Origin: Candidatus Raymondbacteria bacterium RIFOXYA2_FULL_49_16
Lineage (GTDB): Bacteria; Fibrobacterota; OXYB2-FULL-49-7; XYB2-FULL-49-35
Reading direction: 5' to 3'
Length of the DNA stretch: 64,000 bases
NCBI GenBank assembly: GCA_001789205.1
Contig: MFYT01000015.1
Span: 1 to 64,000 of the forward strand
In this document: one piece after another, positions 1 through 64,000 of the stretch
Position numbering within the stretch: the stretch's first letter is position 1
Layout: every line of letters begins with the position of its first letter
Notes under the pieces: generated by a model
What the model was told of the DNA's origin: nothing
Database searches by the model: none
What the model saw: the letters and a program-made list of their open reading frames with translations, nothing else
Program-made: the position numbers and the translations under genes

Positions 1-1686
1 TGATGGCCTTGATATGGTAGGGTGCGTACTGATCAGAAAGATGCGTGTAGAGGTTGATGCCGGAATCTGTGCCATAACGCAGATTGACCTGGCCAGTCTG
101 CCCGCCATGACCACCGACCTTGTAGTTCTGACCATCAGATGAAGATGTCTTACCCGATCCCCAATGCGCAGCGAAAGGCAGTCTATGCTGGTAATTTACC
201 AGTTCAGCCAGGCTCTTTGAATATGTTTCATCGCGAATGTGCCAGGCCCGTAGCGTATCGAGCTTGTTGAATGTCGATCCAGGACATGCCTCTGCCATTT
301 TCGTCAAACCAAGATTGATGGCGTCGGCCAATATCACCGTCAGTAACGCTGACCGGTCTTTTGCGAGGGTATCATTACGCAGGTGAGTGAAATGCCGTGT
401 GAAATCCGTCCACTGATCAACTTCCAGCAGCAGTTCCGTGATCTTGAGATGGGGAACAACGCCAAAGACTTCTTCCTCAAGTCTCTCTGCCTCTTCCGGT
501 ACGCTTTTGGTGAGTGGCTTGATCTTCAATAGTTCATCGGCGATTTCCGCGTCTGGCAGTTCGCCTGCGGCAGCCAATCGGTCGACTTCGTGCAGTTTCT
601 GCTTGAGCAACGCCAGTCTATCACGCAGATAGCGTTCGCCGTCAGTGTCGATCGCCAGAGGCAAACCGCCAGCATTACGCAGGGCCGTGAAGCGTGCTTG
701 CGGCAGCAGGTATTCTTCAAAGTCCTTGAATTGCCTTGAACCAGGAACCCACACATCGCCGGACCGCAAAGCATTCTTCAGTTCGGATAAAGCGCACAAT
801 TCGTAAAAACGCCGGTCAATGTCATTGTGCTTCAGGACATACTGTTTCCAGCGCGGCTTGATGAAATCGGTTGGCGCATCTTTTGGCACTGACCGGGCAT
901 TGGCCTGGTTCATTGCCTTGATTGCATCAATTCCGTCCAGCACCTTCTGGGCAACAGGCGCTGCTTTGAATGCGAACGCTTCCAGCAACCGGGGGGTGTA
1001 ACGCCGCATCTGGCCATAGCCGTCGGCGATCAAATGGAGGTGATCGGCTGACACAACCAGGTCAGTGCAATGGTGCGGGCATCTTGAAGAGGCGTAAGGA
1101 GAGTATCCAACCGTTTGCAGTGGTCTGCATTCAAACCTTCGGTCAATCGATGGTAGAACAATCGCGTTCCCTGGGCCAGCGGTTCAGAGCATAAACGGTC
1201 TATCACTCGTGCGGGCGGCATAATGATGTGGTTCTTGCGCAATAGATCGACCAACTGCTGTGCGATAACAATCGCTTTGTTTGTCTGTTGCGCCAGTTCT
1301 GTCAGGGTTCCGCGTTGTTGCCGGTATTTCACGGCAGTGAATGGACGATAGCCAAAGGCCGTTTGCAATTCAAGCGCATGTTCACGCCTGGTTCCGTCGC
1401 GTTTGGCATATTCAGCCCATGCAGCAGGCTTTACGTACAATTGCCGGGATACATGGGACAGGAGCTTGTCGGACGGCGTTGTGTCCAGAGTCATCGCATA
1501 GCCGGGATAGCGCAGGTAGCACAGTTGTATTGCAAAACCAAGCTGGTTGTGTGAACCGCGTCATTGCCGGACGATGGCCAGATCATGCTCGTCAAACGTG
1601 TAATGCCGTGCACTCTCCGTTTTGGTATCTGGAAACAAGAACAAGGTTTCCAGTTGGGCTGGAGAAAGAAGTGACCGGCGTGGCAT
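1..1686 (-). pseudogene. tnpA: Tn3-family transposase, broken, 3' part beyond window edge
   Basis: Reading leftwards from an ATG at 1686, the protein begins MPRRSLLSPAQLETLFLF, the usual N-terminus (DUF4158 region) of Tn3-family transposases. An in-frame TGA at 1561-1563 interrupts it after HDLAIVRQ. The same frame then continues through the typical GYAMTLDTTPSDKLL segment to a stop at 1030-1032. From about 1065 down to the window edge a second frame stays open and carries the later transposase region, including KLDTLRAWHIRDETYSK and the start of the DDE domain (TSSSDGQNYK, where the Asp would be the first catalytic acid). Roughly 100 residues expected between the two parts are missing, so there is a deletion with a frame change near 1060-1075. 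Genes elsewhere in this window use TGA as a normal stop, so recoding is unlikely. The element is a dead copy; its catalytic C-terminus lies outside the window. Confidence 0.88.
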
Positions 1687-1689
1687 GCG

Positions 1690-2039
1690 TTATTTTGCCG
1701 TCCGCAAATACTGGTAGAGCGTTTCCCGGCTGATTTTGAAACTACGGGCCACTTTTGCCTTCTGTTCACCAGCTCCAATACGGCTTTTCAACTCAGCTAT
1801 CTGTTCGTCATTGAGCGACCTCTTGCGGCCTTTATATGCGCCCCGTTGCCTGGCCAGGGCAATGCCTTCGCGCTGCCGCCACGAACAAAGGTCAGCAGTG
1901 CGTCCAATTGCGGCCGCTGGGTATCTTTGCCAGAGGCGCTTTCCGTAAAAACCTTATCAACATTGACATTATCCAATTGCCTTTCGGGATTTTGGTCAAA
2001 ACTACTCACCCGAACATAGCCGATGCGTTGTCCAATCAT
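1690..2039 (-). pseudogene. tnpR: Tn3-type serine resolvase with internal deletion
   Basis: The N-terminus MIGQRIGYVRVSSFDQNPER contains the serine recombinase catalytic region (nucleophile Ser in YVRVSS) and runs to QLDALLTFVRGG. The usual remainder of the catalytic domain and the E-helix are then missing. A shifted frame continues as RQREGIALARQRGAYKGRKR and ends in the complete helix-turn-helix (VARSFKISRETLYQYLRTAK, stop at 1690-1692). About 80-90 residues have been lost with a frameshift near 1875. Intact family members are about 190 residues. The gene lies 3 bp upstream of tnpA in the same direction, the arrangement of Tn3 relatives in which the resolvase precedes the transposase. With its Arg-rich active site removed it cannot resolve cointegrates. 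Confidence 0.87.
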
Positions 2040-2111
2040 TCAATACCTCTAGAAACAGGGGTTCTGTCAGGATAAAATCTAAGATTTGGGCGGGTATGTG
2101 TCAATAAAATT

Positions 2112-2147
2112 CAATTATCGTTCTATTCTGACGCATTTTGGTTCCCC
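2112..2147. repeat. Probable Tn3-family terminal inverted repeat
   Basis: Read on the minus strand from 2147, the sequence starts GGGGAACCAAAATGC and ends near ACGATAA at 2112-2118. Tn3-family terminal repeats are about 38 bp, begin with GGGG and end with ACG(N)TAAG. It sits about 70 bp upstream of the resolvase start, where the outer end is expected. The matching opposite end is outside the window, so the call rests on consensus and position. Confidence 0.5.
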
Positions 2148-2222
2148 AATGGACACACATCTGAAGTATACTCTATCCTGACATAAAGATTAAATTCATC
2201 AAAATCAGAAAAAGTATAAATA

Positions 2223-2268
2223 TTTTCTGCTGTTTTTCATAAAAACATAGGTATAAAACAGCAGAAAA
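2223..2268. repeat. Perfect 14-bp inverted repeat (hairpin)
   Basis: TTTTCTGCTGTTTT at 2223-2236 is matched exactly by its complement at 2255-2268 with an 18-nt loop. T- and A-runs flank the CTGCTG core on both sides, so it could act as a bidirectional terminator, or as an operator for the promoter-like sequence about 15 bp downstream. It lies between the transposon end and the next gene block, in the gene-free stretch 2040-2370. Confidence 0.55.
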
Positions 2269-2283
2269 AAGTCATTTTATCTC

Positions 2284-2312
2284 TTGACAATTTCAGTTTT
2301 ATAATATATTTT
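2284..2312 (+). promoter_or_regulatory. Putative sigma-70 promoter for the 2371 gene
   Basis: A perfect TTGACA (2284-2289) is followed by A+T-rich sequence with -10-like hexamers at 15-17 bp spacing (TATATT at 2305-2310, TATTTT at 2307-2312). The first gene downstream starts at 2371 behind a strong AGGAGGT ribosome site. The surroundings are very A+T-rich, which raises the chance of a fortuitous match. Confidence 0.45.
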
Positions 2313-2370
2313 TAATTCCAATATTGTTTACTGTTTGATGACAAATTAAACTAAACTTTCAGGAGGTTTT

Positions 2371-2817
2371 ATGGCAGACAACAATATTCCCGTCACTGCA
2401 AATGGTGATGTCACGATAGATTGTGACAATAACAATGATCAAACTACGTGTAAGATTGTCTTTAGTCACGACAATGGCACTGAATTGGCGAGAATTCAGG
2501 AAAACGGGTGTTTTGGTATAGGGAATACAGCGCCCACATACCCTCTAGATGTACTAAAAGATGGGAATTCCGAGAATATAATTGCCAATCTGAAGAATAT
2601 CAATTCCGGAAATAGTGCTGGGGTGGCATTGAATCTGTTGGCATACAACGCATCGACAAAAATTACTAAATTTGGGGCTGGACACTCAACGCAAGCATCA
2701 AATATGGTGATAAATAATGTTGGTGGGGACATTATATTCAAGTGGTCTGGTACTGAAAAACTAAGAATTACAAGTGATGGAAAATTAAAGATCGGAAGTT
2801 GGACCATACAAGGATGA
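2371..2817 (+). CDS. Phage-tail-fibre-like protein, unknown function
   Basis: A 148-residue protein behind a strong Shine-Dalgarno site (AGGAGGT, about 7 nt before ATG). It has no signal peptide. The sequence resembles the repetitive head region of tail-fibre or S74-type collagen-like proteins: FGIGNTAPTYPLDVLKDG followed by a run ending SGTEKLRITSDGKLKIG. In those families this pattern precedes a trimeric beta-helix or an intramolecular chaperone; neither is present here, so it could be a fragment or a short stand-alone structural subunit. Base composition is clearly more A+T-rich than the genes from 7338 onward, suggesting acquisition. The next gene follows after 20 bp in the same direction and is probably co-transcribed. 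Function is not established. Confidence 0.6.
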   Translation: MADNNIPVTANGDVTIDCDNNNDQTTCKIVFSHDNGTELARIQENGCFGIGNTAPTYPLDVLKDGNSENIIANLKNINSGNSAGVALNLLAYNASTKITKFGAGHSTQASNMVINNVGGDIIFKWSGTEKLRITSDGKLKIGSWTIQG

Positions 2818-2837
2818 TTTGAATCAGGAGGGCAAAC

Positions 2838-3695
2838 ATGTCGGATCTCAAGTTTACATCACCATCTGACCTATATTTACAATTAGCATCCGATGGGACA
2901 CTTTCCCTAAAGGGTTATCTTCACCATTCTATTACAAATGGAGAACTATCTTCGGGATACACACCATTTACTTACAGCCCTTATTTCCCACCAAATGGCC
3001 TGTGGTTGATATCCCCAGATTTCGAAGCAACACCGACAGCAAATAGGGTATGGTTTTTAGACGGAAGTATTTATACACAAGGTACATTTTATAAAAACCA
3101 GACAAGCTTTTCGGGCACATTGATATTTAAGGATTCCGTAGGAAATACTATAATGTCCATTGATGATAATGGAGATATATATTTGAAAGGCGATGTTACA
3201 AATATTGGAAGTCCTTCCGCCCCATCTTACAATCCAAACAAATGGAATGATGGTGATGTAATTCAAGAGAGTGACAATTGTTATAACTATGCAAATGATC
3301 AAATCACATACACATATGCGCAACCAGGTTGGGCTAGTGATAGCAGTTTTAAGGAAAATTTATGGGCTAATTTCGATCCAGAACATTTATGGGAAGCGGC
3401 AGGAGATGATGGATTAGAGTATGCAGGTATTTCAGAACCATCTGATCCTGGAGATGGTAGACATATTGTATGTCTAGTGTGTGATCTTCGAAACCCAAGT
3501 CCAGATTACCGTGATTATCATTGGTATCGTAAAGATTCAAATGGATATTGGTCTCACAAAATAGGTGATGGAGAGGCAACGAACTTAGATAATTCGGGTG
3601 ATCCTATTACAGATCCTAAAACATGCGATCGAGGAAGATATACTACTTTTGGTTGTTATATGTATGCCCGTGGAAATAATGCATTCATAAGATAA
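2838..3695 (+). CDS. Hypothetical protein, A+T-rich island
   Basis: A 285-residue protein with ATG behind AGGAGG. No signal peptide or membrane segment is visible. The first half contains short glycine/serine/aspartate-rich stretches resembling structural beta-strand repeats (LYLQLASDGTLSLKG; IMSIDDNGDIYLKGD), the second of which recalls phage or appendage fibre sequences. The C-terminal third is rich in Trp, Tyr, Asp and Cys (NCYNYANDQITYTYAQPGW; CDLRNPSPDYRDYHWYRKD) and reads like a small globular, possibly secreted or toxin-like domain, but I do not recognise it. It sits between the fibre-like gene and a small conserved gene starting 10 bp downstream, so all three may form a polymorphic unit in which the second and third encode an effector and its partner. 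That is inference. Confidence 0.6.
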   Translation: MSDLKFTSPSDLYLQLASDGTLSLKGYLHHSITNGELSSGYTPFTYSPYFPPNGLWLISPDFEATPTANRVWFLDGSIYTQGTFYKNQTSFSGTLIFKDSVGNTIMSIDDNGDIYLKGDVTNIGSPSAPSYNPNKWNDGDVIQESDNCYNYANDQITYTYAQPGWASDSSFKENLWANFDPEHLWEAAGDDGLEYAGISEPSDPGDGRHIVCLVCDLRNPSPDYRDYHWYRKDSNGYWSHKIGDGEATNLDNSGDPITDPKTCDRGRYTTFGCYMYARGNNAFIR

Positions 3696-3705
3696 AGGAA
3701 ACAAT

Positions 3706-4107
3706 ATGGAAAATAAAACAAATCTAATAATTACTATTGATGTTTTTTCTGGAAGGCCAAATCCTTCTTTTAAATTGATAGAAGTAGAAGAAATAAATAA
3801 TATTACCCAGCAAATAAAAATGTTAACAGACAGAGATAAATTACAGCCTACATTTATGGACAATGTTAGTCACCTGTCCAAGTTGGGATATAGGGGAGTA
3901 ATAATTCATGACAATATGGGTCTGATCTGGGGCACACCGCGTAAATATTACATTTCTAAGGGATATGTCATATACAAGGAAGACAATAAATATCTTGTAT
4001 TTAATGACGTTGAATGTTCTTTTGAGAAATATATATTAGGGATTGCCAAGGAAAAGAGAATTATCACAGAAGGAATGTCCGAACTTTTGCCAAATAGAGT
4101 TAAATGA
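3706..4107 (+). CDS. Small conserved protein with FSGRPNP motif
   Basis: A 133-residue protein whose N-terminus (ITIDVFSGRPNPSFKL) and middle (LGYRGVIIHD) match my recollection of a small bacterial family with a DxFSGRPNPxW motif and unknown function. The predicted protein is soluble, without signal peptide or cysteine cluster. Its stop overlaps the next start by 4 bp (ATGA), and it follows the preceding gene by 10 bp, so translation is probably coupled. It could be a cognate binding or immunity partner of the gene before it; that role is a guess from position and size. Confidence 0.58.
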   Translation: MENKTNLIITIDVFSGRPNPSFKLIEVEEINNITQQIKMLTDRDKLQPTFMDNVSHLSKLGYRGVIIHDNMGLIWGTPRKYYISKGYVIYKEDNKYLVFNDVECSFEKYILGIAKEKRIITEGMSELLPNRVK

Positions 4108-5189
4108 AAATAATGATTAGGTTATGCATATTTGTCTTAACGGCAACGGTGTTTGTCTTTTCGGAGACGCATATCTTCTGGTACAAAGCCCTCAATAATC
4201 ACTATGCTCTGACCGATAGCCCAGGCCCGGCATTGGCAGCAAATTCTATCATACATGAAGGGAAAATTGCCACATGCAACAATTCAGTAGGCCTAGGATA
4301 TACAGGAAGCGGTTTTTCATGCGGATCAAATGTAAATGATGATCAGGGCTGGTGCTCTCTGTTTTATTCAGAGGATATCAATGATTCCTTAATGACAGGA
4401 ATCGTAGATTCGGCCTTTATCCGTGGAGAATATTATAACCCGAGTCATGAAGGGCCTCCGATATGCAATGGCGGAATCATCAATATAAAATGTGGGGTTG
4501 TGGACGTAGCCCCTGGCTTGGAAATGTGGGAAGATTTTCCTGGGGGTTTTCCAGATGATGCGGTATGTACAGATTTGCTTCTTTTGAAACCACTGGATTA
4601 TTCTCTAGATTTAATCGAAGGCACTGTGGATACGATCGTTTATATGACATTATCTGGAAATCCAACTCAACCAAATCAACTTGACAGCAATTTTATCCGG
4701 ATAGACATTACAAAACAAATAGATTGGATTGTGCAACATCATGATGGAAGGTACGCTATTGTATTTCTATCGCCTATAGGGCAGGGAAGTACGGGAAAAT
4801 TTACAGTGTTTGCAGAAGAAATCTGTTCTTTAAATACGCGTGGTTATTATCCACCCAGATGTCCTTGGACCAAAGACGGCAACACGACCCACCTCCTGGT
4901 CTACGGCGATCTGAACGACAGCATTTCCACAGAGAAGGCTCTGCAGATCAAGACCGGCCTTAAAGTGACCATAGCGCCTAATCCGTTCAATCCCTCCACA
5001 AGAATAGCTATAGGCCAGGAAGCGGATATTGATATCTATGATGTTAACGGTAAGCTGGTGGATCGGCTGGCAGCGCAAGGTTCACAACCTTTGGAATGGA
5101 ATGCTTCAAAGTTGCCGGGGGGCGTTTACTTTTGCAGGGTGAAGGCAGGTGGAAGAACGGTAATGGGGAAGATAGTGTATCTACGATAA
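4104..5189 (+). CDS. Secreted protein with T9SS-type C-terminal sorting domain
   Basis: A 361-residue protein. Residues 1-20 form a signal peptide (IMIRLCIFVLTATVFVFS). The body is Cys/Trp/Asp-rich with no recognised catalytic domain. The last 75 residues carry the Por-secretion (type A) or FlgD-like sorting signature: IAPNPFNPSTRIAIG, DIYDVNGKLVDRL, LPGGVYFCRVKAGG and a basic end KIVYLR. Known proteins with this tail cross the outer membrane through the type IX system and are cleaved and anchored or released. The start overlaps the preceding stop (ATGA). The 3' portion from about 4850, which encodes the tail, is more G+C-rich than the A+T-rich 5' part, so the gene looks like a chimera of an acquired N-terminal module and a resident sorting tail. 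Confidence 0.75.
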   Translation: MKIMIRLCIFVLTATVFVFSETHIFWYKALNNHYALTDSPGPALAANSIIHEGKIATCNNSVGLGYTGSGFSCGSNVNDDQGWCSLFYSEDINDSLMTGIVDSAFIRGEYYNPSHEGPPICNGGIINIKCGVVDVAPGLEMWEDFPGGFPDDAVCTDLLLLKPLDYSLDLIEGTVDTIVYMTLSGNPTQPNQLDSNFIRIDITKQIDWIVQHHDGRYAIVFLSPIGQGSTGKFTVFAEEICSLNTRGYYPPRCPWTKDGNTTHLLVYGDLNDSISTEKALQIKTGLKVTIAPNPFNPSTRIAIGQEADIDIYDVNGKLVDRLAAQGSQPLEWNASKLPGGVYFCRVKAGGRTVMGKIVYLR

Positions 5190-5315
5190 GGAAACGTTAT
5201 AATCTGTTTTCTGTACACACCCAAACGACACTTAAAACCGGCGTCAAGTTAATTTAATCGATTAAGCTTAGCGTACTTTAATTTCCCTTTCGCCAAACGA
5301 CCCCTTTATTTTTCT

Positions 5316-5438
5316 TTTTACAGGCGGCAATTAGTGCTCCTGCTTATTGGTGGAGATAAGAGCAGCCAAAGTCGTGATATACGAAAAGCGCGGACGCTTC
5401 TTAAAGAACTAGATGGAGGGATGTATGAAAAAAGCTAA
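5316..5438 (+). pseudogene. Remnant of HigB/RelE-like toxin (C-terminus only)
   Basis: One open stretch encodes YRRQLVLLLIGGDKSSQSRD followed by IRKARTLLKELDGG, the characteristic C-terminal signature (GGDKSSQ.RDI..A) of the phage-derived Gp49/HigB killer family. Intact toxins are about 100 residues; the upstream part is not found in any frame, so the gene is 5'-truncated. Its stop at 5436-5438 overlaps the start of the antitoxin gene, the usual toxin-then-antitoxin order of this family. It is too short to appear as an independent ORF. Confidence 0.72.
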
Positions 5439-5725
5439 AACTCGCGTCTATGATGCTTCAGAATATCTTAAGACGGAAAAAGACATGAACGCATACTTTG
5501 AAGCCGCACTTGAAGAAGGTGATCCTGCAATTGTCGTTCAAGCACTGGGAGTCATTGCAAAAGCACGAGGGATGACTGAAATTGCGCATAAAACCGGATT
5601 AAGACGCGAAAGCTTGTATAAGGCATTTATCGCCAGATGGAAATCCTGAGTTCGCGACCGTTCTCAAGGTGGTCCATGCATTGGGCCTCAAATTACACGC
5701 TGAGAACAGCCACGTGCTGATGTAG
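5425..5725 (+). pseudogene. HigA-like antitoxin with frameshift
   Basis: ATG at 5425 follows GGAGG by about 6 nt; an in-frame ATG at 5413 is less well placed. The protein (MKKAKTRVYDASEYLKTEKD onward, HTH in MTEIAHKTGLRRESLYKAF) matches the addiction-module antidote family (TIGR02684 type), usually about 100 residues. The frame ends early at a TGA at 5647-5649. One base less near 5626-5630 restores the family C-terminus (PDGNPEFATVLKVVHALGLK, ending at TAG 5723-5725). It therefore appears to carry a single-base insertion, consistent with decay of the whole module now that the toxin is truncated. A sequencing error is the alternative. Confidence 0.75.
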
Positions 5726-5928
5726 GAGACAATACAATCCGGCCATACGCAATTCATGAAAAACACTCAATAACCCGCAGGGCGATTCGGTTCAATCGCT
5801 ATAGACGGCTTTCGCTTTCATTCCCAATTCTTTCTTAATCGATAATAAAATCTTGCTATGGCACGCTAAACATTGCATATTTAATTTTGTAGGATGGGCT
5901 ATCCTTATGCTTTGCACAAGATGCAATT

Positions 5929-5960
5929 GGCCTGTTGCAATGCTCTTAAAATGGCGCACC
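5929..5960. repeat. Left inverted repeat flanking TIR gene
   Basis: GGCCTGTTGCAATGC at 5929-5943, followed by GGCGCACC at 5953-5960, is repeated in inverted orientation at 6859-6898 on the other side of the TIR-domain gene. The outer 15 bp and inner 8 bp are identical; the spacers between them differ (9 versus 17 bp). The gap 5726-6028 contains no convincing gene. Confidence 0.7.
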
Positions 5961-6028
5961 AAAACCGAAATTCGCCGCGTCCTGCGGCTCCAAAAAGCCA
6001 TAAATATTCCAAAAGATAGGGGTTCTTT

Positions 6029-6841
6029 ATGAGTACTAAAACAGATATTTCAAATAACGTTATTTCAACCTACAAGAAAATTGTTGAAGCTCATTATCCT
6101 GGCAAATCCACCTTTTGGCCTCTTATTTCTGGATGCGACACAAAGTTTGCGACATTCCATGGCACTCTTATCATTGCATTTATTCATACCGGAACAAGGG
6201 CATTTCAGAAATCTGATGGACTGGGCGAACTTTCTTCTACGACGCTGGACGTAAGCGATATAACAATCGATAATTGTGATCAAGTTCGATCGAAATTGGA
6301 GAATTTCCTTTCGCTAAAGCAACAAGACGGCATTATATTTATCAAGCAGGACATTGCTCCTTTAGCTGAATTCCAAAAACTTCTTGAAAGACATGAATTG
6401 GCAATGGGAGGTGGCGCAATGAAAATATTCTTGAGTCATAAGGGAATTGACAAGCCTATGGTTCGTGATTTTTCAGATACTTTATTGTTACTTGGTTTTC
6501 AGCCCTGGTTAGATGAAGATGCAATGACTGCTGGAGTTGAACTTGAACGTGGCATTCTTCAAGGATTCAAAGAATCTTGCGCAGCGGTCTTTTTTATTAC
6601 GCCAGATTTTAAAGATGAATCATGTTTGGCATCAGAAATTAATTATGCAATAGCCCAAAAGCGCGAAAAAGGCAATAGATTTTCAATCGTAACTATTGTT
6701 TTCAGTGTCAATGACAAAAAAGGCTCAGTCCCCGATCTTCTAAAGCAATACGTATGGAAAGAACCAAGTTCGCATTTAGCTGCTTTGCAAGAAATTATTA
6801 AAGCATTACCAATAAAAATAGGCAACCCCAAATGGAAATAG
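6029..6841 (+). CDS. TIR-domain protein, probable immune effector
   Basis: A 270-residue soluble protein. Residues 131-265 form a TIR domain: MKIFLSHKGIDKPMVRDFSD (strand A region), LGFQPWLDEDAMTAGVELER (BB-loop region), AVFFITPDFKDESCLASEIN, with Glu203 at the position of the catalytic glutamate of NAD+-cleaving TIR domains. Residues 1-130 are an N-terminal domain I do not recognise; TIR effectors commonly carry a sensing or ligand-binding domain there. No ThsA/ThsB, SAVED, Argonaute or STING partner gene is nearby, so it would have to work alone. The gene is A+T-rich relative to 7338 onward, stands alone, and lies inside an inverted-repeat pair, so it looks mobile. ATG at 6029 is preceded by a weak AGGGG; an internal Met131 starts exactly at the TIR domain. 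NADase activity is inference. Confidence 0.78.
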   Translation: MSTKTDISNNVISTYKKIVEAHYPGKSTFWPLISGCDTKFATFHGTLIIAFIHTGTRAFQKSDGLGELSSTTLDVSDITIDNCDQVRSKLENFLSLKQQDGIIFIKQDIAPLAEFQKLLERHELAMGGGAMKIFLSHKGIDKPMVRDFSDTLLLLGFQPWLDEDAMTAGVELERGILQGFKESCAAVFFITPDFKDESCLASEINYAIAQKREKGNRFSIVTIVFSVNDKKGSVPDLLKQYVWKEPSSHLAALQEIIKALPIKIGNPKWK

Positions 6842-6858
6842 TAAAAGCATTAATACAG

Positions 6859-6898
6859 GTGCGCCAAAAAAGAATATTGCAATGCATTGCAACAGGCC
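6859..6898. repeat. Right inverted repeat flanking TIR gene
   Basis: GGTGCGCC at 6859-6866 and GCATTGCAACAGGCC at 6884-6898 are the exact inverted counterparts of the two blocks at 5929-5960. The repeat starts 18 bp after the TIR gene stop. No target-site duplication was recognised immediately outside the pair. Confidence 0.7.
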
Positions 6899-7337
6899 AA
6901 CAGCAACCAACTACCGCAAGCTCGGCAAAGGTTAACCCAAATGCGGTCCGCTCCGTGGCCGTAGCCACTCCGCCGGACGGCGGAACTTAACGTTACATTC
7001 TACGCTGAGAGCCGCCCGCAGCACTTCGGGCTTGCTGACCGTTATGCTCCATTTTAAGACAAATACAGCAGTACATGGAAATTAAAACGCAGTGTTTCAT
7101 AAGATCTTGTCTAAAGCTCCGGATGTTGAACCGAAACTCCGCGACAGATTATAAACTCCGCCTTCCGGTTACCTTGTATATGGGGGCATGGTTTAAATGA
7201 CTGCCCCATATATTGTACAACCCGTTATGGCTTATATTTTTATTTGACCTTACCCAGGCTAATTTCGTATCTTCATTTTTCGTATTAACTGGTTAAGTAT
7301 ATCTAAATTATATAAGATTTAAGCAAAGGAACGGTTT
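6899..7337. other. Gene-free stretch with hairpins
   Basis: No coding frame is supported here. The first 130 bp are G+C-rich with nested palindromes (GTGGCCGTAGCCAC near 6955, a GCCCG/CGGGC stem near 7013). A near-perfect stem formed by TATATGGGGGCA at 7177-7188 and TGCCCCATATA at 7202-7212 follows. The last 80 bp are A+T-rich and must hold the promoter of the ABC gene; TTGACC at 7244 is a possible -35 but no good -10 at 17 bp is seen. Confidence 0.5.
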
Positions 7338-8447
7338 ATGGCAACACTTTCATTCAGAAATGTGGTCAAAGAGTTTCCCGGTGGCGTCCAGGCTGTAAAG
7401 AATTTCAACCTCGAAGTCTCTGACCGCGAGTTTATCGTGCTTGTCGGACCATCGGGCTGCGGCAAAACAACCACATTGCGCATGGTTGCCGGCCTCGAAG
7501 AGATTTCGCGCGGCGAGATATTTATTGATAATGTCCGTATCAACGATGTGCCGCCCAAAGACCGTGACATTGCCATGGTCTTCCAGAACTATGCTCTCTA
7601 TCCTCATATGGATGTATACAACAACATGGCTTTTGGCCTCAAACTCCGTAAAATGGCAAAGGACGAAATCGACCGCCGCGTCAAAGAAGCGGGCGAGATC
7701 CTCGCCATCACCGAATACCTGCAGCGCAGGCCAAAGGAGCTTTCGGGCGGCCAAATGCAGCGCGTGGCAGTGGGCCGCGCCATTGTGCGTAACGCCAAAG
7801 TCTATTTGTTTGATGAGCCCCTCTCAAATCTCGACGCCAAGCTGCGCGTTGAAATGCGCGCCGAACTCAATCGTCTCCACAACCGCCTCCAGGCAACAAT
7901 GATCTATGTTACCCACGACCAGGTCGAAGCCATGACCCTGGGCGATCGCATTGTCATTATGCTCAATGGGCTTGTTCAACAGTGCGACACCCCCCTTATA
8001 ATCTACGATCGGCCGGTCAATAAGTTCGTGGCCAGCTTTATCGGCAGTCCCTCCATGAATTTTCTCGACGGACACCTTGAAAAGGCCGCTGCCGGATACC
8101 GGTTCGGCTTTGGCGACAACCATATCAAGATTCCCGAGAAATTAAACGATAAGATCAAAAACCACGGCGGCAAGCAGGTCTTCTTCGGTATCCGGCCCGA
8201 ACACGTCTACGACGCCAAATTCGCAAAAGAGAAGAAGGCCGACGACACCATTGTGGGCACGGTCGAGGTCATCGAACGGCTTGGCCACGAAATCCTCGTT
8301 TACCTGAGCATTTCCGGGCAAAAGCTCATCCTCAAGGAAGACGCGCACAGCAAAGCCGAGGTGGGCGAGAAGATGGAAATATCGTTCAATTACGATATGA
8401 TCCACGTCTTCGACAAAGAAACCGAAGAGAACCTGGTTGTGAAGTAA
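7338..8447 (+). CDS. Sugar-type ABC transporter ATPase (MalK/UgpC family)
   Basis: A 369-residue ATPase subunit of a CUT1-type carbohydrate or glycerol-3-phosphate importer, acting on the cytoplasmic face of the membrane. Visible motifs: Walker A GPSGCGKTT (37-45), Q-loop Gln83, signature LSGGQMQR (135-142), Walker B VYLFDEP (155-161), D-loop NLDAK, and switch His193 in VTHDQ. Residues from about 240 to the end form the MalK-type regulatory (TOBE/OB) domain (FFGIRPEHV). Length is normal for the family. No permease or binding-protein genes are adjacent, which fits ATPases of this family that serve several distantly encoded transporters. AAAGGA precedes the ATG. The next gene starts 25 bp downstream but belongs to a different function. 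Confidence 0.93.
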   Translation: MATLSFRNVVKEFPGGVQAVKNFNLEVSDREFIVLVGPSGCGKTTTLRMVAGLEEISRGEIFIDNVRINDVPPKDRDIAMVFQNYALYPHMDVYNNMAFGLKLRKMAKDEIDRRVKEAGEILAITEYLQRRPKELSGGQMQRVAVGRAIVRNAKVYLFDEPLSNLDAKLRVEMRAELNRLHNRLQATMIYVTHDQVEAMTLGDRIVIMLNGLVQQCDTPLIIYDRPVNKFVASFIGSPSMNFLDGHLEKAAAGYRFGFGDNHIKIPEKLNDKIKNHGGKQVFFGIRPEHVYDAKFAKEKKADDTIVGTVEVIERLGHEILVYLSISGQKLILKEDAHSKAEVGEKMEISFNYDMIHVFDKETEENLVVK

Positions 8448-8472
8448 CCGGTTCCATCCGCGAAATACTAGT

Positions 8473-9960
8473 ATGTCCGGTCGCAAAGGGGTTCTGCTTA
8501 TCCGGAGCGAGACCCCGGTCAACGTCAAATTCTCCTATATCCCCAACAGCCTTCTGGTGCTGGCCGAGGCCCTGCTTAAGCACGGGTATCAGCCGTCAAT
8601 TATTGACATGAAGGTCCAGGATTGGCGGGCCGCGCTCAACGCGATCGACATTGACTTGCTCCTCTACGCGGGCATTGGCACGCTCACCGGGCCGCAGATT
8701 CAGTACGGTCTTGAGATCGCGCGCGCCCTGCGTGAAAAAAGGAGCGATTTGCCTATTATATGGGGGGGGGTGCACCCCAGTTTGCTGCCCGAGGAGACCG
8801 TGGCCCACGATCTTTGCGACGCGGTGGTGCGCGGCGAGGCAGAGGAGACGGTTGTCGAGCTGGCGCAGCGTATTGAGGCTGGGGAATCGTACTACAATGT
8901 GAGGGGCTGCACCTTCAAGCTGGAGGGAAAGATTGTTTCCACGCCCGACCGCGACTGGACCGATTTAGACGCCATTGGGCTGTTGCCCTATCATCTTCTT
9001 GATATGAAGAAATACGACATTGACTCGTATTTTACCTACCATTCAAGCCGCGGGTGCCCGCACAACTGCGGGTTCTGCATTAACCTCGCCTACAATAAAA
9101 AGACCTTCCGGGCCCAGAGCGCGGAAAAGATCGTGAACAATATCGAGCATATTCTCCGGCCCTACGGCGTTAAGACCATTTATTTTACCGACGACAATTT
9201 TCTGGTCAACCGGCAGCGCATAGAGACCATGGCCCGGCTCATCATTGAACGCGGCCTGAAGTTCGACTGGATCGCAAGCTGCAGGTTTGACTATTTTGTC
9301 AAATACGACGCCCGGTTTCTCTCGCTGCTGAAGGAGAGCGGGTGCGTGCGCCTGGGCTATGGGGCTGAGAGCGGGTCGCGCCGCATCCTCGAATATATAG
9401 ACAAGGGCATTACGCCCGACCAGGTGCTCTCCTCAGTCCAAAAGGCGCGCGACGCGGGCATTAAAATGATGCCCGTGAGCTTCATGTACGGGTTTCCGGG
9501 CGAGACCCGCGACGACCTTCTGGCCTCGCTCGATCTTATCGACAAGATCCGTGAGACAACGGGCGCCAATACTGTCATCAACGGTATCTTCCTCATGACC
9601 CCCTATCCGGGCATCCCGCTGTCCGATGAATTGAAAAAGATGGGTTTTCAGTTTCCATCGTCGTTCGAGGCGTGGGGACGCTATACCATGGGCGAGGTTG
9701 TGGACAAGCGCATTTTCTGGTTGGACCGGGACTATCTTATCGAGGCTTTTTGCGCCGCGAACATCGCCCGGTTCCATTTTTTCGTGCAGATTGGCGCGGG
9801 CAAGCGGCTCAAATCCCCGTTGCTCAGGCTGCTCTACCGGCTTTTCATCCTGCCCTTCCTGCTCTCCGAGAAACTCCGGTGGAAACGGCGGTATTTTAAG
9901 CATCCGTATGAGTGGTACCTCTGGTCGTTTATCAGAAACACCTACCTGCAGGGAACCTAG
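8473..9960 (+). CDS. B12-binding-type radical SAM protein
   Basis: A 495-residue protein. The N-terminal 150 residues resemble a cobalamin-binding-like Rossmann domain (LLYAGIGTLTGPQI, IIWGGVHPSLLPEE). The radical SAM core follows with the CxxxCxxC cluster at Cys195, Cys199 and Cys202 (SSRGCPHNCGFC). The GxGxE-like segment is LGYGAESGSRRIL. The C-terminal 120 residues are basic and Trp/Phe-rich. Such proteins perform methylations or other radical modifications, often on lipids, sugars or secondary metabolites; the substrate here is unknown. The downstream membrane proteins and glycan genes hint at envelope modification. The start lacks a clear ribosome site but matches the family N-terminus. 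Confidence 0.85.
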   Translation: MSGRKGVLLIRSETPVNVKFSYIPNSLLVLAEALLKHGYQPSIIDMKVQDWRAALNAIDIDLLLYAGIGTLTGPQIQYGLEIARALREKRSDLPIIWGGVHPSLLPEETVAHDLCDAVVRGEAEETVVELAQRIEAGESYYNVRGCTFKLEGKIVSTPDRDWTDLDAIGLLPYHLLDMKKYDIDSYFTYHSSRGCPHNCGFCINLAYNKKTFRAQSAEKIVNNIEHILRPYGVKTIYFTDDNFLVNRQRIETMARLIIERGLKFDWIASCRFDYFVKYDARFLSLLKESGCVRLGYGAESGSRRILEYIDKGITPDQVLSSVQKARDAGIKMMPVSFMYGFPGETRDDLLASLDLIDKIRETTGANTVINGIFLMTPYPGIPLSDELKKMGFQFPSSFEAWGRYTMGEVVDKRIFWLDRDYLIEAFCAANIARFHFFVQIGAGKRLKSPLLRLLYRLFILPFLLSEKLRWKRRYFKHPYEWYLWSFIRNTYLQGT

Positions 9961-9975
9961 GGCGGAGCGCCTTCA

Positions 9976-10944
9976 GTGAAAAAGTACATTACCATTACGC
10001 TGCAGGCCGGTTTCTCAGTATTGCTCATCTATTTTCTGATACGCAAGGCCGATTTCCATTCAGTGGCCGGATATCTCCGCGCGTGCAGCTTTAAATTCAT
10101 CGCGCTTATCTACGCCTCGTACATTCTGTTGAATATTGGACAGGTTCTGCGCTGGTATTTCCTGGTCAGGAATTTTTCGTCCGATATCCGGGTTCACAAA
10201 ATTCTTAAATACCACATGGCCGCGATTTTTTTTCACGGGTTTATTCCTTCGTCCATGAGCATTGAGCTCATCAAGGGCTATCAGCTCTCCCGTCTCATTG
10301 AAGGCAAGAAGGCGTACGGCTCCGTGATCTTTGGCAAGGTGATGGGCGTTGGAGTGCTCTTTGTCTTTTTCGTCTGCATCATCGCTTTTAAACCTTCCAT
10401 TCTCATGCAGAGCGCATTTGCAAAACAGGTCATCTGGGGCATGGCGGGATTTCTGCTGCTGGGCTGCCTGGTATTCAGCAAAAAGGTCTCGCGCATCCTT
10501 TTTGGGAGATTCAGCGGATTTTTTCAGACAGGCATGCTGAAAAAAGTCAAGGAATTCAGGGAAGAATTGTACAATTATCGGTACAATGTCCGTTCGCTGC
10601 TCTGGGCCGCACTCATGTCGGCCGTTATATACCTGGGATCCATCGCGGCCACCTATTTTTCATTCAGGGCGGTCTCGATCAATGTTCCCTTTCTCGCGTG
10701 CACTGTCTATATTCCGGTGATATATACGCTCATGATGCTGCCGGTCAGCATCAACGGCATTGGCCTTCGTGAAAACCTCCTGCTGGTCTTTTTAAGCGAA
10801 TGGCAGGTGACGCCCGATGTCATGGTAAGCTCGTCCGCCATTATGTACGCTATTTTGTATACGTTTTATTTGGCTGGCGGGCTGGTCATTCTTTTTGACC
10901 GGTTGAAAGGAGTGCGCAGTGGCACAGAAAAAACAGACCCCTAA
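9976..10944 (+). CDS. Flippase-like integral membrane protein (UPF0104/LPG synthase TM family)
   Basis: A 322-residue protein starting at GTG 9976. About eight hydrophobic segments are visible, including residues 7-23, 38-55, 75-85, 112-135, 150-165 and three near the C-terminus. The layout and the segment PSSMSIELIKGYQLSR fit the lysylphosphatidylglycerol synthetase/glycosyltransferase-associated flippase-like family (AglD/UPF0104). Members are found in the inner membrane next to glycosyltransferases and are thought to handle lipid-linked intermediates. It begins 15 bp after the radical SAM gene and overlaps the YfhO gene start by 26 bp, so it is part of an operon. The exact substrate is not predictable. 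Confidence 0.8.
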   Translation: MKKYITITLQAGFSVLLIYFLIRKADFHSVAGYLRACSFKFIALIYASYILLNIGQVLRWYFLVRNFSSDIRVHKILKYHMAAIFFHGFIPSSMSIELIKGYQLSRLIEGKKAYGSVIFGKVMGVGVLFVFFVCIIAFKPSILMQSAFAKQVIWGMAGFLLLGCLVFSKKVSRILFGRFSGFFQTGMLKKVKEFREELYNYRYNVRSLLWAALMSAVIYLGSIAATYFSFRAVSINVPFLACTVYIPVIYTLMMLPVSINGIGLRENLLLVFLSEWQVTPDVMVSSSAIMYAILYTFYLAGGLVILFDRLKGVRSGTEKTDP

Positions 10945-13339
10945 ACCCGCAATGCAGGAGAAAAAGGAACAGCCTGGGTTTTCGCTTCAATCGCTTCCTG
11001 TCTGGGTTCCCTATGCGGTCATTGGTCTGCTCACCCTTATCTTTTTTATGCCCTTCCTCGCCTCTTCAGATATGATCTTTGGCACGGACACGGTCAATGG
11101 CATTTATTCGCGTTTTTTTTACGCTGACTTCTTTTCCCACTACCATGATTTCCCACGCTGGCTGTCGGTCACGCTCTCGGGCATGCCCACGCTTGAGGCC
11201 TTTATGGCCGATATGTTTTATCCGCTGACACCGCTCCAGTTCATTATGGACGTGCCCCGCGCACTGGGATACAAGTTTTTCTTCACAATCATGGTCGCGG
11301 GTCTTTTCATGTACCTCTTCCTGAAACAGGGGCTGCGCCTCAGAAGCCTGGTGGCGCTCTTTGGTGCCATTGCCTACATGTTCAACACTGAATTTGTTTC
11401 ACATCTGTATCCTGGCCACGATGGCAAAATGTTCGTCATCAGTCTGCTGCCTTTGGCGCTCTTTGGCCTCAAGCGGCTTGTTGATACGCGCGCGCTCATT
11501 TATTCGGCAATGCTTGCCTGCGCCATTGGCCTCATGTTGCTTTCGTCGCATGTGCAGACAACCTATTTTGCCCTTTGGGGCATTGGTTTTTTCTTTCTTT
11601 TCGAAACCATGCGGTATTATCTCCGCGAGCGGTCAAAGGCCCAGGCTGTGCAACGCAGCGTGCTCTTCACCTTTGCCATTGTGCTTGGCCTTGGCCTGGG
11701 CATGATCCAGTTTTTGCCGCCTTATAAATTTTCCAAGACCTTTTCCGTGCGCGGCGAGGAGGGGGAAAAGACCAGCTACGAACACGCCATATCCTGGTCA
11801 CTTCACCCCGAGGAGACCGCGGCGCTGGTTGTTCCCGAATTCTGCGGTTTTGCCGACAAGGATAACCTGAACAAGGTGGTCTATTGGGGACGCAATTATT
11901 TCAAATTGAACAACGAGTACGCGGGCATTGTTGTGCTGGTGTGCGCGTTTGCGTTCCTTATATTCTTCCGGCGCGATCCCATGCTCATCTACTGGGGGTG
12001 CATTGCCCTGGGAGCGCTTGTCTACGCGCTTGGGGGAAATACGCCTTTTTTCTACCTGTTCTATACGCTGGTTCCCGGGGTTAAACTGTTCCGGGGACCC
12101 AGCATGATCATGTTCTGGTTTTCCATGGCGCTTGCCATCATGGCATCGTATGGCCTCAACCGTTTGTTTGATGAATCAAATACGCTCAAGACGGAACAAC
12201 GCGTACGGTTTGCGAAAAACCTGCTGATCACGTTCGTTGTGTGCGCGGGACTTACGCTCGTGGTTTCCGGCGGCCGTGACATGGTCCTGGGCATCTGGAA
12301 GGGTGTTTTTTACTCGGGCTTTCCCGCGGAAAAGAACGCCTATTTCAACGCCAATTATCCGGCTTTTATCAAGGGTGCGTGGTTTGCGCTCCTGTTCGGC
12401 GGCGGCGCCCTGCTCGGGCTGTATGCTTTTTTAAAGGAACGCCTGACCGCTGGCGCGCTGGCGGTCCTGCTTAGTATCTGCGCCGCGGCTGATCTAATGC
12501 GCGTGGACTCCTATTTTTACAAACTGGTCAATCCCGCCGAATATCTCGCGAAAAACGAGCCTGCGCTCAACGACCTTGCGCTCAAGAGCCGCACTGACCG
12601 CTTCCGCGTCCTGCCGGTGCCGGGCCATACGGGTCAGAACGACGTTCAGCGGTATGGGCTCGAGAGCGCGCTTGGGTTTCATGACAATGAGCTGAAAACA
12701 TACCGTGAATTCACCGGAGGCCAGGAACGCGACAACCTGCTCTATCTGCTCAAGCGCGGCGTGCTCGAGGGAAATCCCTTTCTCGATCTGCTCAACGTCA
12801 AATACATTGTCTACAGGCCGGGCCAAAACAAGCCGCTGGTGTATGCGCTCAACCGGGGGGCGTGTGCGCGGGCCTTTTGCGCGCCAACGTACGAGGTTGT
12901 GCCTGAAAAAGAGATATCCGCCCGGCTCCGCGCGCCCGGCTTTCCCTATAAAGAGAAGTTACTGCTCGAAAAGGCGGTGCCGTTGTTTGCACCGCCAGCA
13001 CTCGATTCCGTCTCGCAGCCAGCTCCGGGCATTGTCACCAGTATGGTCTACGAGGGAGATGTCAAGACCTATAACGTCACCATGCAGCGGCCGGGTCTTC
13101 TTTTTCTCTCCGAAGTCTATCTGCCCTACTGGAAGGCGTACGACAAGGGCGAACCGGCCGAGATATATAAAACCGATGGTGCTCTCATGTCCATACCACT
13201 CGCTGCTGGAGACCATAGCATTGTCGTGCGGTACGAATCGCCAAATATAAAACTGGGCGCACGAATCACCTTTTTGGCCCTGATCTTCTGCGCGGGCATT
13301 GTAATTTTCTATCTATTAAGACGGCAGGAAAACCAATGA
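10919..13339 (+). CDS. YfhO-family multispanning membrane protein
   Basis: An 806-residue protein from GTG 10919, with GAAAGGA about 8 nt upstream and overlapping the preceding gene. Residues 1-25 are a basic cytoplasmic tail. A dozen or more hydrophobic helices occupy residues 30-540, followed by a soluble C-terminal domain (residues 550-770) and a last helix before the KR-rich end. The order matches YfhO-type GT-C-fold membrane proteins, which transfer sugars from polyprenyl phosphates to surface polymers such as lipoteichoic or wall glycans. In the first extracytoplasmic loop the acidic segment SDMIFGTDTVNG may be the GT-C catalytic loop. Next to a polyprenol-phosphate-type glycosyltransferase (14201) it fits the acceptor step of the same pathway. 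Confidence 0.85.
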   Translation: MAQKKQTPKPAMQEKKEQPGFSLQSLPVWVPYAVIGLLTLIFFMPFLASSDMIFGTDTVNGIYSRFFYADFFSHYHDFPRWLSVTLSGMPTLEAFMADMFYPLTPLQFIMDVPRALGYKFFFTIMVAGLFMYLFLKQGLRLRSLVALFGAIAYMFNTEFVSHLYPGHDGKMFVISLLPLALFGLKRLVDTRALIYSAMLACAIGLMLLSSHVQTTYFALWGIGFFFLFETMRYYLRERSKAQAVQRSVLFTFAIVLGLGLGMIQFLPPYKFSKTFSVRGEEGEKTSYEHAISWSLHPEETAALVVPEFCGFADKDNLNKVVYWGRNYFKLNNEYAGIVVLVCAFAFLIFFRRDPMLIYWGCIALGALVYALGGNTPFFYLFYTLVPGVKLFRGPSMIMFWFSMALAIMASYGLNRLFDESNTLKTEQRVRFAKNLLITFVVCAGLTLVVSGGRDMVLGIWKGVFYSGFPAEKNAYFNANYPAFIKGAWFALLFGGGALLGLYAFLKERLTAGALAVLLSICAAADLMRVDSYFYKLVNPAEYLAKNEPALNDLALKSRTDRFRVLPVPGHTGQNDVQRYGLESALGFHDNELKTYREFTGGQERDNLLYLLKRGVLEGNPFLDLLNVKYIVYRPGQNKPLVYALNRGACARAFCAPTYEVVPEKEISARLRAPGFPYKEKLLLEKAVPLFAPPALDSVSQPAPGIVTSMVYEGDVKTYNVTMQRPGLLFLSEVYLPYWKAYDKGEPAEIYKTDGALMSIPLAAGDHSIVVRYESPNIKLGARITFLALIFCAGIVIFYLLRRQENQ

Positions 13340-14244
13340 AGCGAGTCCTCATAACCGGCGTCAACGGCCTTCTGGGCCAAAATCTCCAGCGTGCGCTTGC
13401 AGGCACGCACTCACTTTCGGGTGTAGACCTGCAGCCCGAGGCCTATTTGCCAGGACTCAACGAATACGCCACGCTCGACATCACCGACAGGACACAGGTG
13501 GCTGAATTTTTCAAAAAGCGGCGATTTGACTGGATTGTGAATACAGCGGCCATGACCAATGTTGATCTGTGCGAAACAGAGCGCGAACGTGCTGAACGTA
13601 TCAATACGGGCGGCGTCGCTGCCCTGATTTCTGAAAAAGGGGCAGCGTGCCGGTTCATGCAGATTTCCACTGACTATGTTTTTGACGGCGCAGCAGGCCC
13701 CTATAGCGATACTGCCAAGCCGAACCCTGTTGGCTTTTACGGGGAGACCAAATACCGGGCAGAACAGCTGGTGTTGGGTCACTCGCCCCTTGATTGTGTG
13801 GTGCGTATTATGGTGCTTTATGGCACAGGCAAAGGCCTGCGGCCCAATTTCATCGACTGGGTGGTTTCGTCGCTTCGGGCCGGGAAGACGATCCCGGTGG
13901 TCACGGACCAGACCGGCAACATCACCCTGGCAAGCAACTGCGCGCGCAACATCGGGGCGCTCATCAACAACGATGTTTCGGGGATTATCAGCTTTGCAGG
14001 GGCGGATATCCTGAGCAGATACGATATCGCCTGCGCTGTTGCCCGGCATTTTTCACTCAACGAGGCGCTGATTCGGCCGATTGCCACCGCGGAACTGAAA
14101 CAGGCCGCTCCCCGGCCGCTCAAATCCGGGTTTCTCATGGAGCGGGCCAGGGCCATGGATGGGATAACCCTTTTAACATTCAAGGAACAGCTATTGCGTT
14201 ATGAGCGAGAACAAAAAGACGCTGATTATCCTGCCAACGTATAA
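13336..14244 (+). CDS. rfbD: dTDP-4-dehydrorhamnose reductase
   Basis: A 302-residue short-chain reductase of the RmlD family that reduces dTDP-4-keto-L-rhamnose to dTDP-L-rhamnose. The Rossmann motif is ITGVNGLLGQN (residues 6-16); the catalytic triad region is STDYVFDG (Thr/Asp) and YGETKYRAE (Tyr-x3-Lys). Length is typical. The start codon overlaps the previous stop (ATGA) and its 3' end overlaps the next gene by 44 bp, showing tight co-translation. rfbA, rfbB and rfbC are not in the window, so the substrate must come from elsewhere or the enzyme acts on a related nucleotide sugar. Confidence 0.88.
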   Translation: MKRVLITGVNGLLGQNLQRALAGTHSLSGVDLQPEAYLPGLNEYATLDITDRTQVAEFFKKRRFDWIVNTAAMTNVDLCETERERAERINTGGVAALISEKGAACRFMQISTDYVFDGAAGPYSDTAKPNPVGFYGETKYRAEQLVLGHSPLDCVVRIMVLYGTGKGLRPNFIDWVVSSLRAGKTIPVVTDQTGNITLASNCARNIGALINNDVSGIISFAGADILSRYDIACAVARHFSLNEALIRPIATAELKQAAPRPLKSGFLMERARAMDGITLLTFKEQLLRYEREQKDADYPANV

Positions 14245-14920
14245 CGAGCAGGAAAACCTCGAAAAGGCGATCGCAGCCATATTTGTCGTGGTCCCCGGGG
14301 CCAACATTCTCGTGGTTGATGACAATTCACCCGATGGTACGGGCGCCATCGCCGACCGCGTCGCGGCCGAGGACCAGCGCGTTTTTGCGCTGCACCGCGC
14401 AGGCAAGAGTGGCCTGGGCAAGGCCTATCTCGACGGCTTTCGGTATGCTCTCGAAAAAGGATACGACTATATTTTCGAGATGGACGCTGACCTTTCACAC
14501 GACCCCCGGTATCTTCCCGATTTTTTCTCGGCCGTTGAAACAAGCGACCTGGTCATTGGGTCGCGCTATATAAAAGGGGTCAATGTCATTAACTGGCCCA
14601 TGGCGCGCCTGCTGCTCAGTTTCGCGGGAAACATGTACGCCAGGTTTGTCACGGGCATGAACGTTACTGACCTTACCGGCGGATTCAAATGCTTCAGGCG
14701 CGAGGCGCTTGCGGCGCTCGATTTCTCCAAAATCAGTTCCAGCGGCTATTCATTCCAGATAGAAGTGAGTTATATTCTATGGAAGAAGGGGTTCCGGATC
14801 AGGGAAATCCCCATTATTTTTGTGGATAGGCAGTTCGGAGAAACTAAAATGTCAACCGGCATCATCCGGGAGGCGCTGTTCCTCATATGGAAACTCAGGT
14901 TCAGAAACATCCATCGCTGA
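14201..14920 (+). CDS. Polyprenol-phosphate mannosyl/glucosyltransferase (GT2, DPM1-like)
   Basis: A 239-residue soluble GT-A enzyme. Motifs: ILPTYNEQENLEKAI, nucleotide-binding DDNSPDGTG, the DxD-like EMDADLSHDPRYLP, and the TDLTGGFKCFRREAL segment typical of dolichol/polyprenol-phosphate mannose synthases. It lacks the two C-terminal membrane helices of GtrB/ArnC types, so it is the short DPM1-like class. It would make a polyprenyl-phosphate sugar on the cytoplasmic face, a donor for GT-C enzymes such as the YfhO protein encoded just upstream. It overlaps both neighbours. Confidence 0.9.
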   Translation: MSENKKTLIILPTYNEQENLEKAIAAIFVVVPGANILVVDDNSPDGTGAIADRVAAEDQRVFALHRAGKSGLGKAYLDGFRYALEKGYDYIFEMDADLSHDPRYLPDFFSAVETSDLVIGSRYIKGVNVINWPMARLLLSFAGNMYARFVTGMNVTDLTGGFKCFRREALAALDFSKISSSGYSFQIEVSYILWKKGFRIREIPIIFVDRQFGETKMSTGIIREALFLIWKLRFRNIHR

Positions 14921-16542
14921 ATGGGGGCGGAGCCGAGGGCGGAGTCTCCCTTTCGGTCATCATCGTCAGCTACAATGTGTCGGGTTTTCTCGACCATTGC
15001 CTCGATTCGGTGATCAAGGCGTGCACCGGGATCAGGGCTGAAATCATTGTGGTCGACAATGCCTCGACTGATACCACGGTGGAGATGGTGCGGAACAAGT
15101 ATCCGGGAGTTGCGCTCATCGAAAACCCGCGTAATGTGGGGTACTCGGCCGCCAACAACCAGGGCATAACGCGCGCCCGCGGCGCCTATTCCCTCCTGCT
15201 CAACCCGGATACCATTGTCCCTTCCAACGCTTGCACGCTTTCGATAGACTTCCTCGAAAAACATCCGGACATAGGGCTCATGAGTCTCAAAATTGTTAAC
15301 GCGGACGGCACCTTCCAACCCGCGTGCCGGCGCGGTTTTCCCACGCCCACCACGGCGTTCTACCGTATGACAGGGTTGTCCCATCTGTTTCCCCGGAGCA
15401 GCCGTTTCGGTAAGTACAACCTTACCTTTCTCGACGAGGACGCGGAGAGCGACGTTGACGCGGTCTGCGGGGCCTACATGATGGTGCGCACCAGCCTGCT
15501 CAAGGACATCGGCGGGTTTGACGAGGATTTTTTCATGTATGGCGAGGACATCGATCTCTGCTACAAGATCAAGGAGCGGGGGTCCCGGGTGTATTACTAT
15601 CCGGCAAGCGAGATCATCCATTTCAAAGGCGAGAGTTCGCGGAAAAACCGGCTCCAGAGCGCGCTGAATTTTTACAATTCGATGTTTATCTTCTCGAAGA
15701 AACATTTTGGCCAGCGCATGAGCTTCTTTCCCAAATGGCTCCTTTTTCTGGGTATTTTTCTCAACGCCTTCTTCAAGATCATCGGGGGCTGGCTGTTCAA
15801 ATACCTTCCCTTTCTCATCGACATCGTCATTGTCAACGCGGTGCTCTTTGCCGCGCTCAATATCAAATTCGGTTCCGAGGGCAATGTCTACAAATACACC
15901 GAGGGCGTCTGGTATATAATGCTCCATTGCGGTATTTCGCTCCTTTTTGTCCTCACCTTCCAGTTCAGCGGACTCTATGGCGGAAAACCCAAGACGCTTT
16001 CCGAATACGCCAAGGCGATCTTCGTGGCCTCGCTGCTTTTTTTCTCCTTTGCCTATTTTATACCCAACATCCGGTATTCGCGCATTGCTTTCATCACCAC
16101 CAGTCTCGGGCTCTTTGCCGCTTTACCGGCATGGCGGATACTTCTGTATCCCACAGCGCTCAAGATGCGCACGGCCATTGCCCGCACCCGCAAACATTTG
16201 ATCATCGGGACCGGTGAAAAGGCCTTCCGCATCCACCAGAAATTGCAAAAGGACCGCGAATACCAGTCCTGTTTCGCCGGGTTTGTGAAAAACGATGAGC
16301 CAATCACCGGGGTTCCCGCTGAAGCTGTTATAGGCCCCCTTTCCGAAATCGAACTTATTATCGAGAAAAAAAAAATACGGGAGGTCTTCCTCGCCCTGCC
16401 CGACCATCATTCCTTTGATCTCATGGGCTTTATCAATTACTGCCTCAGGAACAATATTTACCTTAAAATAGTCCAAGATATGCACGGGAAAGACGAATAT
16501 TATATATTAGATATAAATATGTCAGAAAGTATTATATTATAG
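14887..16542 (+). CDS. GT2 rhamnosyltransferase-like fused to PGPT N-terminal half
   Basis: A 551-residue protein with two parts. Residues 18-280 form a WbbL/RfbF-type GT2 (SVIIVSYNVSGFLDHCL; VVDNASTDTTVEMV; LLLNPDTIV; GGFDEDFFMYGEDIDLCYK). After a hydrophobic linker, residues from about 300 carry four membrane helices and then a CoA_binding_3-like domain (LIIGTGEKAFRIHQKL, VPAEAVIGPLSEIE, VFLALPDHHSFDLM), the N-terminal half of WbaP/WcaJ-type polyprenyl-phosphate hexose-1-phosphate transferases. The catalytic bacterial sugar transferase domain is absent; the protein ends at SESIIL. This suggests a membrane-anchored glycosyltransferase that borrowed the regulatory/membrane half of a PGPT. Alternatively it is the remnant of a larger fusion. 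Confidence 0.8.
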   Translation: METQVQKHPSLNGGGAEGGVSLSVIIVSYNVSGFLDHCLDSVIKACTGIRAEIIVVDNASTDTTVEMVRNKYPGVALIENPRNVGYSAANNQGITRARGAYSLLLNPDTIVPSNACTLSIDFLEKHPDIGLMSLKIVNADGTFQPACRRGFPTPTTAFYRMTGLSHLFPRSSRFGKYNLTFLDEDAESDVDAVCGAYMMVRTSLLKDIGGFDEDFFMYGEDIDLCYKIKERGSRVYYYPASEIIHFKGESSRKNRLQSALNFYNSMFIFSKKHFGQRMSFFPKWLLFLGIFLNAFFKIIGGWLFKYLPFLIDIVIVNAVLFAALNIKFGSEGNVYKYTEGVWYIMLHCGISLLFVLTFQFSGLYGGKPKTLSEYAKAIFVASLLFFSFAYFIPNIRYSRIAFITTSLGLFAALPAWRILLYPTALKMRTAIARTRKHLIIGTGEKAFRIHQKLQKDREYQSCFAGFVKNDEPITGVPAEAVIGPLSEIELIIEKKKIREVFLALPDHHSFDLMGFINYCLRNNIYLKIVQDMHGKDEYYILDINMSESIIL

Positions 16543-16572
16543 ATTTTAGAGGACGGGTTGAAGGAGGTTGTT

Positions 16573-17547
16573 GTGGAACCAGTGGAAAAAACGCCTGTTG
16601 CTATGCTCGAATTTGAGCATCCAATCGTCGAACTGGAGCGCAAAATCCAGGATATGCGCCATTTTACTTCCACGGAAAACATCGAGTTCAAGGAAGAGAT
16701 TAAGCGGCTCGAAAAAAAACTCGAAAAGCTCAAAGAAGAGATTTACAGTCAAATTACACCCTGGAACCGGGTCCAGATCGCCCGTCATCCGAAGCGCCCC
16801 TATACCCTCGACTACATTAATGGCATCATAACCGACTGGGTCGAACTGCACGGAGACCGTGCATTCGCCGACGATGCGGCCATGGTCGCAGGCATGGGTA
16901 AACTCAACGGCAAATCAGTGGCCATTGTCGGACAACAGAAGGGCAGGGACGTCAAGGAGAACATCAAGCGGAATTTCGGCATGCCCAATCCCGAGGGGTA
17001 CCGCAAGGCCCTGCGTATCTTCAAAATGGCGGAAAAGTTCGGCTTGCCTGTTATCTGTTTCATCGACACTATCGGCGCTTTTCCGGGCATTGGCGCCGAG
17101 GAACGCGGCCAGGCTGAGGCCATTGCGCGCAATCTGCGTGAAATGGCTGTGCTGCAAGTTCCCATACTGATAGTGATCGTTGGCGAAGGGGCCAGCGGCG
17201 GCGCGCTGGGAATCGGCGTGGGCGATCGGGTGCTCATGTGCGAAAATTCGTGGTATTGTGTTATTTCTCCCGAGGGATGCGCGGCCATCCTCTGGTCAGA
17301 CCGGGCAAAGGCGGCTCAATGCGCCGAGGTCATGCACCTCACCGCGGCTGACCTGATAAAACTCGGGGTTGTCGACGACATTATTCCCGAACCCCAGGGT
17401 GGCGCTCATCGCGATCCCAAAGCCATGATCGACACAGTGAAAGAATATATTGTTCGCGAAATGCAGGCGCTGCTCAAGGTTCCGATCAAGGAACTGGTTG
17501 ATCGCCGCATTGAAAAATATTACGCAATGGGTTCAGTAGTGGAGTAG
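16573..17547 (+). CDS. accA: Acetyl-CoA carboxylase carboxyltransferase alpha subunit
   Basis: A 324-residue protein from GTG 16573, chosen because AAGGAGG at 16561-16567 is correctly spaced; an in-frame TTG at 16558 lies before that site. It transfers CO2 from carboxybiotin to acetyl-CoA, together with AccD, in the committed step of fatty acid synthesis. The N-terminal coiled-coil (LERKIQDM to LEKLKEEI) and the crotonase-fold core with GQQKGRDVKENIKRNFGMPN, PVICFIDTIGAFPGIGAEERGQ and GEGASGGALGIGVGD are all present. accB and accC lie about 3 kb downstream; accD is not in the window. The family is normally about 315-325 residues. Confidence 0.95.
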   Translation: MEPVEKTPVAMLEFEHPIVELERKIQDMRHFTSTENIEFKEEIKRLEKKLEKLKEEIYSQITPWNRVQIARHPKRPYTLDYINGIITDWVELHGDRAFADDAAMVAGMGKLNGKSVAIVGQQKGRDVKENIKRNFGMPNPEGYRKALRIFKMAEKFGLPVICFIDTIGAFPGIGAEERGQAEAIARNLREMAVLQVPILIVIVGEGASGGALGIGVGDRVLMCENSWYCVISPEGCAAILWSDRAKAAQCAEVMHLTAADLIKLGVVDDIIPEPQGGAHRDPKAMIDTVKEYIVREMQALLKVPIKELVDRRIEKYYAMGSVVE

Positions 17548-17550
17548 CGT

Positions 17551-17805
17551 ATGATCAGCAAAGAACTGCTCGATATCCTGGTCTGTCCTGAGACAAAAGA
17601 GGACCTTTCCCCTGCGGACAGCGCGCTCATTGATTCCCTTAATGCGCGGATTGCCCAAGGCGCGATAAAAAACCGTGGTGGGAATCGTGTCACGGAGAAA
17701 ATCGACGCTGGGCTTGTGCGTAAGGACGGCGCATACCTCTACCCAGTGCGCAACGATATACCTATTATGCTTATAGATGAGGCGCTTCCGCTCAATGGAC
17801 AATAA
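17551..17805 (+). CDS. Trm112-like small protein
   Basis: An 84-residue protein with the Trm112 pattern: ISKELLDILVCPETKEDLSP at the start and YLYPVRNDIPIMLIDEA near the end. Bacterial members are small stand-alone proteins, and eukaryotic Trm112 activates methyltransferases. The extra stretch in the middle (LIDSLNARIAQGAIKNRGG) fits the longer variants. It begins 3 bp after accA and overlaps the next gene by 29 bp. Function in bacteria is poorly defined. Confidence 0.75.
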   Translation: MISKELLDILVCPETKEDLSPADSALIDSLNARIAQGAIKNRGGNRVTEKIDAGLVRKDGAYLYPVRNDIPIMLIDEALPLNGQ

Positions 17806-18277
17806 GGTCGCCACACTTCAGGGCGTCCTGTCAGCGGTTGCCGCGGCACGGAGCCGGGACAAAAAAATAGTGACCACCAATGGCTGTTTTGACATTCTTC
17901 ATGCCGGCCATGTGCGTTACCTCGAAGAGGCAAAGGCCATGGGCGACATGCTCATTGTGGGCGTCAACAGCGATGCCTCGGTTTGTGCCTTGAAAGGGGA
18001 GGGAAGGCCCCTTAACACGCAGGCACACCGGGCCGCTGTTCTGGCCGGTCTTCAGGCGGTCGACCTGGTTTTCATTTTTGACGAAAGAGACCCGATAAGC
18101 TTCCTTTCGCAGATCCGGCCGGATGTGCATGTAAAGGGCGGCGATTATACCGGGGTGCGTTTGCCCGAGCAGGATATTGTCGAGGAAAACGGAGGACGCG
18201 TGGCCATAGTGGCCATGGTGCCGGGGATTTCAACAACAGCCCTGGTCGCTAAGATAAAGGAAACGCGGTGCAACTGA
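17777..18277 (+). CDS. rfaE2: D-glycero-beta-D-manno-heptose 1-phosphate adenylyltransferase
   Basis: A 166-residue nucleotidyltransferase of the RfaE domain II/HldC type, making ADP-heptose for LPS inner core. Motifs: TTNGCFDILHAGHVRYLEEA with the HxGH motif (HAGH), GVNSDASVCALKGEGRP, and GISTTALVAKI (the ISSTxxVxxI-like signature). Two starts are possible, 17777 and 17795; neither has a good ribosome site, and overlap with the preceding gene suggests coupling. The kinase domain (RfaE1) is not fused, as in many Gram-negative lineages. Its presence argues for an LPS-type outer membrane. Confidence 0.9.
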   Translation: MRRFRSMDNKVATLQGVLSAVAAARSRDKKIVTTNGCFDILHAGHVRYLEEAKAMGDMLIVGVNSDASVCALKGEGRPLNTQAHRAAVLAGLQAVDLVFIFDERDPISFLSQIRPDVHVKGGDYTGVRLPEQDIVEENGGRVAIVAMVPGISTTALVAKIKETRCN

Positions 18278-20454
18278 CCCAGGAAAAGATCGAGACGCTC
18301 AAGGAGCGGGTAAACAGGTCAGCGGGCTCAACTGCCTTTGCTCGCCTTGCCGACCACTACCGTTCAACCGGCAGTGTCGATTCGGCCATTGCGCTGTGCG
18401 AAGCCGGCCTCAAAAGTAATCCCGAGTATATCACCGGACACCTTATTCTTGGCAGGTGCTATTACGAGAAGGAGCGGGTCGAAGAGGCGAAAGCCAAATT
18501 CCAGACAGTCCTTGAACTTGACAACAGGAATGTTTTTGCGCTGAAAATACTGGGAGACATCCATATCCAAAGCGGCAATAACGAGGTAGCGGCCGATTTC
18601 TACCGCCGCGCGGCTGAATGCGATCCCCTCAATGAGGAAATCCGGTCCCTTTTCACCCAGGTCAAGCAGTTTTACCATGAAAAAACCGAGACAGCCCCTG
18701 TTTTGGCCGCGGAAGAGCGTGCCGCCCCGGTTGAAGCGGCCGCGAAACAGACCGTTTTAGAACCCGCCCCGGCCGCATCTACCCTTCAGGATGAAAACCA
18801 GGAACAGGCGCTTGCCTCAATCGAGGAATCGTTGTCCGGTGAAGAGGTTGAGGATGAAAAGGAAGCACTTGTTGCCGAAGAGACGCCCCAGCTTGTTGCA
18901 GAGCCTGTGGCCGAGGCCCCTGTTCTCGAAGAAGTTCCGCCCAGCGCAGAGATACCCCAGGCCGCAGCGCCTGTTGAAGATGTAATTGAAGTACCGTCAG
19001 CGGAACCCGCTGTAGACTGCCACGAAAGCGCGGTTGCCATGGAACTGTTGCAGGAATCAGCGGCAACACCAGACCAGCCGGTCAGCGAAGAGCGGAACGA
19101 GCAGCCCCATCACCACGATGATGAGACCATCAACAAGGCTTTTGACCTGCTTACCGTGGCAAAGGACGACCTTGCTCCCCACGATATGAGCACGGAAATG
19201 GTCGACCTTCCGCCTGAGATGGTCAAGGAAAAGAGGATAGGAGATTTCAGGGCAAAGCAATATCTGTACGAACGAATACTCACCGAGCAGAATGAATTGC
19301 TTGATTATGTCACTACCCGGCGCCAACCAGAACCAGAACTTCCGGAAGAGGAAGAGACGCCTGAACAGGTGGTAGAAGAAGAAGCGCCGGCTGAAACTTG
19401 CGCGGAGACCCTGGACGCCCCTGTCGAATCCGAGGAAGAGATTGTCTCTGAGGAGACCCTTCTCCAAACCGAAAGCGCTTCTGCCGGGGTTTCGGCGTCC
19501 GCGCCCGGCATGGATGGGTTTTACAATGTGGTTGGCGACGACGCTGACAGCGGCGGCGGCGAATCCCTCCTTGCCACTATTGACGATGTGAATATAGAGG
19601 AAGCCATTGCCGTTGAGGAGGCCGCCCCCGCGGTCGAGGAGCCCGGGAACGCGACAGCGAGGGCTGAGACAGACGAGTTCGACCAGATTCTTGATGATAT
19701 CGGCGCGGACGATGATTTAAAAAACCTTGTTGATATGGCGGCGCCCGGAAGCGGTAATGAAACGGAAACGCGGACTGAACCGCCCGTGGCCGAAGAACCA
19801 AGGACCGGGGAAGGTCTGCAAGCCGCTGAGATCACGGAGGAGATTGTTTCCGAGGAGACTTCTTCACAAACTGAAAGCGCTCCTGCCGGGGTTTCAGCGT
19901 CCGCGCCCGGCATGGACGGTTTTTACAATGTGGTTGGCGACGACGCGGGCAATGCCGCGGACAACGACGCCCTGCTCGCCGCTGTTGATGATGTGCAGAT
20001 GGTGGAAGCCATTACCGAAGAGGATACCGCTGTTGCGCTGGCCTCAGAGGCCATTATCGAAGAAGATGCCGCTATTGCGCCAGCCGCGGACGTGACGGCC
20101 AATGCCGCAGAAACAGAGGAAGCCCTTATGGTCGAACTGGGGGCTGACGTGGAGATCATTATTCCCGCTATTGGACAGAAAGAAACGGCGATCGTCATCG
20201 CGGCCGAGCCCCGTAAAGCAAGCCGGCCGCGGGCCAGGGAAAAAGGCCGCGCAAAGATGCTGGTACAGGAAGAACCGCCCGCACAGCCGTTGGTGAGTAG
20301 TGTTGCCACAGCAAGCCTGGCGGAAATATATTTGAAGCAGGGCCATGCCGAACGGGCGCTTGCCGTGTACCGTAAGCTTGTTGGCGAGCAGCCGGGCAAT
20401 GAAAAATTCAGGGAACGGATCCGCGCCATCGAAGAGGCGCTCAAAGACGGATAA
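18268..20454 (+). CDS. TPR protein with long acidic Ala/Glu-rich linker
   Basis: A 728-residue protein from GTG 18268. Residues 12-130 hold TPR units ([60 protein letters not shown]) and the C-terminal 50 residues another ([20 protein letters not shown]). Between them lies about 500 residues of low-complexity Glu/Ala/Val/Pro sequence, probably disordered. Inside it a unit containing [17 protein letters not shown] occurs twice, encoded at about 19438-19547 and 19840-19945. It overlaps rfaE2 by 10 bp and precedes accB. A scaffold or assembly role is plausible; the specific function is unknown. Confidence 0.75.
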
Positions 20455-20476
20455 TCAACCTACCAAGGAGTCATAC

Positions 20477-20968
20477 ATGCCAGAGAAGAAAAAAACGCCG
20501 CAGCTTCAATTGGACGAGATCAGGGAATTTATCCGTTTTTTCGACAAAACCGGCCTTACGGAAATTGAGGTAAAGGCGGGCGACCAGTCGCTCTATCTCA
20601 GCAAGCAGCTTGCGGCAAGCGCGCCATATGCCGTTGAACCCCGCGCAATCGCGCCCGTGTCCGCCGCCCCGTCTCCCTCGGCCCCGGTTGACGTGCCCGT
20701 AGCGCCAGCTCAAGCAGCGGGAAAGAAGCTTCTTGAAATCAAAAGCCCCATCGTAGGAACCTTTTATCGCGCGCCATCACCCACCTCAGCTCCTTTCGTC
20801 AATGTTGGCGACGCTGTTGCGTCGGGCAAGACCGTATGCATCATCGAGGCTATGAAAATCATGAACGAAATCCAGGCCGAGATAAGCGGCGTGGTCCGCG
20901 AGATCTGCGTCGAGAACCAGCAGCCGGTGGAGTTTGGCCAGGTTTTGTTCCTGGTCGAACCCAAATAA
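20477..20968 (+). CDS. accB: Biotin carboxyl carrier protein of acetyl-CoA carboxylase
   Basis: A 163-residue protein; ATG 20477 follows AAGGAG by 7 nt, so the longer in-frame upstream extension is not used. The N-terminal helix region ([20 protein letters not shown]) and a Pro/Ala linker precede the biotinyl domain, with the biotin-accepting lysine in EAMKIMNEI. It carries the carboxyl group between AccC and AccA/AccD. It is followed at 4 bp by accC, the classical accBC pair. Confidence 0.96.
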
Positions 20969-20972
20969 TCAC

Positions 20973-22313
20973 ATGAAGAAGATACTCATCGCCAACAGGG
21001 GCGAGATCGCCCTGCGCGTCATCCGCGCGGCCAAGGAACTGGGCATCAAGACCGTTGCCGTGCATTCCGAGGCCGATATCCATTCGCTCCACGTGCGCTT
21101 CGCGGACGAGGACGTCTGCATTGGCCCGCCCCGCAGCAGCGACAGTTACCTGAATCAGGAGCGTATCCTCTCCGCCGCGATCATCACCAACGCGGACGCC
21201 ATCCATCCCGGATACGGATTCCTCTCTGAAAACGCGCAATTCGCCGAAAAATGCGAATCAGCGGGTATCACCTTCATTGGTCCCACTTCGGAAATGATCA
21301 GCAAACTGGGCGACAAGGCCTACGCAAAGAAAGCCATGAAGGAGGCCGGGGTCCCCACTACACCGGGCAGCGACGGTATTGTGCCCGATCTTGACGCGGC
21401 GCTGGCCATGGCGCGTGAATTCGGCTATCCGGTCATCATCAAGGCCGTGGCTGGCGGCGGCGGCCGGGGCATGCGCATTGTCCGGAACAAGGACGAAATG
21501 CAGAAGAATTTTGACGTCGCCCGCAACGAGGCGCACATCGCCTTTTCAAATTCCGACGTCTACATGGAGAAATACATTGAACGGCCCCGCCACGTGGAGG
21601 TGCAGCTCCTGGGCGACAGCAAGGGAAACATCGTCCATCTGTTTGAGCGCGACTGCTCGGTGCAGCGCAGGCACCAGAAACTCATTGAGGAATCGCCCTC
21701 GCCGGCGCTGTCGGACGAGACGCGAAAGAAACTGTGCGCGGCCGCGGTCAAGGGCGCGCAGCACATCGGCTACCGGAGCGCGGGCACCATGGAATTCCTG
21801 CTCGACGAGGACGGGAGTTTCTATTTCATGGAGATGAACACGCGGATACAAGTCGAGCACCCGGTCACGGAGATGGTCACCGATACCGATCTTGTCAGGG
21901 AGCAGATTCTCATCGCATCGGGTGAAAAGCTTTCCTTCTCGCAGAAGGACCTGCACACCTCGGGTCATGCCATTGAGTGCCGCATCAACGCCGAGGACCC
22001 GGCGCACAATTTCAGGCCCTCGCCGGGCACCATCCAGCACATCTACACACCGGGCGGCCCGGGCGTGCGTATTGATAAGCACGTGTACGCAGGATACGTG
22101 ATTCCGCCGTATTACGATTCCATGATCGCCAAGCTTATCTGCCGGGCGCCCACCCGCGCCGAGACTATAAAGCGCATGCAGCGCGTGCTTGACGAATTCG
22201 TGCTCGAGGGAGTCGCCACTACCATCCCACTGCACAGGAAGATCCTGGCAAATCCCGTTTTCCAGTCGGGCGTCTTTACCACCCGTTTTCTCGAAGAGAT
22301 CACATTTTTCTAA
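20973..22313 (+). CDS. accC: Biotin carboxylase subunit of acetyl-CoA carboxylase
   Basis: A 446-residue ATP-grasp enzyme that carboxylates biotin on AccB. The start at 20973 ([19 protein letters not shown]) matches the family N-terminus. Motifs: [18 protein letters not shown]-binding [32 protein letters not shown], catalytic [14 protein letters not shown], and [13 protein letters not shown]. Length is normal (about 447). It lies 4 bp after accB. Confidence 0.97.
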
Positions 22314-22326
22314 AAGGGGCGAAGCT

Positions 22327-23073
22327 ATGAAAAAAACGTTGTGTGCGGGAATATTCAGTTTGCTTTGCGCGGCGGCCGTTGTTTTCGCGCTGTCCGAAAA
22401 GGTGGGTGCCGTGTCGTATATGGTGGGAGCGGTGAATATCAAGAAGGCGGGGACCGCGGTATGGAAACCCGCGCGCATGAACCAGGCCGTGAGCAACGGT
22501 GACGCCTTTCAGACTGCCAAGGCCGAGGTCGTAGAGATTACGCTTTCCAATGGTAGCGTTGTCCGTATTTCCGAACAATCGGAGATCACCATAAATTGTC
22601 CGGCGGACAACAAGGTCATGGCCGGGGTCAACAAGGGCAAGGTGTGGGCCAATATCAAAAAACTGTCGCAGCGCGGCGCTGAATTCGAGGTCACCTCTGG
22701 CACCGCGACCGCAGCGATCAGGGGAACGGTCTTTGCCATGAACAACAATCCCGACGATTCAACGACCAGCGTGAAGGTCTACGACGGCAAGGTGGATGTG
22801 GGACCGGGCGAGGAGCTCAAGAATGAATATGAAAAACAGGGCATTGCCGTGGAAACAGAGGGGCGCAAAGAAATAGGGGGCCCGCAGGAGATCCCTGGCC
22901 CCTTTGAAGTGTCGCTTATGGACTGGGTCTCTATTGTAAAGGGACAGCAGATCGATATTCAAAAGAATGGCAAATACAACAAGTTCCGTTTTGACCAAAA
23001 AAAGGACGCCCAGGACGAATGGGTGAAGTTCAACCAGGAACGGGACAAAGTGGCGGCCATCTCACATGAGTAA
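22327..23073 (+). CDS. Exported FecR-domain protein
   Basis: A 248-residue protein from ATG 22327 (AAAGGGG upstream), starting 13 bp after accC. A signal peptide spans residues 1-25 (TLCAGIFSLLCAAAVVFA). The FecR-like domain follows: SYMVGAVNIKKAGT, VEITLSNGSVVRISEQSEIT, GTATAAIRGTVFAMN, VKVYDGKVDVGPGEE. Such periplasmic FecR proteins without an anti-sigma N-terminus are common in Spirochaetes, Fibrobacterota and Deltaproteobacteria; no sigma factor gene is adjacent. A structural or sensory role in the envelope is likely. The C-terminus is highly charged (QKKDAQDEWVKFNQERDK). Confidence 0.82.
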   Translation: MKKTLCAGIFSLLCAAAVVFALSEKVGAVSYMVGAVNIKKAGTAVWKPARMNQAVSNGDAFQTAKAEVVEITLSNGSVVRISEQSEITINCPADNKVMAGVNKGKVWANIKKLSQRGAEFEVTSGTATAAIRGTVFAMNNNPDDSTTSVKVYDGKVDVGPGEELKNEYEKQGIAVETEGRKEIGGPQEIPGPFEVSLMDWVSIVKGQQIDIQKNGKYNKFRFDQKKDAQDEWVKFNQERDKVAAISHE

Positions 23074-23785
23074 TCGTAAAAGCAGCAAAGGAACACTAAT
23101 GGAAAAATTGCAGATCGCGGAATCCAAAGCCCGTGCAGTGGCCGATACAATCATCACGTATGGTCTCAAGGGCGTGGGACCGCTCGAAAGCGCGGCGGGC
23201 CTTGCGAAAAAATACCTGAACGATGCCCGGTTCGCCTCTGACGAAGACCGGATAAACACCCTTATAAAATGGGAAATGGCCAAGAACTTCACTACGGGAT
23301 TTCTGACAGGTCTGGGCGGCTTTTTGGCCCTGCCCATTTCTCTTCCCGCGGGCCTCGCGGCCTCGTGGGTGGTGCAGGCGCGCATGGTCAGCGCCATTGC
23401 CATTCTCAGGGGGTATAATCCCGCTGCGAAAAAAGTAAAGACCTTCATTTTGCTTTGCCTGTTAGGAAACAGCATGAAGGAGGCGCTCAAGGGAGTTGGG
23501 ACCAAGATCGCCCTGCAGACCGGCCGCAACGCGGCCGTTCAGTTGCCCGCGCGACTGCTGGTCGAGATCAACAAGCGAATAGGCATGCGCCTGCTGACCA
23601 AGGCAAGCCAGAAAGGGCTGGTGAATCTGGTAAAGGGAATCCCCCTGATTGGCGGAGCTGCGTCAGGATGCCTGGACGCTGTCTCATGCAGGCTGGTCGG
23701 CAATGCGGCAAAGGCGGTGTTTAAAAAGGCGCCAAAAAAGACACTTAGTGCTACAAAGACCAAAAAGAAGGCGAAAAAGGGATAA
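23066..23785 (+). CDS. EcsC-family protein
   Basis: A 239-residue protein overlapping the FecR gene by 8 bp; an internal Met12 (MEKLQIAESKAR), preceded by AAAGGA, could be the true start. The central region has the EcsC pattern: KWEMAKNFTTGFLTGLGG, LALPISLPAGLAASWVVQAR, and amphipathic segments ending in GIPLIGGAASGCLDAVSCR. The C-terminal 25 residues are almost all Lys/Ala/Thr. EcsC proteins have no assigned biochemical function; the hydrophobic stretches suggest membrane association. Confidence 0.78.
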   Translation: MSNRKSSKGTLMEKLQIAESKARAVADTIITYGLKGVGPLESAAGLAKKYLNDARFASDEDRINTLIKWEMAKNFTTGFLTGLGGFLALPISLPAGLAASWVVQARMVSAIAILRGYNPAAKKVKTFILLCLLGNSMKEALKGVGTKIALQTGRNAAVQLPARLLVEINKRIGMRLLTKASQKGLVNLVKGIPLIGGAASGCLDAVSCRLVGNAAKAVFKKAPKKTLSATKTKKKAKKG

Positions 23786-23808
23786 AAAGGCGCCAGACGC
23801 CACTTTTT
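23784..23808. terminator. Bidirectional intrinsic terminator
   Basis: A GGCG/CGCC stem (23789-23792 with 23798-23801) is flanked by AAAAA upstream and TTTTT downstream. It lies exactly between two convergent genes, the EcsC gene and the PPC/DUF296 gene, and can serve both. The stem is short, so efficiency is uncertain. Confidence 0.55.
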
Positions 23809-24251
23809 CAGGGTTCGAGCATAGAAAAACCAGTTTCCCTGTCTTGTACTCTCCGTGCTTCTGTCCCTGTTATCTCAAGCAGCACAATTTCCCCCAGTTT
23901 CCATATCTCGATGCCCGGACGTATGCATCCGGCCGAAGCCTTACCTTCTCTGCCCAACACTGCGTGCATGTGGAGCCTTGGCGCACCGGTTTCATCGGGC
24001 GCGAGCGTGCCCACGCCCGCGATCTCATGGATCCCTGCAAGGGTATGGAGCATAGGATCCACAGGCAGGACGTTTCCGTCCCAGGGACCCGTGACAATGA
24101 CGCCTCCGTCCTTCACCCCGCCCACCAGAATGGCCATGCCCCTTTGCACGCTGTTTTTTTGCGCAAATTCCTCGAGCGCGGCGGGCATGCGGTCGCCATC
24201 TTCGAGTCTGATTATAAATATGCGTCCCATGCTTCCCTGGCTTGTTTTCAT
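23808..24251 (-). CDS. PPC/DUF296-domain protein
   Basis: A 147-residue protein of the PPC (plants and prokaryotes conserved, DUF296) family. Recognisable features: IIRLEDGDRMPAALEEFAQK, GVKDGGVIVTGP, and the metal-binding histidines in LHMHAVLGREG. Family members form trimers; the plant versions are AT-hook fused DNA-binding proteins, while the bacterial role is unknown. The start could be Met1 or Met8. It stands alone on the minus strand between rightward operons. Confidence 0.85.
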   Translation of the reverse strand: MKTSQGSMGRIFIIRLEDGDRMPAALEEFAQKNSVQRGMAILVGGVKDGGVIVTGPWDGNVLPVDPMLHTLAGIHEIAGVGTLAPDETGAPRLHMHAVLGREGKASAGCIRPGIEIWKLGEIVLLEITGTEARRVQDRETGFSMLEP

Positions 24252-24304
24252 TGACCTGTTCCCCGTAATGAAAGTTAGCGGTTCAATTAATTATATTTGA
24301 TACA

Positions 24305-24949
24305 ATGAAAATACATTTTTTACCGCTTCTTCTGCTGCTCTGCGCTGTTCCAGGGTTTTGTCAATACTACGATGCCGAGGATTCGGCGGACATTGCGCGC
24401 ATCGATACCGTTGCCCGCGAACTCCAGATGCTCAACGCTCACGTAGGCAACTACGGGGTGACAGGGTTTCTGTCATTTGTCAAACAGCAATATGGCAAAG
24501 ACACCCAGGAGCCTCGCGCCTATACATTCGGACTGGGCCTCAGCGGCGATATTCTCACCGGTCTCTCCTTTATTCATCTCATACCCCTGTTTCAGTATTG
24601 GAGTTACAGCGAGGATCCGCTACGGCTGTTTGTTGACGAACAAATAAACCGGGATGTCAGCATCTCCTTCATGTCGGCGCTCATGACGCCGCGGTTTTCG
24701 CGGCGTCATGTCCGCGTTTTCTGCGGCCTGGGCCCGTCGCTTCATCTGTCAATCGTTTCGCTCTATAGCGAAGGGCGGCATATGGATTCCAATATCTTCT
24801 TTACCAGCGGGATCGGCGGTATTGCAGGTGTGGAACTGCCGCTTACGCCCGAGGTGTCGTTCATCGCTACCGCGCAGTACAAACGCGCCTATTATTGGAA
24901 CACCCTGCAACGTGTGTTCTTCATACTTTCCGTGGGATTGGCTGTTTAA
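24305..24949 (+). CDS. Exported hypothetical protein, possible outer-membrane beta-barrel
   Basis: A 214-residue protein with a signal peptide (FLPLLLLLCAVPGFC, residues 5-19). The mature part contains alternating hydrophobic/polar strands with aromatic residues (YTFGLGLSGDILTGLSFIHL; VRVFCGLGPSLHLSIVSLY; EVSFIATAQYKRAYYW) and ends in a strand-like VFFILSVGLAV, consistent with a small outer-membrane barrel. No specific family is recognised. recJ follows after 2 bp. Confidence 0.6.
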   Translation: MKIHFLPLLLLLCAVPGFCQYYDAEDSADIARIDTVARELQMLNAHVGNYGVTGFLSFVKQQYGKDTQEPRAYTFGLGLSGDILTGLSFIHLIPLFQYWSYSEDPLRLFVDEQINRDVSISFMSALMTPRFSRRHVRVFCGLGPSLHLSIVSLYSEGRHMDSNIFFTSGIGGIAGVELPLTPEVSFIATAQYKRAYYWNTLQRVFFILSVGLAV

Positions 24950-24951
24950 CT

Positions 24952-26688
24952 ATGTTTAAAAACGTGCAGAGTGATCCCGTACAGTCGAAAATACTTCCCC
25001 CGCCGCCTTCCGATGATACGCAGGTGAGCGCGCTTACCCGGGCCTATGGCATGCCCCGCTGCGTGGCCGAGGTGCTGTGCAGGCGGGGATTGATTTCGCA
25101 GGAACTTATCGACGTGTTCCTGGACCCGAGGCCCGACCAGCTCCATTCGCCGTTTCTTTTCGCGGGCATGGAGAGCGCCGTAAACCGCATTGACGCGGCC
25201 ATCCGGAACAACGAACGCATCTGCCTCTACGGCGACTATGATGTCGACGGCATAACCGCGATCTCGCTGCTGTACCGGGTGTTATCGGGCATTTCCGCCG
25301 CAGTGGTCTTCTTTATTCCCAACCGGCTTGTCGACGGGTATGGCCTCTCGCTTTCGGGCATAGAAAAGGTGCGGGCAACGGGAGCGACCCTGCTTATCAC
25401 GGTCGACTGCGGTATAACGTCGGTCGCGGAAATCGAGGCAATACGCCAAGCGGGCATTGACGCGATCATTACCGACCACCATCTGCCCGGCGAGACACTA
25501 CCGCAGGCCTTTGCCATCATCAATCCGAAGGTGGAGGGGTGCGCGTATCCTGACAAGGATCTGTCCGGTGTGGGCGTGGCCCTCAAGCTTGCGCAGGCGG
25601 TCTACAGCCGCTATGCTGGCGGTGCCGAAGCCGCGCAGTGCCTGCAGGAGCACTTCGATCTGGTCTCCATCGGCACAGCGGCCGATATTGTGCCGCTTTC
25701 GGGCGAGAACCGGATCTTTGTGAGGTATGGGTTCGAGGGGCTCAAAAGGAGCTCGAACGAGGGGATCAAGGCGCTGCTTGCGGCCACGGGACTCTATAGT
25801 AAGCCCATTGGCACGCGCGAAGTGGTCTTCCAGATCGCGCCGCTCATCAACGCCGTGGGCCGCATGGGCGATCCTCGCGAGTGCGTGGAACTTTTTATCA
25901 CCCGCAGCCCGGCCCGCGCCGTGGCCATAGCGGCAACCCTAAAGAAAAACAACGAGGAACGCCGAGCCATTGACCAAAAAATAACCGAGGAGTGTTTTGC
26001 CCGCATTAATAGCGAGTACGATCTGGCCACCACCTTTTTTATCGTTGTGGCCTCCGAGAATTGGCATCCGGGCGTTATCGGCATTGTAGCCAGCCGCATT
26101 GTCGAGAAATATTGCAGGCCCGCCTGTGTTCTCAATATCGAAAACGGGATTGCCCGCGGGTCCGCACGCAGCATCCCCAATTTCCATGTGCAAAAGGCGC
26201 TTCAGGCCTGCAGCGGCCTGCTCGAATCGTTCGGAGGGCACGAGCACGCGGCCGGGCTTTCAATGCGGACAGAGAACATCACCGCCCTGCGCGAGGCGCT
26301 CAACCGGAGCGCCGGCGATTCGCTTTCCCCCGGCGATTTTGTCCCTGCTATTACCACTGACGCCCGCATACACGATACTGACGACATTACCTGGGAGACG
26401 GTCAACTGGCTCAAGCGCTTCCAGCCTTTTGGGCCGCGCAACCGGCGGCCTGTTTTCTACGCGGAAAACCTGCGATGCGCGGGCGAACCGCGGATCGTGG
26501 GAGTAAACCACCTGAAATTCAGGGCCGGGAGCGGCACCACGGCCCTGGACGCCATTGCCTTTAAAATGGGGCACCGTCTCCTCGACCTTTGCGAACCGGG
26601 GGACCGGCACACCTGTGCATTTACAATAGAAGAGAATGAATGGAATGGGTCAAAGACCATCCAGCTCAACATGCGGGGTATTGCATGA
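24952..26688 (+). CDS. recJ: Single-stranded-DNA exonuclease RecJ
   Basis: A 578-residue protein from ATG 24952; the longer in-frame extension overlaps the upstream gene and is not part of RecJ. RecJ degrades ssDNA 5' to 3' in RecF-pathway recombination and mismatch repair. DHH-superfamily motifs: GDYDVDGITAISLLY (motif I), ITVDCGIT (II), ITDHHLPGE (III, the DHH), SGVGVALKLAQ and VSIGTAADIVPL (IV). The DHHA1 part contains ENWHPGVIGIVASRIVEKY and ESFGGHEHAAGLSM, and the OB domain FGPRNRRPVFYAEN. Length is normal. Stop and next start overlap (ATGA). Confidence 0.96.
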   Translation: MFKNVQSDPVQSKILPPPPSDDTQVSALTRAYGMPRCVAEVLCRRGLISQELIDVFLDPRPDQLHSPFLFAGMESAVNRIDAAIRNNERICLYGDYDVDGITAISLLYRVLSGISAAVVFFIPNRLVDGYGLSLSGIEKVRATGATLLITVDCGITSVAEIEAIRQAGIDAIITDHHLPGETLPQAFAIINPKVEGCAYPDKDLSGVGVALKLAQAVYSRYAGGAEAAQCLQEHFDLVSIGTAADIVPLSGENRIFVRYGFEGLKRSSNEGIKALLAATGLYSKPIGTREVVFQIAPLINAVGRMGDPRECVELFITRSPARAVAIAATLKKNNEERRAIDQKITEECFARINSEYDLATTFFIVVASENWHPGVIGIVASRIVEKYCRPACVLNIENGIARGSARSIPNFHVQKALQACSGLLESFGGHEHAAGLSMRTENITALREALNRSAGDSLSPGDFVPAITTDARIHDTDDITWETVNWLKRFQPFGPRNRRPVFYAENLRCAGEPRIVGVNHLKFRAGSGTTALDAIAFKMGHRLLDLCEPGDRHTCAFTIEENEWNGSKTIQLNMRGIA

Positions 26689-28058
26689 AAATGTGGGAAG
26701 GACGCTTTTCTCAAAAAAATGCGCCGGCCATGGAACGGTTCAACCGGTCGCTCGGGTTCGACAAACGTCTTATTGCCGAGGACATCGCGGGCAGCGTGGC
26801 CTATGCCCGGGCCCTGGCAAAGGCCGGTTTGCTTTCAAAAAACGAGGCCGCGGCCATTGTCCGGGGCCTTGATAAAATGCGTTCGCATCCGGCCGCGCTC
26901 AGGTTTACGGCGGCTGACGAGGACATTCATATGGCCATCGAGCGCATCTTGTCAGAGCGTATTGGCACGCCGGGAAAAAAGCTCCATACGGGCAGGTCGC
27001 GCAACAGCCAGATCGCGCTCGATACGCGGCTCTATCTTAAAAAAGAGATATACTCTCTGGACGCGGCCCTGCGGACACTTATGCGGGCCGTACTGACACG
27101 GGCTGAAAAGACAACCACGGTCATTATGCCCGCATTTACCCATCTTCAAAAAGCGCAGCCTGTGCTCATGGCGCACTATTTTTTAAGCTGGTTCTTTATG
27201 CTCGAACGCGACCTGCGCCGCTTTTCACAGTGCTTGGTCACTGTCGACGTGCTGCCCTTGGGATCCGGGGCGCTGGCTGGCAGCGCCTACCCCATTGACC
27301 GCGCCTTTCTTGCGCGGGCCCTCGGGTTTAGCGCAATGAGCGACAACAGCATTGACGCGGTAAGCGACCGGGATTATATGCTCGAGTTCATGTCGTGCGC
27401 GGCCATTACTGCAATGCACCTGTCGCGTTTTGCCGAGGACCTCGTCATCTTCTCCTCGCCGGGATACGGCTTTTTCGAGCTTGCGGACGCTTATGCCACG
27501 GGCAGCAGCATGATGCCCAACAAGAAGAACCCCGATTCTCTTGAATTGGTGCGGGGGAAGACCGGCCGTGTCTATGGCAACCTGGTAACGCTGCTGACGG
27601 TCATGAAGGGCCTGCCGCTCACTTACAACAAAGACATGCAGGAAGACAAGGAACCGCTTTTCGATACCATTGATACGCTCGACGGGTGCCTTGAAATTTT
27701 CACCGGCGTTTTAGACACCCTGACGGTCAATCCGGAGCGAGTCGCGGCCATGCTCTCTGCCGACCTTTTGGCCACGGATCTTGCCGACGCGCTTACGAAA
27801 AATAAGACGCCCTTCCGCGAGGCGCACGCTATTGTGGGCCGCATTGTGCGCGACTGCGCGCAGAAAGGCGTGCCGCTCGAAACACTCACGCATGCCGATC
27901 TGCGGAAGTATTCCCCCCGAGTACCCGGGACATTCTCGTTCTGCTATCATACCAGCATCGCGGCCCGTTCGCTTCCCGGAGGCACAGGGTCCTCATCGGT
28001 CCGGGCGCAAATCTGCAAAGCCCGGACTATCCTGAAAAGGAAAACGTATGACATCTAG
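26685..28058 (+). CDS. argH: Argininosuccinate lyase
   Basis: A 457-residue enzyme cleaving argininosuccinate to arginine and fumarate. The start at 26685 gives the family N-terminus KMWEGRFSQKNAPAMERFN. Motifs: DEDIHMAIERIL, HTGRSRNSQIALDTRLYL, HLQKAQPVLMAHYFLSW, and the fumarase/aspartase signature GSSMMPNKKNPDSLEL containing the catalytic Ser. Start overlaps the recJ stop, so the two are translationally coupled although functionally unrelated. argG is not in the window. Confidence 0.96.
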   Translation: MKMWEGRFSQKNAPAMERFNRSLGFDKRLIAEDIAGSVAYARALAKAGLLSKNEAAAIVRGLDKMRSHPAALRFTAADEDIHMAIERILSERIGTPGKKLHTGRSRNSQIALDTRLYLKKEIYSLDAALRTLMRAVLTRAEKTTTVIMPAFTHLQKAQPVLMAHYFLSWFFMLERDLRRFSQCLVTVDVLPLGSGALAGSAYPIDRAFLARALGFSAMSDNSIDAVSDRDYMLEFMSCAAITAMHLSRFAEDLVIFSSPGYGFFELADAYATGSSMMPNKKNPDSLELVRGKTGRVYGNLVTLLTVMKGLPLTYNKDMQEDKEPLFDTIDTLDGCLEIFTGVLDTLTVNPERVAAMLSADLLATDLADALTKNKTPFREAHAIVGRIVRDCAQKGVPLETLTHADLRKYSPRVPGTFSFCYHTSIAARSLPGGTGSSSVRAQICKARTILKRKTYDI

Positions 28059-28983
28059 AAATAGTCTGGCGGCCTTTTTTGTTTTGGCTGTTTGTTCGCT
28101 TTGCGCCAGCGCCGCGACCACGTTGGGGCTGCTGCCATTTACAAACAGTTCTTCGTACCAGGGCAACTGGGATCTTTCGCTCGACGTGCCGCGCTATGTC
28201 GAGGCCGACTTGCGCAAGACCTATACCGTGGTGCCTTTTGACACCATTTTTGCCTTTATTAAGGCGAGCAAAATAACGCCATCGGACCTGAACACGCCCG
28301 CGGGCAAGCAGCGCATTGCGCGTAAATTCAACATTGATTTTATTATTGACGCAACGATCTCTGATTTTCTGGTACGCAAACGCGTGATGGGCGAGGGAAA
28401 ATACGGCGGCCTGAAAAACTATCTTGCGCACATCAAGGCGTCTATGAGCGTTTTCAACCGCGATGAGAACGGCGCGTTATTCAAGGAAGTGATTGAAGCG
28501 GAGAAGAAAGAGACCCTTACGGCGATTAATCTGGGCAAGCTCTCGGACGACGAAGAGATGTTTCTGAAATTGAATACCGAACCGTTTGGTTCCGAGATTT
28601 TTGAAAAGAGCATTGCTGGCGGTCTTATGCGAGAGTTCTGCGATAAAATGCATTCCGCTATTCAGCGGCTGCCCGCGCCGGTCTATAGAAAGAACGACGC
28701 GCGGAAACTGGTTAAAAACGCACGCATCGTTGATATCAAGGACGCGGACATTTACATCAATGCGGGCTCCGATGACCAAGTGACAGTGGGAGATTTTTAC
28801 CCGGTCTACGCGCCGGGAGACACGATTAAGGACCCTGATACGGGCGAAGTACTCGGCGTGTCCGACAAATTCATCGGCCGCATCAGGATCACTTTTGTAC
28901 AAGCGTCCCATTTTTCCCGCGCCGAGAGTATTGAAAAGACGCAGCCCTTTTCAATCAAAGACATGGTTCGGATAGAAAAATAA
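28048..28983 (+). CDS. Exported protein, CsgG/FlgT-like fold suspected
   Basis: A 311-residue protein with a signal peptide (AAFFVLAVCSLCASA). The N-terminal half (TLGLLPFTNSSSYQGNWDLS, VEADLRKTYTVVPFDTIFAF, FNIDFIIDATISDFLVRK) resembles the fold of CsgG/TolB-N/LpoB-like periplasmic proteins. The C-terminal 80 residues (ARIVDIKDADIYINAGSDDQ, VTVGDFYPVYAPGD, DKFIGRIRITFVQASHFSRA) resemble the C-terminal domain of the flagellar protein FlgT and similar barrel domains. It begins inside the last codons of argH. Likely an envelope lipoprotein-like assembly factor, but no Cys lipobox is seen. Assignment is by resemblance only. Confidence 0.55.
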   Translation: MTSRNSLAAFFVLAVCSLCASAATTLGLLPFTNSSSYQGNWDLSLDVPRYVEADLRKTYTVVPFDTIFAFIKASKITPSDLNTPAGKQRIARKFNIDFIIDATISDFLVRKRVMGEGKYGGLKNYLAHIKASMSVFNRDENGALFKEVIEAEKKETLTAINLGKLSDDEEMFLKLNTEPFGSEIFEKSIAGGLMREFCDKMHSAIQRLPAPVYRKNDARKLVKNARIVDIKDADIYINAGSDDQVTVGDFYPVYAPGDTIKDPDTGEVLGVSDKFIGRIRITFVQASHFSRAESIEKTQPFSIKDMVRIEK

Positions 28984-28996
28984 GGGAGGTCTTTGC

Positions 28997-30031
28997 ATGA
29001 AGGCGTTTGCGCTTACCGGTATCCGGCGCATGGCATTGCGCGATATTCCCGACCCAATCATCACCAAACCCAACCAGGCACTCCTTAAAATCGCGGCTGT
29101 CGGCATCTGCGGATCAGATGTCCATTATTACCGGACTGGACGCGTTGGCTCCCAGATAGTGCGTTATCCTTTTATCGTTGGTCATGAGTGCTCCGCAGTT
29201 GTTTGCGCAATCGGCAAAAAGGTCAAAAAGGTGAAACCCGGCATGCGGGTGGCTGTTGAGCCCGCAATGCCCTGTCATGCGTGCGACCAATGCCATATGG
29301 GCAGGGAAAACACCTGCCGGAACCTAGGGTTTTTAGGTTGTCCGGGGCAGGCTGAGGGAAGTTTGTGCGAGTATCTCGTTATGCCTGAAGAGTGCTGTTT
29401 GCCGATTCCCAAATCAATGACATTTGAAGAAGCCGCCCTTGTTGAGCCGCTCTCTATTGGGTTGTACGCGTTCCAATTGGCCAAACTTAAAAAAGGGTCG
29501 CGCATTGCGGTTTTGGGTAGCGGGCCAATAGGTCTTTCGGTACTTGCCGCTGCGCACACAGAAGGCGCCAAGGCGGTATATATGACCGATATACGTGACT
29601 ATCGGTGCGCCATTGCCAAGAAAGCAGGGGCATTGTGGAGCGGCAATCCGCACAAGGCCGGTATTGTCCCGGCAATTTTACGCAAGGACCCTTTGGGACT
29701 CGACGCGGTGTTTGAGTGCGCTGGAGAGCAGGAGAGTTTTGACCAGGCCGTTGATCTTTTACGGCCCGGCGGTACAGTAGTCATGGTGGGCATTCCTGAG
29801 TTTGACCGGCTTTCCTTTACGATTGATAAGGCACGGCGCAAGGAAATAGCCATTCTCAATGTACGGCGGCAGAACCACTGTACCGAGAAGGCCCTAAAAT
29901 ATATTGCGCAGGGCAAGATAAAACCCGGCTATATGGTCACCCACAGGTTTGCCTTTAAAGACGCTCAAAAGGGATTTGATTTTGTCGATGGCTACAAAGA
30001 CGGTGTTGTCAAAGCAATGATTTTGTTCTAG
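28997..30031 (+). CDS. Zinc-dependent medium-chain polyol dehydrogenase
   Basis: A 344-residue NAD(P)-dependent enzyme of the sorbitol/threonine dehydrogenase type. Catalytic zinc ligands lie in GICGSDVHYYR and PFIVGHEC; the structural zinc site is the four-Cys lobe CHACDQCHMGRENTC plus an earlier or adjacent Cys; the Rossmann motif is AVLGSGPIGLSVLAAAH. VHYY and the GHE context are most like sorbitol/xylitol dehydrogenases. GGGAGG upstream supports the start. Probably oxidises a sugar alcohol; the exact substrate is uncertain. It ends 43 bp before the convergent lipoprotein gene. Confidence 0.9.
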   Translation: MKAFALTGIRRMALRDIPDPIITKPNQALLKIAAVGICGSDVHYYRTGRVGSQIVRYPFIVGHECSAVVCAIGKKVKKVKPGMRVAVEPAMPCHACDQCHMGRENTCRNLGFLGCPGQAEGSLCEYLVMPEECCLPIPKSMTFEEAALVEPLSIGLYAFQLAKLKKGSRIAVLGSGPIGLSVLAAAHTEGAKAVYMTDIRDYRCAIAKKAGALWSGNPHKAGIVPAILRKDPLGLDAVFECAGEQESFDQAVDLLRPGGTVVMVGIPEFDRLSFTIDKARRKEIAILNVRRQNHCTEKALKYIAQGKIKPGYMVTHRFAFKDAQKGFDFVDGYKDGVVKAMILF

Positions 30032-30073
30032 GAAAAGCGTCCAGGCTAACGATCGAGTTTCCAAACAACCGTA

Positions 30074-30937
30074 TCACATTTCTTTTCGTAAAGATCCTGA
30101 AAGAATGATATTCCGCCTGATGGAAGCCTCGACCGGCTGGCACGGTCCGCGGCCGCTGGTACTGTCGATAACAAGACTGCCGTCTCCCATGAGAGAAATG
30201 TAACCATTGTCAAGGCACGTTTTTATATCAATGCCACCGGCCCATTGGCCGGAATGAAGCGCAAGGGTCATGCTGGCCGGTTTTGTACGCGAAACAGTGA
30301 CCGGATCAATATCAAAAAAGTACGCTGCTGCCTGATTTTCAGAAAGATTGAATACAAAGGAATTTGTATCATTCTGATACACGAACAGACCGGTAATATG
30401 GATATTTCCTGCCTGGCCTGAAGCAAGACCGTGCTGTTCGTTTTGAAAATCAAGCTGTATTCCACTATACCGCGCTTCCGGGAGCCGCAGGGAGTCGGTC
30501 CCGGGTGCGCATGCACCGGTAAAAGCGTCAAAGATGAACGGTCCCTCCACAATGATTCCCGTTGAATCCGCTTGAAGTTGCAGGCCAGACGCCTGGACCA
30601 GTTGCGCGGGATTCTGCCCGCTATCAACAAGAAAATGGATGGCTTTGACAATGATCAGCGCGGTTTCAGCCGTAAACATCAGGCCCGAAGAGTCTGCAAA
30701 ACCCATGTTCTGCCGGCCGCTGTCTCCCATCACACCAGCGTGGTCGGCGGTTACGGTCTTATACAGAACGTTTGGCGTTGTATCGATCACGATGGAAAGC
30801 GCGGCCAGGCCATTAGGATTGCCGGCGCCGGACCCGCCCGCGACATCAGAGGGGGGCGAGCCGGAACATCCCTGCAGCATGATGCTGCAGGTAATGGCCA
30901 TCGGCAGGAGCATACGGAAAAGAGGCTGTGCTTTCAT
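30074..30937 (-). CDS. Putative lipoprotein paired with TIGR02147 regulator
   Basis: A 287-residue protein with a lipoprotein signal: hydrophobic MLLPMAITCSIMLQGCSGS with lipobox LQGC (Cys at residue 24), then a Gly/Ser-rich linker. The mature part is beta-rich (GLAALSIVIDTTPN; IQLDFQNEQHGLASG; AGNIHITGLFVYQND; GDGSLVIDS) without a recognised domain. It overlaps the regulator gene by 4 bp, the arrangement expected of a co-transcribed regulator/lipoprotein pair, which I recall as common for TIGR02147 genes in Fibrobacter. It is probably anchored in the envelope. Confidence 0.7.
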   Translation of the reverse strand: MKAQPLFRMLLPMAITCSIMLQGCSGSPPSDVAGGSGAGNPNGLAALSIVIDTTPNVLYKTVTADHAGVMGDSGRQNMGFADSSGLMFTAETALIIVKAIHFLVDSGQNPAQLVQASGLQLQADSTGIIVEGPFIFDAFTGACAPGTDSLRLPEARYSGIQLDFQNEQHGLASGQAGNIHITGLFVYQNDTNSFVFNLSENQAAAYFFDIDPVTVSRTKPASMTLALHSGQWAGGIDIKTCLDNGYISLMGDGSLVIDSTSGRGPCQPVEASIRRNIILSGSLRKEM

Positions 30938-31779
30938 TGGCGGCGCTCCTTTGGGTCTCCCGTGAGCGGGAAAAGCTGCATATTGACCTGATACACCGTT
31001 TCAGCGTTGGCTTGCGTGTCTGCATAGGCGAGCAAATCCTTCCAGAAAGCTTCCATGCGTTGCTTGATCTCACCGTATGCTGATCTCGGGATTCCCAGGG
31101 TTACGGATCTGATGTCCCGCGAATCAGCGCTAAACCGTTCCAGGGATTCGCCCGCAAGGGCTATGACGCGGCAATGGTAGTTTACCAGGGCCATTGAGAC
31201 AACTTCCGAGGGTGTGCTGATTGCCGTCTTTGTCTGGATCCACCGGCCCTGCGTTTCGTCCCTGGAAATGAGGTTCAACCGCTCCAGAAGAGCAATGCCT
31301 TTGCGGACCTTGCTGACCGAGATCGCAGGCACTATCCTTCGGGACAGCCAGGCGGGATCGCCGGGATATTCGCTGCTGGTGACGAGTTCCCTGATGACCG
31401 GCAAATACCAATGGGTGAAGTACTCGTACTGGCTCTTTTCGAGCACTTGAACTGAGCGGTATTCCCGTGTTGCGATCATACTGCGGAAAGCGCGGTCTTT
31501 TTCTTCATGCGTTTTTGCATGGTCGAATGCTGCCATTGTAATAAAATGTTCAGTCTCTTTTTTTGTAAGGCCAAGGGATTCGGCAAAGGCAAGAACCCCT
31601 TCGGACTGGATGTTGAGTTTGCGGTCCCTGATAAGCTGCAGAAAGTTGGGTGATGTGGAGCGGGCCATTTTTGCAAAGGAACGCAAAGAAAAGCGGCGCA
31701 TAGACGACTTCATGAAATTGAATACATCGACCAGATAATGCCGGTAATCGATGTATGTGAAAATATCCGGACGATCCAT
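30934..31779 (-). CDS. TIGR02147-family regulator-like protein
   Basis: A 281-residue protein matching the Fibrobacter paralogous family TIGR02147: it opens with PDIFTYIDYRHYLVDVFNFM, followed by an HTH-like SLRSFAKMARSTSPNFLQLI, FAESLGLTKKETEHFITMAA, the YFTHWYLPVIREL segment, and VSKVRKGIALLERLNLISRD (a winged-helix-like part). Such proteins are thought to be transcription regulators, often next to a secreted or lipoprotein gene, as here. The gene is read away from an A+T-rich intergenic region it shares with the T9SS-tailed gene at 32166, which it may also control. Confidence 0.82.
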   Translation of the reverse strand: MDRPDIFTYIDYRHYLVDVFNFMKSSMRRFSLRSFAKMARSTSPNFLQLIRDRKLNIQSEGVLAFAESLGLTKKETEHFITMAAFDHAKTHEEKDRAFRSMIATREYRSVQVLEKSQYEYFTHWYLPVIRELVTSSEYPGDPAWLSRRIVPAISVSKVRKGIALLERLNLISRDETQGRWIQTKTAISTPSEVVSMALVNYHCRVIALAGESLERFSADSRDIRSVTLGIPRSAYGEIKQRMEAFWKDLLAYADTQANAETVYQVNMQLFPLTGDPKERRQ

Positions 31780-32165
31780 TTGTATGAAATACTCAAAATT
31801 ATCAAGAAAGTCAATGGTTATTATTCATTTTATCGCTTTATTACAGTGTGTTATAATAATAATTTTAAATTTTCTAACAATATTTTATTCATCGTTGATG
31901 ATTTTTTCACCACTGTTTTACAAAGGTTGGTGAATAGTCCATCAATTGCCTTTGTCTTAGGCAATGGCAACAGTTTTATATCTTATAATCAATGTCTTAT
32001 CTATATTGATTGGTTTTGGCTTTGTTTTTGTTTTTGTAGATCGTTAGTGTATAAAAAAATAATATAAAATAATAATTAATTTTTTTAAAATATTATATTA
32101 TAGTGTGTTAAAATAGTATATTGAATAAAAAAGTGTCAGATAACATTTAACCAGGAAGGGTTTGT
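31780..32165. other. A+T-rich divergent intergenic region
   Basis: About 385 bp, strongly A+T-rich compared with both flanks, between the leftward TIGR02147 gene and the rightward T9SS-tailed gene. No coding frame looks real. The motif AGTGTGTTA followed by A/T-rich sequence occurs twice (near 31845 and 32101). AGGAAGGG at 32153 is the ribosome site of the next gene. Promoters for both directions must lie here, but the composition makes individual hexamers unreliable. Confidence 0.5.
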
Positions 32166-33401
32166 ATGCGGAACACACGAAAAGTATCTCTTTTAATGGT
32201 CTTAGCTATCGCTGCCAGCATCTGGGGCGCGCCACAACCCGATACCACCGGCGTTTTTACCGGAACAGTGGCTGATTCTGCCACGGGAACTGCTCTGGCG
32301 GGGGCGCGTGTCATTTTAAGCAAATATCTTATAAGCGGCAGCATCCTCGATTCGGTGCGCACTGATGCATCGGGCAACTATATATTTGATAGCGTTGTTA
32401 CCGGACGGAACAATAAATATACCATCAGTATTAATTTGACTGGATATGCCGCAGCTTCTGCAACCTATCTCATGCTTACGGCAGGGCAAAGGGACACTGT
32501 TGATTTTCTTCTTGTGCCAGGCGATACCAGTGTGGTGCCTGTTGGGGATTCCGGCAGCATTGCGGGCGTGGTTGAAGATTCGCTCAGCAGCACAGCCCTG
32601 GAGAATGCGCTGGTACTACTCAGCCAGGGCACAGGTTATTCAGGCATTCTGATCGATTCAGCAAGGACCGGAAGCAATGGCAGATATTATTTCGACAGCC
32701 TGGCGTTTGGCATCAAATATACCGTAAGCGTCTCGGCTGCGGGATACATGCCCAAATCAAACGGGAGCATTATGCTGTCATCGTTAATACCCGCCGACAC
32801 GATCGATTTTACCCTTGTGCAAATGGACACCTCCGATAGCTGGGTTGTAACAGGAGCCATAACAGCTGATTCAACAGGCGGCGCACCCATAGAGAGCGCC
32901 CAGGTTCTTTTTGTCCAGAGAACGGGAACGGAAAACAGGTATAGTGCCATAACCGGGATCGACGGGAATTATTCGCTTCTGGTCCCGGCTTTAGCGCTGA
33001 CCTATACAGTCACTGTCTCGGGCAGCGGTTTTTTTACAAAGCAGACCCAGAGGCAGATTGCCGCTGATTCCTCGGACGTATCGATGTTCCTTGTGACCGA
33101 TACGATTGCCACTCTGCCCGAAGGTGCTTCAGGGCCTGAAACAGCAAACCTCCTTTCCGTGTATCCCAATCCCTTCAATGGTTCCGCAACGGTTTCGTTT
33201 GCCACAAGCGGCATGCAGTCAATACATCTTGCCGTGTACGGCATTGATGGCAAACTGGTCACAATGCTTGCTGATGGAACCCGGCAGCAGGGGCAGCATG
33301 TGGCTGTTTGGAACACTGCCAAGGTGCCCAGCGGTGTGTACTTTGTGCAGTACCGGTCAGGCAATCAGACGGTGGTGCGGAAGTTGATGCTCAGGAAATA
33401 A
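32166..33401 (+). CDS. Secreted repeat protein with T9SS-type tail
   Basis: A 411-residue protein. Signal peptide at residues 1-20 (KVSLLMVLAIAASIWGA). Three successive carboxypeptidase-regulatory-like (CNA-B/Ig-like) repeats follow: FTGTVADSATGTALAGARVI, IAGVVEDSLSSTALENALVL and VTGAITADSTGGAPIESAQV, each about 95 residues. The C-terminus is a Por/T9SS sorting domain: LSVYPNPFNGSATVSF, YGIDGKLVTMLADG, VPSGVYFVQYRSGNQTVVRK. Expected to be exported to the cell surface. A stem-loop terminator follows, so it is probably monocistronic. Confidence 0.85.
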   Translation: MRNTRKVSLLMVLAIAASIWGAPQPDTTGVFTGTVADSATGTALAGARVILSKYLISGSILDSVRTDASGNYIFDSVVTGRNNKYTISINLTGYAAASATYLMLTAGQRDTVDFLLVPGDTSVVPVGDSGSIAGVVEDSLSSTALENALVLLSQGTGYSGILIDSARTGSNGRYYFDSLAFGIKYTVSVSAAGYMPKSNGSIMLSSLIPADTIDFTLVQMDTSDSWVVTGAITADSTGGAPIESAQVLFVQRTGTENRYSAITGIDGNYSLLVPALALTYTVTVSGSGFFTKQTQRQIAADSSDVSMFLVTDTIATLPEGASGPETANLLSVYPNPFNGSATVSFATSGMQSIHLAVYGIDGKLVTMLADGTRQQGQHVAVWNTAKVPSGVYFVQYRSGNQTVVRKLMLRK

Positions 33402-33424
33402 AGAGAGAATAAGGATCAATCTAT

Positions 33425-33461
33425 AGCCCCGTGGGACCCGTGTGTCGCATGGGGCTCATTT
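33425..33461 (+). terminator. Stem-loop terminator after 32166 gene
   Basis: AGCCCCGTG (33425-33433) pairs with CATGGGGCT (33448-33456), one G-U pair, loop about 14 nt, followed by CATTTTG. It separates the T9SS-tailed gene from the CDP-sugar genes. The T-tract is weak. Confidence 0.5.
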
Positions 33462-33498
33462 TGCTACGGCACATTATAAGAGACCAGGAGGAGCACAT

Positions 33499-34314
33499 AT
33501 GAACGGAGAAACAAGACTTTCTGAATACAAAGCCGTGATTCTATGCGGCGGCCAGGGCACACGGATCCGCGGCGTTGCCGAAGGCATTCCCAAACCCCTT
33601 ATTGATATCGGCGGCAAGCCAATAGTATGGCATATCATGAAAATGTACTCTTTTTATGGGATCAGAAAATTCATCCTGTGCCTCGGATACCGGGGTGACA
33701 CGATCATCGATTACTTCGAGAATTATCAAAGCCGGACGCATGATTTCACCATGACGATTAAGGATAAGAACCACCGTTCGTTCAATGACGAGGTCAGAAA
33801 GGACAGGGATGTTGATGACTGGGAAATAACCTTTGCGCTGACAGGTGAAGACACAATGACCGGAGGCCGGATCCTCAGAATAAAAAAATATATCAAAGAA
33901 GGGCTCTTTTTCGCGACGTATGGCGACGGCCTTTCCGACGTGGATATCGGCAAATTGTTCAGTTTTCATCTGGAGGCCGGCGGGGTAGCCTCGCTCACCG
34001 GGGTTCATCTGCCCACAACCTTTGGCATTGTCGAATCAGAGGGCAATGGGAAGATCACTTCGTTTCGCGAAAAACCAGTATTACCCGGGCGCATCAATGG
34101 CGGTTTTTTCGTCTTTAACCAGCAGATATTTGACCATATTGACAATGATTCAACCGTACTCGAAGACCTTCCCTTCAAGCGTCTTGTGCGAAGCCGCAGC
34201 ATCTCCATGTTCCCATGGGACGGATTCTGGCACGGCATGGATACGTTCAAGGACTACCAGGAACTCAATAAAATATGGAACGAGAACAAGGCCCCCTGGA
34301 AACTGTGGTCATGA
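33499..34314 (+). CDS. rfbF: Glucose-1-phosphate cytidylyltransferase
   Basis: A 271-residue nucleotidyltransferase making CDP-glucose, the entry step to CDP-dideoxyhexoses. ATG 33499 follows AGGAGG; the in-frame upstream extension is not used. Motifs: AVILCGGQGTRIRGVAEGIP with KPLIDIGGKPIVWHIMKMYS, FATYGDGLSDVDIGKLFSFH, and WHGMDTFKDYQELNKIW, all characteristic of RfbF. Length is typical (about 257-270). It precedes rfbG by 31 bp, forming the standard CDP-glucose/4,6-dehydratase pair of O-antigen or surface-glycan loci. Confidence 0.95.
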   Translation: MNGETRLSEYKAVILCGGQGTRIRGVAEGIPKPLIDIGGKPIVWHIMKMYSFYGIRKFILCLGYRGDTIIDYFENYQSRTHDFTMTIKDKNHRSFNDEVRKDRDVDDWEITFALTGEDTMTGGRILRIKKYIKEGLFFATYGDGLSDVDIGKLFSFHLEAGGVASLTGVHLPTTFGIVESEGNGKITSFREKPVLPGRINGGFFVFNQQIFDHIDNDSTVLEDLPFKRLVRSRSISMFPWDGFWHGMDTFKDYQELNKIWNENKAPWKLWS

Positions 34315-34345
34315 CAATTTGCAAAGTCAGCGCGAGGGAAACAGC

Positions 34346-35443
34346 ATGAGTCAACTTTTCAATGGCATCTATGACGGAAAAAAGGTGCTTGTCACCGGCC
34401 ATACTGGGTTCAAGGGTTCCTGGCTTTGTTTCTGGCTCGAGAAAATGGGAGCGCAAGTCATGGGATATTCTCTCCCGCCTCCGACCGAACCGGCCCACTT
34501 TAATTGTCTGGACCTGCATACCGGATCTACTATCGGCGATCTTCGCGATGCAATTCTTTTATCAAAGGTTATCTGTGCATTTCAACCCGAAATCGTGTTT
34601 CATCTGGCCGCGCAACCGATTGTGCGCACCTCATACGCTGATCCGGTGGGGACATACGCATCGAATGTCATTGGGACGCTGCATGTGTGCGAGGCGTGCC
34701 GTGCCTGTCCATCAGTGCGCGCACTCGTTGCTATTACCACGGACAAGGTCTACGTCAACCGGGAATGGTGGTGGGGATACCGGGAAATCGATCCCCTGGG
34801 CGGATTTGACCCCTACAGCTCGTCAAAGGCGTGCGCGGACATCCTGCTTGGTAGCTATCGCGACTCTTTTTTTAATCGTGCGGCATACGGTTCCTCGCAT
34901 CATGTGCTTCTTGCGGTGGCGCGGGCGGGAAATGTCATCGGCGGCGGCGACTGGGCAAAAGACCGCCTGGTTCCCGATGCTGCGCGGGCCGCAGGCTGCG
35001 GCCAACCATTGGTCATCCGCAATCCCCGTGCTACCCGTCCCTGGCAGCACGTTCTCGAATGCTTGAGCGGTTACCTGCTTCTGTGCCAGAAACTGCTTGA
35101 GGCTAAGAGCGAGTGCGCCACAGCATTCAATTTCGGGCCGCCTGCGGACGATGTTCTGCCCGTTGAAGAGGTGATCAGGCACCTGAGGATCCATTGGCCT
35201 TCGGTAACGTACCAGGTCGAATCCAGCGGACAACAGCCGCACGAAGCCCGGACCCTTACGCTCGACTGCGCCAAAGCCCGGAGTATATTAGGCTGGGTGC
35301 CGGTCTGGACCTTTGACAGGGCGCTTGAACAGACCGCGTTATGGTACCGTTCTTATTACGAAAAAAACAATGTCAATACCCAGAAAGATCTTGCTCTGTA
35401 TATTGAAGATGCAAAGAAAAAGGGGGCGGTATGGGCACAGTAG
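34346..35443 (+). CDS. rfbG: CDP-glucose 4,6-dehydratase
   Basis: A 365-residue extended SDR enzyme converting CDP-glucose to CDP-4-keto-6-deoxyglucose. Start at 34346 (MSQLFNGIYDGKKVLVTG). Motifs: TGHTGFKGSWL (NAD binding), HLAAQPIVRTSYADP, AITTDKVYVNREWWWGYRE, and the catalytic YSSSKACAD. The upstream in-frame extension lies in rfbF and is discarded. Downstream dideoxyhexose genes (rfbH, tyv, prt) are not present, so the CDP-sugar product of this locus may be a 6-deoxyhexose made with the next epimerase. Confidence 0.95.
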   Translation: MSQLFNGIYDGKKVLVTGHTGFKGSWLCFWLEKMGAQVMGYSLPPPTEPAHFNCLDLHTGSTIGDLRDAILLSKVICAFQPEIVFHLAAQPIVRTSYADPVGTYASNVIGTLHVCEACRACPSVRALVAITTDKVYVNREWWWGYREIDPLGGFDPYSSSKACADILLGSYRDSFFNRAAYGSSHHVLLAVARAGNVIGGGDWAKDRLVPDAARAAGCGQPLVIRNPRATRPWQHVLECLSGYLLLCQKLLEAKSECATAFNFGPPADDVLPVEEVIRHLRIHWPSVTYQVESSGQQPHEARTLTLDCAKARSILGWVPVWTFDRALEQTALWYRSYYEKNNVNTQKDLALYIEDAKKKGAVWAQ

Positions 35444-36366
35444 TTCTGGTGACCGGTGCGAACGGCTTTGTGGGGCGGCATCTGATACCTGCGCTGCTGC
35501 AGGAATCAAATCTGGAAGTTTTTGCCACGGATATTCATGATTCACTGATTGCAGAGACGGACACAATGTCGTCTGTAATGTACCTGAAAGGGGATTTGTC
35601 AGACCGCGTGTTTGTAAACCGTCTTCACCAAGACCGTCCTTTCGATTGTGTAATCCATTTGGCTGCTGTGCTGTCTCAGGCCACTGATATGAATACGTAT
35701 TTCGCGATAATGAATTCTAATATTCAAGCAACATTCCTCCTGTTGGAGGCAGCGAAAAACAACAAAGCGCGTTTCATTTTTCCTTCAACTGCCCTGGTGT
35801 ACGGGAATCAGAAAGGGCCTTTTCGCGAGGACATGCTCACCAATCCAGGGGACTTTTACGCCCTCTCAAAGCTCATGTGCGAGCAATTGATCAGGTTCTA
35901 CGGGAATAAATACAACGTACCCTCAGTGATTTTCCGGATCGGCATCCTGTACGGACTTTCACAAACCGGTCAAATGTTCATTCCGTCGCTGATCTCGGCC
36001 CTTCTGGCCGGCAGGGACTTTCCCATGACCAAGGGCGAACAGACGCGTGACTTTGTTTTTATCGAGGATTTTATTCTGGCTGTTAAGACCGTCCTTGGGC
36101 ACAATGAGTTGTCAGGGATATTCAATATCGGCACGGGAAACGCACCCACCCTGAAAGAGGCGGCCCAGATCGCGGAAAGGGTCGCGAACGCGTACGGAGT
36201 GATCAAACTTGGTGCAGTACCCTACCGTGAAAAAGAATCATGGGAATATTGTCTGAACAGCACCAAGGCATTACGGGAATTGAAATGGCAGGCCAGCACC
36301 AGTCTGGAACAGGGCTTGGCTAAAACCATCGCTTTCAGGCAAAAAGGGCAGAGTGCGCATGCATAG
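35431..36366 (+). CDS. NAD-dependent sugar epimerase/dehydratase
   Basis: A 311-residue extended SDR. Motifs: LVTGANGFVGRHLIPALLQE, HLAAVLSQATDMNTYF, FPSTALVYGNQKGPFRED, catalytic FYALSKLMCEQLIRFY (Tyr-x3-Lys), and RDFVFIEDFILAV. It overlaps rfbG by 13 bp, so it probably acts next on the CDP-4-keto-6-deoxysugar, as an epimerase or 4-reductase. The particular reaction cannot be told from sequence. Confidence 0.85.
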   Translation: MGTVVLVTGANGFVGRHLIPALLQESNLEVFATDIHDSLIAETDTMSSVMYLKGDLSDRVFVNRLHQDRPFDCVIHLAAVLSQATDMNTYFAIMNSNIQATFLLLEAAKNNKARFIFPSTALVYGNQKGPFREDMLTNPGDFYALSKLMCEQLIRFYGNKYNVPSVIFRIGILYGLSQTGQMFIPSLISALLAGRDFPMTKGEQTRDFVFIEDFILAVKTVLGHNELSGIFNIGTGNAPTLKEAAQIAERVANAYGVIKLGAVPYREKESWEYCLNSTKALRELKWQASTSLEQGLAKTIAFRQKGQSAHA

Positions 36367-37204
36367 GATGGCGCTGGTTCTGTTCTTCTGGTCATGCGTG
36401 CTGTTTGCCGCAGGCGCGGACCAGACTTCCTGCGTAAGAAAAGCAGAGGAAGCCATACGCATCAACAACTGTGAAGGTGCGCTCCTGATTCTCGCCGCAT
36501 GCAGCCAGGACTCCAGCGTTGTACTGCTCAAGGGCCGCGCTTTCCATGCATTGTTCAACGCTGATTCAGCCATTAAATATCTTGGCATGTCCGATAACGG
36601 GTACTCGACCGCAGATGACGTACTCCTGGCTCTTGCCGAATCGATGCTCTGGAAGAAGAATTTCAAAGGGGCGGAAAAACATTTCGGCCGCGTTAAAAAC
36701 AGAAGGACCGTGAATTTCCTGAAAATAGCGGGCATGTATCTGGAAATGCGGGGGAAGCTCCCCGAAGCTGTAGCCCTGTACGACAGCCTCATGATGGTTG
36801 ACAAACAAATGTGGACAGGCGCCATGCGCAAGGCGCAGGTTTTATCATGGATGAAGCATTTCGAGGAAGCCACTATTTTATTCTCGCAGGTTGCGGCAAA
36901 TACTGCCGCGCCCCAGGACGTGCGCATGTCGGCAGTGATCAGACGGGCCGAGGTCCGTTCGTGGCAAAGCGACTTCAGCGCGGCACGGCACGATTTGGAC
37001 AGTCTTATCGAGGTGAATACGCGCACGGTTTTGCGCTCTCCGATCCTGGATCGCACCAAAGAGGCGCTCCAGCTTAAAGGCCTTGTCCTTGAATGGGAAG
37101 GAAAATATCAGGATGCCAAGGCAGCCTATAAAAATATCCTGCTCCTAGATCCGAATGATAAACGCGCAAAACTCAGCCTGGAAAAGCTTTTATGGGTCAA
37201 ATGA
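36353..37204 (+). CDS. Exported TPR protein
   Basis: A 283-residue protein with a signal peptide (MALVLFFWSCVLFAAGAD). The body consists of helical TPR-like repeats: AEEAIRINNCEGALLILAAC, YLEMRGKLPEAVALYDSLM, VLSWMKHFEEATILFSQVA, KGLVLEWEGKYQDAKAAYKN with the last one the clearest. Start codons at 36353 and 36359 overlap the previous gene. Periplasmic TPR proteins often scaffold polysaccharide export or synthase complexes; the GT2 synthase gene follows directly, overlapping by 13 bp. Confidence 0.78.
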   Translation: MRMHRMALVLFFWSCVLFAAGADQTSCVRKAEEAIRINNCEGALLILAACSQDSSVVLLKGRAFHALFNADSAIKYLGMSDNGYSTADDVLLALAESMLWKKNFKGAEKHFGRVKNRRTVNFLKIAGMYLEMRGKLPEAVALYDSLMMVDKQMWTGAMRKAQVLSWMKHFEEATILFSQVAANTAAPQDVRMSAVIRRAEVRSWQSDFSAARHDLDSLIEVNTRTVLRSPILDRTKEALQLKGLVLEWEGKYQDAKAAYKNILLLDPNDKRAKLSLEKLLWVK

Positions 37205-38724
37205 CCCGGGGTTCTACCATATGCGATATGGGTACAACCACTGTGCAGGTGCGCCTGCGCGACCGGATCCTGCTTGTTATTCTGGTGATCGCAGGAATAG
37301 AATCAGCGCTGTATTACGCTGATTACTGGTTTCTGGGAGGGCATAGGAAGAACATCATCCTGTTCATCATTCTTAGCTATGCGATATTCCGCGGGGTTGG
37401 CCGTTCCATTGTTAGCTGGATCTTCTTTCAATTCGTAAACATTCCTGTCTTCAGGCAGGCGCCAACGGGGTTGTCGGTCGATATCATGACAACAGCCATG
37501 CCGGGAGAACCGTATTCCATGTTCGAGGCCACGCTTCGCGCCATTCAAAATATCACCTATCCCCACAGCACCTTTCTTCTTGATGGCGGGAACGACCCTG
37601 CTTTGAAAGCCTTGTGCGGCGGTCTGGGCATTACCCATGTTAATTGTCAAGGTGTGGGCGGTGCAAAGGCGGGAAAAATAAACCACTGCCTCACACAATA
37701 CGCGCAGGGCGAGTATGTCCTTATCCTGGATCCCGATCATATTCCGAAACCGGATTTTCTGGACCGTGCCCTGCCCTGTTTCACGGATGACAAGGTTGGA
37801 TTCGTGCAGGTGGTCCAGGCCTACTATAATCAGGAGAGAACCGTTGTTGCGCACGCTGCCGCAGAACAGACATTCGGGTTTTACGGCCCCCTCATGATGG
37901 CGCTTGATGGCCTGGGAATGTCCATTGCGATCGGTGCGAACTGTCTGTTCCGGAGGGCCGCGCTCGATTCCATCGGTGGCCATGCGGTTGACCTTGCCGA
38001 GGACGCGTGCACTTCCATGCGCGTTCACGCTGCAGGATGGAAAAGCCGGTATCTTCCGTACCGCGCCTCCTGCGGCCTGGTCCCCGAAGACCTGCAGACA
38101 TTTTTCAAGCAGCAATTGAAATGGGCAACGGGCATGTTCAACCTGTTCTTTCACGAATATCCCCGGCTGTTTCAAAAATTCAATATACAGGAAAAGGTAT
38201 ACTATTTTTTTGCAGGCAGCTTTTACCTGAACGGTTTTGCCGCGTTCCTAACCATAATAACGCCCATTTTGTTCCTCTTTTTCCAGGTGTATGCCGTTGA
38301 AATGCCGCTGAGCGGTTTTTTTCTGCATATTGCCCCGTATATCCTGTTCTCGTTCATTATCAATCTGTTTGTGCAACGCTGGTATTCTGATAAAGGTGAG
38401 CACGGGTTTCCCTGGCGCTCCATGTTCCTTGAGAAAGGCACGTGGCATATTTACACGATCAGCTTATTCTATGCCCTGGCAGGCAGGAAAGTTCCCTATC
38501 TGCCCACGCCAAAGACCGGGGCGCACCGGACAAGCCTGTCGCTTCTGATTCCGCATATGGCAGCCGTCGTTTTGTCCCTGGCGGCAATTGCATACCCGTT
38601 CATGTATTATCATCGGATAGACCACGGCACCCAGCTCATGATGGCGTTCGCGCTCATGAATGCAATTTCGCTGACACCAGTGATTGTGTGGGGGCTTCGC
38701 GGCCATTTGGAGCGTGCTCAATGA
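37192..38724 (+). CDS. Membrane-bound processive GT2 (cellulose-synthase-like)
   Basis: A 510-residue protein; starts at 37192 or 37201 (ATGA overlap). Two N-terminal membrane helices (residues 22-40, 46-65), a GT-A domain with TYPHSTFLLDGGNDPAL, DxD-type LILDPDHIPKPDFLDRAL and the acceptor/QxxRW-type segment FKQQLKWATGMFNLFFHEY, then five or so C-terminal helices. The fourth motif reads QLKW rather than QRRW/QQRW, a variant seen in non-cellulose synthases. This architecture polymerises and extrudes a beta-glycan across the inner membrane. No PilZ domain is seen. The next gene, a GH26-like glycosidase, fits the synthase/hydrolase pairing of exopolysaccharide loci. Confidence 0.88.
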   Translation: MGQMTRGSTICDMGTTTVQVRLRDRILLVILVIAGIESALYYADYWFLGGHRKNIILFIILSYAIFRGVGRSIVSWIFFQFVNIPVFRQAPTGLSVDIMTTAMPGEPYSMFEATLRAIQNITYPHSTFLLDGGNDPALKALCGGLGITHVNCQGVGGAKAGKINHCLTQYAQGEYVLILDPDHIPKPDFLDRALPCFTDDKVGFVQVVQAYYNQERTVVAHAAAEQTFGFYGPLMMALDGLGMSIAIGANCLFRRAALDSIGGHAVDLAEDACTSMRVHAAGWKSRYLPYRASCGLVPEDLQTFFKQQLKWATGMFNLFFHEYPRLFQKFNIQEKVYYFFAGSFYLNGFAAFLTIITPILFLFFQVYAVEMPLSGFFLHIAPYILFSFIINLFVQRWYSDKGEHGFPWRSMFLEKGTWHIYTISLFYALAGRKVPYLPTPKTGAHRTSLSLLIPHMAAVVLSLAAIAYPFMYYHRIDHGTQLMMAFALMNAISLTPVIVWGLRGHLERAQ

Positions 38725-39794
38725 AAACCTTAAAAGCCGTCTTTGTTGCGCTGGTTCTTGCTGCAATGCTGGTTGCTTTGTATGTATCCGGAGTCAGGAA
38801 TCTTGAAAAGCTGGGATTGGAGTTGTTCCACCAGGTGGTGACTAAAAATCTTGTCAAGGACCAGCAGGAATTGGCGGGTCTCACCCATTTCAGCCTGGGC
38901 CTGTACCGTCCGGAATTGCCATACCAGTTTGATAAGTTGTATATGATGCAGGAGAGTCTGGGTGTCAAGATGTCCATAGTATCATATTACCAGGCATGGG
39001 GCGACGGGCGGGAATTTGAATTCCAGGCAGACGTCAATGAGAACCTGGACAAGGGCGGTTTTGTCCCTCTGATAACTTGGGAGCCCTGGGTGTCTGCCTT
39101 CAAACAATACTCGGGTCAGAAACCTGATTCTTCCCTCGCCATCATCGCGCAAGGCGCCTTTGACGGGTATGTTCGCGCCTGGGCGCGCGCGGCTGTTGTG
39201 TATGGCAGGCCGTTTTTCCTCAGGATTGGCCACGAGATGTCCAATCCCTGGTATTCCTGGAGCGTGACCTATGGAAACAGCCCGGAAACATACAAGGCGT
39301 TCTGGAAGCGCGTGCACCGGATCTTCCGGGAGGAAGGTGCGCGCAATGTGGCGTTTGTATGGAATCCCTATACTCCGCAGGACACTGCCTGTTATCCCGG
39401 GAACGACTATGTTGACTGGATAGGGCTCGATATATTCAACTTCGGCTCCTTGTCCGAAGAAGGTTTCTGGATGGATTTCTATACCGTGACCAAGATCCTC
39501 TACGACGCTGTAAAGGGATATGAAAAACCGATCATCGTTGCCGAGGCCGGGTGTGCGGCAAGCGGCGGTAACAAGAACAACTGGTACCGGGACATGTTTC
39601 ATTCTCTGGCCGTAGGCAATTTCCCTGCCATTAAAGGCCTGGTGTTGTTTGACACGCCAATAGGTGTTACGCCGACAGGCATTCCGGTCGACCTGGGCAT
39701 ATCTTCGGACAGTACCGTGTACTCGGCGTTGGACAGGAAAAATATGGTGCAAAAACTGAATATCACAACGAATAAAAAAGGAGAACTCCCATGA
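38721..39794 (+). CDS. GH26-like glycoside hydrolase
   Basis: A 357-residue protein from ATG 38721, overlapping the synthase stop by 4 bp. An N-terminal membrane anchor or signal (LKAVFVALVLAAMLVALYVS) is followed by a (beta/alpha)8-type domain. The acid/base is likely the Glu of RIGHEMSNPWYSW and the nucleophile the Glu of KPIIVAEAGCAAS, with VAFVWNPYTPQDT and DWIGLDIFNFGS between, the GH26/mannanase pattern. It may trim or release the glycan made by the adjacent synthase in the periplasm. Family assignment is good, substrate is not. Confidence 0.83.
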   Translation: MKTLKAVFVALVLAAMLVALYVSGVRNLEKLGLELFHQVVTKNLVKDQQELAGLTHFSLGLYRPELPYQFDKLYMMQESLGVKMSIVSYYQAWGDGREFEFQADVNENLDKGGFVPLITWEPWVSAFKQYSGQKPDSSLAIIAQGAFDGYVRAWARAAVVYGRPFFLRIGHEMSNPWYSWSVTYGNSPETYKAFWKRVHRIFREEGARNVAFVWNPYTPQDTACYPGNDYVDWIGLDIFNFGSLSEEGFWMDFYTVTKILYDAVKGYEKPIIVAEAGCAASGGNKNNWYRDMFHSLAVGNFPAIKGLVLFDTPIGVTPTGIPVDLGISSDSTVYSALDRKNMVQKLNITTNKKGELP

Positions 39795-41113
39795 TCAGGC
39801 TGGTTTTCATCATGCTGTGCTTCGTGCTGGCCCCGAATCCGGCCAGGGGCGATGAGGCGCTGGCCTCTGTCTCAACAGATACCTGGGGCATTGTTTCAGG
39901 AAATAAAATGGTATATATGGATTATCATTATGTAACCGCATCGACCTTCTGGTCCGAAGTGGCGGTGGTCGACATCCCCTCCAAACAGAAAACAGTGCTC
40001 TATCCAACGGACGGCAGATCATATCCATACTATCTGTCCTATGGATTCTCAGGAACCGATCTGGCGTATGTTCCGTATCTATCCTCGGGCGGGACCGGCG
40101 GGTATGCCGGAGGGGGCACGAGTTACCTGTACCATAAAAACATCTCTTCGGGGGTATCACGCCAGCTTATCACGAATTCATCCTGGAAAGAGATGGTCTG
40201 GGTTGGGGGCTCGATTGTGACGTGGATCGATTACCGGTTCTATGACCCTGCAACCATCGACAGCGTTAATTCGGAAATCTATTATTATAATCTGGGGTCC
40301 AGCCAGGAAATCCGCCTTACCAATTCTCATGCTTACCAGTCTCACCCCTGTACCGACGGCCAGACCATCGCATGGATAGATTATACAGAATCGTACGGCA
40401 GGCTGTTCCTTCATACCATAGCCACTGCCGAGACCAGGGAGATCGCCGCGTATGCGGCACATAAGGATAATCCGCGACTCGACGGCGCGTATGTTGTCTG
40501 GGAAGACTACCGGAACGCAGGTACGGATCCGAAGAACGGCGACATATACTATTATAATACCAGTACAAATACCACCCACGCGGCATGCACCGCACCAGGG
40601 TATCAGGGTAATATTTTCATTGACAGCAACCGGATCGTCTGGGAAGACTATCGGAATGCAGGGAGTACGGATCAGACAAACGCCGATATTTATAGTTATG
40701 ATATTCCTGGCGGGAACGAGACTCCGCTTGTGGTTGCTCCAGGGTATCAGGCGCATCCTACGTTAGCCGGTGACACCTTGTGTTGGATGGACAACGCTGC
40801 CGGCCAGATGCGGCTGCTCATGAAGATACTGCCTCCCGTGACCACAGAACAAGCGAGATTTTCTTCCGGGAATTCCAATCCTACTCCGTACCTGTCAGGC
40901 AACAGCGGCGTATGGGTAGCAAACGCTCCGCGTTCACCATTAACAGTGCAGGTATATGATGTGAATGGAAGAATTGTCGCACATTCTGAAAATAGCGGTT
41001 CTTTCGCGGGAAGTTCTGTCATGCCGCTCAACCAACGTCTTTCCGCAGGGGTTTATGTGCTGGTGCTGCGGACAAGTAAGGGAATGACCGCACACAAGGC
41101 GGTCGCATGGTAA
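39791..41113 (+). CDS. Secreted beta-propeller protein with T9SS-type tail
   Basis: A 440-residue protein overlapping the preceding stop (ATGA). Signal peptide: LVFIMLCFVLAPNPARGDE. Repeated strands of the TolB/periplasmic propeller type follow: VWEDYRNAGTDPKNGDIYYY, IVWEDYRNAGSTDQTNADIY, TIAWIDYTESYGRLFLH. The C-terminus (VQVYDVNGRIVAHSENSGS, LSAGVYVLVLRTSKGMTAHK) is a T9SS/Por-type sorting tail. Likely displayed on the surface and possibly glycan-binding, given the surrounding polysaccharide genes. Confidence 0.83.
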   Translation: MIRLVFIMLCFVLAPNPARGDEALASVSTDTWGIVSGNKMVYMDYHYVTASTFWSEVAVVDIPSKQKTVLYPTDGRSYPYYLSYGFSGTDLAYVPYLSSGGTGGYAGGGTSYLYHKNISSGVSRQLITNSSWKEMVWVGGSIVTWIDYRFYDPATIDSVNSEIYYYNLGSSQEIRLTNSHAYQSHPCTDGQTIAWIDYTESYGRLFLHTIATAETREIAAYAAHKDNPRLDGAYVVWEDYRNAGTDPKNGDIYYYNTSTNTTHAACTAPGYQGNIFIDSNRIVWEDYRNAGSTDQTNADIYSYDIPGGNETPLVVAPGYQAHPTLAGDTLCWMDNAAGQMRLLMKILPPVTTEQARFSSGNSNPTPYLSGNSGVWVANAPRSPLTVQVYDVNGRIVAHSENSGSFAGSSVMPLNQRLSAGVYVLVLRTSKGMTAHKAVAW

Positions 41114-42321
41114 TTGTCCGGCAACCTGGCGCAATCCGTTTTCTGTTTATTTCATTGGCCTTGTCATGGTTTTCCGCAGTGCCACATGCACTGATTGTTA
41201 CCGGGAGCGGGGAATATGTTTTCGATGACTGGGGGTTTGGCAGGAAAGGGTTCTCCCTTTCAGCAGGCGATATCAGCCTCTCTACGGGTATATTGGAATG
41301 CAAAGCCATCCGGACGCTGTCGGAGATGCATGAAAAGGTCAATGGTGTAATGCCGTTTGATGATGAAACCGTGGAAGCGGAACTCTGCTACAGGTTCCGG
41401 CGCCCGGTCTTTTCCGCAAACCCGGACTTTGCGTTCGGCATGTGGACATCATCAGGTAAGGACCGTTCATTCCTGTCAGGATCCCTGCCAATGACCGTGC
41501 GCCTGTTCAACCAGCGCTTGTCGCTGATGGCATCAGCGGGCTTCCGTTCCGGTCCGGCTGACGACAATCCTTTTACCGTGAGGATCGGCCTGAATAAGCG
41601 GACATTGGATTATGATCTAGGCATCGGGTTCAAAGGGTGGGAAGTCCACGCGGCAATCAGTGACAATGAATATGCGTCCGTAAACAGGTCTGATTACAGG
41701 CCATTCCTTGTTGACACGAATTTCTTTTCTGTTTTCTATGAAGTACTCAATCCCGTGTTCAATTTCATCAACGCTGAGACCGATCCAATTCCCTCGAACC
41801 GGATAAGGCAGATATCGGGTTATTTTTTCGGCCCCATCCTGCCTGTTTTGTATGTAGGGGGATTGTATACAAGCAGGGATTCGCGCCATGACTTATATCT
41901 GCCGGTAGCCGATACCGGCAGCGGTGGCCTGGTCTATGCTTTTTTCCCATATATAACCCCGATTAAGGAAAAGGTTTTCAGCGCGATCCTTACTTTCGTA
42001 AAAACCTGGCAGGGTACCGATGCATTCCTTAATGAATTGGGTTCCAAGGTTTCTTTCCCGGTTTATTCAAGCGGGTCCTACCGCGGGTATTATCTTGACC
42101 CGTCCGGCAACCTGCTCGCGGGATTCCAGGATTTTTATTATACGTATGAGGGCCTTGGGACAATGACCTTTGACGGAACTATCGGTAAAATAATAAGCCG
42201 CGGTTTTTCAGTCACGGTAAAATATGCCTGGGTGAGTAGACCCTATATTGCTTACTGTTTTTTTTGCAATGATTCATATCAATATCATACAATAAGGCTT
42301 GAAGTGAAAAAACATTGGTGA
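41107..42321 (+). CDS. Putative outer-membrane protein of the glycan cluster
   Basis: A 404-residue protein with signal peptide (FLFISLALSWFSAVPHA), overlapping the previous stop by 7 bp. The rest alternates polar and hydrophobic residues with many Tyr/Phe/Gly (AELCYRFRRPVFSANPDFAF; ISGYFFGPILPVLYVGGLY; FSVTVKYAWVSRPYIAYCFF) and ends in a charged strand (YQYHTIRLEVKKHW), which suggests an outer-membrane beta-barrel. No known family is recognised. As the last gene of the cluster it might be the export pore for the polysaccharide; this is a guess. Confidence 0.6.
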   Translation: MVIVRQPGAIRFLFISLALSWFSAVPHALIVTGSGEYVFDDWGFGRKGFSLSAGDISLSTGILECKAIRTLSEMHEKVNGVMPFDDETVEAELCYRFRRPVFSANPDFAFGMWTSSGKDRSFLSGSLPMTVRLFNQRLSLMASAGFRSGPADDNPFTVRIGLNKRTLDYDLGIGFKGWEVHAAISDNEYASVNRSDYRPFLVDTNFFSVFYEVLNPVFNFINAETDPIPSNRIRQISGYFFGPILPVLYVGGLYTSRDSRHDLYLPVADTGSGGLVYAFFPYITPIKEKVFSAILTFVKTWQGTDAFLNELGSKVSFPVYSSGSYRGYYLDPSGNLLAGFQDFYYTYEGLGTMTFDGTIGKIISRGFSVTVKYAWVSRPYIAYCFFCNDSYQYHTIRLEVKKHW

Positions 42322-42331
42322 GAGGGCCACT

Positions 42332-42386
42332 GCTTAATTAAGTATAATATAATTGATACAAAGCGTTACGTATCAATCAATTAAGC
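42332..42386. repeat. A+T-rich inverted repeat after the glycan cluster
   Basis: TTGATAC and GTATCAA form a 7-bp stem with a 10-nt loop, and GCTTAATT at 42332 pairs with AATTAAGC at the far end with an internal bulge of about 12 nt on one side. It could terminate the upstream operon but lacks a T-run. It lies in the gene-free stretch 42322-42645. Confidence 0.4.
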
Positions 42387-42511
42387 TAAATTTTTCATAC
42401 AAATAGTACGGGTACCTTTTCAGCGGTAATACATGTTTTGGCAGTGAAGTTGTTGATATATCATGCTATTATAGTCAAAACATAATAATTATTGTGAATT
42501 AACATGCTTTA

Positions 42512-42571
42512 TTTCACATTAAAACATAGAAAAAATTTATAAACACGCTTTTAATGTGAAAAACATCACAA
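42512..42571. promoter_or_regulatory. Rex-type operator and 13-bp inverted repeat
   Basis: At 42554-42571, TTGTGA and TCACAT half-sites (read on the minus strand) are separated by 6 bp, agreeing with the Rex consensus TTGTGA-N6-TCACAA except for the last base. A perfect 13-bp inverted repeat TTTCACATTAAAA (42512-42524) / TTTTAATGTGAAA (42549-42561) overlaps it, and another TTGTGAA half-site lies at 42492. The site abuts the -35 of the rex promoter, so Rex probably represses its own operon when NADH/NAD+ is low. Confidence 0.65.
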
Positions 42572-42576
42572 ATCTA

Positions 42577-42605
42577 TTGACACGTCACAGTATAAAATTT
42601 ATATT
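42577..42605 (+). promoter_or_regulatory. Sigma-70 promoter of the rex-hydrogenase operon
   Basis: A perfect -35 TTGACA (42577-42582) and -10 TATATT (42600-42605) are 17 bp apart. A transcription start near 42612 would lie about 34 bp before the rex ATG at 42646. This position excludes the in-frame GTG at 42556 as the rex start. Confidence 0.72.
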
Positions 42606-42645
42606 TACTATAGCTTTTGTGATAATTGGTGCAAGCGGGTGCCCA

Positions 42646-43287
42646 ATGCATACTAATAAAAATTGCATCCAGCGAATGTCGCGCTACCGGAATGCCCTCA
42701 ACCGGTTCAAGGGATTGGGTTTTTCCAAGATTTTCTCCAATTACCTTGCCGATGCAGTTGGTTCCACTTCTTCCCAGGTCCGCAAAGACTTTTCCCTTTT
42801 TGGCATTTACGGCAGCAAACGCGGCGGTTATTCCATTGATTGCCTCATTGAACAACTGAACGAGATACTAGGAAAAAATGAGCTCCAGAAAGTGGTGCTG
42901 GCGGGTTTTGGCAACATGGGCGCGGCACTAGTCCGCTACAAAGGCTTTTCCAAGGAGGGGATCTCAATCCTGGCGGCCTTTGACATTGATCCTGCGAAAT
43001 ACAACAAGCGGATCAACAACATCGAAGTCCTGCCACTTGATAGACTACAGCCGTTTGTCCAGGAGCACCAGATTAAGATTGGCATCCTCGGGGTACCCGA
43101 GATAGCGGCGCAGCATGTGCTCGATCTTATGGTGGCCGCGGGCATACGCGGAGTGCTCAACTTCGCCCCAATCCAGCTCAAATGCCCGGCTGGCTGTGTG
43201 GTCAATAGCGTAACACTCGAACACGAATTGGAAAATGTCATCTATTTCGTCAATGCGAATGAAAAAACCGAAGGGGTGGCGGCATGA
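42646..43287 (+). CDS. rex: Redox-sensing transcriptional repressor Rex
   Basis: A 213-residue NADH-sensing repressor. The start at 42646 is chosen because the family N-terminus corresponds to CIQRMSRYRNALNRFKGLGF and because the promoter at 42577-42605 lies downstream of the alternative GTG. The winged helix contains LADAVGSTSSQVRKDFSLFG; the Rossmann domain has VVLAGFGNMGAALVRY and FDIDPAKYNKRINNIEVLPL, and the C-terminus FAPIQLKCPAGCVVNSVTLE. Rex typically represses hydrogenase, fermentation and respiratory genes until NADH rises; here it is the first gene of the hydrogenase operon. The sensor kinase starts in its stop (ATGA). Confidence 0.93.
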   Translation: MHTNKNCIQRMSRYRNALNRFKGLGFSKIFSNYLADAVGSTSSQVRKDFSLFGIYGSKRGGYSIDCLIEQLNEILGKNELQKVVLAGFGNMGAALVRYKGFSKEGISILAAFDIDPAKYNKRINNIEVLPLDRLQPFVQEHQIKIGILGVPEIAAQHVLDLMVAAGIRGVLNFAPIQLKCPAGCVVNSVTLEHELENVIYFVNANEKTEGVAA

Positions 43288-45134
43288 AAAACCGGTCGCT
43301 CCGCACCAACATACTCTTCTCCTTTCTCGCGGTCATCGCCATTCTTGGCCTTTTCAAAGTTTTTATGGGTTACTATGTCATTAACCATTATGTCGTTGAA
43401 AGCGCCCAGACGCAGGTGAAAAACACCTTGTCCACGGCGCGTTCAGTGCTCAACGGCGAAATCGAGTCCATAGACCGGGCTTTTGCCCTTGTCTCTGTCG
43501 CGGGAAACATCGGCGAGATCAAGGAGATTATAGGTCTCGATTATCTGTATGTCACGGGCCAGGACAAGTTCGATTCAGTGCAAAGCGAGATTGTACGTGA
43601 GGCCATAAAGGGCAACGCGACTGGCGGACTGCGCATTATAGGCGAAGCGGAACTGATCTCCATGAATCATGCGCTTTTTGACCAATCGCGTATTACCCTC
43701 AAAAAAACGCCCCGCGCCCGGCCCACCGCTGATACGATACTCACCCGCGCCATGGCCATCGAATACGCCAAGCCGTTTTTTAACAGCGCAGGACGGGTTG
43801 ATCATGTGCTCTACGGCGGCAGAATAATCAACCGGTATTTCGGCCTGGTCGACCGCATCCACGACATTGTTTACGAAGACAAGACCTACCAGTCCAAACC
43901 CCTTGGAACGGTCACCATTTTTCTCAACGACATCCGCATTGCCACCAATGTGCTTACGCGAGAAGGCGACCGGGCCGTGGGAACCCGTGTTTCCGAGGTC
44001 GTGTACCGCAACGTGGTTGAGCAGGGAAAAACCTGGATCGACCGCGCCTTTGTTGTCACTGACTGGTACCTCACTTCGTACGAACCCCTGCGCGATATCC
44101 GGGGCGCTATCATCGGCATGCTCTACGTGGGCGTACTTGAAAAACCGTACACTGATATGCGTCGGAACTATTTCTTTATTGTGCTGTGCATTATCGCAGG
44201 AGCAACGCTTCTCGCCACCATTCTTTCCATTATTCTTTCGCGCGCCGTGTCCAGGCCCCTTATTGACCTCGTCACGGCGACTGAACAGCTTTCGCAGGGA
44301 AAACTCGGGTGGCGCACCTCGGGCGCAACACGGGTGCGCGAGGTGACCCGGCTGCTGTCGGCCTTTGACACTATGGCGCAGCGCCTCAAGGAGCGCGACG
44401 ACTCTTTACACGTGACCAACGAAAAGCTCGAAACACTAAACAAGAGCTATCTTGACCTCATTGGCATGGTCGCCCACGAACTCAAAGGCATCCTCGCTTC
44501 CACGGTGCTTAACGCCTATTCGCTGCGCGACGGGTTTCTAGGCATGCTCAATTTCAAGCAGAAAAAGGCGCTCAATTCCATTGCGCGTAACCTCGACTAT
44601 TTCGATGCCACGGTGAAGAATTTTCTGAACTTAAGCCGGATTGAAAAGGCGGAACTTTCTCTTTTTCCCGCTGAAGTCAAATTGAAAAACGATATTATTG
44701 ACGCAGCGGTTGACGCCTTTGGACGGCAAGCGTACGATAAGGGCATGATCATCGATAACAGCGTTGATCCTGGCCTGGTCCTGACGGCCGACGCATCGCT
44801 GCTTCAGATAGTGGTCAACAACCTGGTGCTCAATGCGATAAAATACGGCATAAAGGACGGCCGCATCGCCATTTCCTCGCGCGATCTGGGCGGTATGGCC
44901 GAGGTGACCGTGTACAATGACGGCAGGCCCCTTACCGGCGACGACAAAGAACGGCTTTTCAAACGGTTTTCCCGGCTTGCCGCAACACCCGAGGGCCGCA
45001 AGGTGCATGGTACAGGTATTGGGCTTTTTATTACAAAGGAAATTGTCGAGAAACACGGCGGCGCCATTCGCGTGGAGGCTGGAGAAAAAGGAAATTCTTT
45101 TATTTTTACGGTAAAGAAGAACATACAGGCATAA
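43284..45134 (+). CDS. Sensor histidine kinase with Cache-like input domain
   Basis: A 616-residue membrane kinase. Membrane helix 1 spans residues 8-30; an extracytoplasmic region of about 250 residues resembles a single Cache domain (VLYGGRIINRYFGLVDRIHD; SYEPLRDIRGAIIGMLYVGV); helix 2 (FFIVLCIIAGATLLATILSI) is followed by HAMP. The H-box is IGMVAHELKGILAST with phospho-acceptor His398. N, G1 and G2 boxes are LQIVVNNLVLNAIKYG, VYNDGRPL and GTGIGLFITKEIVEKHGG. It overlaps rex by 4 bp. The only receiver in the operon is the stand-alone CheY-like protein at 55166, the likely partner. Confidence 0.9.
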   Translation: MKNRSLRTNILFSFLAVIAILGLFKVFMGYYVINHYVVESAQTQVKNTLSTARSVLNGEIESIDRAFALVSVAGNIGEIKEIIGLDYLYVTGQDKFDSVQSEIVREAIKGNATGGLRIIGEAELISMNHALFDQSRITLKKTPRARPTADTILTRAMAIEYAKPFFNSAGRVDHVLYGGRIINRYFGLVDRIHDIVYEDKTYQSKPLGTVTIFLNDIRIATNVLTREGDRAVGTRVSEVVYRNVVEQGKTWIDRAFVVTDWYLTSYEPLRDIRGAIIGMLYVGVLEKPYTDMRRNYFFIVLCIIAGATLLATILSIILSRAVSRPLIDLVTATEQLSQGKLGWRTSGATRVREVTRLLSAFDTMAQRLKERDDSLHVTNEKLETLNKSYLDLIGMVAHELKGILASTVLNAYSLRDGFLGMLNFKQKKALNSIARNLDYFDATVKNFLNLSRIEKAELSLFPAEVKLKNDIIDAAVDAFGRQAYDKGMIIDNSVDPGLVLTADASLLQIVVNNLVLNAIKYGIKDGRIAISSRDLGGMAEVTVYNDGRPLTGDDKERLFKRFSRLAATPEGRKVHGTGIGLFITKEIVEKHGGAIRVEAGEKGNSFIFTVKKNIQA

Positions 45135-45162
45135 TAATATACCATACAAAGGAGCGAAAGAC

Positions 45163-45711
45163 ATGAGCGACGTCAAGACCTGCGCATGCTGCGGGGAAGT
45201 GTCAGAGGAGCAGTTGCTGCTGCAACTCGACGATGTCCTTGCGCAAAACCGTTCAAAAGAAGGGGCGCTTATTCCGGTGTTGCAGATAGCCCAGACCATG
45301 TTTGGCTACCTGCCAAAAGCCGCACTGAAAAAGATCGCGCTCACGCTGGGCAAACCCTATAGCGAGGTGGCCGGTGTTGTGGGTTTTTATTCATTTTTTT
45401 CAACAATGCCGCGCGGCAAGCACCTGGTCCGCGTTTGCCTGGGCACGGCCTGTTATGTGCGCGGCGGCAAACAGGTTCTGGAATCGTTCCGCAAGCACCT
45501 GGGCATTGACGTGGGACAAACGACCGAGGACCGCATGTTTTCACTTGAAGTGGCGCGTTGTTTTGGCGCCTGCGGCCTTGCACCCGCTGTCATGATCGAC
45601 GATGACATACACCAGCGGGTAAAGGCCGCGCGTGTGGGAGAAATTATTGACCAGTACCGCAAGGAAAAGAAACCGGCAAAGGTGAAGACCCAGAAGAAAG
45701 GGGGCAAATAA
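45163..45711 (+). CDS. NuoE/HydC-like [2Fe-2S] subunit
   Basis: A 182-residue thioredoxin-like protein behind AAAGGAG. The helical N-terminal domain (LIPVLQIAQTMFGYLPKAAL, YSEVAGVVGFYSFFSTMP) precedes the four cluster Cys in CLGTACYVRGG and ARCFGACGLAP. It passes electrons between the FMN subunit and Fe-S clusters in NADH-linked hydrogenases. The N-terminus has an unusual CACCGE motif that might hold an additional metal, and the C-terminal 20 residues are Lys-rich. It overlaps the large NuoF-GltD gene by 1 bp. Confidence 0.92.
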   Translation: MSDVKTCACCGEVSEEQLLLQLDDVLAQNRSKEGALIPVLQIAQTMFGYLPKAALKKIALTLGKPYSEVAGVVGFYSFFSTMPRGKHLVRVCLGTACYVRGGKQVLESFRKHLGIDVGQTTEDRMFSLEVARCFGACGLAPAVMIDDDIHQRVKAARVGEIIDQYRKEKKPAKVKTQKKGGK

Positions 45712-48700
45712 TGGCCGCTGTAAAACGCATCGCATCAGCAGCTGAACTCTCAGCGCTGCACGAACGGGCCAGGGGAAGTGTTGCCCAGCGCACAACAGAA
45801 GGAGCAGTCCTGTCGGGGCCGATAAAACATTATGTTCTCGTATGTACCGGAGGCGGCTGTATTGCCTCGGGCGCGCTCGAATTTGAAAAAGAACTCAAAG
45901 AGCATGTTGCAAAGCTTGGTCTTGAAACTGAGGTCATGATTTTTAGGACCGGGTGCCTGGGTCCCTGCGCCGTGGGGCCGGTGGTTGTTGTGTATCCAGA
46001 GGCGGTATTCTATGAGAACCTGAAGCCCGAGGACGCGGCCGCTATCGCCAAGGAGCACCTGAAAAAAGGGAAGATCGTCGAACGGCTGGTGCACAAGAAA
46101 TCCGCGAGCATGGCGCCTGTGCCGTATTTCAAAGACATTGAATTTTTAAACAAACAGACCAAAATTGTGCTGCGCAACTGCGGAGTCATTGATCCCCTGT
46201 GCATCGACGATTACATTGCCCGGGACGGTTATCTGGCACTCGCAAAAGCGCTCACTGCCATGAAACCCGAGGACGTGATCGACGTGGTAAAGAAGAGCGG
46301 CCTGCGCGGCAGGGGCGGCGCTGGTTTTCCCACCTGGATGAAATGGAGCCTGACCCGCAAAGCAGCAGGCGACGTGAAATATGTCCTGTGCAATGGCGAC
46401 GAAGGCGACCCCGGCGCCTTCATGGACCGCAGCGTGCTTGAAGGCGACCCGCATAGCGTTATTGAGGCAATGGCCATTGGCGCCTATGCCGTGGGAGCAG
46501 CACAGGGTTTTGTGTATGTTCGTGCTGAATACCCGCTTGCAGTCGAACGCCTGGGAAAGGCGATAGATGCTGCGCGCGAATACGGGCTTCTGGGGAAAAA
46601 TATTCTTGGGACAGGGTTCTCGTTTGATCTTGAGATCCGCATGGGCTCGGGCGCGTTTGTGTGCGGTGAGGAGACCGCGCTCATGACCTCCATCGAAGGC
46701 AACCGCGGTGAACCAAGGCCGCGTCCTCCATTCCCGGCAAACAAGGGGCTGTGGGGCAGGCCAAGCGTTCTCAATAATGTGGAAACATACGCGGCCATAC
46801 CCGCAATCATGATGCGGGGCGCTGAATGGTACGCCTCATTTGGTACCGATAAAAGCAAAGGCACCAAGGTATTTGCCCTCGCAGGGGCCGTAAACAACAC
46901 CGGCCTTGTTGAAATTCCCATTGGGACGCCGCTGGGTGAGATTATCTACGATATTGGCGGCGGCATTCCGGACGGCAAAAAATTCAAGGCAGCTCAGATC
47001 GGCGGCCCTTCGGGCGGCTGCATACCGCGCCAGCATCTCAATGTGCCCGTGGACTACGAGTCGCTTGCCGAGCTTGGCGCCATCATGGGTTCGGGCGGCC
47101 TTATTGTCATGGACGAGGACACCTGCATGGTCGATGTTGCCCGTTATTTCCTTGATTTTGTGCAGGACGAATCGTGCGGCAAGTGCGTTCCGTGCCGCGT
47201 GGGCACCAAGCGTATGTTGGAAATCCTTGACCGCATCTGCGAGGGCAAGGGTGAAATGGCGGACATTGACCGGCTTATTTCGCTGGGCACGCAAATCAAA
47301 GACTCGGCCCTGTGCGGTCTTGGGCAAACTGCGCCAAACCCGGTATTATCAACGATCCGGCATTTCAGGGACGAATATGTGGCCCATATCCGGGATAAAA
47401 AATGCCCGGCGGGAATCTGCCCGGCATTAGTCACCGCGCCCTGTACCAACGCCTGCCCTGCGGGCGTCTATGTACCCGGGTTTGTGTCGCTTATTGGCGA
47501 GAAGCGGTATAGCGAGGCGTTGCGCCTGCACCGGGAACGAAACCCGCTCGCGGCTGTGTGCGCCGCAGTCTGCTTCCACCCGTGCGAGGGCAAGTGCCGC
47601 AGGGCAAAACTCGACACGCCGCTTTCTATTCGCGCAATCAAGCGTTTTATGGTTGAGCAGGAGAAAAAACCAGTGCTTCCCGAAGTGCGCACCAATCCTG
47701 AATTTGCAAAGCGCAAAATAGCGATTATTGGCGCAGGCCCCTCGGGCCTTTCGTGCGCCTATTTCCTCGCGCGCATGGGATACCGCCCTGTTATTTTTGA
47801 GGCGGAGAAAGAGGCGGGAGGCATGCTGGTGCAGACCATTCCCGAGTACCGGCTTCCACGCGACATATTGGCCAAAGAGGTGCGCATGATCCAGGGTATG
47901 GGCGTGCGTATTGAGACCGGATCGCGTCTTGGAAAGGACTTTACGCTCAAGGAACTGCGGAACAAGGGGTTTGAGGCTGTCTTTGTTGGCGTGGGTGCGC
48001 CCGCAGGGTCACAACTCGGCATACCGGGCGACAATGTTGCGGGTGTTGTTGACGCGCTCAAATTCTTACGCGAATACAATCTTACAGGCACAGCCAAGGT
48101 GGGAACGCGGGTCGCGGTCATTGGCGGCGGCAACGCGGCAATTGATGTTGCGCGCACTGCCGTGCGCCTGGGCGCTGAGACAGTCACCATTCTCTATCGC
48201 CGCACGCGTGAGGAGATGCCCGCATATCAGGAGGAGATCAACGAGGCCTTGCACGAAGGTGTGCGCATTGAGCTTCTTGCTGCGCCGCGCGAGATTGTGG
48301 TAAAGGATGGAAAGGCCGTTGGTGTGCGCTGTACCCACATGGAGCTGGGACCATTCGACGCCAGCGGCAGGCGAAGGCCGCAGGAAAAGGCCGGCGAGGA
48401 ATTTGTCGTTGAAGCTGACATGGTAGTGCCTGCAATTGGTCAGTCGCTCAACGCAAAGGAGATGCTCGCAGACGCGGATGCGACTCTGACAAAGAACGGC
48501 TTTGTGGCAGCGGACCCGGTCACGGGCGCCACATCGGTTGACTGGCTCTTTGCCGGCGGCGACGCGGTCACTGGTCCAGCCTCGGTCATCGAGGCCATTG
48601 GCGCGGGCGAGCGCGCTGCGGTTGGCATGGACCGTTTGCTCACCGGGGAAGACCATTCGTTCTGGCGCGGGCCGCAGACGGTTGATACCAAATTTGATCC

Positions 48701-48869
48701 GGCGGCAGACCCGGTCATGTATGCGCGGGCAGAGGTCAAGCTCATACCAGTGAACAGGCGGCGCGACAATTTCGACGAGATCGAGTGCGTGTTGAGCGAG
48801 CAGGCAGCGGTACGCGAGGCAAAACGGTGCCTGCGCTGCGACTTTCGTGAGGAATGCGCAGCCGTTTAA
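45711..48869 (+). CDS. NuoF/HydB fused to GltD/NfnB-like FAD-NADPH domain
   Basis: A 1052-residue flavoprotein. Residues 40-120: thioredoxin-like [2Fe-2S] domain (Cys45, Cys50, Cys82, Cys86). Residues 140-470: NuoF FMN/NADH domain (GLRGRGGAGFPTWMKW; GDEGDPGAFMDRSVLEGDPH) and SLBB. Cys489, Cys492 and Cys495 plus a later Cys in ALCGLGQ: the NuoF [4Fe-4S]. From about 565: the GltD/NfnB type, with two N-terminal Cys clusters (CTNACPAG, CFHPCEGKC), the FAD motif AIIGAGPSG (671-679), the NADP motif VIGGGNAAIDVA (803-814), and the FAD C-terminal VDWLFAGGDAVTGPASV. The C-terminal CLRCDF recalls GltD ends. Replacing the usual C-terminal ferredoxin domain with this module suggests a hydrogenase with both NADH and NADPH sites, analogous to NuoF/NfnB-containing bifurcating complexes. 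Confidence 0.9.
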   Translation: MAAVKRIASAAELSALHERARGSVAQRTTEGAVLSGPIKHYVLVCTGGGCIASGALEFEKELKEHVAKLGLETEVMIFRTGCLGPCAVGPVVVVYPEAVFYENLKPEDAAAIAKEHLKKGKIVERLVHKKSASMAPVPYFKDIEFLNKQTKIVLRNCGVIDPLCIDDYIARDGYLALAKALTAMKPEDVIDVVKKSGLRGRGGAGFPTWMKWSLTRKAAGDVKYVLCNGDEGDPGAFMDRSVLEGDPHSVIEAMAIGAYAVGAAQGFVYVRAEYPLAVERLGKAIDAAREYGLLGKNILGTGFSFDLEIRMGSGAFVCGEETALMTSIEGNRGEPRPRPPFPANKGLWGRPSVLNNVETYAAIPAIMMRGAEWYASFGTDKSKGTKVFALAGAVNNTGLVEIPIGTPLGEIIYDIGGGIPDGKKFKAAQIGGPSGGCIPRQHLNVPVDYESLAELGAIMGSGGLIVMDEDTCMVDVARYFLDFVQDESCGKCVPCRVGTKRMLEILDRICEGKGEMADIDRLISLGTQIKDSALCGLGQTAPNPVLSTIRHFRDEYVAHIRDKKCPAGICPALVTAPCTNACPAGVYVPGFVSLIGEKRYSEALRLHRERNPLAAVCAAVCFHPCEGKCRRAKLDTPLSIRAIKRFMVEQEKKPVLPEVRTNPEFAKRKIAIIGAGPSGLSCAYFLARMGYRPVIFEAEKEAGGMLVQTIPEYRLPRDILAKEVRMIQGMGVRIETGSRLGKDFTLKELRNKGFEAVFVGVGAPAGSQLGIPGDNVAGVVDALKFLREYNLTGTAKVGTRVAVIGGGNAAIDVARTAVRLGAETVTILYRRTREEMPAYQEEINEALHEGVRIELLAAPREIVVKDGKAVGVRCTHMELGPFDASGRRRPQEKAGEEFVVEADMVVPAIGQSLNAKEMLADADATLTKNGFVAADPVTGATSVDWLFAGGDAVTGPASVIEAIGAGERAAVGMDRLLTGEDHSFWRGPQTVDTKFDPAADPVMYARAEVKLIPVNRRRDNFDEIECVLSEQAAVREAKRCLRCDFREECAAV

Positions 48870-48894
48870 GGCGGCGCACAACAAGGAGACACAC

Positions 48895-50661
48895 ATGAAA
48901 CTGACGATAAACGCGATTTCAGTAGAGGTCCCCGAGGGGACCACCATTCTCGCCGCAGCCGCACAGGCGGGTATTAAAATACCCACGCTCTGCCATCTTG
49001 AGGGCGTGCAGTCAATAGGCGCATGCCGGGTCTGTCTGGTCGAGGTCGAAGGAGCAAAGACACTGGTGGCCTCGTGCGTCATGCCTGTTATGGAAGGCAT
49101 GAAGGTATATACCAACACCAAACGCGTGCGCGAAGCGCGGCGCATGGTTGTGGAGATGCTTCTTTCAGAACATGACGGCAACTGCCAGACCTGCAACCGC
49201 AACAACGACTGCGAGCTGCAGTCCGTGGCATTCGATCTGGGCATCACGGATATAACCTACCAGGGAGTCAAGGGACGTAACGAGGTTGACGCGAGCACAC
49301 CAGCTCTGGTGCGCGACAACGGCAAGTGCATCAAATGCCGCAGGTGCGTTACTGTCTGCACGCAGGTGCAGGCCGTGGGCGCGCTCTTTCCGCAGTTCCG
49401 CGGTTTCAAGACCGTGATTGGTCCGGCCTTTAACAGCGACCTTGCCGATGTGTCGTGCGTGCAGTGCGGCCAGTGCGCTGCCGTGTGCCCTGTGGGCGCC
49501 ATTGTCGAAAACAGCCACATTGAACGCGTGTGGGCGGCAATCGAGCATCCGTCCAAAACAGTGGTGGTGCAAACCGCGCCTGCTGTGCGCGCAGCTCTGG
49601 GAGAATGCTTTGGCAATCCTCCCGGCACCCTGGTCACGGGAAAAATGGTGGCCGCACTGCGGCGCATGGGGTTTGATGTTATTTTTGACACGAATTTTAC
49701 CGCAGACCTTACCATCATCGAAGAGGGTATGGAACTGCTTAAGAGGCTCACCACCGCGGTGCGTGATAAACAACCTGTTGCCCTGCCCCAGTTCACCTCC
49801 TGCTCCCCGGGCTGGATTAAGTTTGCTGAGACCTATTATCCCGAGTTTATTCCCAACCTTTCGACCTGCAAGTCGCCGCAGCAGATGTTTGGCGCCATTG
49901 CAAAAACCTACTGGGCGAAAAAGGCGGGAAAAGACCCCAAGAACGTGTATGTGGTGTCGATTATGCCCTGTGTGGCCAAGAAGTTCGAGGCGCAGCGGCC
50001 TGAGATGGACGATTCCGGGTTTGTTGACATTGACGCAGTGCTTACCACGCGCGAACTTGGGCGCATGATCCGCCAGGCGGGCATTGATTTCAATGCTTTG
50101 CCCGATGAGGATTATGACCGCATTCTTGGCACATCCACTGGCGCTGCTGATATTTTCGCCAACACCGGCGGCGTCATGGAGGCTGCGCTCCGGACCGCGT
50201 ACGAGGTGATCACCGGCCGCAATCTGCCCTTTGAGGAGCTGCATGTGACGCCCCTTGCCGGTCTGGAGGGAATTAAAAAGGCGGCGATGACCATTACCGG
50301 GACCCTTCCCGAATATTCGTTCCTTGAGGGGGTTGTGCTCAAAGTGGCCGTGGTGCATGCGCTCGGCAATGCCAAGCGTATTATTGAGGAGATTAAAAAC
50401 GGCGAGATTTATCATTTTGTCGAGGTCATGACCTGTCCGGGCGGTTGCATTGGCGGCGGCGGCCAGCCACGCCTTACGGACAACGAGAAACGGAAGAAAC
50501 GTATTGAGGCCATATACAAGGAAGATGAAGGGAAAAAGCTGCGCAAATCGCACGATAATCCCAAGATAAAGCAGATATATGGCGAATTTCTCAATATGCC
50601 CCTGGGTAAAACGTCGCATCATTTATTGCACACCGAGTATATTAAACGGGAGCGCGTGTAA
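48895..50661 (+). CDS. hydA: [FeFe] hydrogenase catalytic subunit 1
   Basis: A 588-residue enzyme; ATG 48895 after AAGGAG. N-terminal [2Fe-2S] (CHLEGVQSIGACRVCLVEVE), His-Cys [4Fe-4S] (HDGNCQTCNRNNDCELQ), two ferredoxin [4Fe-4S] (CIKCRRCVTVC; CVQCGQCAAVCP), then the H-domain: L1 TSCSPGW (301-307), L2 MPCVAKK (357-363), L3 TCPGGCIGGGG (513-523). The L1 second Cys of the common TSCCP motif, the usual proton-relay Cys, is Ser304 here. The C-terminus MPLGKTSHHLLHTEY is normal. It should reduce protons or oxidise H2 using ferredoxin and NAD(P)H from the adjacent flavoprotein. HydE, HydF and HydG maturases are not in the window. Confidence 0.95.
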   Translation: MKLTINAISVEVPEGTTILAAAAQAGIKIPTLCHLEGVQSIGACRVCLVEVEGAKTLVASCVMPVMEGMKVYTNTKRVREARRMVVEMLLSEHDGNCQTCNRNNDCELQSVAFDLGITDITYQGVKGRNEVDASTPALVRDNGKCIKCRRCVTVCTQVQAVGALFPQFRGFKTVIGPAFNSDLADVSCVQCGQCAAVCPVGAIVENSHIERVWAAIEHPSKTVVVQTAPAVRAALGECFGNPPGTLVTGKMVAALRRMGFDVIFDTNFTADLTIIEEGMELLKRLTTAVRDKQPVALPQFTSCSPGWIKFAETYYPEFIPNLSTCKSPQQMFGAIAKTYWAKKAGKDPKNVYVVSIMPCVAKKFEAQRPEMDDSGFVDIDAVLTTRELGRMIRQAGIDFNALPDEDYDRILGTSTGAADIFANTGGVMEAALRTAYEVITGRNLPFEELHVTPLAGLEGIKKAAMTITGTLPEYSFLEGVVLKVAVVHALGNAKRIIEEIKNGEIYHFVEVMTCPGGCIGGGGQPRLTDNEKRKKRIEAIYKEDEGKKLRKSHDNPKIKQIYGEFLNMPLGKTSHHLLHTEYIKRERV

Positions 50662-50684
50662 CAGCGCGCGTACCAAGGAGGCGT

Positions 50685-51038
50685 ATGGCCACACCGCTCG
50701 AACTCATCAAGAAAAAGCGTGCAGAGGCGATCAACCGCGTGATCAGCAAGGGATATCTTTCGACCAAGCGGGTCTATGTGGGCATGGCGACCTGCGAGAT
50801 AGCGGCCGGGTCCAAGGAGGCATGGGATGTCTTCAAGACGGCGATTGAGCAAGGGCTCACTAACGTGTATCTGTCCCAGAAGGGATGTGTTGGCCGCTGC
50901 AACCTTGAGCCCACGGTTGAGGTGATCGAAAACGACAGAATGCCGGTCAAATACGGCAAGGTGACTGCCAAGCGCGCGCAGGAAATTGTGGAGCGCCATT
51001 TGAAAAAAGGCGAAATTATTACGGAATGGACCATTTAG
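50685..51038 (+). CDS. Thioredoxin-like [2Fe-2S] protein, one ligand lost
   Basis: A 117-residue protein with AGGAGG upstream. It matches the thioredoxin-like domain that is fused to the N-terminus of other HydB/NuoF proteins: KRVYVGMATCEIAAGSKEAW, YLSQKGCVGRCNLEPTVEVI. By alignment with the equivalent domain of the 45711 protein (Cys45-x4-Cys50), the first Cys is Gly here, leaving three of four ligands. It may bind its cluster with another residue or serve structurally. It lies between the first HydA and the second HydB and overlaps the unused upstream start of the latter. Confidence 0.82.
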   Translation: MATPLELIKKKRAEAINRVISKGYLSTKRVYVGMATCEIAAGSKEAWDVFKTAIEQGLTNVYLSQKGCVGRCNLEPTVEVIENDRMPVKYGKVTAKRAQEIVERHLKKGEIITEWTI

Positions 51039-51052
51039 CAAAAGGTGAACGC

Positions 51053-52858
51053 ATGGCGGAGAACACCACAGGATACCGTTACTATCTCACCCTTTGCGAC
51101 GGGCCAACGTGCATGCAGAAGGCGTCGCGCACTATGCGCGAGACCCTAGAGAGGGAGCTGGCCCGGCTGCATCTTTCCGACAAGGTCCGGATACTCGTGT
51201 CCGGGTGCCTGGGCATGTGCCAGAAGGGGCCAATCCTTATTGTCAATCCCGGATATGCGATGTATGGCAGATTGACCGAGGAGGCAGTCGTCAGAATCGT
51301 TGAGGAGCACCTCTTCAATAACCGGCCGGTCTTGGATTTTATCATTGACGAGGATCACCTGTTCAACAAGTTCTACCGGGTCTTTGGCGATGTCAATTTT
51401 TTCGGCAAGCAAATGCGTATTGCCCTGCGCAACTGCGGAGTCATAGACCCCGAAAGCATCGACGATTACCTGTGCGTGCGAGGCTACGAAGCGCTTGCCA
51501 AGGTGCTTTCAGTCATGACGCCCTGGGAGGTCATTGCCGAGATGAAGAAGTCGGGACTGCGTGGCAGAGGCGGGGCCGGTTTTGCCACTGGCGTGAAGTG
51601 GGAGTTGACCGCGCGCGAGAAGAGCGATGTGAAGTATGTTATCTGCAACGCTGACGAGGGCGATCCAGGCGCGTTTATGGATCGCAGCGCCATTGAGGGC
51701 GACCCCCACACGGTCATTGAAGGCATTATTATCGGCGGATACGCGGTGGGTGCGCGAAACGGCATCATCTACATCCGTGCCGAATATCCTCTTGCCATCA
51801 AACGCCTCGAACGCGCCATTGCCGCTGCGCGTGCGGCCGGCCTTTTAGGACAGAATATTCTGGGTACGGCCTTTTCTTTTGACATTGAAATCCGCCTTGG
51901 CGCGGGCGCCTTTGTCTGCGGTGAAGAGACCGCGCTTATGCATTCCATCGAAGGCCACCGCGGCATGCCCCGGCCCCGGCCGCCCTATCCTTCGGCCTCG
52001 GGCCTTTTTGGCAAGCCCACGCTCATCAACAATGTGGAAACCTGGGCCAATGTCCCTGTCATTATCCTCGATGGAGCCGACTGGTTTGCCACGCTGGGCA
52101 CCAAAACCAGCAAAGGAACAAAGGTCTTCGCGCTTGCAGGCAGGGTCAACAACACGGGTCTTATCGAGGTGCCCATGGGCACCACCATCCGCCAAATCGT
52201 CTTTGACATAGGCGGCGGGGTTCCCGACGGCCGCAGGTTCAAGGCGGTCCAGATCGGCGGCCCCTCGGGCGGCTGTTTGCCCGAACAGTACCTTGATACG
52301 CAGATCGACTACGAGTCCCTTACCCAGGCGGGCGCCTTTATGGGATCAGGAGGCATGATCGTCATGGACGAGACCAGCTGCATGGTCAATATCGCGCGTT
52401 ATTTTCTTGAGTTTACACAGGACGAATCGTGCGGCAAGTGCACGCCCTGCAGGGAAGGCACCAAACGCATGCTCGAAATACTTACCCGCATCACCGAGGG
52501 TTCGGGGACCGCCGAGGACATTGTGCGGCTCGAACGGCTGGGCGCGCTTATAAAAAGGGCGTCCCTGTGCGGCTTGGGCCAGTCGGCGCCCAACGCGGTG
52601 CTTTCAACCCTGCGCCATTTCCGGGAGGAGTACGAGGAACACATTCAGCACAAACGATGCCGTGCGGGCGTGTGCCAGGCCATGCTCAGCTATGCCATCA
52701 CCGATGCCTGCACCGGGTGTGGCGCGTGCCGCAAGGCGTGCCCGGTGAACGCAATTTCAGGGACACAGAAAACGCTGCATGTCATTGACCAGAAAGCGTG
52801 CATCAAATGCAACAACTGTTTCGTCACCTGCAAGTTCGAGGCAATAACCAAATCGTAA
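51053..52858 (+). CDS. hydB: NuoF/HydB-type FMN subunit 2
   Basis: A 601-residue protein; ATG 51053 with AAAGGTG upstream is preferred to 51026. N-terminal thioredoxin-like [2Fe-2S] domain (CDGPTC, VSGCLGMCQKGP, all four Cys present), FMN/NADH domain (GLRGRGGAGFATGVKWEL, NADEGDPGAFMDRSAIEGDP), SLBB, [4Fe-4S] (SCGKCTPCREGTKRMLE), and a C-terminal two-cluster ferredoxin domain (CTGCGACRKACP starting at Cys553; CIKCNNCFVTCKF). This is the canonical HydB architecture of bifurcating NADH/ferredoxin hydrogenases, in contrast to the GltD fusion at 45711. It would take electrons from NADH to HydA. Confidence 0.94.
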   Translation: MAENTTGYRYYLTLCDGPTCMQKASRTMRETLERELARLHLSDKVRILVSGCLGMCQKGPILIVNPGYAMYGRLTEEAVVRIVEEHLFNNRPVLDFIIDEDHLFNKFYRVFGDVNFFGKQMRIALRNCGVIDPESIDDYLCVRGYEALAKVLSVMTPWEVIAEMKKSGLRGRGGAGFATGVKWELTAREKSDVKYVICNADEGDPGAFMDRSAIEGDPHTVIEGIIIGGYAVGARNGIIYIRAEYPLAIKRLERAIAAARAAGLLGQNILGTAFSFDIEIRLGAGAFVCGEETALMHSIEGHRGMPRPRPPYPSASGLFGKPTLINNVETWANVPVIILDGADWFATLGTKTSKGTKVFALAGRVNNTGLIEVPMGTTIRQIVFDIGGGVPDGRRFKAVQIGGPSGGCLPEQYLDTQIDYESLTQAGAFMGSGGMIVMDETSCMVNIARYFLEFTQDESCGKCTPCREGTKRMLEILTRITEGSGTAEDIVRLERLGALIKRASLCGLGQSAPNAVLSTLRHFREEYEEHIQHKRCRAGVCQAMLSYAITDACTGCGACRKACPVNAISGTQKTLHVIDQKACIKCNNCFVTCKFEAITKS

Positions 52859-52867
52859 CGAGGTACA

Positions 52868-54646
52868 ATGGACACCACAACAGTCAATATCATCATTGAC
52901 GGCAAACCATACGCGGCGCGCCATGGCCAGACAATCATGCAGGCCGCTGACGAACACGGTTTTCATATTCCCCGGCTCTGTTACCATCCCCGCTTGTCCA
53001 TCGAAGGCGCGTGCCGTGTATGCATTGTCGAGGTCGAAGGCGCGAAGAACTATGTGGCCTCGTGCGCCTTCCCTGTTTCCGAAGGCATGAAGATACACAC
53101 CAACACCCAGGAGATACGGCGCGCGCGGCGCGATATTGTCGAACTTATCCTCGACAACCATCCCGACGACTGCCATACGTGCGAACGCGACAGCAACTGC
53201 GAGCTTCAGCGTCTGGCCGCGTCCATGGGTATCCGCAATCGTCACTTCAAAGGTGAGAAGAAGCATTATGAAAAAGATCTCTCGTCCGCTTCGGTAATCC
53301 GTGATCCCAACAAGTGCATCCTGTGCCAGCGCTGTCTTCGCATCTGTTCCGAGGTACAGGGGGTGAATGCACTGTCGCACGCCTTTCGCGGGTTTCAGAC
53401 AGTGGTCATGCCCGCCTACAACCTGCCTTTTGCCGAAAGCGTGTGCAGTACCTGCGGCCAGTGCATCAATGTCTGTCCCACGGCCGCTTTTGTGGAGAAA
53501 AACTGCACGCAGGAACTTTTCGAAAAGCTCAACGATCCCTCCATTATTAAAGTAGTGCAGGTTGCGCCATCGGTGCGCGCGGCAATCGGCGAGGCATTTG
53601 CCCTCGAACCCGGCCGCAACATGGAAGGCCAGACAGCCGCTGCCCTGCGCAGACTAGGTTTTGATTATGTCTTTGACACCCAATTTTCGGCTGATCTTAC
53701 TATTATGGAGGAAGCGAGCGAATTTCTCGAACGGTTTCAGAACAAGGACCGGCTGCCTCTTATCACCAGTTGCTCGAGCGCGTGGATGAAAATGATGGAG
53801 CAGTTCCATCCCGATTTTATACCGAACATCTCGTCGTGCAAATCGCCTATGGTCATGATGGGCACGCTCGTCAAGACCTATTTTGCGGAAAAGATGAAGA
53901 TAGATCCCGCAAAGATACTCTCGGTTGGCTGCATGTGCTGCACGGCAAAAAAATACGAGGCAGAGCGGCCCGAATTGAGGGTGAACAACATGGCCGCGGT
54001 CGACATGGTTATTACCACACGCGAGCTTGCCTGGATGGTCAAATCCGCTGGCATTGATTTTATAAACATCCATCCCGAATCCTTTGACCTGCCCCTGGGC
54101 CTCTCGTCCGGCGGCGGCGCTATCTTCGGGGTCACGGGCGGGGTCATGGAATCGGCCATCCGCACGGCATACGAAATGTATACGGGCGAGACGCTGGTCG
54201 ACATTGAAATAGGTGCTCTCAGGGGATTTTCCGGCATCCGTGAAGGCAAAATCACCATGGACAAGGATGAAATACGGGTCGCTGTGGCCCACGGCCTGGG
54301 CAATGCGAGCGAATTGCTGGATATTGTGCGCAAAAACCCGCAGCGCTACCACTTCATCGAGATCATGGGCTGTCCCGGCGGGTGCATTGGCGGCGGCGGC
54401 CAGCCTTATGCGGGCGTCAATTCCATGCCGCTCGATGAGAATATCCTGAAAAAACGGGCCGAGGCCCTTTATTCGATTGACCGGGCCAAGACCATACGCC
54501 GCAGCCTCGACAACCCTGATGTGCAGCGCATGTACAAGGAATACCTGGGAAGCCCGCTCTCGCAGCGCGCCCACGACCTTCTGCACACCCACTACGCGCC
54601 CAAGCTGCCGCAGGGCATTCTCCCAATCGAAAGCACGGTCAAATAG
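52868..54646 (+). CDS. hydA: [FeFe] hydrogenase catalytic subunit 2, variant L1/L2
   Basis: A 592-residue second HydA, 9 bp after hydB. Same cluster order: [2Fe-2S], His-Cys [4Fe-4S] (HPDDCHTCERDSNCELQ), two [4Fe-4S] (CILCQRCLRIC; CSTCGQCINVCP), then the H-domain. L1 is TSCSSAW (300-306), where the usual Cys-Pro pair is Ser303-Ser304. L2 is CMCCTAKK (355-362), with Met356 and ligand Cys358 kept but Pro replaced by Cys357. L3 is GCPGGCIGGGGQP (501 onward) and is normal. The changes near the H-cluster proton channel may alter bias or redox sensing. It could be a slow, sensory-like paralogue. Confidence 0.92.
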   Translation: MDTTTVNIIIDGKPYAARHGQTIMQAADEHGFHIPRLCYHPRLSIEGACRVCIVEVEGAKNYVASCAFPVSEGMKIHTNTQEIRRARRDIVELILDNHPDDCHTCERDSNCELQRLAASMGIRNRHFKGEKKHYEKDLSSASVIRDPNKCILCQRCLRICSEVQGVNALSHAFRGFQTVVMPAYNLPFAESVCSTCGQCINVCPTAAFVEKNCTQELFEKLNDPSIIKVVQVAPSVRAAIGEAFALEPGRNMEGQTAAALRRLGFDYVFDTQFSADLTIMEEASEFLERFQNKDRLPLITSCSSAWMKMMEQFHPDFIPNISSCKSPMVMMGTLVKTYFAEKMKIDPAKILSVGCMCCTAKKYEAERPELRVNNMAAVDMVITTRELAWMVKSAGIDFINIHPESFDLPLGLSSGGGAIFGVTGGVMESAIRTAYEMYTGETLVDIEIGALRGFSGIREGKITMDKDEIRVAVAHGLGNASELLDIVRKNPQRYHFIEIMGCPGGCIGGGGQPYAGVNSMPLDENILKKRAEALYSIDRAKTIRRSLDNPDVQRMYKEYLGSPLSQRAHDLLHTHYAPKLPQGILPIESTVK

Positions 54647-54659
54647 GAAAAGGAGTTTT

Positions 54660-55148
54660 ATGAACCTGGATGCGACTAAACTTTCAGAACTCGACGCTTT
54701 CATGGCCGAGACAGCCCATAAAACAAACAGCCATTCCTATGTCATTGCAGTGCTGCACAAGGCACAGCAACTTTTTGGCTATCTTCCCCGCGAGGCCATG
54801 GACTACATAGCCCACGCAATGAACATTCCCACGGCCCACATCTGGGGTGTGGCAACGTTTTACCATTTTTTCAACCTCAAACCTGTGGGCAAACACCCTG
54901 TCTCGGTATGCATGGGCACCGCCTGCTATGTAAAAGGTGCAAAACTCGTGCTGGACGCGATCAAAGAAGAGCTGAGAATCACTATCGGTGAAACCACTGA
55001 AGATGGTATTTTTACACTCCAGGAAACGCGGTGCATTGGCGCATGCGGTTTGGCGCCGGTCATGATGGTCGGCGACAAAATCTATGGAGATATTACCCCG
55101 AAGAAAGCGGTGAAGGTGCTTGCTCAGATACGTAAGGAAACAGTCTAA
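54660..55148 (+). CDS. NuoE/HydC-like [2Fe-2S] subunit 2
   Basis: A 162-residue protein from ATG 54660 behind AAAAGGAG; the upstream in-frame extension lies inside hydA. Helical N-terminus (HSYVIAVLHKAQQLFGYLPR; HIWGVATFYHFFNLKPVGK) and the [2Fe-2S] Cys in CMGTACYVKGA and TRCIGACGLAP. It completes the second hydrogenase set (trx-like, HydB, HydA, HydC). Gene order differs from the first set, where the NuoE-like gene comes first. Confidence 0.93.
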   Translation: MNLDATKLSELDAFMAETAHKTNSHSYVIAVLHKAQQLFGYLPREAMDYIAHAMNIPTAHIWGVATFYHFFNLKPVGKHPVSVCMGTACYVKGAKLVLDAIKEELRITIGETTEDGIFTLQETRCIGACGLAPVMMVGDKIYGDITPKKAVKVLAQIRKETV

Positions 55149-55165
55149 TTCATAAGGAGGATTTT

Positions 55166-55549
55166 ATGGCAAAAAAGATTCTACTGGTTGACGATGATGC
55201 TGATTTTGTCGAGGCGACGGCGACGCTCCTCGAGGCAAAAGGGTATGCAACGGTCAGTGCCGGGAACGGCGAGGAAGGATACCAGAAAGCCAAGACGGAA
55301 AAACCCGATCTCATACTACTCGACGTCATGATGGCGACTGACAGTGAAGGGTTTGAGACCGCGCGCAAGCTTAAGGACGACGCGGCAACCAAGGCCATCC
55401 CGGTCATTATGATCACGGGCGTGCGCAAGGCGAAGAACCTTCCCTTCAAGTTCGAGCCTGACGCTGACTGGCTGCCGGTCAAAGCTGTTCTTGAAAAGCC
55501 GGTGAAACCTGAAGTGCTGCTGAGCGCGGTTCAGAAGGCGCTATCCTGA
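55166..55549 (+). CDS. Stand-alone receiver (CheY-like) response regulator
   Basis: A 127-residue single receiver domain: acidic pocket VDDDADFVEA, phospho-acceptor Asp in LILLDVMMATDSEG, Thr in VIMITGVRK, Lys in VLEKPVKPEVLL. No output domain. It has AAGGAGG upstream and starts 17 bp after the second NuoE-like gene, at the end of the hydrogenase operon. The histidine kinase encoded near the start of the operon is the likely donor. Receivers of this kind occur in some [FeFe] hydrogenase operons. Its target is unknown. Confidence 0.88.
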   Translation: MAKKILLVDDDADFVEATATLLEAKGYATVSAGNGEEGYQKAKTEKPDLILLDVMMATDSEGFETARKLKDDAATKAIPVIMITGVRKAKNLPFKFEPDADWLPVKAVLEKPVKPEVLLSAVQKALS

Positions 55550-55714
55550 TACCAGAGGTATGTTGAATTTCATTGCCGTTAATGACCAATATCCCATACG
55601 TATGATCAGGCATGATGGTGAATTCGGCTCGCAAGGATTGATCGGCGATGTTTGGCTTCAACTGGCGACAGTTGAAATTCCGTTCTTGAAAATGTTTTTG
55701 CCCGAAGAGAGGGT

Positions 55715-57653
55715 GTTTCAATCCACGCGCCCCGTGCGGGGCGCGACGTACGGAAAAGGCCGTGCAGACTGCGCGGGGCTTCGGTTTCAATCCACGCGCC
55801 CCGTGCGGGGCGCGACATTGTCAGTGTCGGACTTCCCCCTCCCCTGTTGTTGTTTCAATCCACGCGCCCCGTGCGGGGCGCGACATCCAATAGCCGTCCA
55901 CTTCTTAACAAATTCCGGGTTTCAATCCACGCGCCCCGTGCGGGGCGCGACCCCCATCCAGTTTCGATTGAACCAGATAGAGGAACAGTTTCAATCCACG
56001 CGCCCCGTGCGGGGCGCGACCGGTATTGTCTGTCGTACCACTGGCCGCCGCTGAGTTTCAATCCACGCGCCCCGTGCGGGGCGCGACTCCGTATGCGGCA
56101 ACGACATTCCCTGGCTATGGTGGTTTCAATCCACGCGCCCCGTGCGGGGCGCGACATACTCTGTCATATCACGTTCCAGCGCTCCCATGCGTTTCAATCC
56201 ACGCGCCCCGTGCGGGGCGCGACTAAAATCACTAATAAATTTTTCCGCAAGGATGTAGTTTCAATCCACGCGCCCCGTGCGGGGCGCGACGAGCGGGAGC
56301 AGGATCTGGAGCGGGAGCAAATAAAGGTTTCAATCCACGCGCCCCGTGCGGGGCGCGACCAGAATTGTGTAACTCTCAACCATACCGAGCTGTTTCAATC
56401 CACGCGCCCCGTGCGGGGCGCGACTTCCTGATTTGTAGTTACCATTACACGTATCTCGCAGGTTTCAATCCACGCGCCCCGTGCGGGGCGCGACCGGATC
56501 GTTGGGTAAATCTATTGATGAGTCAATATCTGTTTCAATCCACGCGCCCCGTGCGGGGCGCGACTGCAGCGTTGTATAATGTCATCAAACATCTATCGCC
56601 AGTTTCAATCCACGCGCCCCGTGCGGGGCGCGACTTAAGCGGGTCGCTGTATTCATGCGGTTGCGGTGTTTCAATCCACGCGCCCCGTGCGGGGCGCGAC
56701 TGCAATAACATCGCCGGATATGCCTATTTTTGGGTTTCAATCCACGCGCCCCGTGCGGGGCGCGACTACCGGCACAGGGGAAAGCAGTTGTAACATCACG
56801 GGTTTCAATCCACGCGCCCCGTGCGGGGCGCGACCATGAACCAGTGCTGCTGCCCAATAGCGCGGATGGTTTCAATCCACGCGCCCCGTGCGGGGCGCGA
56901 CTGGCGGTCTTAACTGGTTTATATCCATCGGTAGCTTGTTTCAATCCACGCGCCCCGTGCGGGGCGCGACGTTATAATTTATGATTCTGTTTCAACGGAA
57001 AATAGAGTTTCAATCCACGCGCCCCGTGCGGGGCGCGACCTGATGCCTGATCTGTCCATGCCGATACACGGTTGGTTTCAATCCACGCGCCCCGTGCGGG
57101 GCGCGACATCCGATAAGGCAATACACCCGCATGCTCTGACGAGTGTTTCAATCCACGCGCCCCGTGCGGGGCGCGACCCAAGATGATCCGCTGATAGCCT
57201 GGCCGTTGATAACGTTTCAATCCACGCGCCCCGTGCGGGGCGCGACAGCACAATAGTACCAGTTGTTTATACCACAAAAACTGTTTCAATCCACGCGCCC
57301 CGTGCGGGGCGCGACCTTTTTTTATTGAGTACACATAAACCTCCTATTTCAGTTTCAATCCACGCGCCCCGTGCGGGGCGCGACCAAACATTAAAGACAT
57401 TGGCTTTGGTATCAATTGGTTTCAATCCACGCGCCCCGTGCGGGGCGCGACGCCTCTGAGGCCGGACACGTCGCCACTGAGGCCGGTTTCAATCCACGCG
57501 CCCCGTGCGGGGCGCGACTTGACGCACTATCATGCGCTTTTCCGGCACCATGCTGTTTCAATCCACGCGCCCCGTGCGGGGCGCGACACGCGTATCCCTT
57601 CGGCTTTGAGCATAGGAATTGTTTCAATCCACGCGCCCCGTGCGGGGCGCGAC
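55715..57653 (-). CRISPR. Type I-C CRISPR array, 29 repeats, 28 spacers
   Basis: Twenty-nine copies of one 33-bp repeat at 55715-57653, all identical by eye, including both ends. On the plus strand the repeat starts GTTTCAATCCACGC and ends CGGGGCGCGAC; an internal GCGCCCCG/CGGGGCGC palindrome forms an 8-bp stem with a 3-nt loop. Spacers are 32-37 bp. On the minus strand the repeat ends GTGGATTGAAAC, the crRNA-handle side expected for type I-C, and the cas genes are read the same way from the right, so the array is transcribed leftwards and the newest spacer is the one nearest 57653. No spacer matched other sequence of this window by eye. Confidence 0.98.
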
Positions 57654-57831
57654 AGTACCTACAATAACAAAATAAAAATCAACCAGTTGCAAGACCGTTT
57701 CCGCGAACCTATACCGAACAGACAAAAAAATAATACCCTTTAGCGCCCCCATTCAAGGGAACGCAATGTCAAAGAACAAATTACGCTTTTCGCGCACTGC
57801 ACTGGAACAACATGTTCGCTTTAGGTTCGCG
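57654..57831 (-). promoter_or_regulatory. CRISPR leader
   Basis: 178 bp between cas2 and the first repeat. It contains no gene. On the minus strand a promoter-like pair TTGAAT (57751-57756) and TATTAT (57730-57735), 15 bp apart, lies about 80 bp before the array. CGCGAACCTA at 57702-57711 is repeated inverted as TAGGTTCGCG at 57822-57831 next to the cas2 stop, which may be a regulatory or adaptation-associated element. Confidence 0.6.
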
Positions 57832-58122
57832 CTAAACAATTAGCGGCCCCTCCTGGTCTATAACTTCCTTTGCGCCTTCGTGTTCAATACGATGGTTGTA
57901 ATTATTACCGAGAAAATAAAATCTCAAGCTGTCTTCCTTGGGATTTATTTCATGTAATAATTGCGCTTTTATCGCTGCCCACTGGGCTGAATCGACAACA
58001 CATTCAAACACAGAGAACTGAACGCGCTGGCCGTAATTTTCGCATACTTTCGCCACCCGCCGGAGTCGTTTCCTCCCTTTGGCCGTATCCGTCTTTACAT
58101 CGTAACTGACAAGCACCATCAT
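57832..58122 (-). CDS. cas2: CRISPR-associated endoribonuclease/integrase subunit Cas2
   Basis: A 96-residue Cas2 of the type I-C family: MVLVSYDVKTDTAKGRKRLR (beta1 with the conserved Asp), CENYGQRVQFSVFECVVDSA, and FYFLGNNYNHRIEHEGAKEV. With Cas1 it forms the spacer-integrating complex. It starts 2 bp after cas1. Its stop borders the leader. Confidence 0.95.
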   Translation of the reverse strand: MMVLVSYDVKTDTAKGRKRLRRVAKVCENYGQRVQFSVFECVVDSAQWAAIKAQLLHEINPKEDSLRFYFLGNNYNHRIEHEGAKEVIDQEGPLIV

Positions 58123-58124
58123 GG

Positions 58125-59156
58125 CTATTTCCAGAAAAAGGGTGGATATCCGTCCATATCGCCCCGAATGTGCCGCGCGAGAAGAAGGGCCTGCACAAAA
58201 GGAAGCAATCCTATCTCGACCTTCTCCTCTATGTATGGATGCATAATTTCCTCTTTTTTCCGTTCCTGGTACGCTACTATCACCTTCTTCCGTGTCTCAT
58301 CGCTCATCATCACGCCGCCGGATTCTGTTGTTTTAAAACCCTTGCCGGTTATTTGCTGTAAGTTTATGAGAGACAGCGCAAGCCGGTCGGCAAGCAGCGG
58401 CCGAAGCTCCTCCATGATGTCCAGTGCAAGGCTGGGCCTGCCAGGCCTGTCCTTATGGAGGAAACCGACAGCTGGATCCAGCCCTACGGATTCCAACGCT
58501 GATACAACATCGTGGACGAGAAGAGTGTACAGAAATGATAGCAGGGCGTTCACGTTGTCTTTTGGCGGCCTGCGTGACCGCTCATGAAAGAAGAAGGAAT
58601 CTTTCTGCGCGATTATGAGACTGTCAAAGACTCCGAAATAGGCGTTTGCCGCGTCTCCTTCAAGCCCGCGGATGCTTTCAAGGTTGTCCTGGCGTTCAAG
58701 AGCTTCAATGTGGTGCTTAAGGTACTCCGCGACCTTGCCCACGGTCTCCATGCCGGGTTTGCCTTGGTGGTCGCGAATCGCGCGAAGCAAAACCGTACGT
58801 GCATTGGAGAGTTTTCCAATAACGCATGCCCTTGCCATAACTACGCATGATTTTTCATCGTCTGCCCTACGATATTGTTCTCTGCGGAGCAGTACATTGC
58901 CGGAAACCGGACCTTCGACCCGCGCCAGGAAATGGCCATTCTCAGAGAGGAAACAAAGCCCCACATTCCGTTCCCCGCAGAAACCCATGAGGAATGGACT
59001 GCATGAAACATTACCGAAACAGACTATGGCGCCGACCGTGTGGATGGGCACACGCAATCGCACTTCGCGGTCCACATTGACACAGACTGTCTCGCCCTCC
59101 TTGTTCAGGTACGCGCCCTGGGTGGTGACGTAGAGTGTGTTGAGGAGTTTTCTCAT
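58125..59156 (-). CDS. cas1: CRISPR-associated integrase Cas1 (type I-C)
   Basis: A 343-residue Cas1 starting at ATG 59156 (MRKLLNTLYVTTQGAYLNKE), the I-C-type N-terminus; the open frame upstream lies inside the transposase gene. Visible motifs: beta-strand domain VNVDREVRLRVPIHTVGAIV, the metal-binding Glu in IRGLEGDAANAYFGVFDSLI, His in VGFLHKDRPGRPSLALDIME. Catalytic residues thus appear intact. The start codon overlaps the stop of the preceding transposase gene (ATGA). Confidence 0.95.
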   Translation of the reverse strand: MRKLLNTLYVTTQGAYLNKEGETVCVNVDREVRLRVPIHTVGAIVCFGNVSCSPFLMGFCGERNVGLCFLSENGHFLARVEGPVSGNVLLRREQYRRADDEKSCVVMARACVIGKLSNARTVLLRAIRDHQGKPGMETVGKVAEYLKHHIEALERQDNLESIRGLEGDAANAYFGVFDSLIIAQKDSFFFHERSRRPPKDNVNALLSFLYTLLVHDVVSALESVGLDPAVGFLHKDRPGRPSLALDIMEELRPLLADRLALSLINLQQITGKGFKTTESGGVMMSDETRKKVIVAYQERKKEEIMHPYIEEKVEIGLLPFVQALLLARHIRGDMDGYPPFFWK

Positions 59157-59791
59157 TCTGGTATTTCCAAGGTCTTGTGGATGACCTTTTCCATTAATTC
59201 CAAAGGATTTGTTCTGATATAGTTCCTGATGAAAAACAGGGAAATGTCGTTGCGGACAATGTGTTCGTAGAAATTGCGCTGCCATGAGAAATCATGGTGG
59301 CCGTTTTTCCTGCACCACAGGGTCACGGCGGATTTGTATGCGCGGATGATTGATCCCACGGATTTGGGTATAATATGTTGGTATTCGTGTTTGGTTTGGG
59401 GTCCGGGACGATGCCCATTTCCGGGCGTTTGTAGGGGTTCAAAATTTTGAACCCCTACGGGTGAATGGATATGTTTGGTATTTTCATCATTGGGCGTGCC
59501 GGCATTGAATTTATTGCCATCGTGCAAAACCAGGATGCCATGTATATGGTTCGGCATAACCACAAATTCATCCAGGGATGCATTGGGGTAATGGTTGGGT
59601 ATTTCCATCCAATATTGATGCACAATTTTGCCGATCGTGGTCAATTTCATTTGCCCGTTCGGTGCGCATGCAAGGACGCATGGCGTGTTTTGCGTACAGA
59701 TGGTGATATAATAGGTTCCCGGACGCGAATAGTCGTATCCCTTGAGCCGAATTGACCGTCTGTGATGGAGTTCGGAGTTTGATTTTTCCAT
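59153..59791 (-). CDS. HUH (Y1) transposase, RAYT-type, between cas4 and cas1
   Basis: A 212-residue protein of the Y1_Tnp/REP-associated tyrosine transposase type. It opens with HHRRSIRLKGYDYSRPGTYY ITICTQ; the HUH metal site is VVMPNHIHGILVL; the catalytic Tyr is probably in FFIRNYIRTNP. Between them SVGSIIRAYKSAVTLWCRKN and the FSWQRNFYEHIVRND segment are typical. Single-copy RAYTs mobilise or maintain REP palindromes. Here the gene lies 2 bp after cas4 and its stop overlaps the cas1 start, so it is read and probably translated as part of the adaptation operon. It is intact in sequence. Residues about 112-121 (GVQNFEPLQT) are encoded by a perfect 28-bp palindrome. Confidence 0.9.
   Translation of the reverse strand: MEKSNSELHHRRSIRLKGYDYSRPGTYYITICTQNTPCVLACAPNGQMKLTTIGKIVHQYWMEIPNHYPNASLDEFVVMPNHIHGILVLHDGNKFNAGTPNDENTKHIHSPVGVQNFEPLQTPGNGHRPGPQTKHEYQHIIPKSVGSIIRAYKSAVTLWCRKNGHHDFSWQRNFYEHIVRNDISLFFIRNYIRTNPLELMEKVIHKTLEIPE
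59431..59458. repeat. 28-bp perfect palindrome inside the RAYT gene (REP-like)
   Basis: From GTAGGGGTTCAAAA at 59431 the sequence continues as its exact reverse complement to 59458. It has no loop, a G-rich outer part and an A/T centre. It encodes the VQNFEPL part of the transposase, so the repeat has been accommodated within the reading frame. RAYT proteins are known to act on such palindromes. Confidence 0.85.
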
Positions 59792-59793
59792 GT

Positions 59794-60444
59794 TTATTTC
59801 GATATTTCTTTCACGTATTCGATGGCCGATTTATTCCCTCCGGCCGTGTCGGGCAGGCAATATTCCACAAGGGAACATTTCTCACATTTTAGGGTCTTAA
59901 CCGCGGTGGGCGTGGTTCCTTTTTTCATCAGGGCATGAAGTTGCCTTGCCGCCGACTCGGTTTCCTGCCTTAAAGCTTCAGAAAACACCACTTCAAGCCT
60001 GCGGTGGGTTTTGCCGTAGTAGATCGCCCCTTGGGGAATGGTGATGTTCAGCATTTCTTCAAGGCAAAGGGCTTGTGCGCAAAGCTGGACAAGGTCGCAA
60101 TCGTCTATTTTCGGTTTTCCGCGTTTGTACTCGATCGGATAGGGCTGTTGTGCGCCATTGGCCTGTTTGTGGAATTCGACGGCATCAGCCTTGCCGATAA
60201 GTCCCAATTTGCAACTGCGTATTGAAAGGCCACGGGCGATTGTGATGCCTGGGCGTGTTTCATCCCCGGCATCATGCACTTTTTCGTGGAGCAGATGGCC
60301 CTCGACAGTAAGGCGGTTCTCTGCCCAGATTCTTTCAATGTGGATAAGGGCGCATTGACGCTCGCAGAACTGAATGTGCTGGAGCGCGGAAATTGGAAGT
60401 AGTTCAGATTCCTGGAATAAGTTTCTTTGCTTGATAGTATTCAT
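59794..60444 (-). CDS. cas4: CRISPR-associated exonuclease Cas4
   Basis: A 216-residue Cas4: first cluster Cys in IQFCERQCALIH, nuclease motifs GKADAVEFH and PIEYKRGKPKIDDCDL, C-terminal Cys cluster CEKCSLVEYCLP. It sizes and orients prespacers with Cas1-Cas2 in type I-C systems. The start codon is overlapped by the divergent hicBA promoter at 60431-60459, and a 475-bp gap holding hicBA separates it from cas7. The transposase gene follows at 2 bp. Confidence 0.95.
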   Translation of the reverse strand: MNTIKQRNLFQESELLPISALQHIQFCERQCALIHIERIWAENRLTVEGHLLHEKVHDAGDETRPGITIARGLSIRSCKLGLIGKADAVEFHKQANGAQQPYPIEYKRGKPKIDDCDLVQLCAQALCLEEMLNITIPQGAIYYGKTHRRLEVVFSEALRQETESAARQLHALMKKGTTPTAVKTLKCEKCSLVEYCLPDTAGGNKSAIEYVKEISK

Positions 60445-60459
60445 GGATAATTGTAATAT
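60431..60459 (+). promoter_or_regulatory. Promoter of hicBA overlapping cas4 start
   Basis: TTGATA (60431-60436) and TAATAT (60454-60459) are separated by exactly 17 bp on the plus strand. hicB starts at 60489 behind GGAG. The -35 lies inside cas4 codons and the -10 just upstream of the cas4 ATG (60444), so HicB binding here could also affect passage of the cas transcript. Confidence 0.6.
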
Positions 60460-60488
60460 TATTAAAGACCCTTAGCTGGAGAAAACTT

Positions 60489-60716
60489 ATGAAGACATAT
60501 AATCTGAATACGATTATCGAAAAAGATGAATTTGGGTATTATGCTTATTGCCCTGAGCTTGATGGATGTTGCACCCAAGGCAAGACTCTTGATGAGACCA
60601 TGAAAAACATCAGGGAGGCTATGTCCCTTTATCTTGAGACCCTGTCCCCCAGGGAGAGAAGCGCTCTTGTCCATCGTGAGATCATGACCTCTAATCTTGA
60701 GGTTTCGGTTGCCTAA
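60489..60716 (+). CDS. hicB: HicB-type antitoxin
   Basis: A 75-residue partially degraded-RNase-H-fold antitoxin: LNTIIEKDEFGYYAYCPELD, GCCTQGKTLDETMKNIREAM, followed by a short C-terminus (LVHREIMTSNLEVSVA). It precedes hicA, the reverse of the common hicA-hicB order but a known variant. It has no separate DNA-binding tail, although the C-terminus may still contact DNA. It lies on the opposite strand to the cas genes. Confidence 0.92.
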   Translation: MKTYNLNTIIEKDEFGYYAYCPELDGCCTQGKTLDETMKNIREAMSLYLETLSPRERSALVHREIMTSNLEVSVA

Positions 60717-60909
60717 GTCTCCACGCATTACCGCCTCTGAGGCAGAGAAGCTCCTGTTAAAAAGCGGTTTTGAGCTTCTGCGAAGCAGAGGCAGCCATCG
60801 AATATATTTTAAGAACAACATCCGCATGGTTGTTCCGTTCCATGCGGGTGCCGTGCTTCATCCTAAAATTGTCAAACAACTCGAACGCGCCATAGAAATC
60901 GCCGGGTAA
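60697..60909 (+). CDS. hicA: HicA-type mRNA interferase toxin
   Basis: A 70-residue dsRBD-like toxin. The start is TTG, either 60697 or 60709 (the latter gives LPKSPRITASEAEKLLLKSG, closer to family length). Active-site His in LLRSRGSHRIYFKNN, and the IRMVVPFHAG segment, are conserved. Translation is coupled by overlap with hicB. It ends 10 bp from the cas7 stop on the other strand, so convergent transcription with the cas operon is expected. Confidence 0.92.
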   Translation: MRFRLPKSPRITASEAEKLLLKSGFELLRSRGSHRIYFKNNIRMVVPFHAGAVLHPKIVKQLERAIEIAG

Positions 60910-60918
60910 GGGCGCGTT

Positions 60919-61785
60919 TTACAGCATTTCCAACAATTCCACGCCCTGTGGAACCTTGGCCTTTTCCAGGGTCACCTTGTAGTCGGTGAATTCGCGGGCG
61001 GGTTTGGCTGGGTCCGTGGCACGCTCTACTTTTACAAGGTCGAATAGGTTTTGCGCAGGGGCATTTCCGAATTCAGACCCATGTTTGAAAACTATCAGTT
61101 TTCTGGTCCCCATAAGACCACGCGCGGCAGAACGATCATGATCGAACATGGTCTTAAGTGCATCCCACAGAAGTTTGAGATCCTCTTCAGAAAAACCGGT
61201 CTGTTTTGCAAGAGGAGCCGATATAAAACCATGGGAAAGGTAGAGACCATATGGGATAGTGAATTTACGGCCCATTGTTCTATTATCGCCAGACTGTTTT
61301 TCTGATTCTGCCACCGTTGCAACGGCCATGCGTGTGATTGAATGTTCCGAAGTAACAACACGCTCAATAGACCGACCGAATGTTAACTGCACCGGCCCAC
61401 GAACCTGACCAGCATTCTTTCCAGTGCTCATAACGGCACCAAAAGTTCTAATATCAAAAAAGTTCTCGCACATCCATTTACGTGCCTCTTCTGTTTTCTC
61501 GCTCCCTTTTTCTTTAATTTTTACCTTTTCCTGCTCATGTGCTTGATCGATAAGATTGTTTAGAATGGCCTTTTCCTTAATAAAAATATCGAATGGTTTT
61601 TTTCCCTCTTTTATCATCTGTACAAAGTTTCTGACTTTTCGTTTAAGACAAACATCTGTCACAAGCCCCATGCCAGTTTCAGCGTCCACCCTGGGCATAT
61701 TACCTGCATCGGGGTCACCATTGGGGTTGCCGTCCTTAACATCGAACAGCAGCACGAAATCGTAACGATTAGCAACGGAACTCAT
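60919..61785 (-). CDS. cas7: Cas7 (Csd2), type I-C backbone subunit
   Basis: A 288-residue RAMP-fold protein: [20 protein letters not shown] (the family hallmark), [52 protein letters not shown]. Several copies coat the crRNA in the I-C Cascade. It overlaps cas8c by 1 bp. Its stop at 60919 is followed by the convergent hicBA. Confidence 0.96.
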
Positions 61786-63602
61786 TATTCTTCTCCTTCT
61801 TTTGAGGTTTTTTGGTAAAATTTCTGGGTTTGGTGATAGTAGCCAATTGAGAAACGACCTTGGTCGTCCAATGTGAGATGAGCCGGAAAGTCGGTGATAC
61901 CGTCCATAATTTCGGTGATCATTTTTTCAAAGTTAACGGCGCGTCCTTTGTTTTCAAGTTTTGCCACATGATGGTTTTTCATTCTCATGAGGATAGAAAA
62001 AACCGTTACAGGCGTTCCTGATGCTGCGCCGTAATACCGATCTCGGATTGTAGCGTTCAGCCCGGGGTGCGATTCTGCTTGGATTTTTTCCAGCACGGCA
62101 AATAGGCGGCCAAGCCTATAACCGGAATTTTTATTCGATTCATCGAGTGCCATTTTGAGCTCCTCCTTTATGGTTGGGTTTGAATATCGGATCTTTCGAT
62201 TTATACAAGCCTTGATAATAGTAAACCGAAGTTGATCGATCCATAATCTGGAACCATGCTGTTTATCACCATGTGGTGGGATGCTTCCTTCGGCTTTTAT
62301 TCTTCGTAATGCATGACCAAATAGTGTATCTGGATACGGAAGGTTTTTCAGGATTGCATTCAGTGTGTCACCACTCAAATTTGGTGCAATATCTTCATAG
62401 TTTCCGTATGGATGTTTTCCACTCGTCCTGGTTATAGCTTTTAATAGACCTTGTAAAGAAGGGTACTCGTTATGTCTTTGTGAACCTTCCAAGGTAAAGT
62501 CATCAAAATGCTGTTTGATATTATCCGCCAGTTCCCGAACAGTCAAAACTTGCCAAAAACGGACAGATATACGGGCTGCGTTCGGAGTAAGACCAAGAAT
62601 GTAGAACAAGTTTTTATCTCGATCGTTTGTGCTGAATGAGCCCGTTTTCACGGACTGGTAGAGATTATGAACAGCTTCCGTATTGCGATTTGTGTCGTCT
62701 TTCTGGGGTTCACCGAAGATGTCGAGAAGTTGATTTTCAAGATCATCAGGTTTTTTTGACCAGAACAAGATTGTGTCTTCGCCGATTGGTAACCTTTGCC
62801 TTGATCCGAGCAAATGGTTTAACGCCATCCCATATGCACCAGCTGCAGGAATGGATATCGGCGCATTATAGCTCTGTTCCTTCCCGTATGAATCGTAGCC
62901 ACAGTTTTTTTGGAAAGAGACTATTTTTGCATTACTTTTGCTCTTTTTTGATGGTAAGGGTGAAGTAGGTTGGAGACGTGCTATTTTTGAATGATTTCCG
63001 GTGAGAATACAATGGGAGAAATACTCTGTGGTAGGGCTTTTATCATCATTTAATGTTTCTGTCATCACTGATGCTTGAACATACTCAAACAATAATGGGT
63101 TTTCACCAACCGTTTTGCTATTCCCTGCCACGCGAAAGCTTATATTGCAACCGGGGATTCTGATTGCCTCTTGCCAGTTGGGGTGACTAATAATCTGTGG
63201 AAAACTTTCACTATTGATAAAAGTTAATACGGCTGAGAATTCTATCTCTTTTGGAAACGCAGTTACAACTTTCTCTGTTTCTGAAACGAACGATTTGTGT
63301 TGATTGTTTGCACGTTCTTTTGCTTCCGAGGTGTCTTCTTTGGGATGCCCAAGTACATAACCAATGTGATCCCACATAATATTAGCAGTCTGCCAGGCAT
63401 TTTTACCAGATCGTTCTTTACCCATAGGTATTTTGAATTGTTTTGCTCGGGGTCGAATACCTTGATTTTCTCTGGTATCCTCAAGGTTGATGAACTTACC
63501 GGATCCATCTATCACAATAATGAAAGGAATTTCTTGGTTATCAAAACCAATGGGGGGCAATTCTTTTCTTTGATAATATTCCATTAGAGCATTGAGTATC
63601 AT
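61785..63602 (-). CDS. cas8c: Cas8c (Csd1), type I-C large subunit
   Basis: A 605-residue protein of the Csd1 family: [60 protein letters not shown], all typical. It binds PAM and recruits Cas3; in I-C systems an internal start also yields Cas11c. It overlaps cas5 by 4 bp and cas7 by 1 bp. Its base composition is more A+T-rich than the hydrogenase operon, consistent with acquisition of the locus. Confidence 0.95.
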
Positions 63603-64000
63603 CCTCGTACCTCCTCACTTTTCCAATCCGGCACCAGAATGATGCCCTGTTTCATGACAGGCCTGTAAATCCGTGGGCTGCATTTATCCGTGCAGCTATG
63701 GACATGACTTTCATCTTTGGAATTATCATGCCGGATATCATAGACCATCCAACCCAAATCCCTGTCTTCTGAAATAGCTTTTGGTTGGCTCTGATCTGGT
63801 TGAACAAGTTTAAAATCAACTGCAAACTCACGGGTTCCAAAATAGGGCCTATGGAAACATTGACCATTTTCTGCACGCCGTTCGAACATGGCAGCGAATT
63901 TGGCCTCTGTATCTTCAGAACCCTTTTTATCGGTCATTTCAAAGTGTGCATGCAGACGGTAGGCCACATCCTTGAGAATTAGGGCCGCCCGCTGCTGTCG
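63599..64000 (-). CDS. cas5: Cas5c (Cas5d) crRNA endonuclease, partial
   Basis: The open frame runs off the right edge; the visible 133 residues are the C-terminal part, beginning QQRAALILKDVAYRLHAHFE. VAYRLHAHFEM, FHRPYFGTREFAVDFKLVQ and LGWMVYDIRH are typical of the I-C Cas5. In this subtype Cas5 processes pre-crRNA, replacing Cas6, which is absent. The internal ATG at 63967 is not the real start. cas3 is expected further upstream, outside the window. Confidence 0.93.
   Translation of the reverse strand, partial: RQQRAALILKDVAYRLHAHFEMTDKKGSEDTEAKFAAMFERRAENGQCFHRPYFGTREFAVDFKLVQPDQSQPKAISEDRDLGWMVYDIRHDNSKDESHVHSCTDKCSPRIYRPVMKQGIILVPDWKSEEVRG

Follow-up and report, generated by a model that had tools for sequence, protein, structure and literature searches.

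An intact gene for a RAYT lies between cas4 and cas1 of a type I-C cas operon in the window, the whole stretch of 64,000 nucleotides of DNA analysed here. About one in five of the sampled RAYTs of the same subclass (2.4) have type I RM or CRISPR genes as neighbours, and in every case the RAYT is on the strand of the operon. The window RAYT is probably a resident or hitchhiker that recurs in defence operons and is co-expressed with them; its CRISPR neighbours would be incidental, and it would form no Cas1-Cas2-Cas4 subunit. The enrichment in defence operons is broad and chiefly concerns type I RM, and it therefore replaces the idea of a CRISPR-specific association. RAYTs are low-copy genes under purifying selection with a patchy distribution, and their placement in defence operons is a concrete genomic clue to what they are for: either these operons are a vehicle for the spread of RAYTs, or RAYTs take part in immunity.

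The RAYT gene and its host operon

The host operon contained the type I-C gene set cas3-cas5-cas8c-cas7-cas4-cas1-cas2 together with a CRISPR array (Table 1). Cas1c was recognized by TIGR03640 with 525 bits, and Cas2, Cas4, Cas7/Csd2 and Cas8c/Csd1 were also identified with NCBIfam models. The RAYT ORF starts with ATG and is separated by 2 bp from the cas4 stop codon, which begins at 59794, while its TGA stop overlaps the ATG of cas1 (59156) by 4 bp in the sequence ATGA. The initial annotation had described an intact Y1/HUH ORF with this spacing and direction between cas4 and cas1, and its coordinates were confirmed. As the RAYT is read in the same direction as both neighbours and shares ATGA with cas1, it is probably co-transcribed and translationally coupled with the cas genes.

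Table 1. Features of the cas locus in the window
Feature	Positions	Strand
CRISPR array with 29 repeats of 33 nt, all identical, and 28 different spacers (32-37 nt)	55715-57653	.
cas2	57832-58122	-
cas1, type I-C, TIGR03640	58125-59156	-
ATGA overlap of RAYT stop (TGA) and cas1 start (ATG)	59153-59156	-
TnpA_REP/RAYT, subclass 2.4-like, predicted HUH/Y1 endonuclease of 212 aa with intact catalytic residues	59153-59791	-
Perfect 28-bp REP palindrome in RAYT ORF	59431-59458	.
cas4; C-terminus almost full-length relative to operons without insertion	59794-60444	-
hicB-like antitoxin (60489-60716) with HicA toxin (60697-60909), an antisense passenger of the cas7-cas4 gap	60489-60909	+
cas7 (Csd2)	60919-61785	-
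cas8c (Csd1)	61785-63602	-
cas5, running past the window edge, then cas3	63599-64000	-

The gene was clearly a TnpA_REP/RAYT of subclass 2.4, which corresponds to group 4 of Bertels (Table 1, Quentin et al. 2018, PMC6006769), despite a weak NF047646 (REP_Tyr_transpos) score of 43 bits, below the curated cut-off of 80; Pfam Y1_Tnp gave no match to the ORF. In an alignment with 17 relatives all invariant residues were kept (H82, H84, W170, Q171, Y191, N195 and P196). The motifs of the subclass are NH[IFV]H, WQ and YIxNNP, the latter of the class 2 type Y---NP (PMC6006769, Table 1). In the window RAYT they were represented by N81-H82-I83-H84, by W170-Q171, which was invariant in the alignment, and by YIRTNP at 191-196, which preserves Y---NP with T for N relative to the subclass consensus. 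A profile of the alignment found E. coli TnpA_REP (4er8) as the sole solved chain with E < 1e-3. In the AlphaFold model the core was predicted well and residues ∼97-139 formed a disordered linker, and Foldseek placed 4er8 on top, followed by ISDra2 and IS608. The invariant residues, the profile match and the fold match upheld the RAYT family to which the gene had initially been assigned. Judged by its sequence, the protein is a catalytically intact, predicted single-strand HUH endonuclease with a GTAG-footed REP hairpin as its putative cognate target, and it would act on such hairpins in single-stranded DNA.

The palindrome GTAGGGGTTCAAAATTTTGAACCCCTAC, bounded by GTAG and CTAC, was located in frame within the ORF, in the disordered linker between the motifs. 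Genes of subclass 2.4 are described as having double-foot or long GT[AG]G REPs, often inserted within the gene (PMC6006769), and the window RAYT also resembled the subclass in its low copy number and in having diverged paralogues within one genome. A second genomic copy of the REP with one mismatch lay in the reading frame of a 742-aa ORF elsewhere, and the REP has thus apparently moved. This copy (L097 ∼4770-4797, G000:C43:6772-6799) encodes the peptide VQNFEPLQ as in the RAYT and is a coding insertion. Flanking REPs, found for the large majority of subclass 2.4 genes and not strictly defining (PMC6006769), were absent within ∼1 kb of the RAYT, and the window held the internal copy alone when the core was searched with up to 3 mismatches.

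Other, diverged Y1 transposases in the genome were 31-52 percent identical to the window RAYT over the matched parts, and there was no near-identical second copy in the genome, so that a recent IS-like jump was rejected. A plasmid search with the protein returned a single record with 33 percent identity. The modelled HUH/Y1 fold is shared with the IS200/IS605 elements IS608 and ISDra2; unlike these, the window RAYT has no adjacent tnpB and no near-identical genomic copies, and it carries Y191---N195-P196 instead of the class 1 Y---Q. The abutting cas genes leave no space outside the ORF for IS subterminal hairpins. E. coli TnpA_REP (PDB 4er8) is the nearest solved structure by profile and fold. 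It belongs to subclass 2.2, however, the fold alignment gave an identity of 19 percent, and the window RAYT differs from it in having an internal linker with a REP.

The GC3 of the RAYT gene (0.535) resembled that of cas4 (0.548), with 0.596 for cas1 and 0.37-0.44 for the effector genes, and composition cannot date the insertion. The adaptation genes cas4 and cas1 differed in composition from the effector genes. Within 57832-64000, uneven identity to G018 suggests module exchange: compared with G018, the window Cas7 and Cas5 showed 80 and 76 percent identity, and Cas1, Cas4 and Cas8c only 43-62 percent. The hicBA pair was a second passenger of the operon; like the REP palindrome, it had been missed by the initial annotation.

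RAYTs in other type I-C operons and the cas4-cas1 junction

The phylum of the window was represented by 167 genomes, 11 of which had an I-C-like cas1. A RAYT was present in three of these 11 loci (the window, G044 and G004), compared with 0 of 130 I-C-level cas1 loci in three other phylum-level groups, where flanks of ∼1.5-2.5 kb were examined (p 4e-4). The G004 operon had the order cas4-RAYT-cas1 with the same ATGA overlap as the window. The order in G044 was cas7-REP-RAYT-cas4-REP-cas1, with 0 bp between RAYT and cas4, and the RAYT thus occupied the cas7-cas4 junction. Flanking REP copies were present in G044; its REP, GTAGGGGCACGCCATGGCGTGCCCCTAC, occurred in three copies at the cas locus, one of them inside the RAYT, and none lay outside the cas locus among the matches listed for G044. 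The G004 RAYT was frameshifted at an A run, and its linker was swollen by tandem repeats. This linker (L142 2060-2440) held a long in-frame tandem repeat of ACCAACGTG units and a REP. The G004 RAYT may be subject to phase variation or slippage.

In the RAYT tree the window and G044 sequences were placed together (99/93) and that of G004 in another clade. A single clade for the three cas-resident RAYTs was rejected (AU p = 6.6e-5), and the three cas1 genes fell into three separate, unrelated places of the cas1 tree. The three RAYTs represent at least two insertions, most likely three. Neither a conserved presence with cas1 nor a single origin congruent with cas1, as expected of a core I-C adaptation gene, was observed, and no I-C cas genes were found near the 80 best sequence homologues of the window RAYT.

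The initial annotation had considered that the arrangement might be unique to this genome, which the three loci rule out, and that recruitment would be supported by a shared gene order and one clade of transposases. The latter expectation failed on the rejected clade, the three cas1 positions, the differing junction, the one frameshift and the absence from the 130 loci elsewhere. It had also been argued that perfect operon packing speaks against a random insertion, which does not hold as stated. The native cas4-cas1 junctions of most relatives are already ATGA overlaps and cas1 begins with ATGA, so that a run-on ORF would end exactly at the cas1 start in about one case in three. RAYTs were often packed alike in unrelated operons: 25 of 113 were closely flanked by co-directional genes on either side, in several cases at -4/-4, 3 or 12 bp, and the neighbours of tightly packed RAYTs were as diverse as an ABC transporter, lepA, rmuC and rpe. 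What stood of the initial interpretation was the gene, its family, its packing and its occurrence beyond one genome; CRISPR-specific recruitment and the argument from packing were given up.

The I-C cas4-cas1 junction is a permissive insertion site, as the gap held unrelated small genes in ∼10 of 150 operons (∼7 percent). Named by eye, the gap genes were RelE-like, GIY-YIG, four-helix bundle, Fic, DUF4160-like and AAA ATPase genes; such loci were L277, L193, L285, L230, L195, L175 and L271.

Enrichment of subclass 2.4 RAYTs in defence operons

Two samples were compiled, amounting to 183 RAYT loci with one locus counted twice (L014 = L320) and close relatives included (L020/L024 and L023/L055). 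The first comprised 113 RAYTs, namely those of the window, G044 and G004 and others picked by similarity to the window protein regardless of neighbourhood, and the second 70 Bacteroidota RAYTs picked by family profile. These broad samples covered three phylum-level groups and the phylum of the window, and many flanks were cut by the ends of MAG contigs. Type I RM (hsd) genes lay within 1.2 kb of 18 of the 113 and 15 of the 70 RAYTs (33/183 in total). Four of the 113 lay in cas operons, the chance rate expected for cas operons being an assumed value; among them was one Bacteroidales locus with the order Cas9-RAYT-Cas1, in which 2 bp separated the RAYT from the type II cas1 that follows it. None of 40 control loci, mostly ∼40 kb away on the same contigs, was near a defence gene of the query panel, which consisted of hsd genes, two Cas1 types, Cas4 and one Cas9 and was partly drawn from RAYT neighbourhoods themselves (Fisher p 9e-4).

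Because of this origin of the panel, a Pfam scan of neighbours served as an unbiased check. Among 120 immediate RAYT neighbours it identified HSDR_N (10), Methylase_S (6), N6_Mtase (4) and HsdM_N (3), none of which was among the families listed for 109 control proteins. PADLOC, whose library holds no matching RAYT model, agreed with this pattern. For the tightest-packed RAYTs the Pfam scan showed hsdM-RAYT-hsdS in Nitrosomonas, hsdS-RAYT-hsdR in Thermus and hsdS-RAYT-hsdM in Chloroflexi. The RM pattern emerged only with these scans; a survey of the best homologues had first hinted at no association.

All 46 adjacent defence genes were on the strand of the RAYT, compared with 152 of 250 other neighbours, an approximate count owing to crude gene calling (p 2e-9). 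In the window operon the antisense insertion of hicBA was tolerated, which implies that the operon by itself does not dictate the strand bias of the RAYTs.

The 22 defence-resident rows of the RAYT tree required 18 changes (shuffled mean 20.3), and defence residence was therefore gained many times; for RM residence, 12 changes were needed for 15 rows. Across 17 RM-resident loci the divergence of RAYT and HsdR was correlated (Mantel r 0.42, p 4e-4). A RAYT directly before hsdR was common to Thermus (L091), Bacteroidota (L322 and L350) and a cyanobacterium (L081), with HsdR 62-83 and RAYT 60-70 percent identical among these loci. One hsdS-RAYT-hsdR lineage has thus co-diverged across phyla, and a resident RAYT can persist for long. 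The dN/dS was ∼0.2-0.35 in RM-resident RAYT pairs, with comparable values for pairs without known RM residence.

In the open PMC text we found no published account that places a RAYT within a cas or hsd operon. The description of subclass 2.4 (PMC6006769) reports no link of its genomic context to defence operons, and the window RAYT departs from that description in its location within a cas operon and its ATGA overlap. The habit was counted in subclass 2.4 alone and may not be special to it.

Possible reasons for residence in defence operons

The RAYT would have entered the I-C operon of the window at the cas4/cas1 junction, separately from the entries in G044 and G004. RAYTs of the subclass repeatedly lodge in defence operons, mostly among hsdM, hsdS and hsdR and occasionally in CRISPR operons. 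Hitchhiking is the likeliest reason, in which harmless copies in often-transferred, self-maintaining defence operons would spread and persist, and the survivors would be those insertions that keep the frame and direction of the operon. RAYTs have no insertion-sequence ends and spread poorly by themselves, which may be why they favour defence operons as a vehicle. Hitchhiking is preferred over an immune function because most I-C operons carry no RAYT and one cas copy is broken. However, the strict strand bias, the purifying selection and the co-divergence with HsdR exceed the strict needs of a neutral hitchhiker. The strand bias and the co-divergence keep alive a generic auxiliary role in which the cutting and joining of single-stranded DNA would aid type I RM and CRISPR and be retained for that, which we regard as possible but doubtful. 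It might consist in processing the single-stranded DNA of invaders, in reshuffling hsdS or cas neighbours via REPs, or in sensing single-stranded DNA at replication forks. Such a role would fit an enrichment that spans two unrelated types of defence system and the repeated origin of RM residence, as well as the invariant catalytic residues and a dN/dS below 0.4. Most I-C operons do without a RAYT (all 130 loci examined outside the phylum), one cas copy is frameshifted, the majority of RAYTs lie outside the defence operons counted, and we know of no biochemical link between RAYTs and defence systems. It can be proposed only tentatively that bacterial defence operons have subclass 2.4 RAYTs as an auxiliary enzyme in common, stably incorporated in some type I restriction operons (hsdS-RAYT-hsdR in several phyla) and repeatedly recruited to I-C and type II CRISPR operons, whose cutting and joining of single strands would contribute to immunity or to the diversification of immunity.

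A dedicated component of spacer acquisition, making or trimming prespacers or maintaining the array with Cas4-Cas1-Cas2, as suggested in the initial annotation, is highly improbable. Although the ATGA-coupled order cas4-RAYT-cas1 recurs in two families of the phylum, a RAYT directly precedes a type II cas1, and the GC3 of the RAYT is near that of cas4 and cas1, the cas-resident RAYTs do not form one clade, the 130 I-C loci examined elsewhere lack the gene and the G044 RAYT precedes cas4 instead. Moreover, most RAYT-bearing defence operons are RM systems, which acquire no spacers. As a nucleic-acid-processing enzyme encoded beside cas1, the window RAYT resembles the reverse transcriptases that are encoded next to cas1 or fused to it; for an RT-Cas1 fusion a function in acquisition has been demonstrated (PMC5513706). 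Unlike these, the window RAYT is unfused and sporadic, and its relatives lie mainly in RM operons. An ordinary chance insertion without affinity for defence operons, in which the packing is a by-product of run-on frames, would account for the tight packing of RAYTs against many kinds of co-directional genes, for the ATGA of native junctions and for the other passengers of the cas4-cas1 gap. We consider it rather improbable, since defence neighbours were far above the control and all on one strand, and since RAYTs were found in 3 of 11 I-C loci of the phylum and in none of the 130 elsewhere.

Further RAYTs were seen near these loci. A second, diverged copy lay ∼10 kb beyond the window RAYT (L094 9078-9767, G000:C15:69078-69767). 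Two truncated RAYT fragments that contain palindromic inserts came after it (L094 11282-12205), making up a local RAYT graveyard just upstream of cas3. The second RAYT of G044 (L118 1-3649, G044:C153) came immediately after an ORF that contains an NPP methylase-like motif and looks Eco57I/IIG-like by eye, and a HigBA-like toxin-antitoxin pair lay downstream of this RAYT; this setting is likely a defence island.
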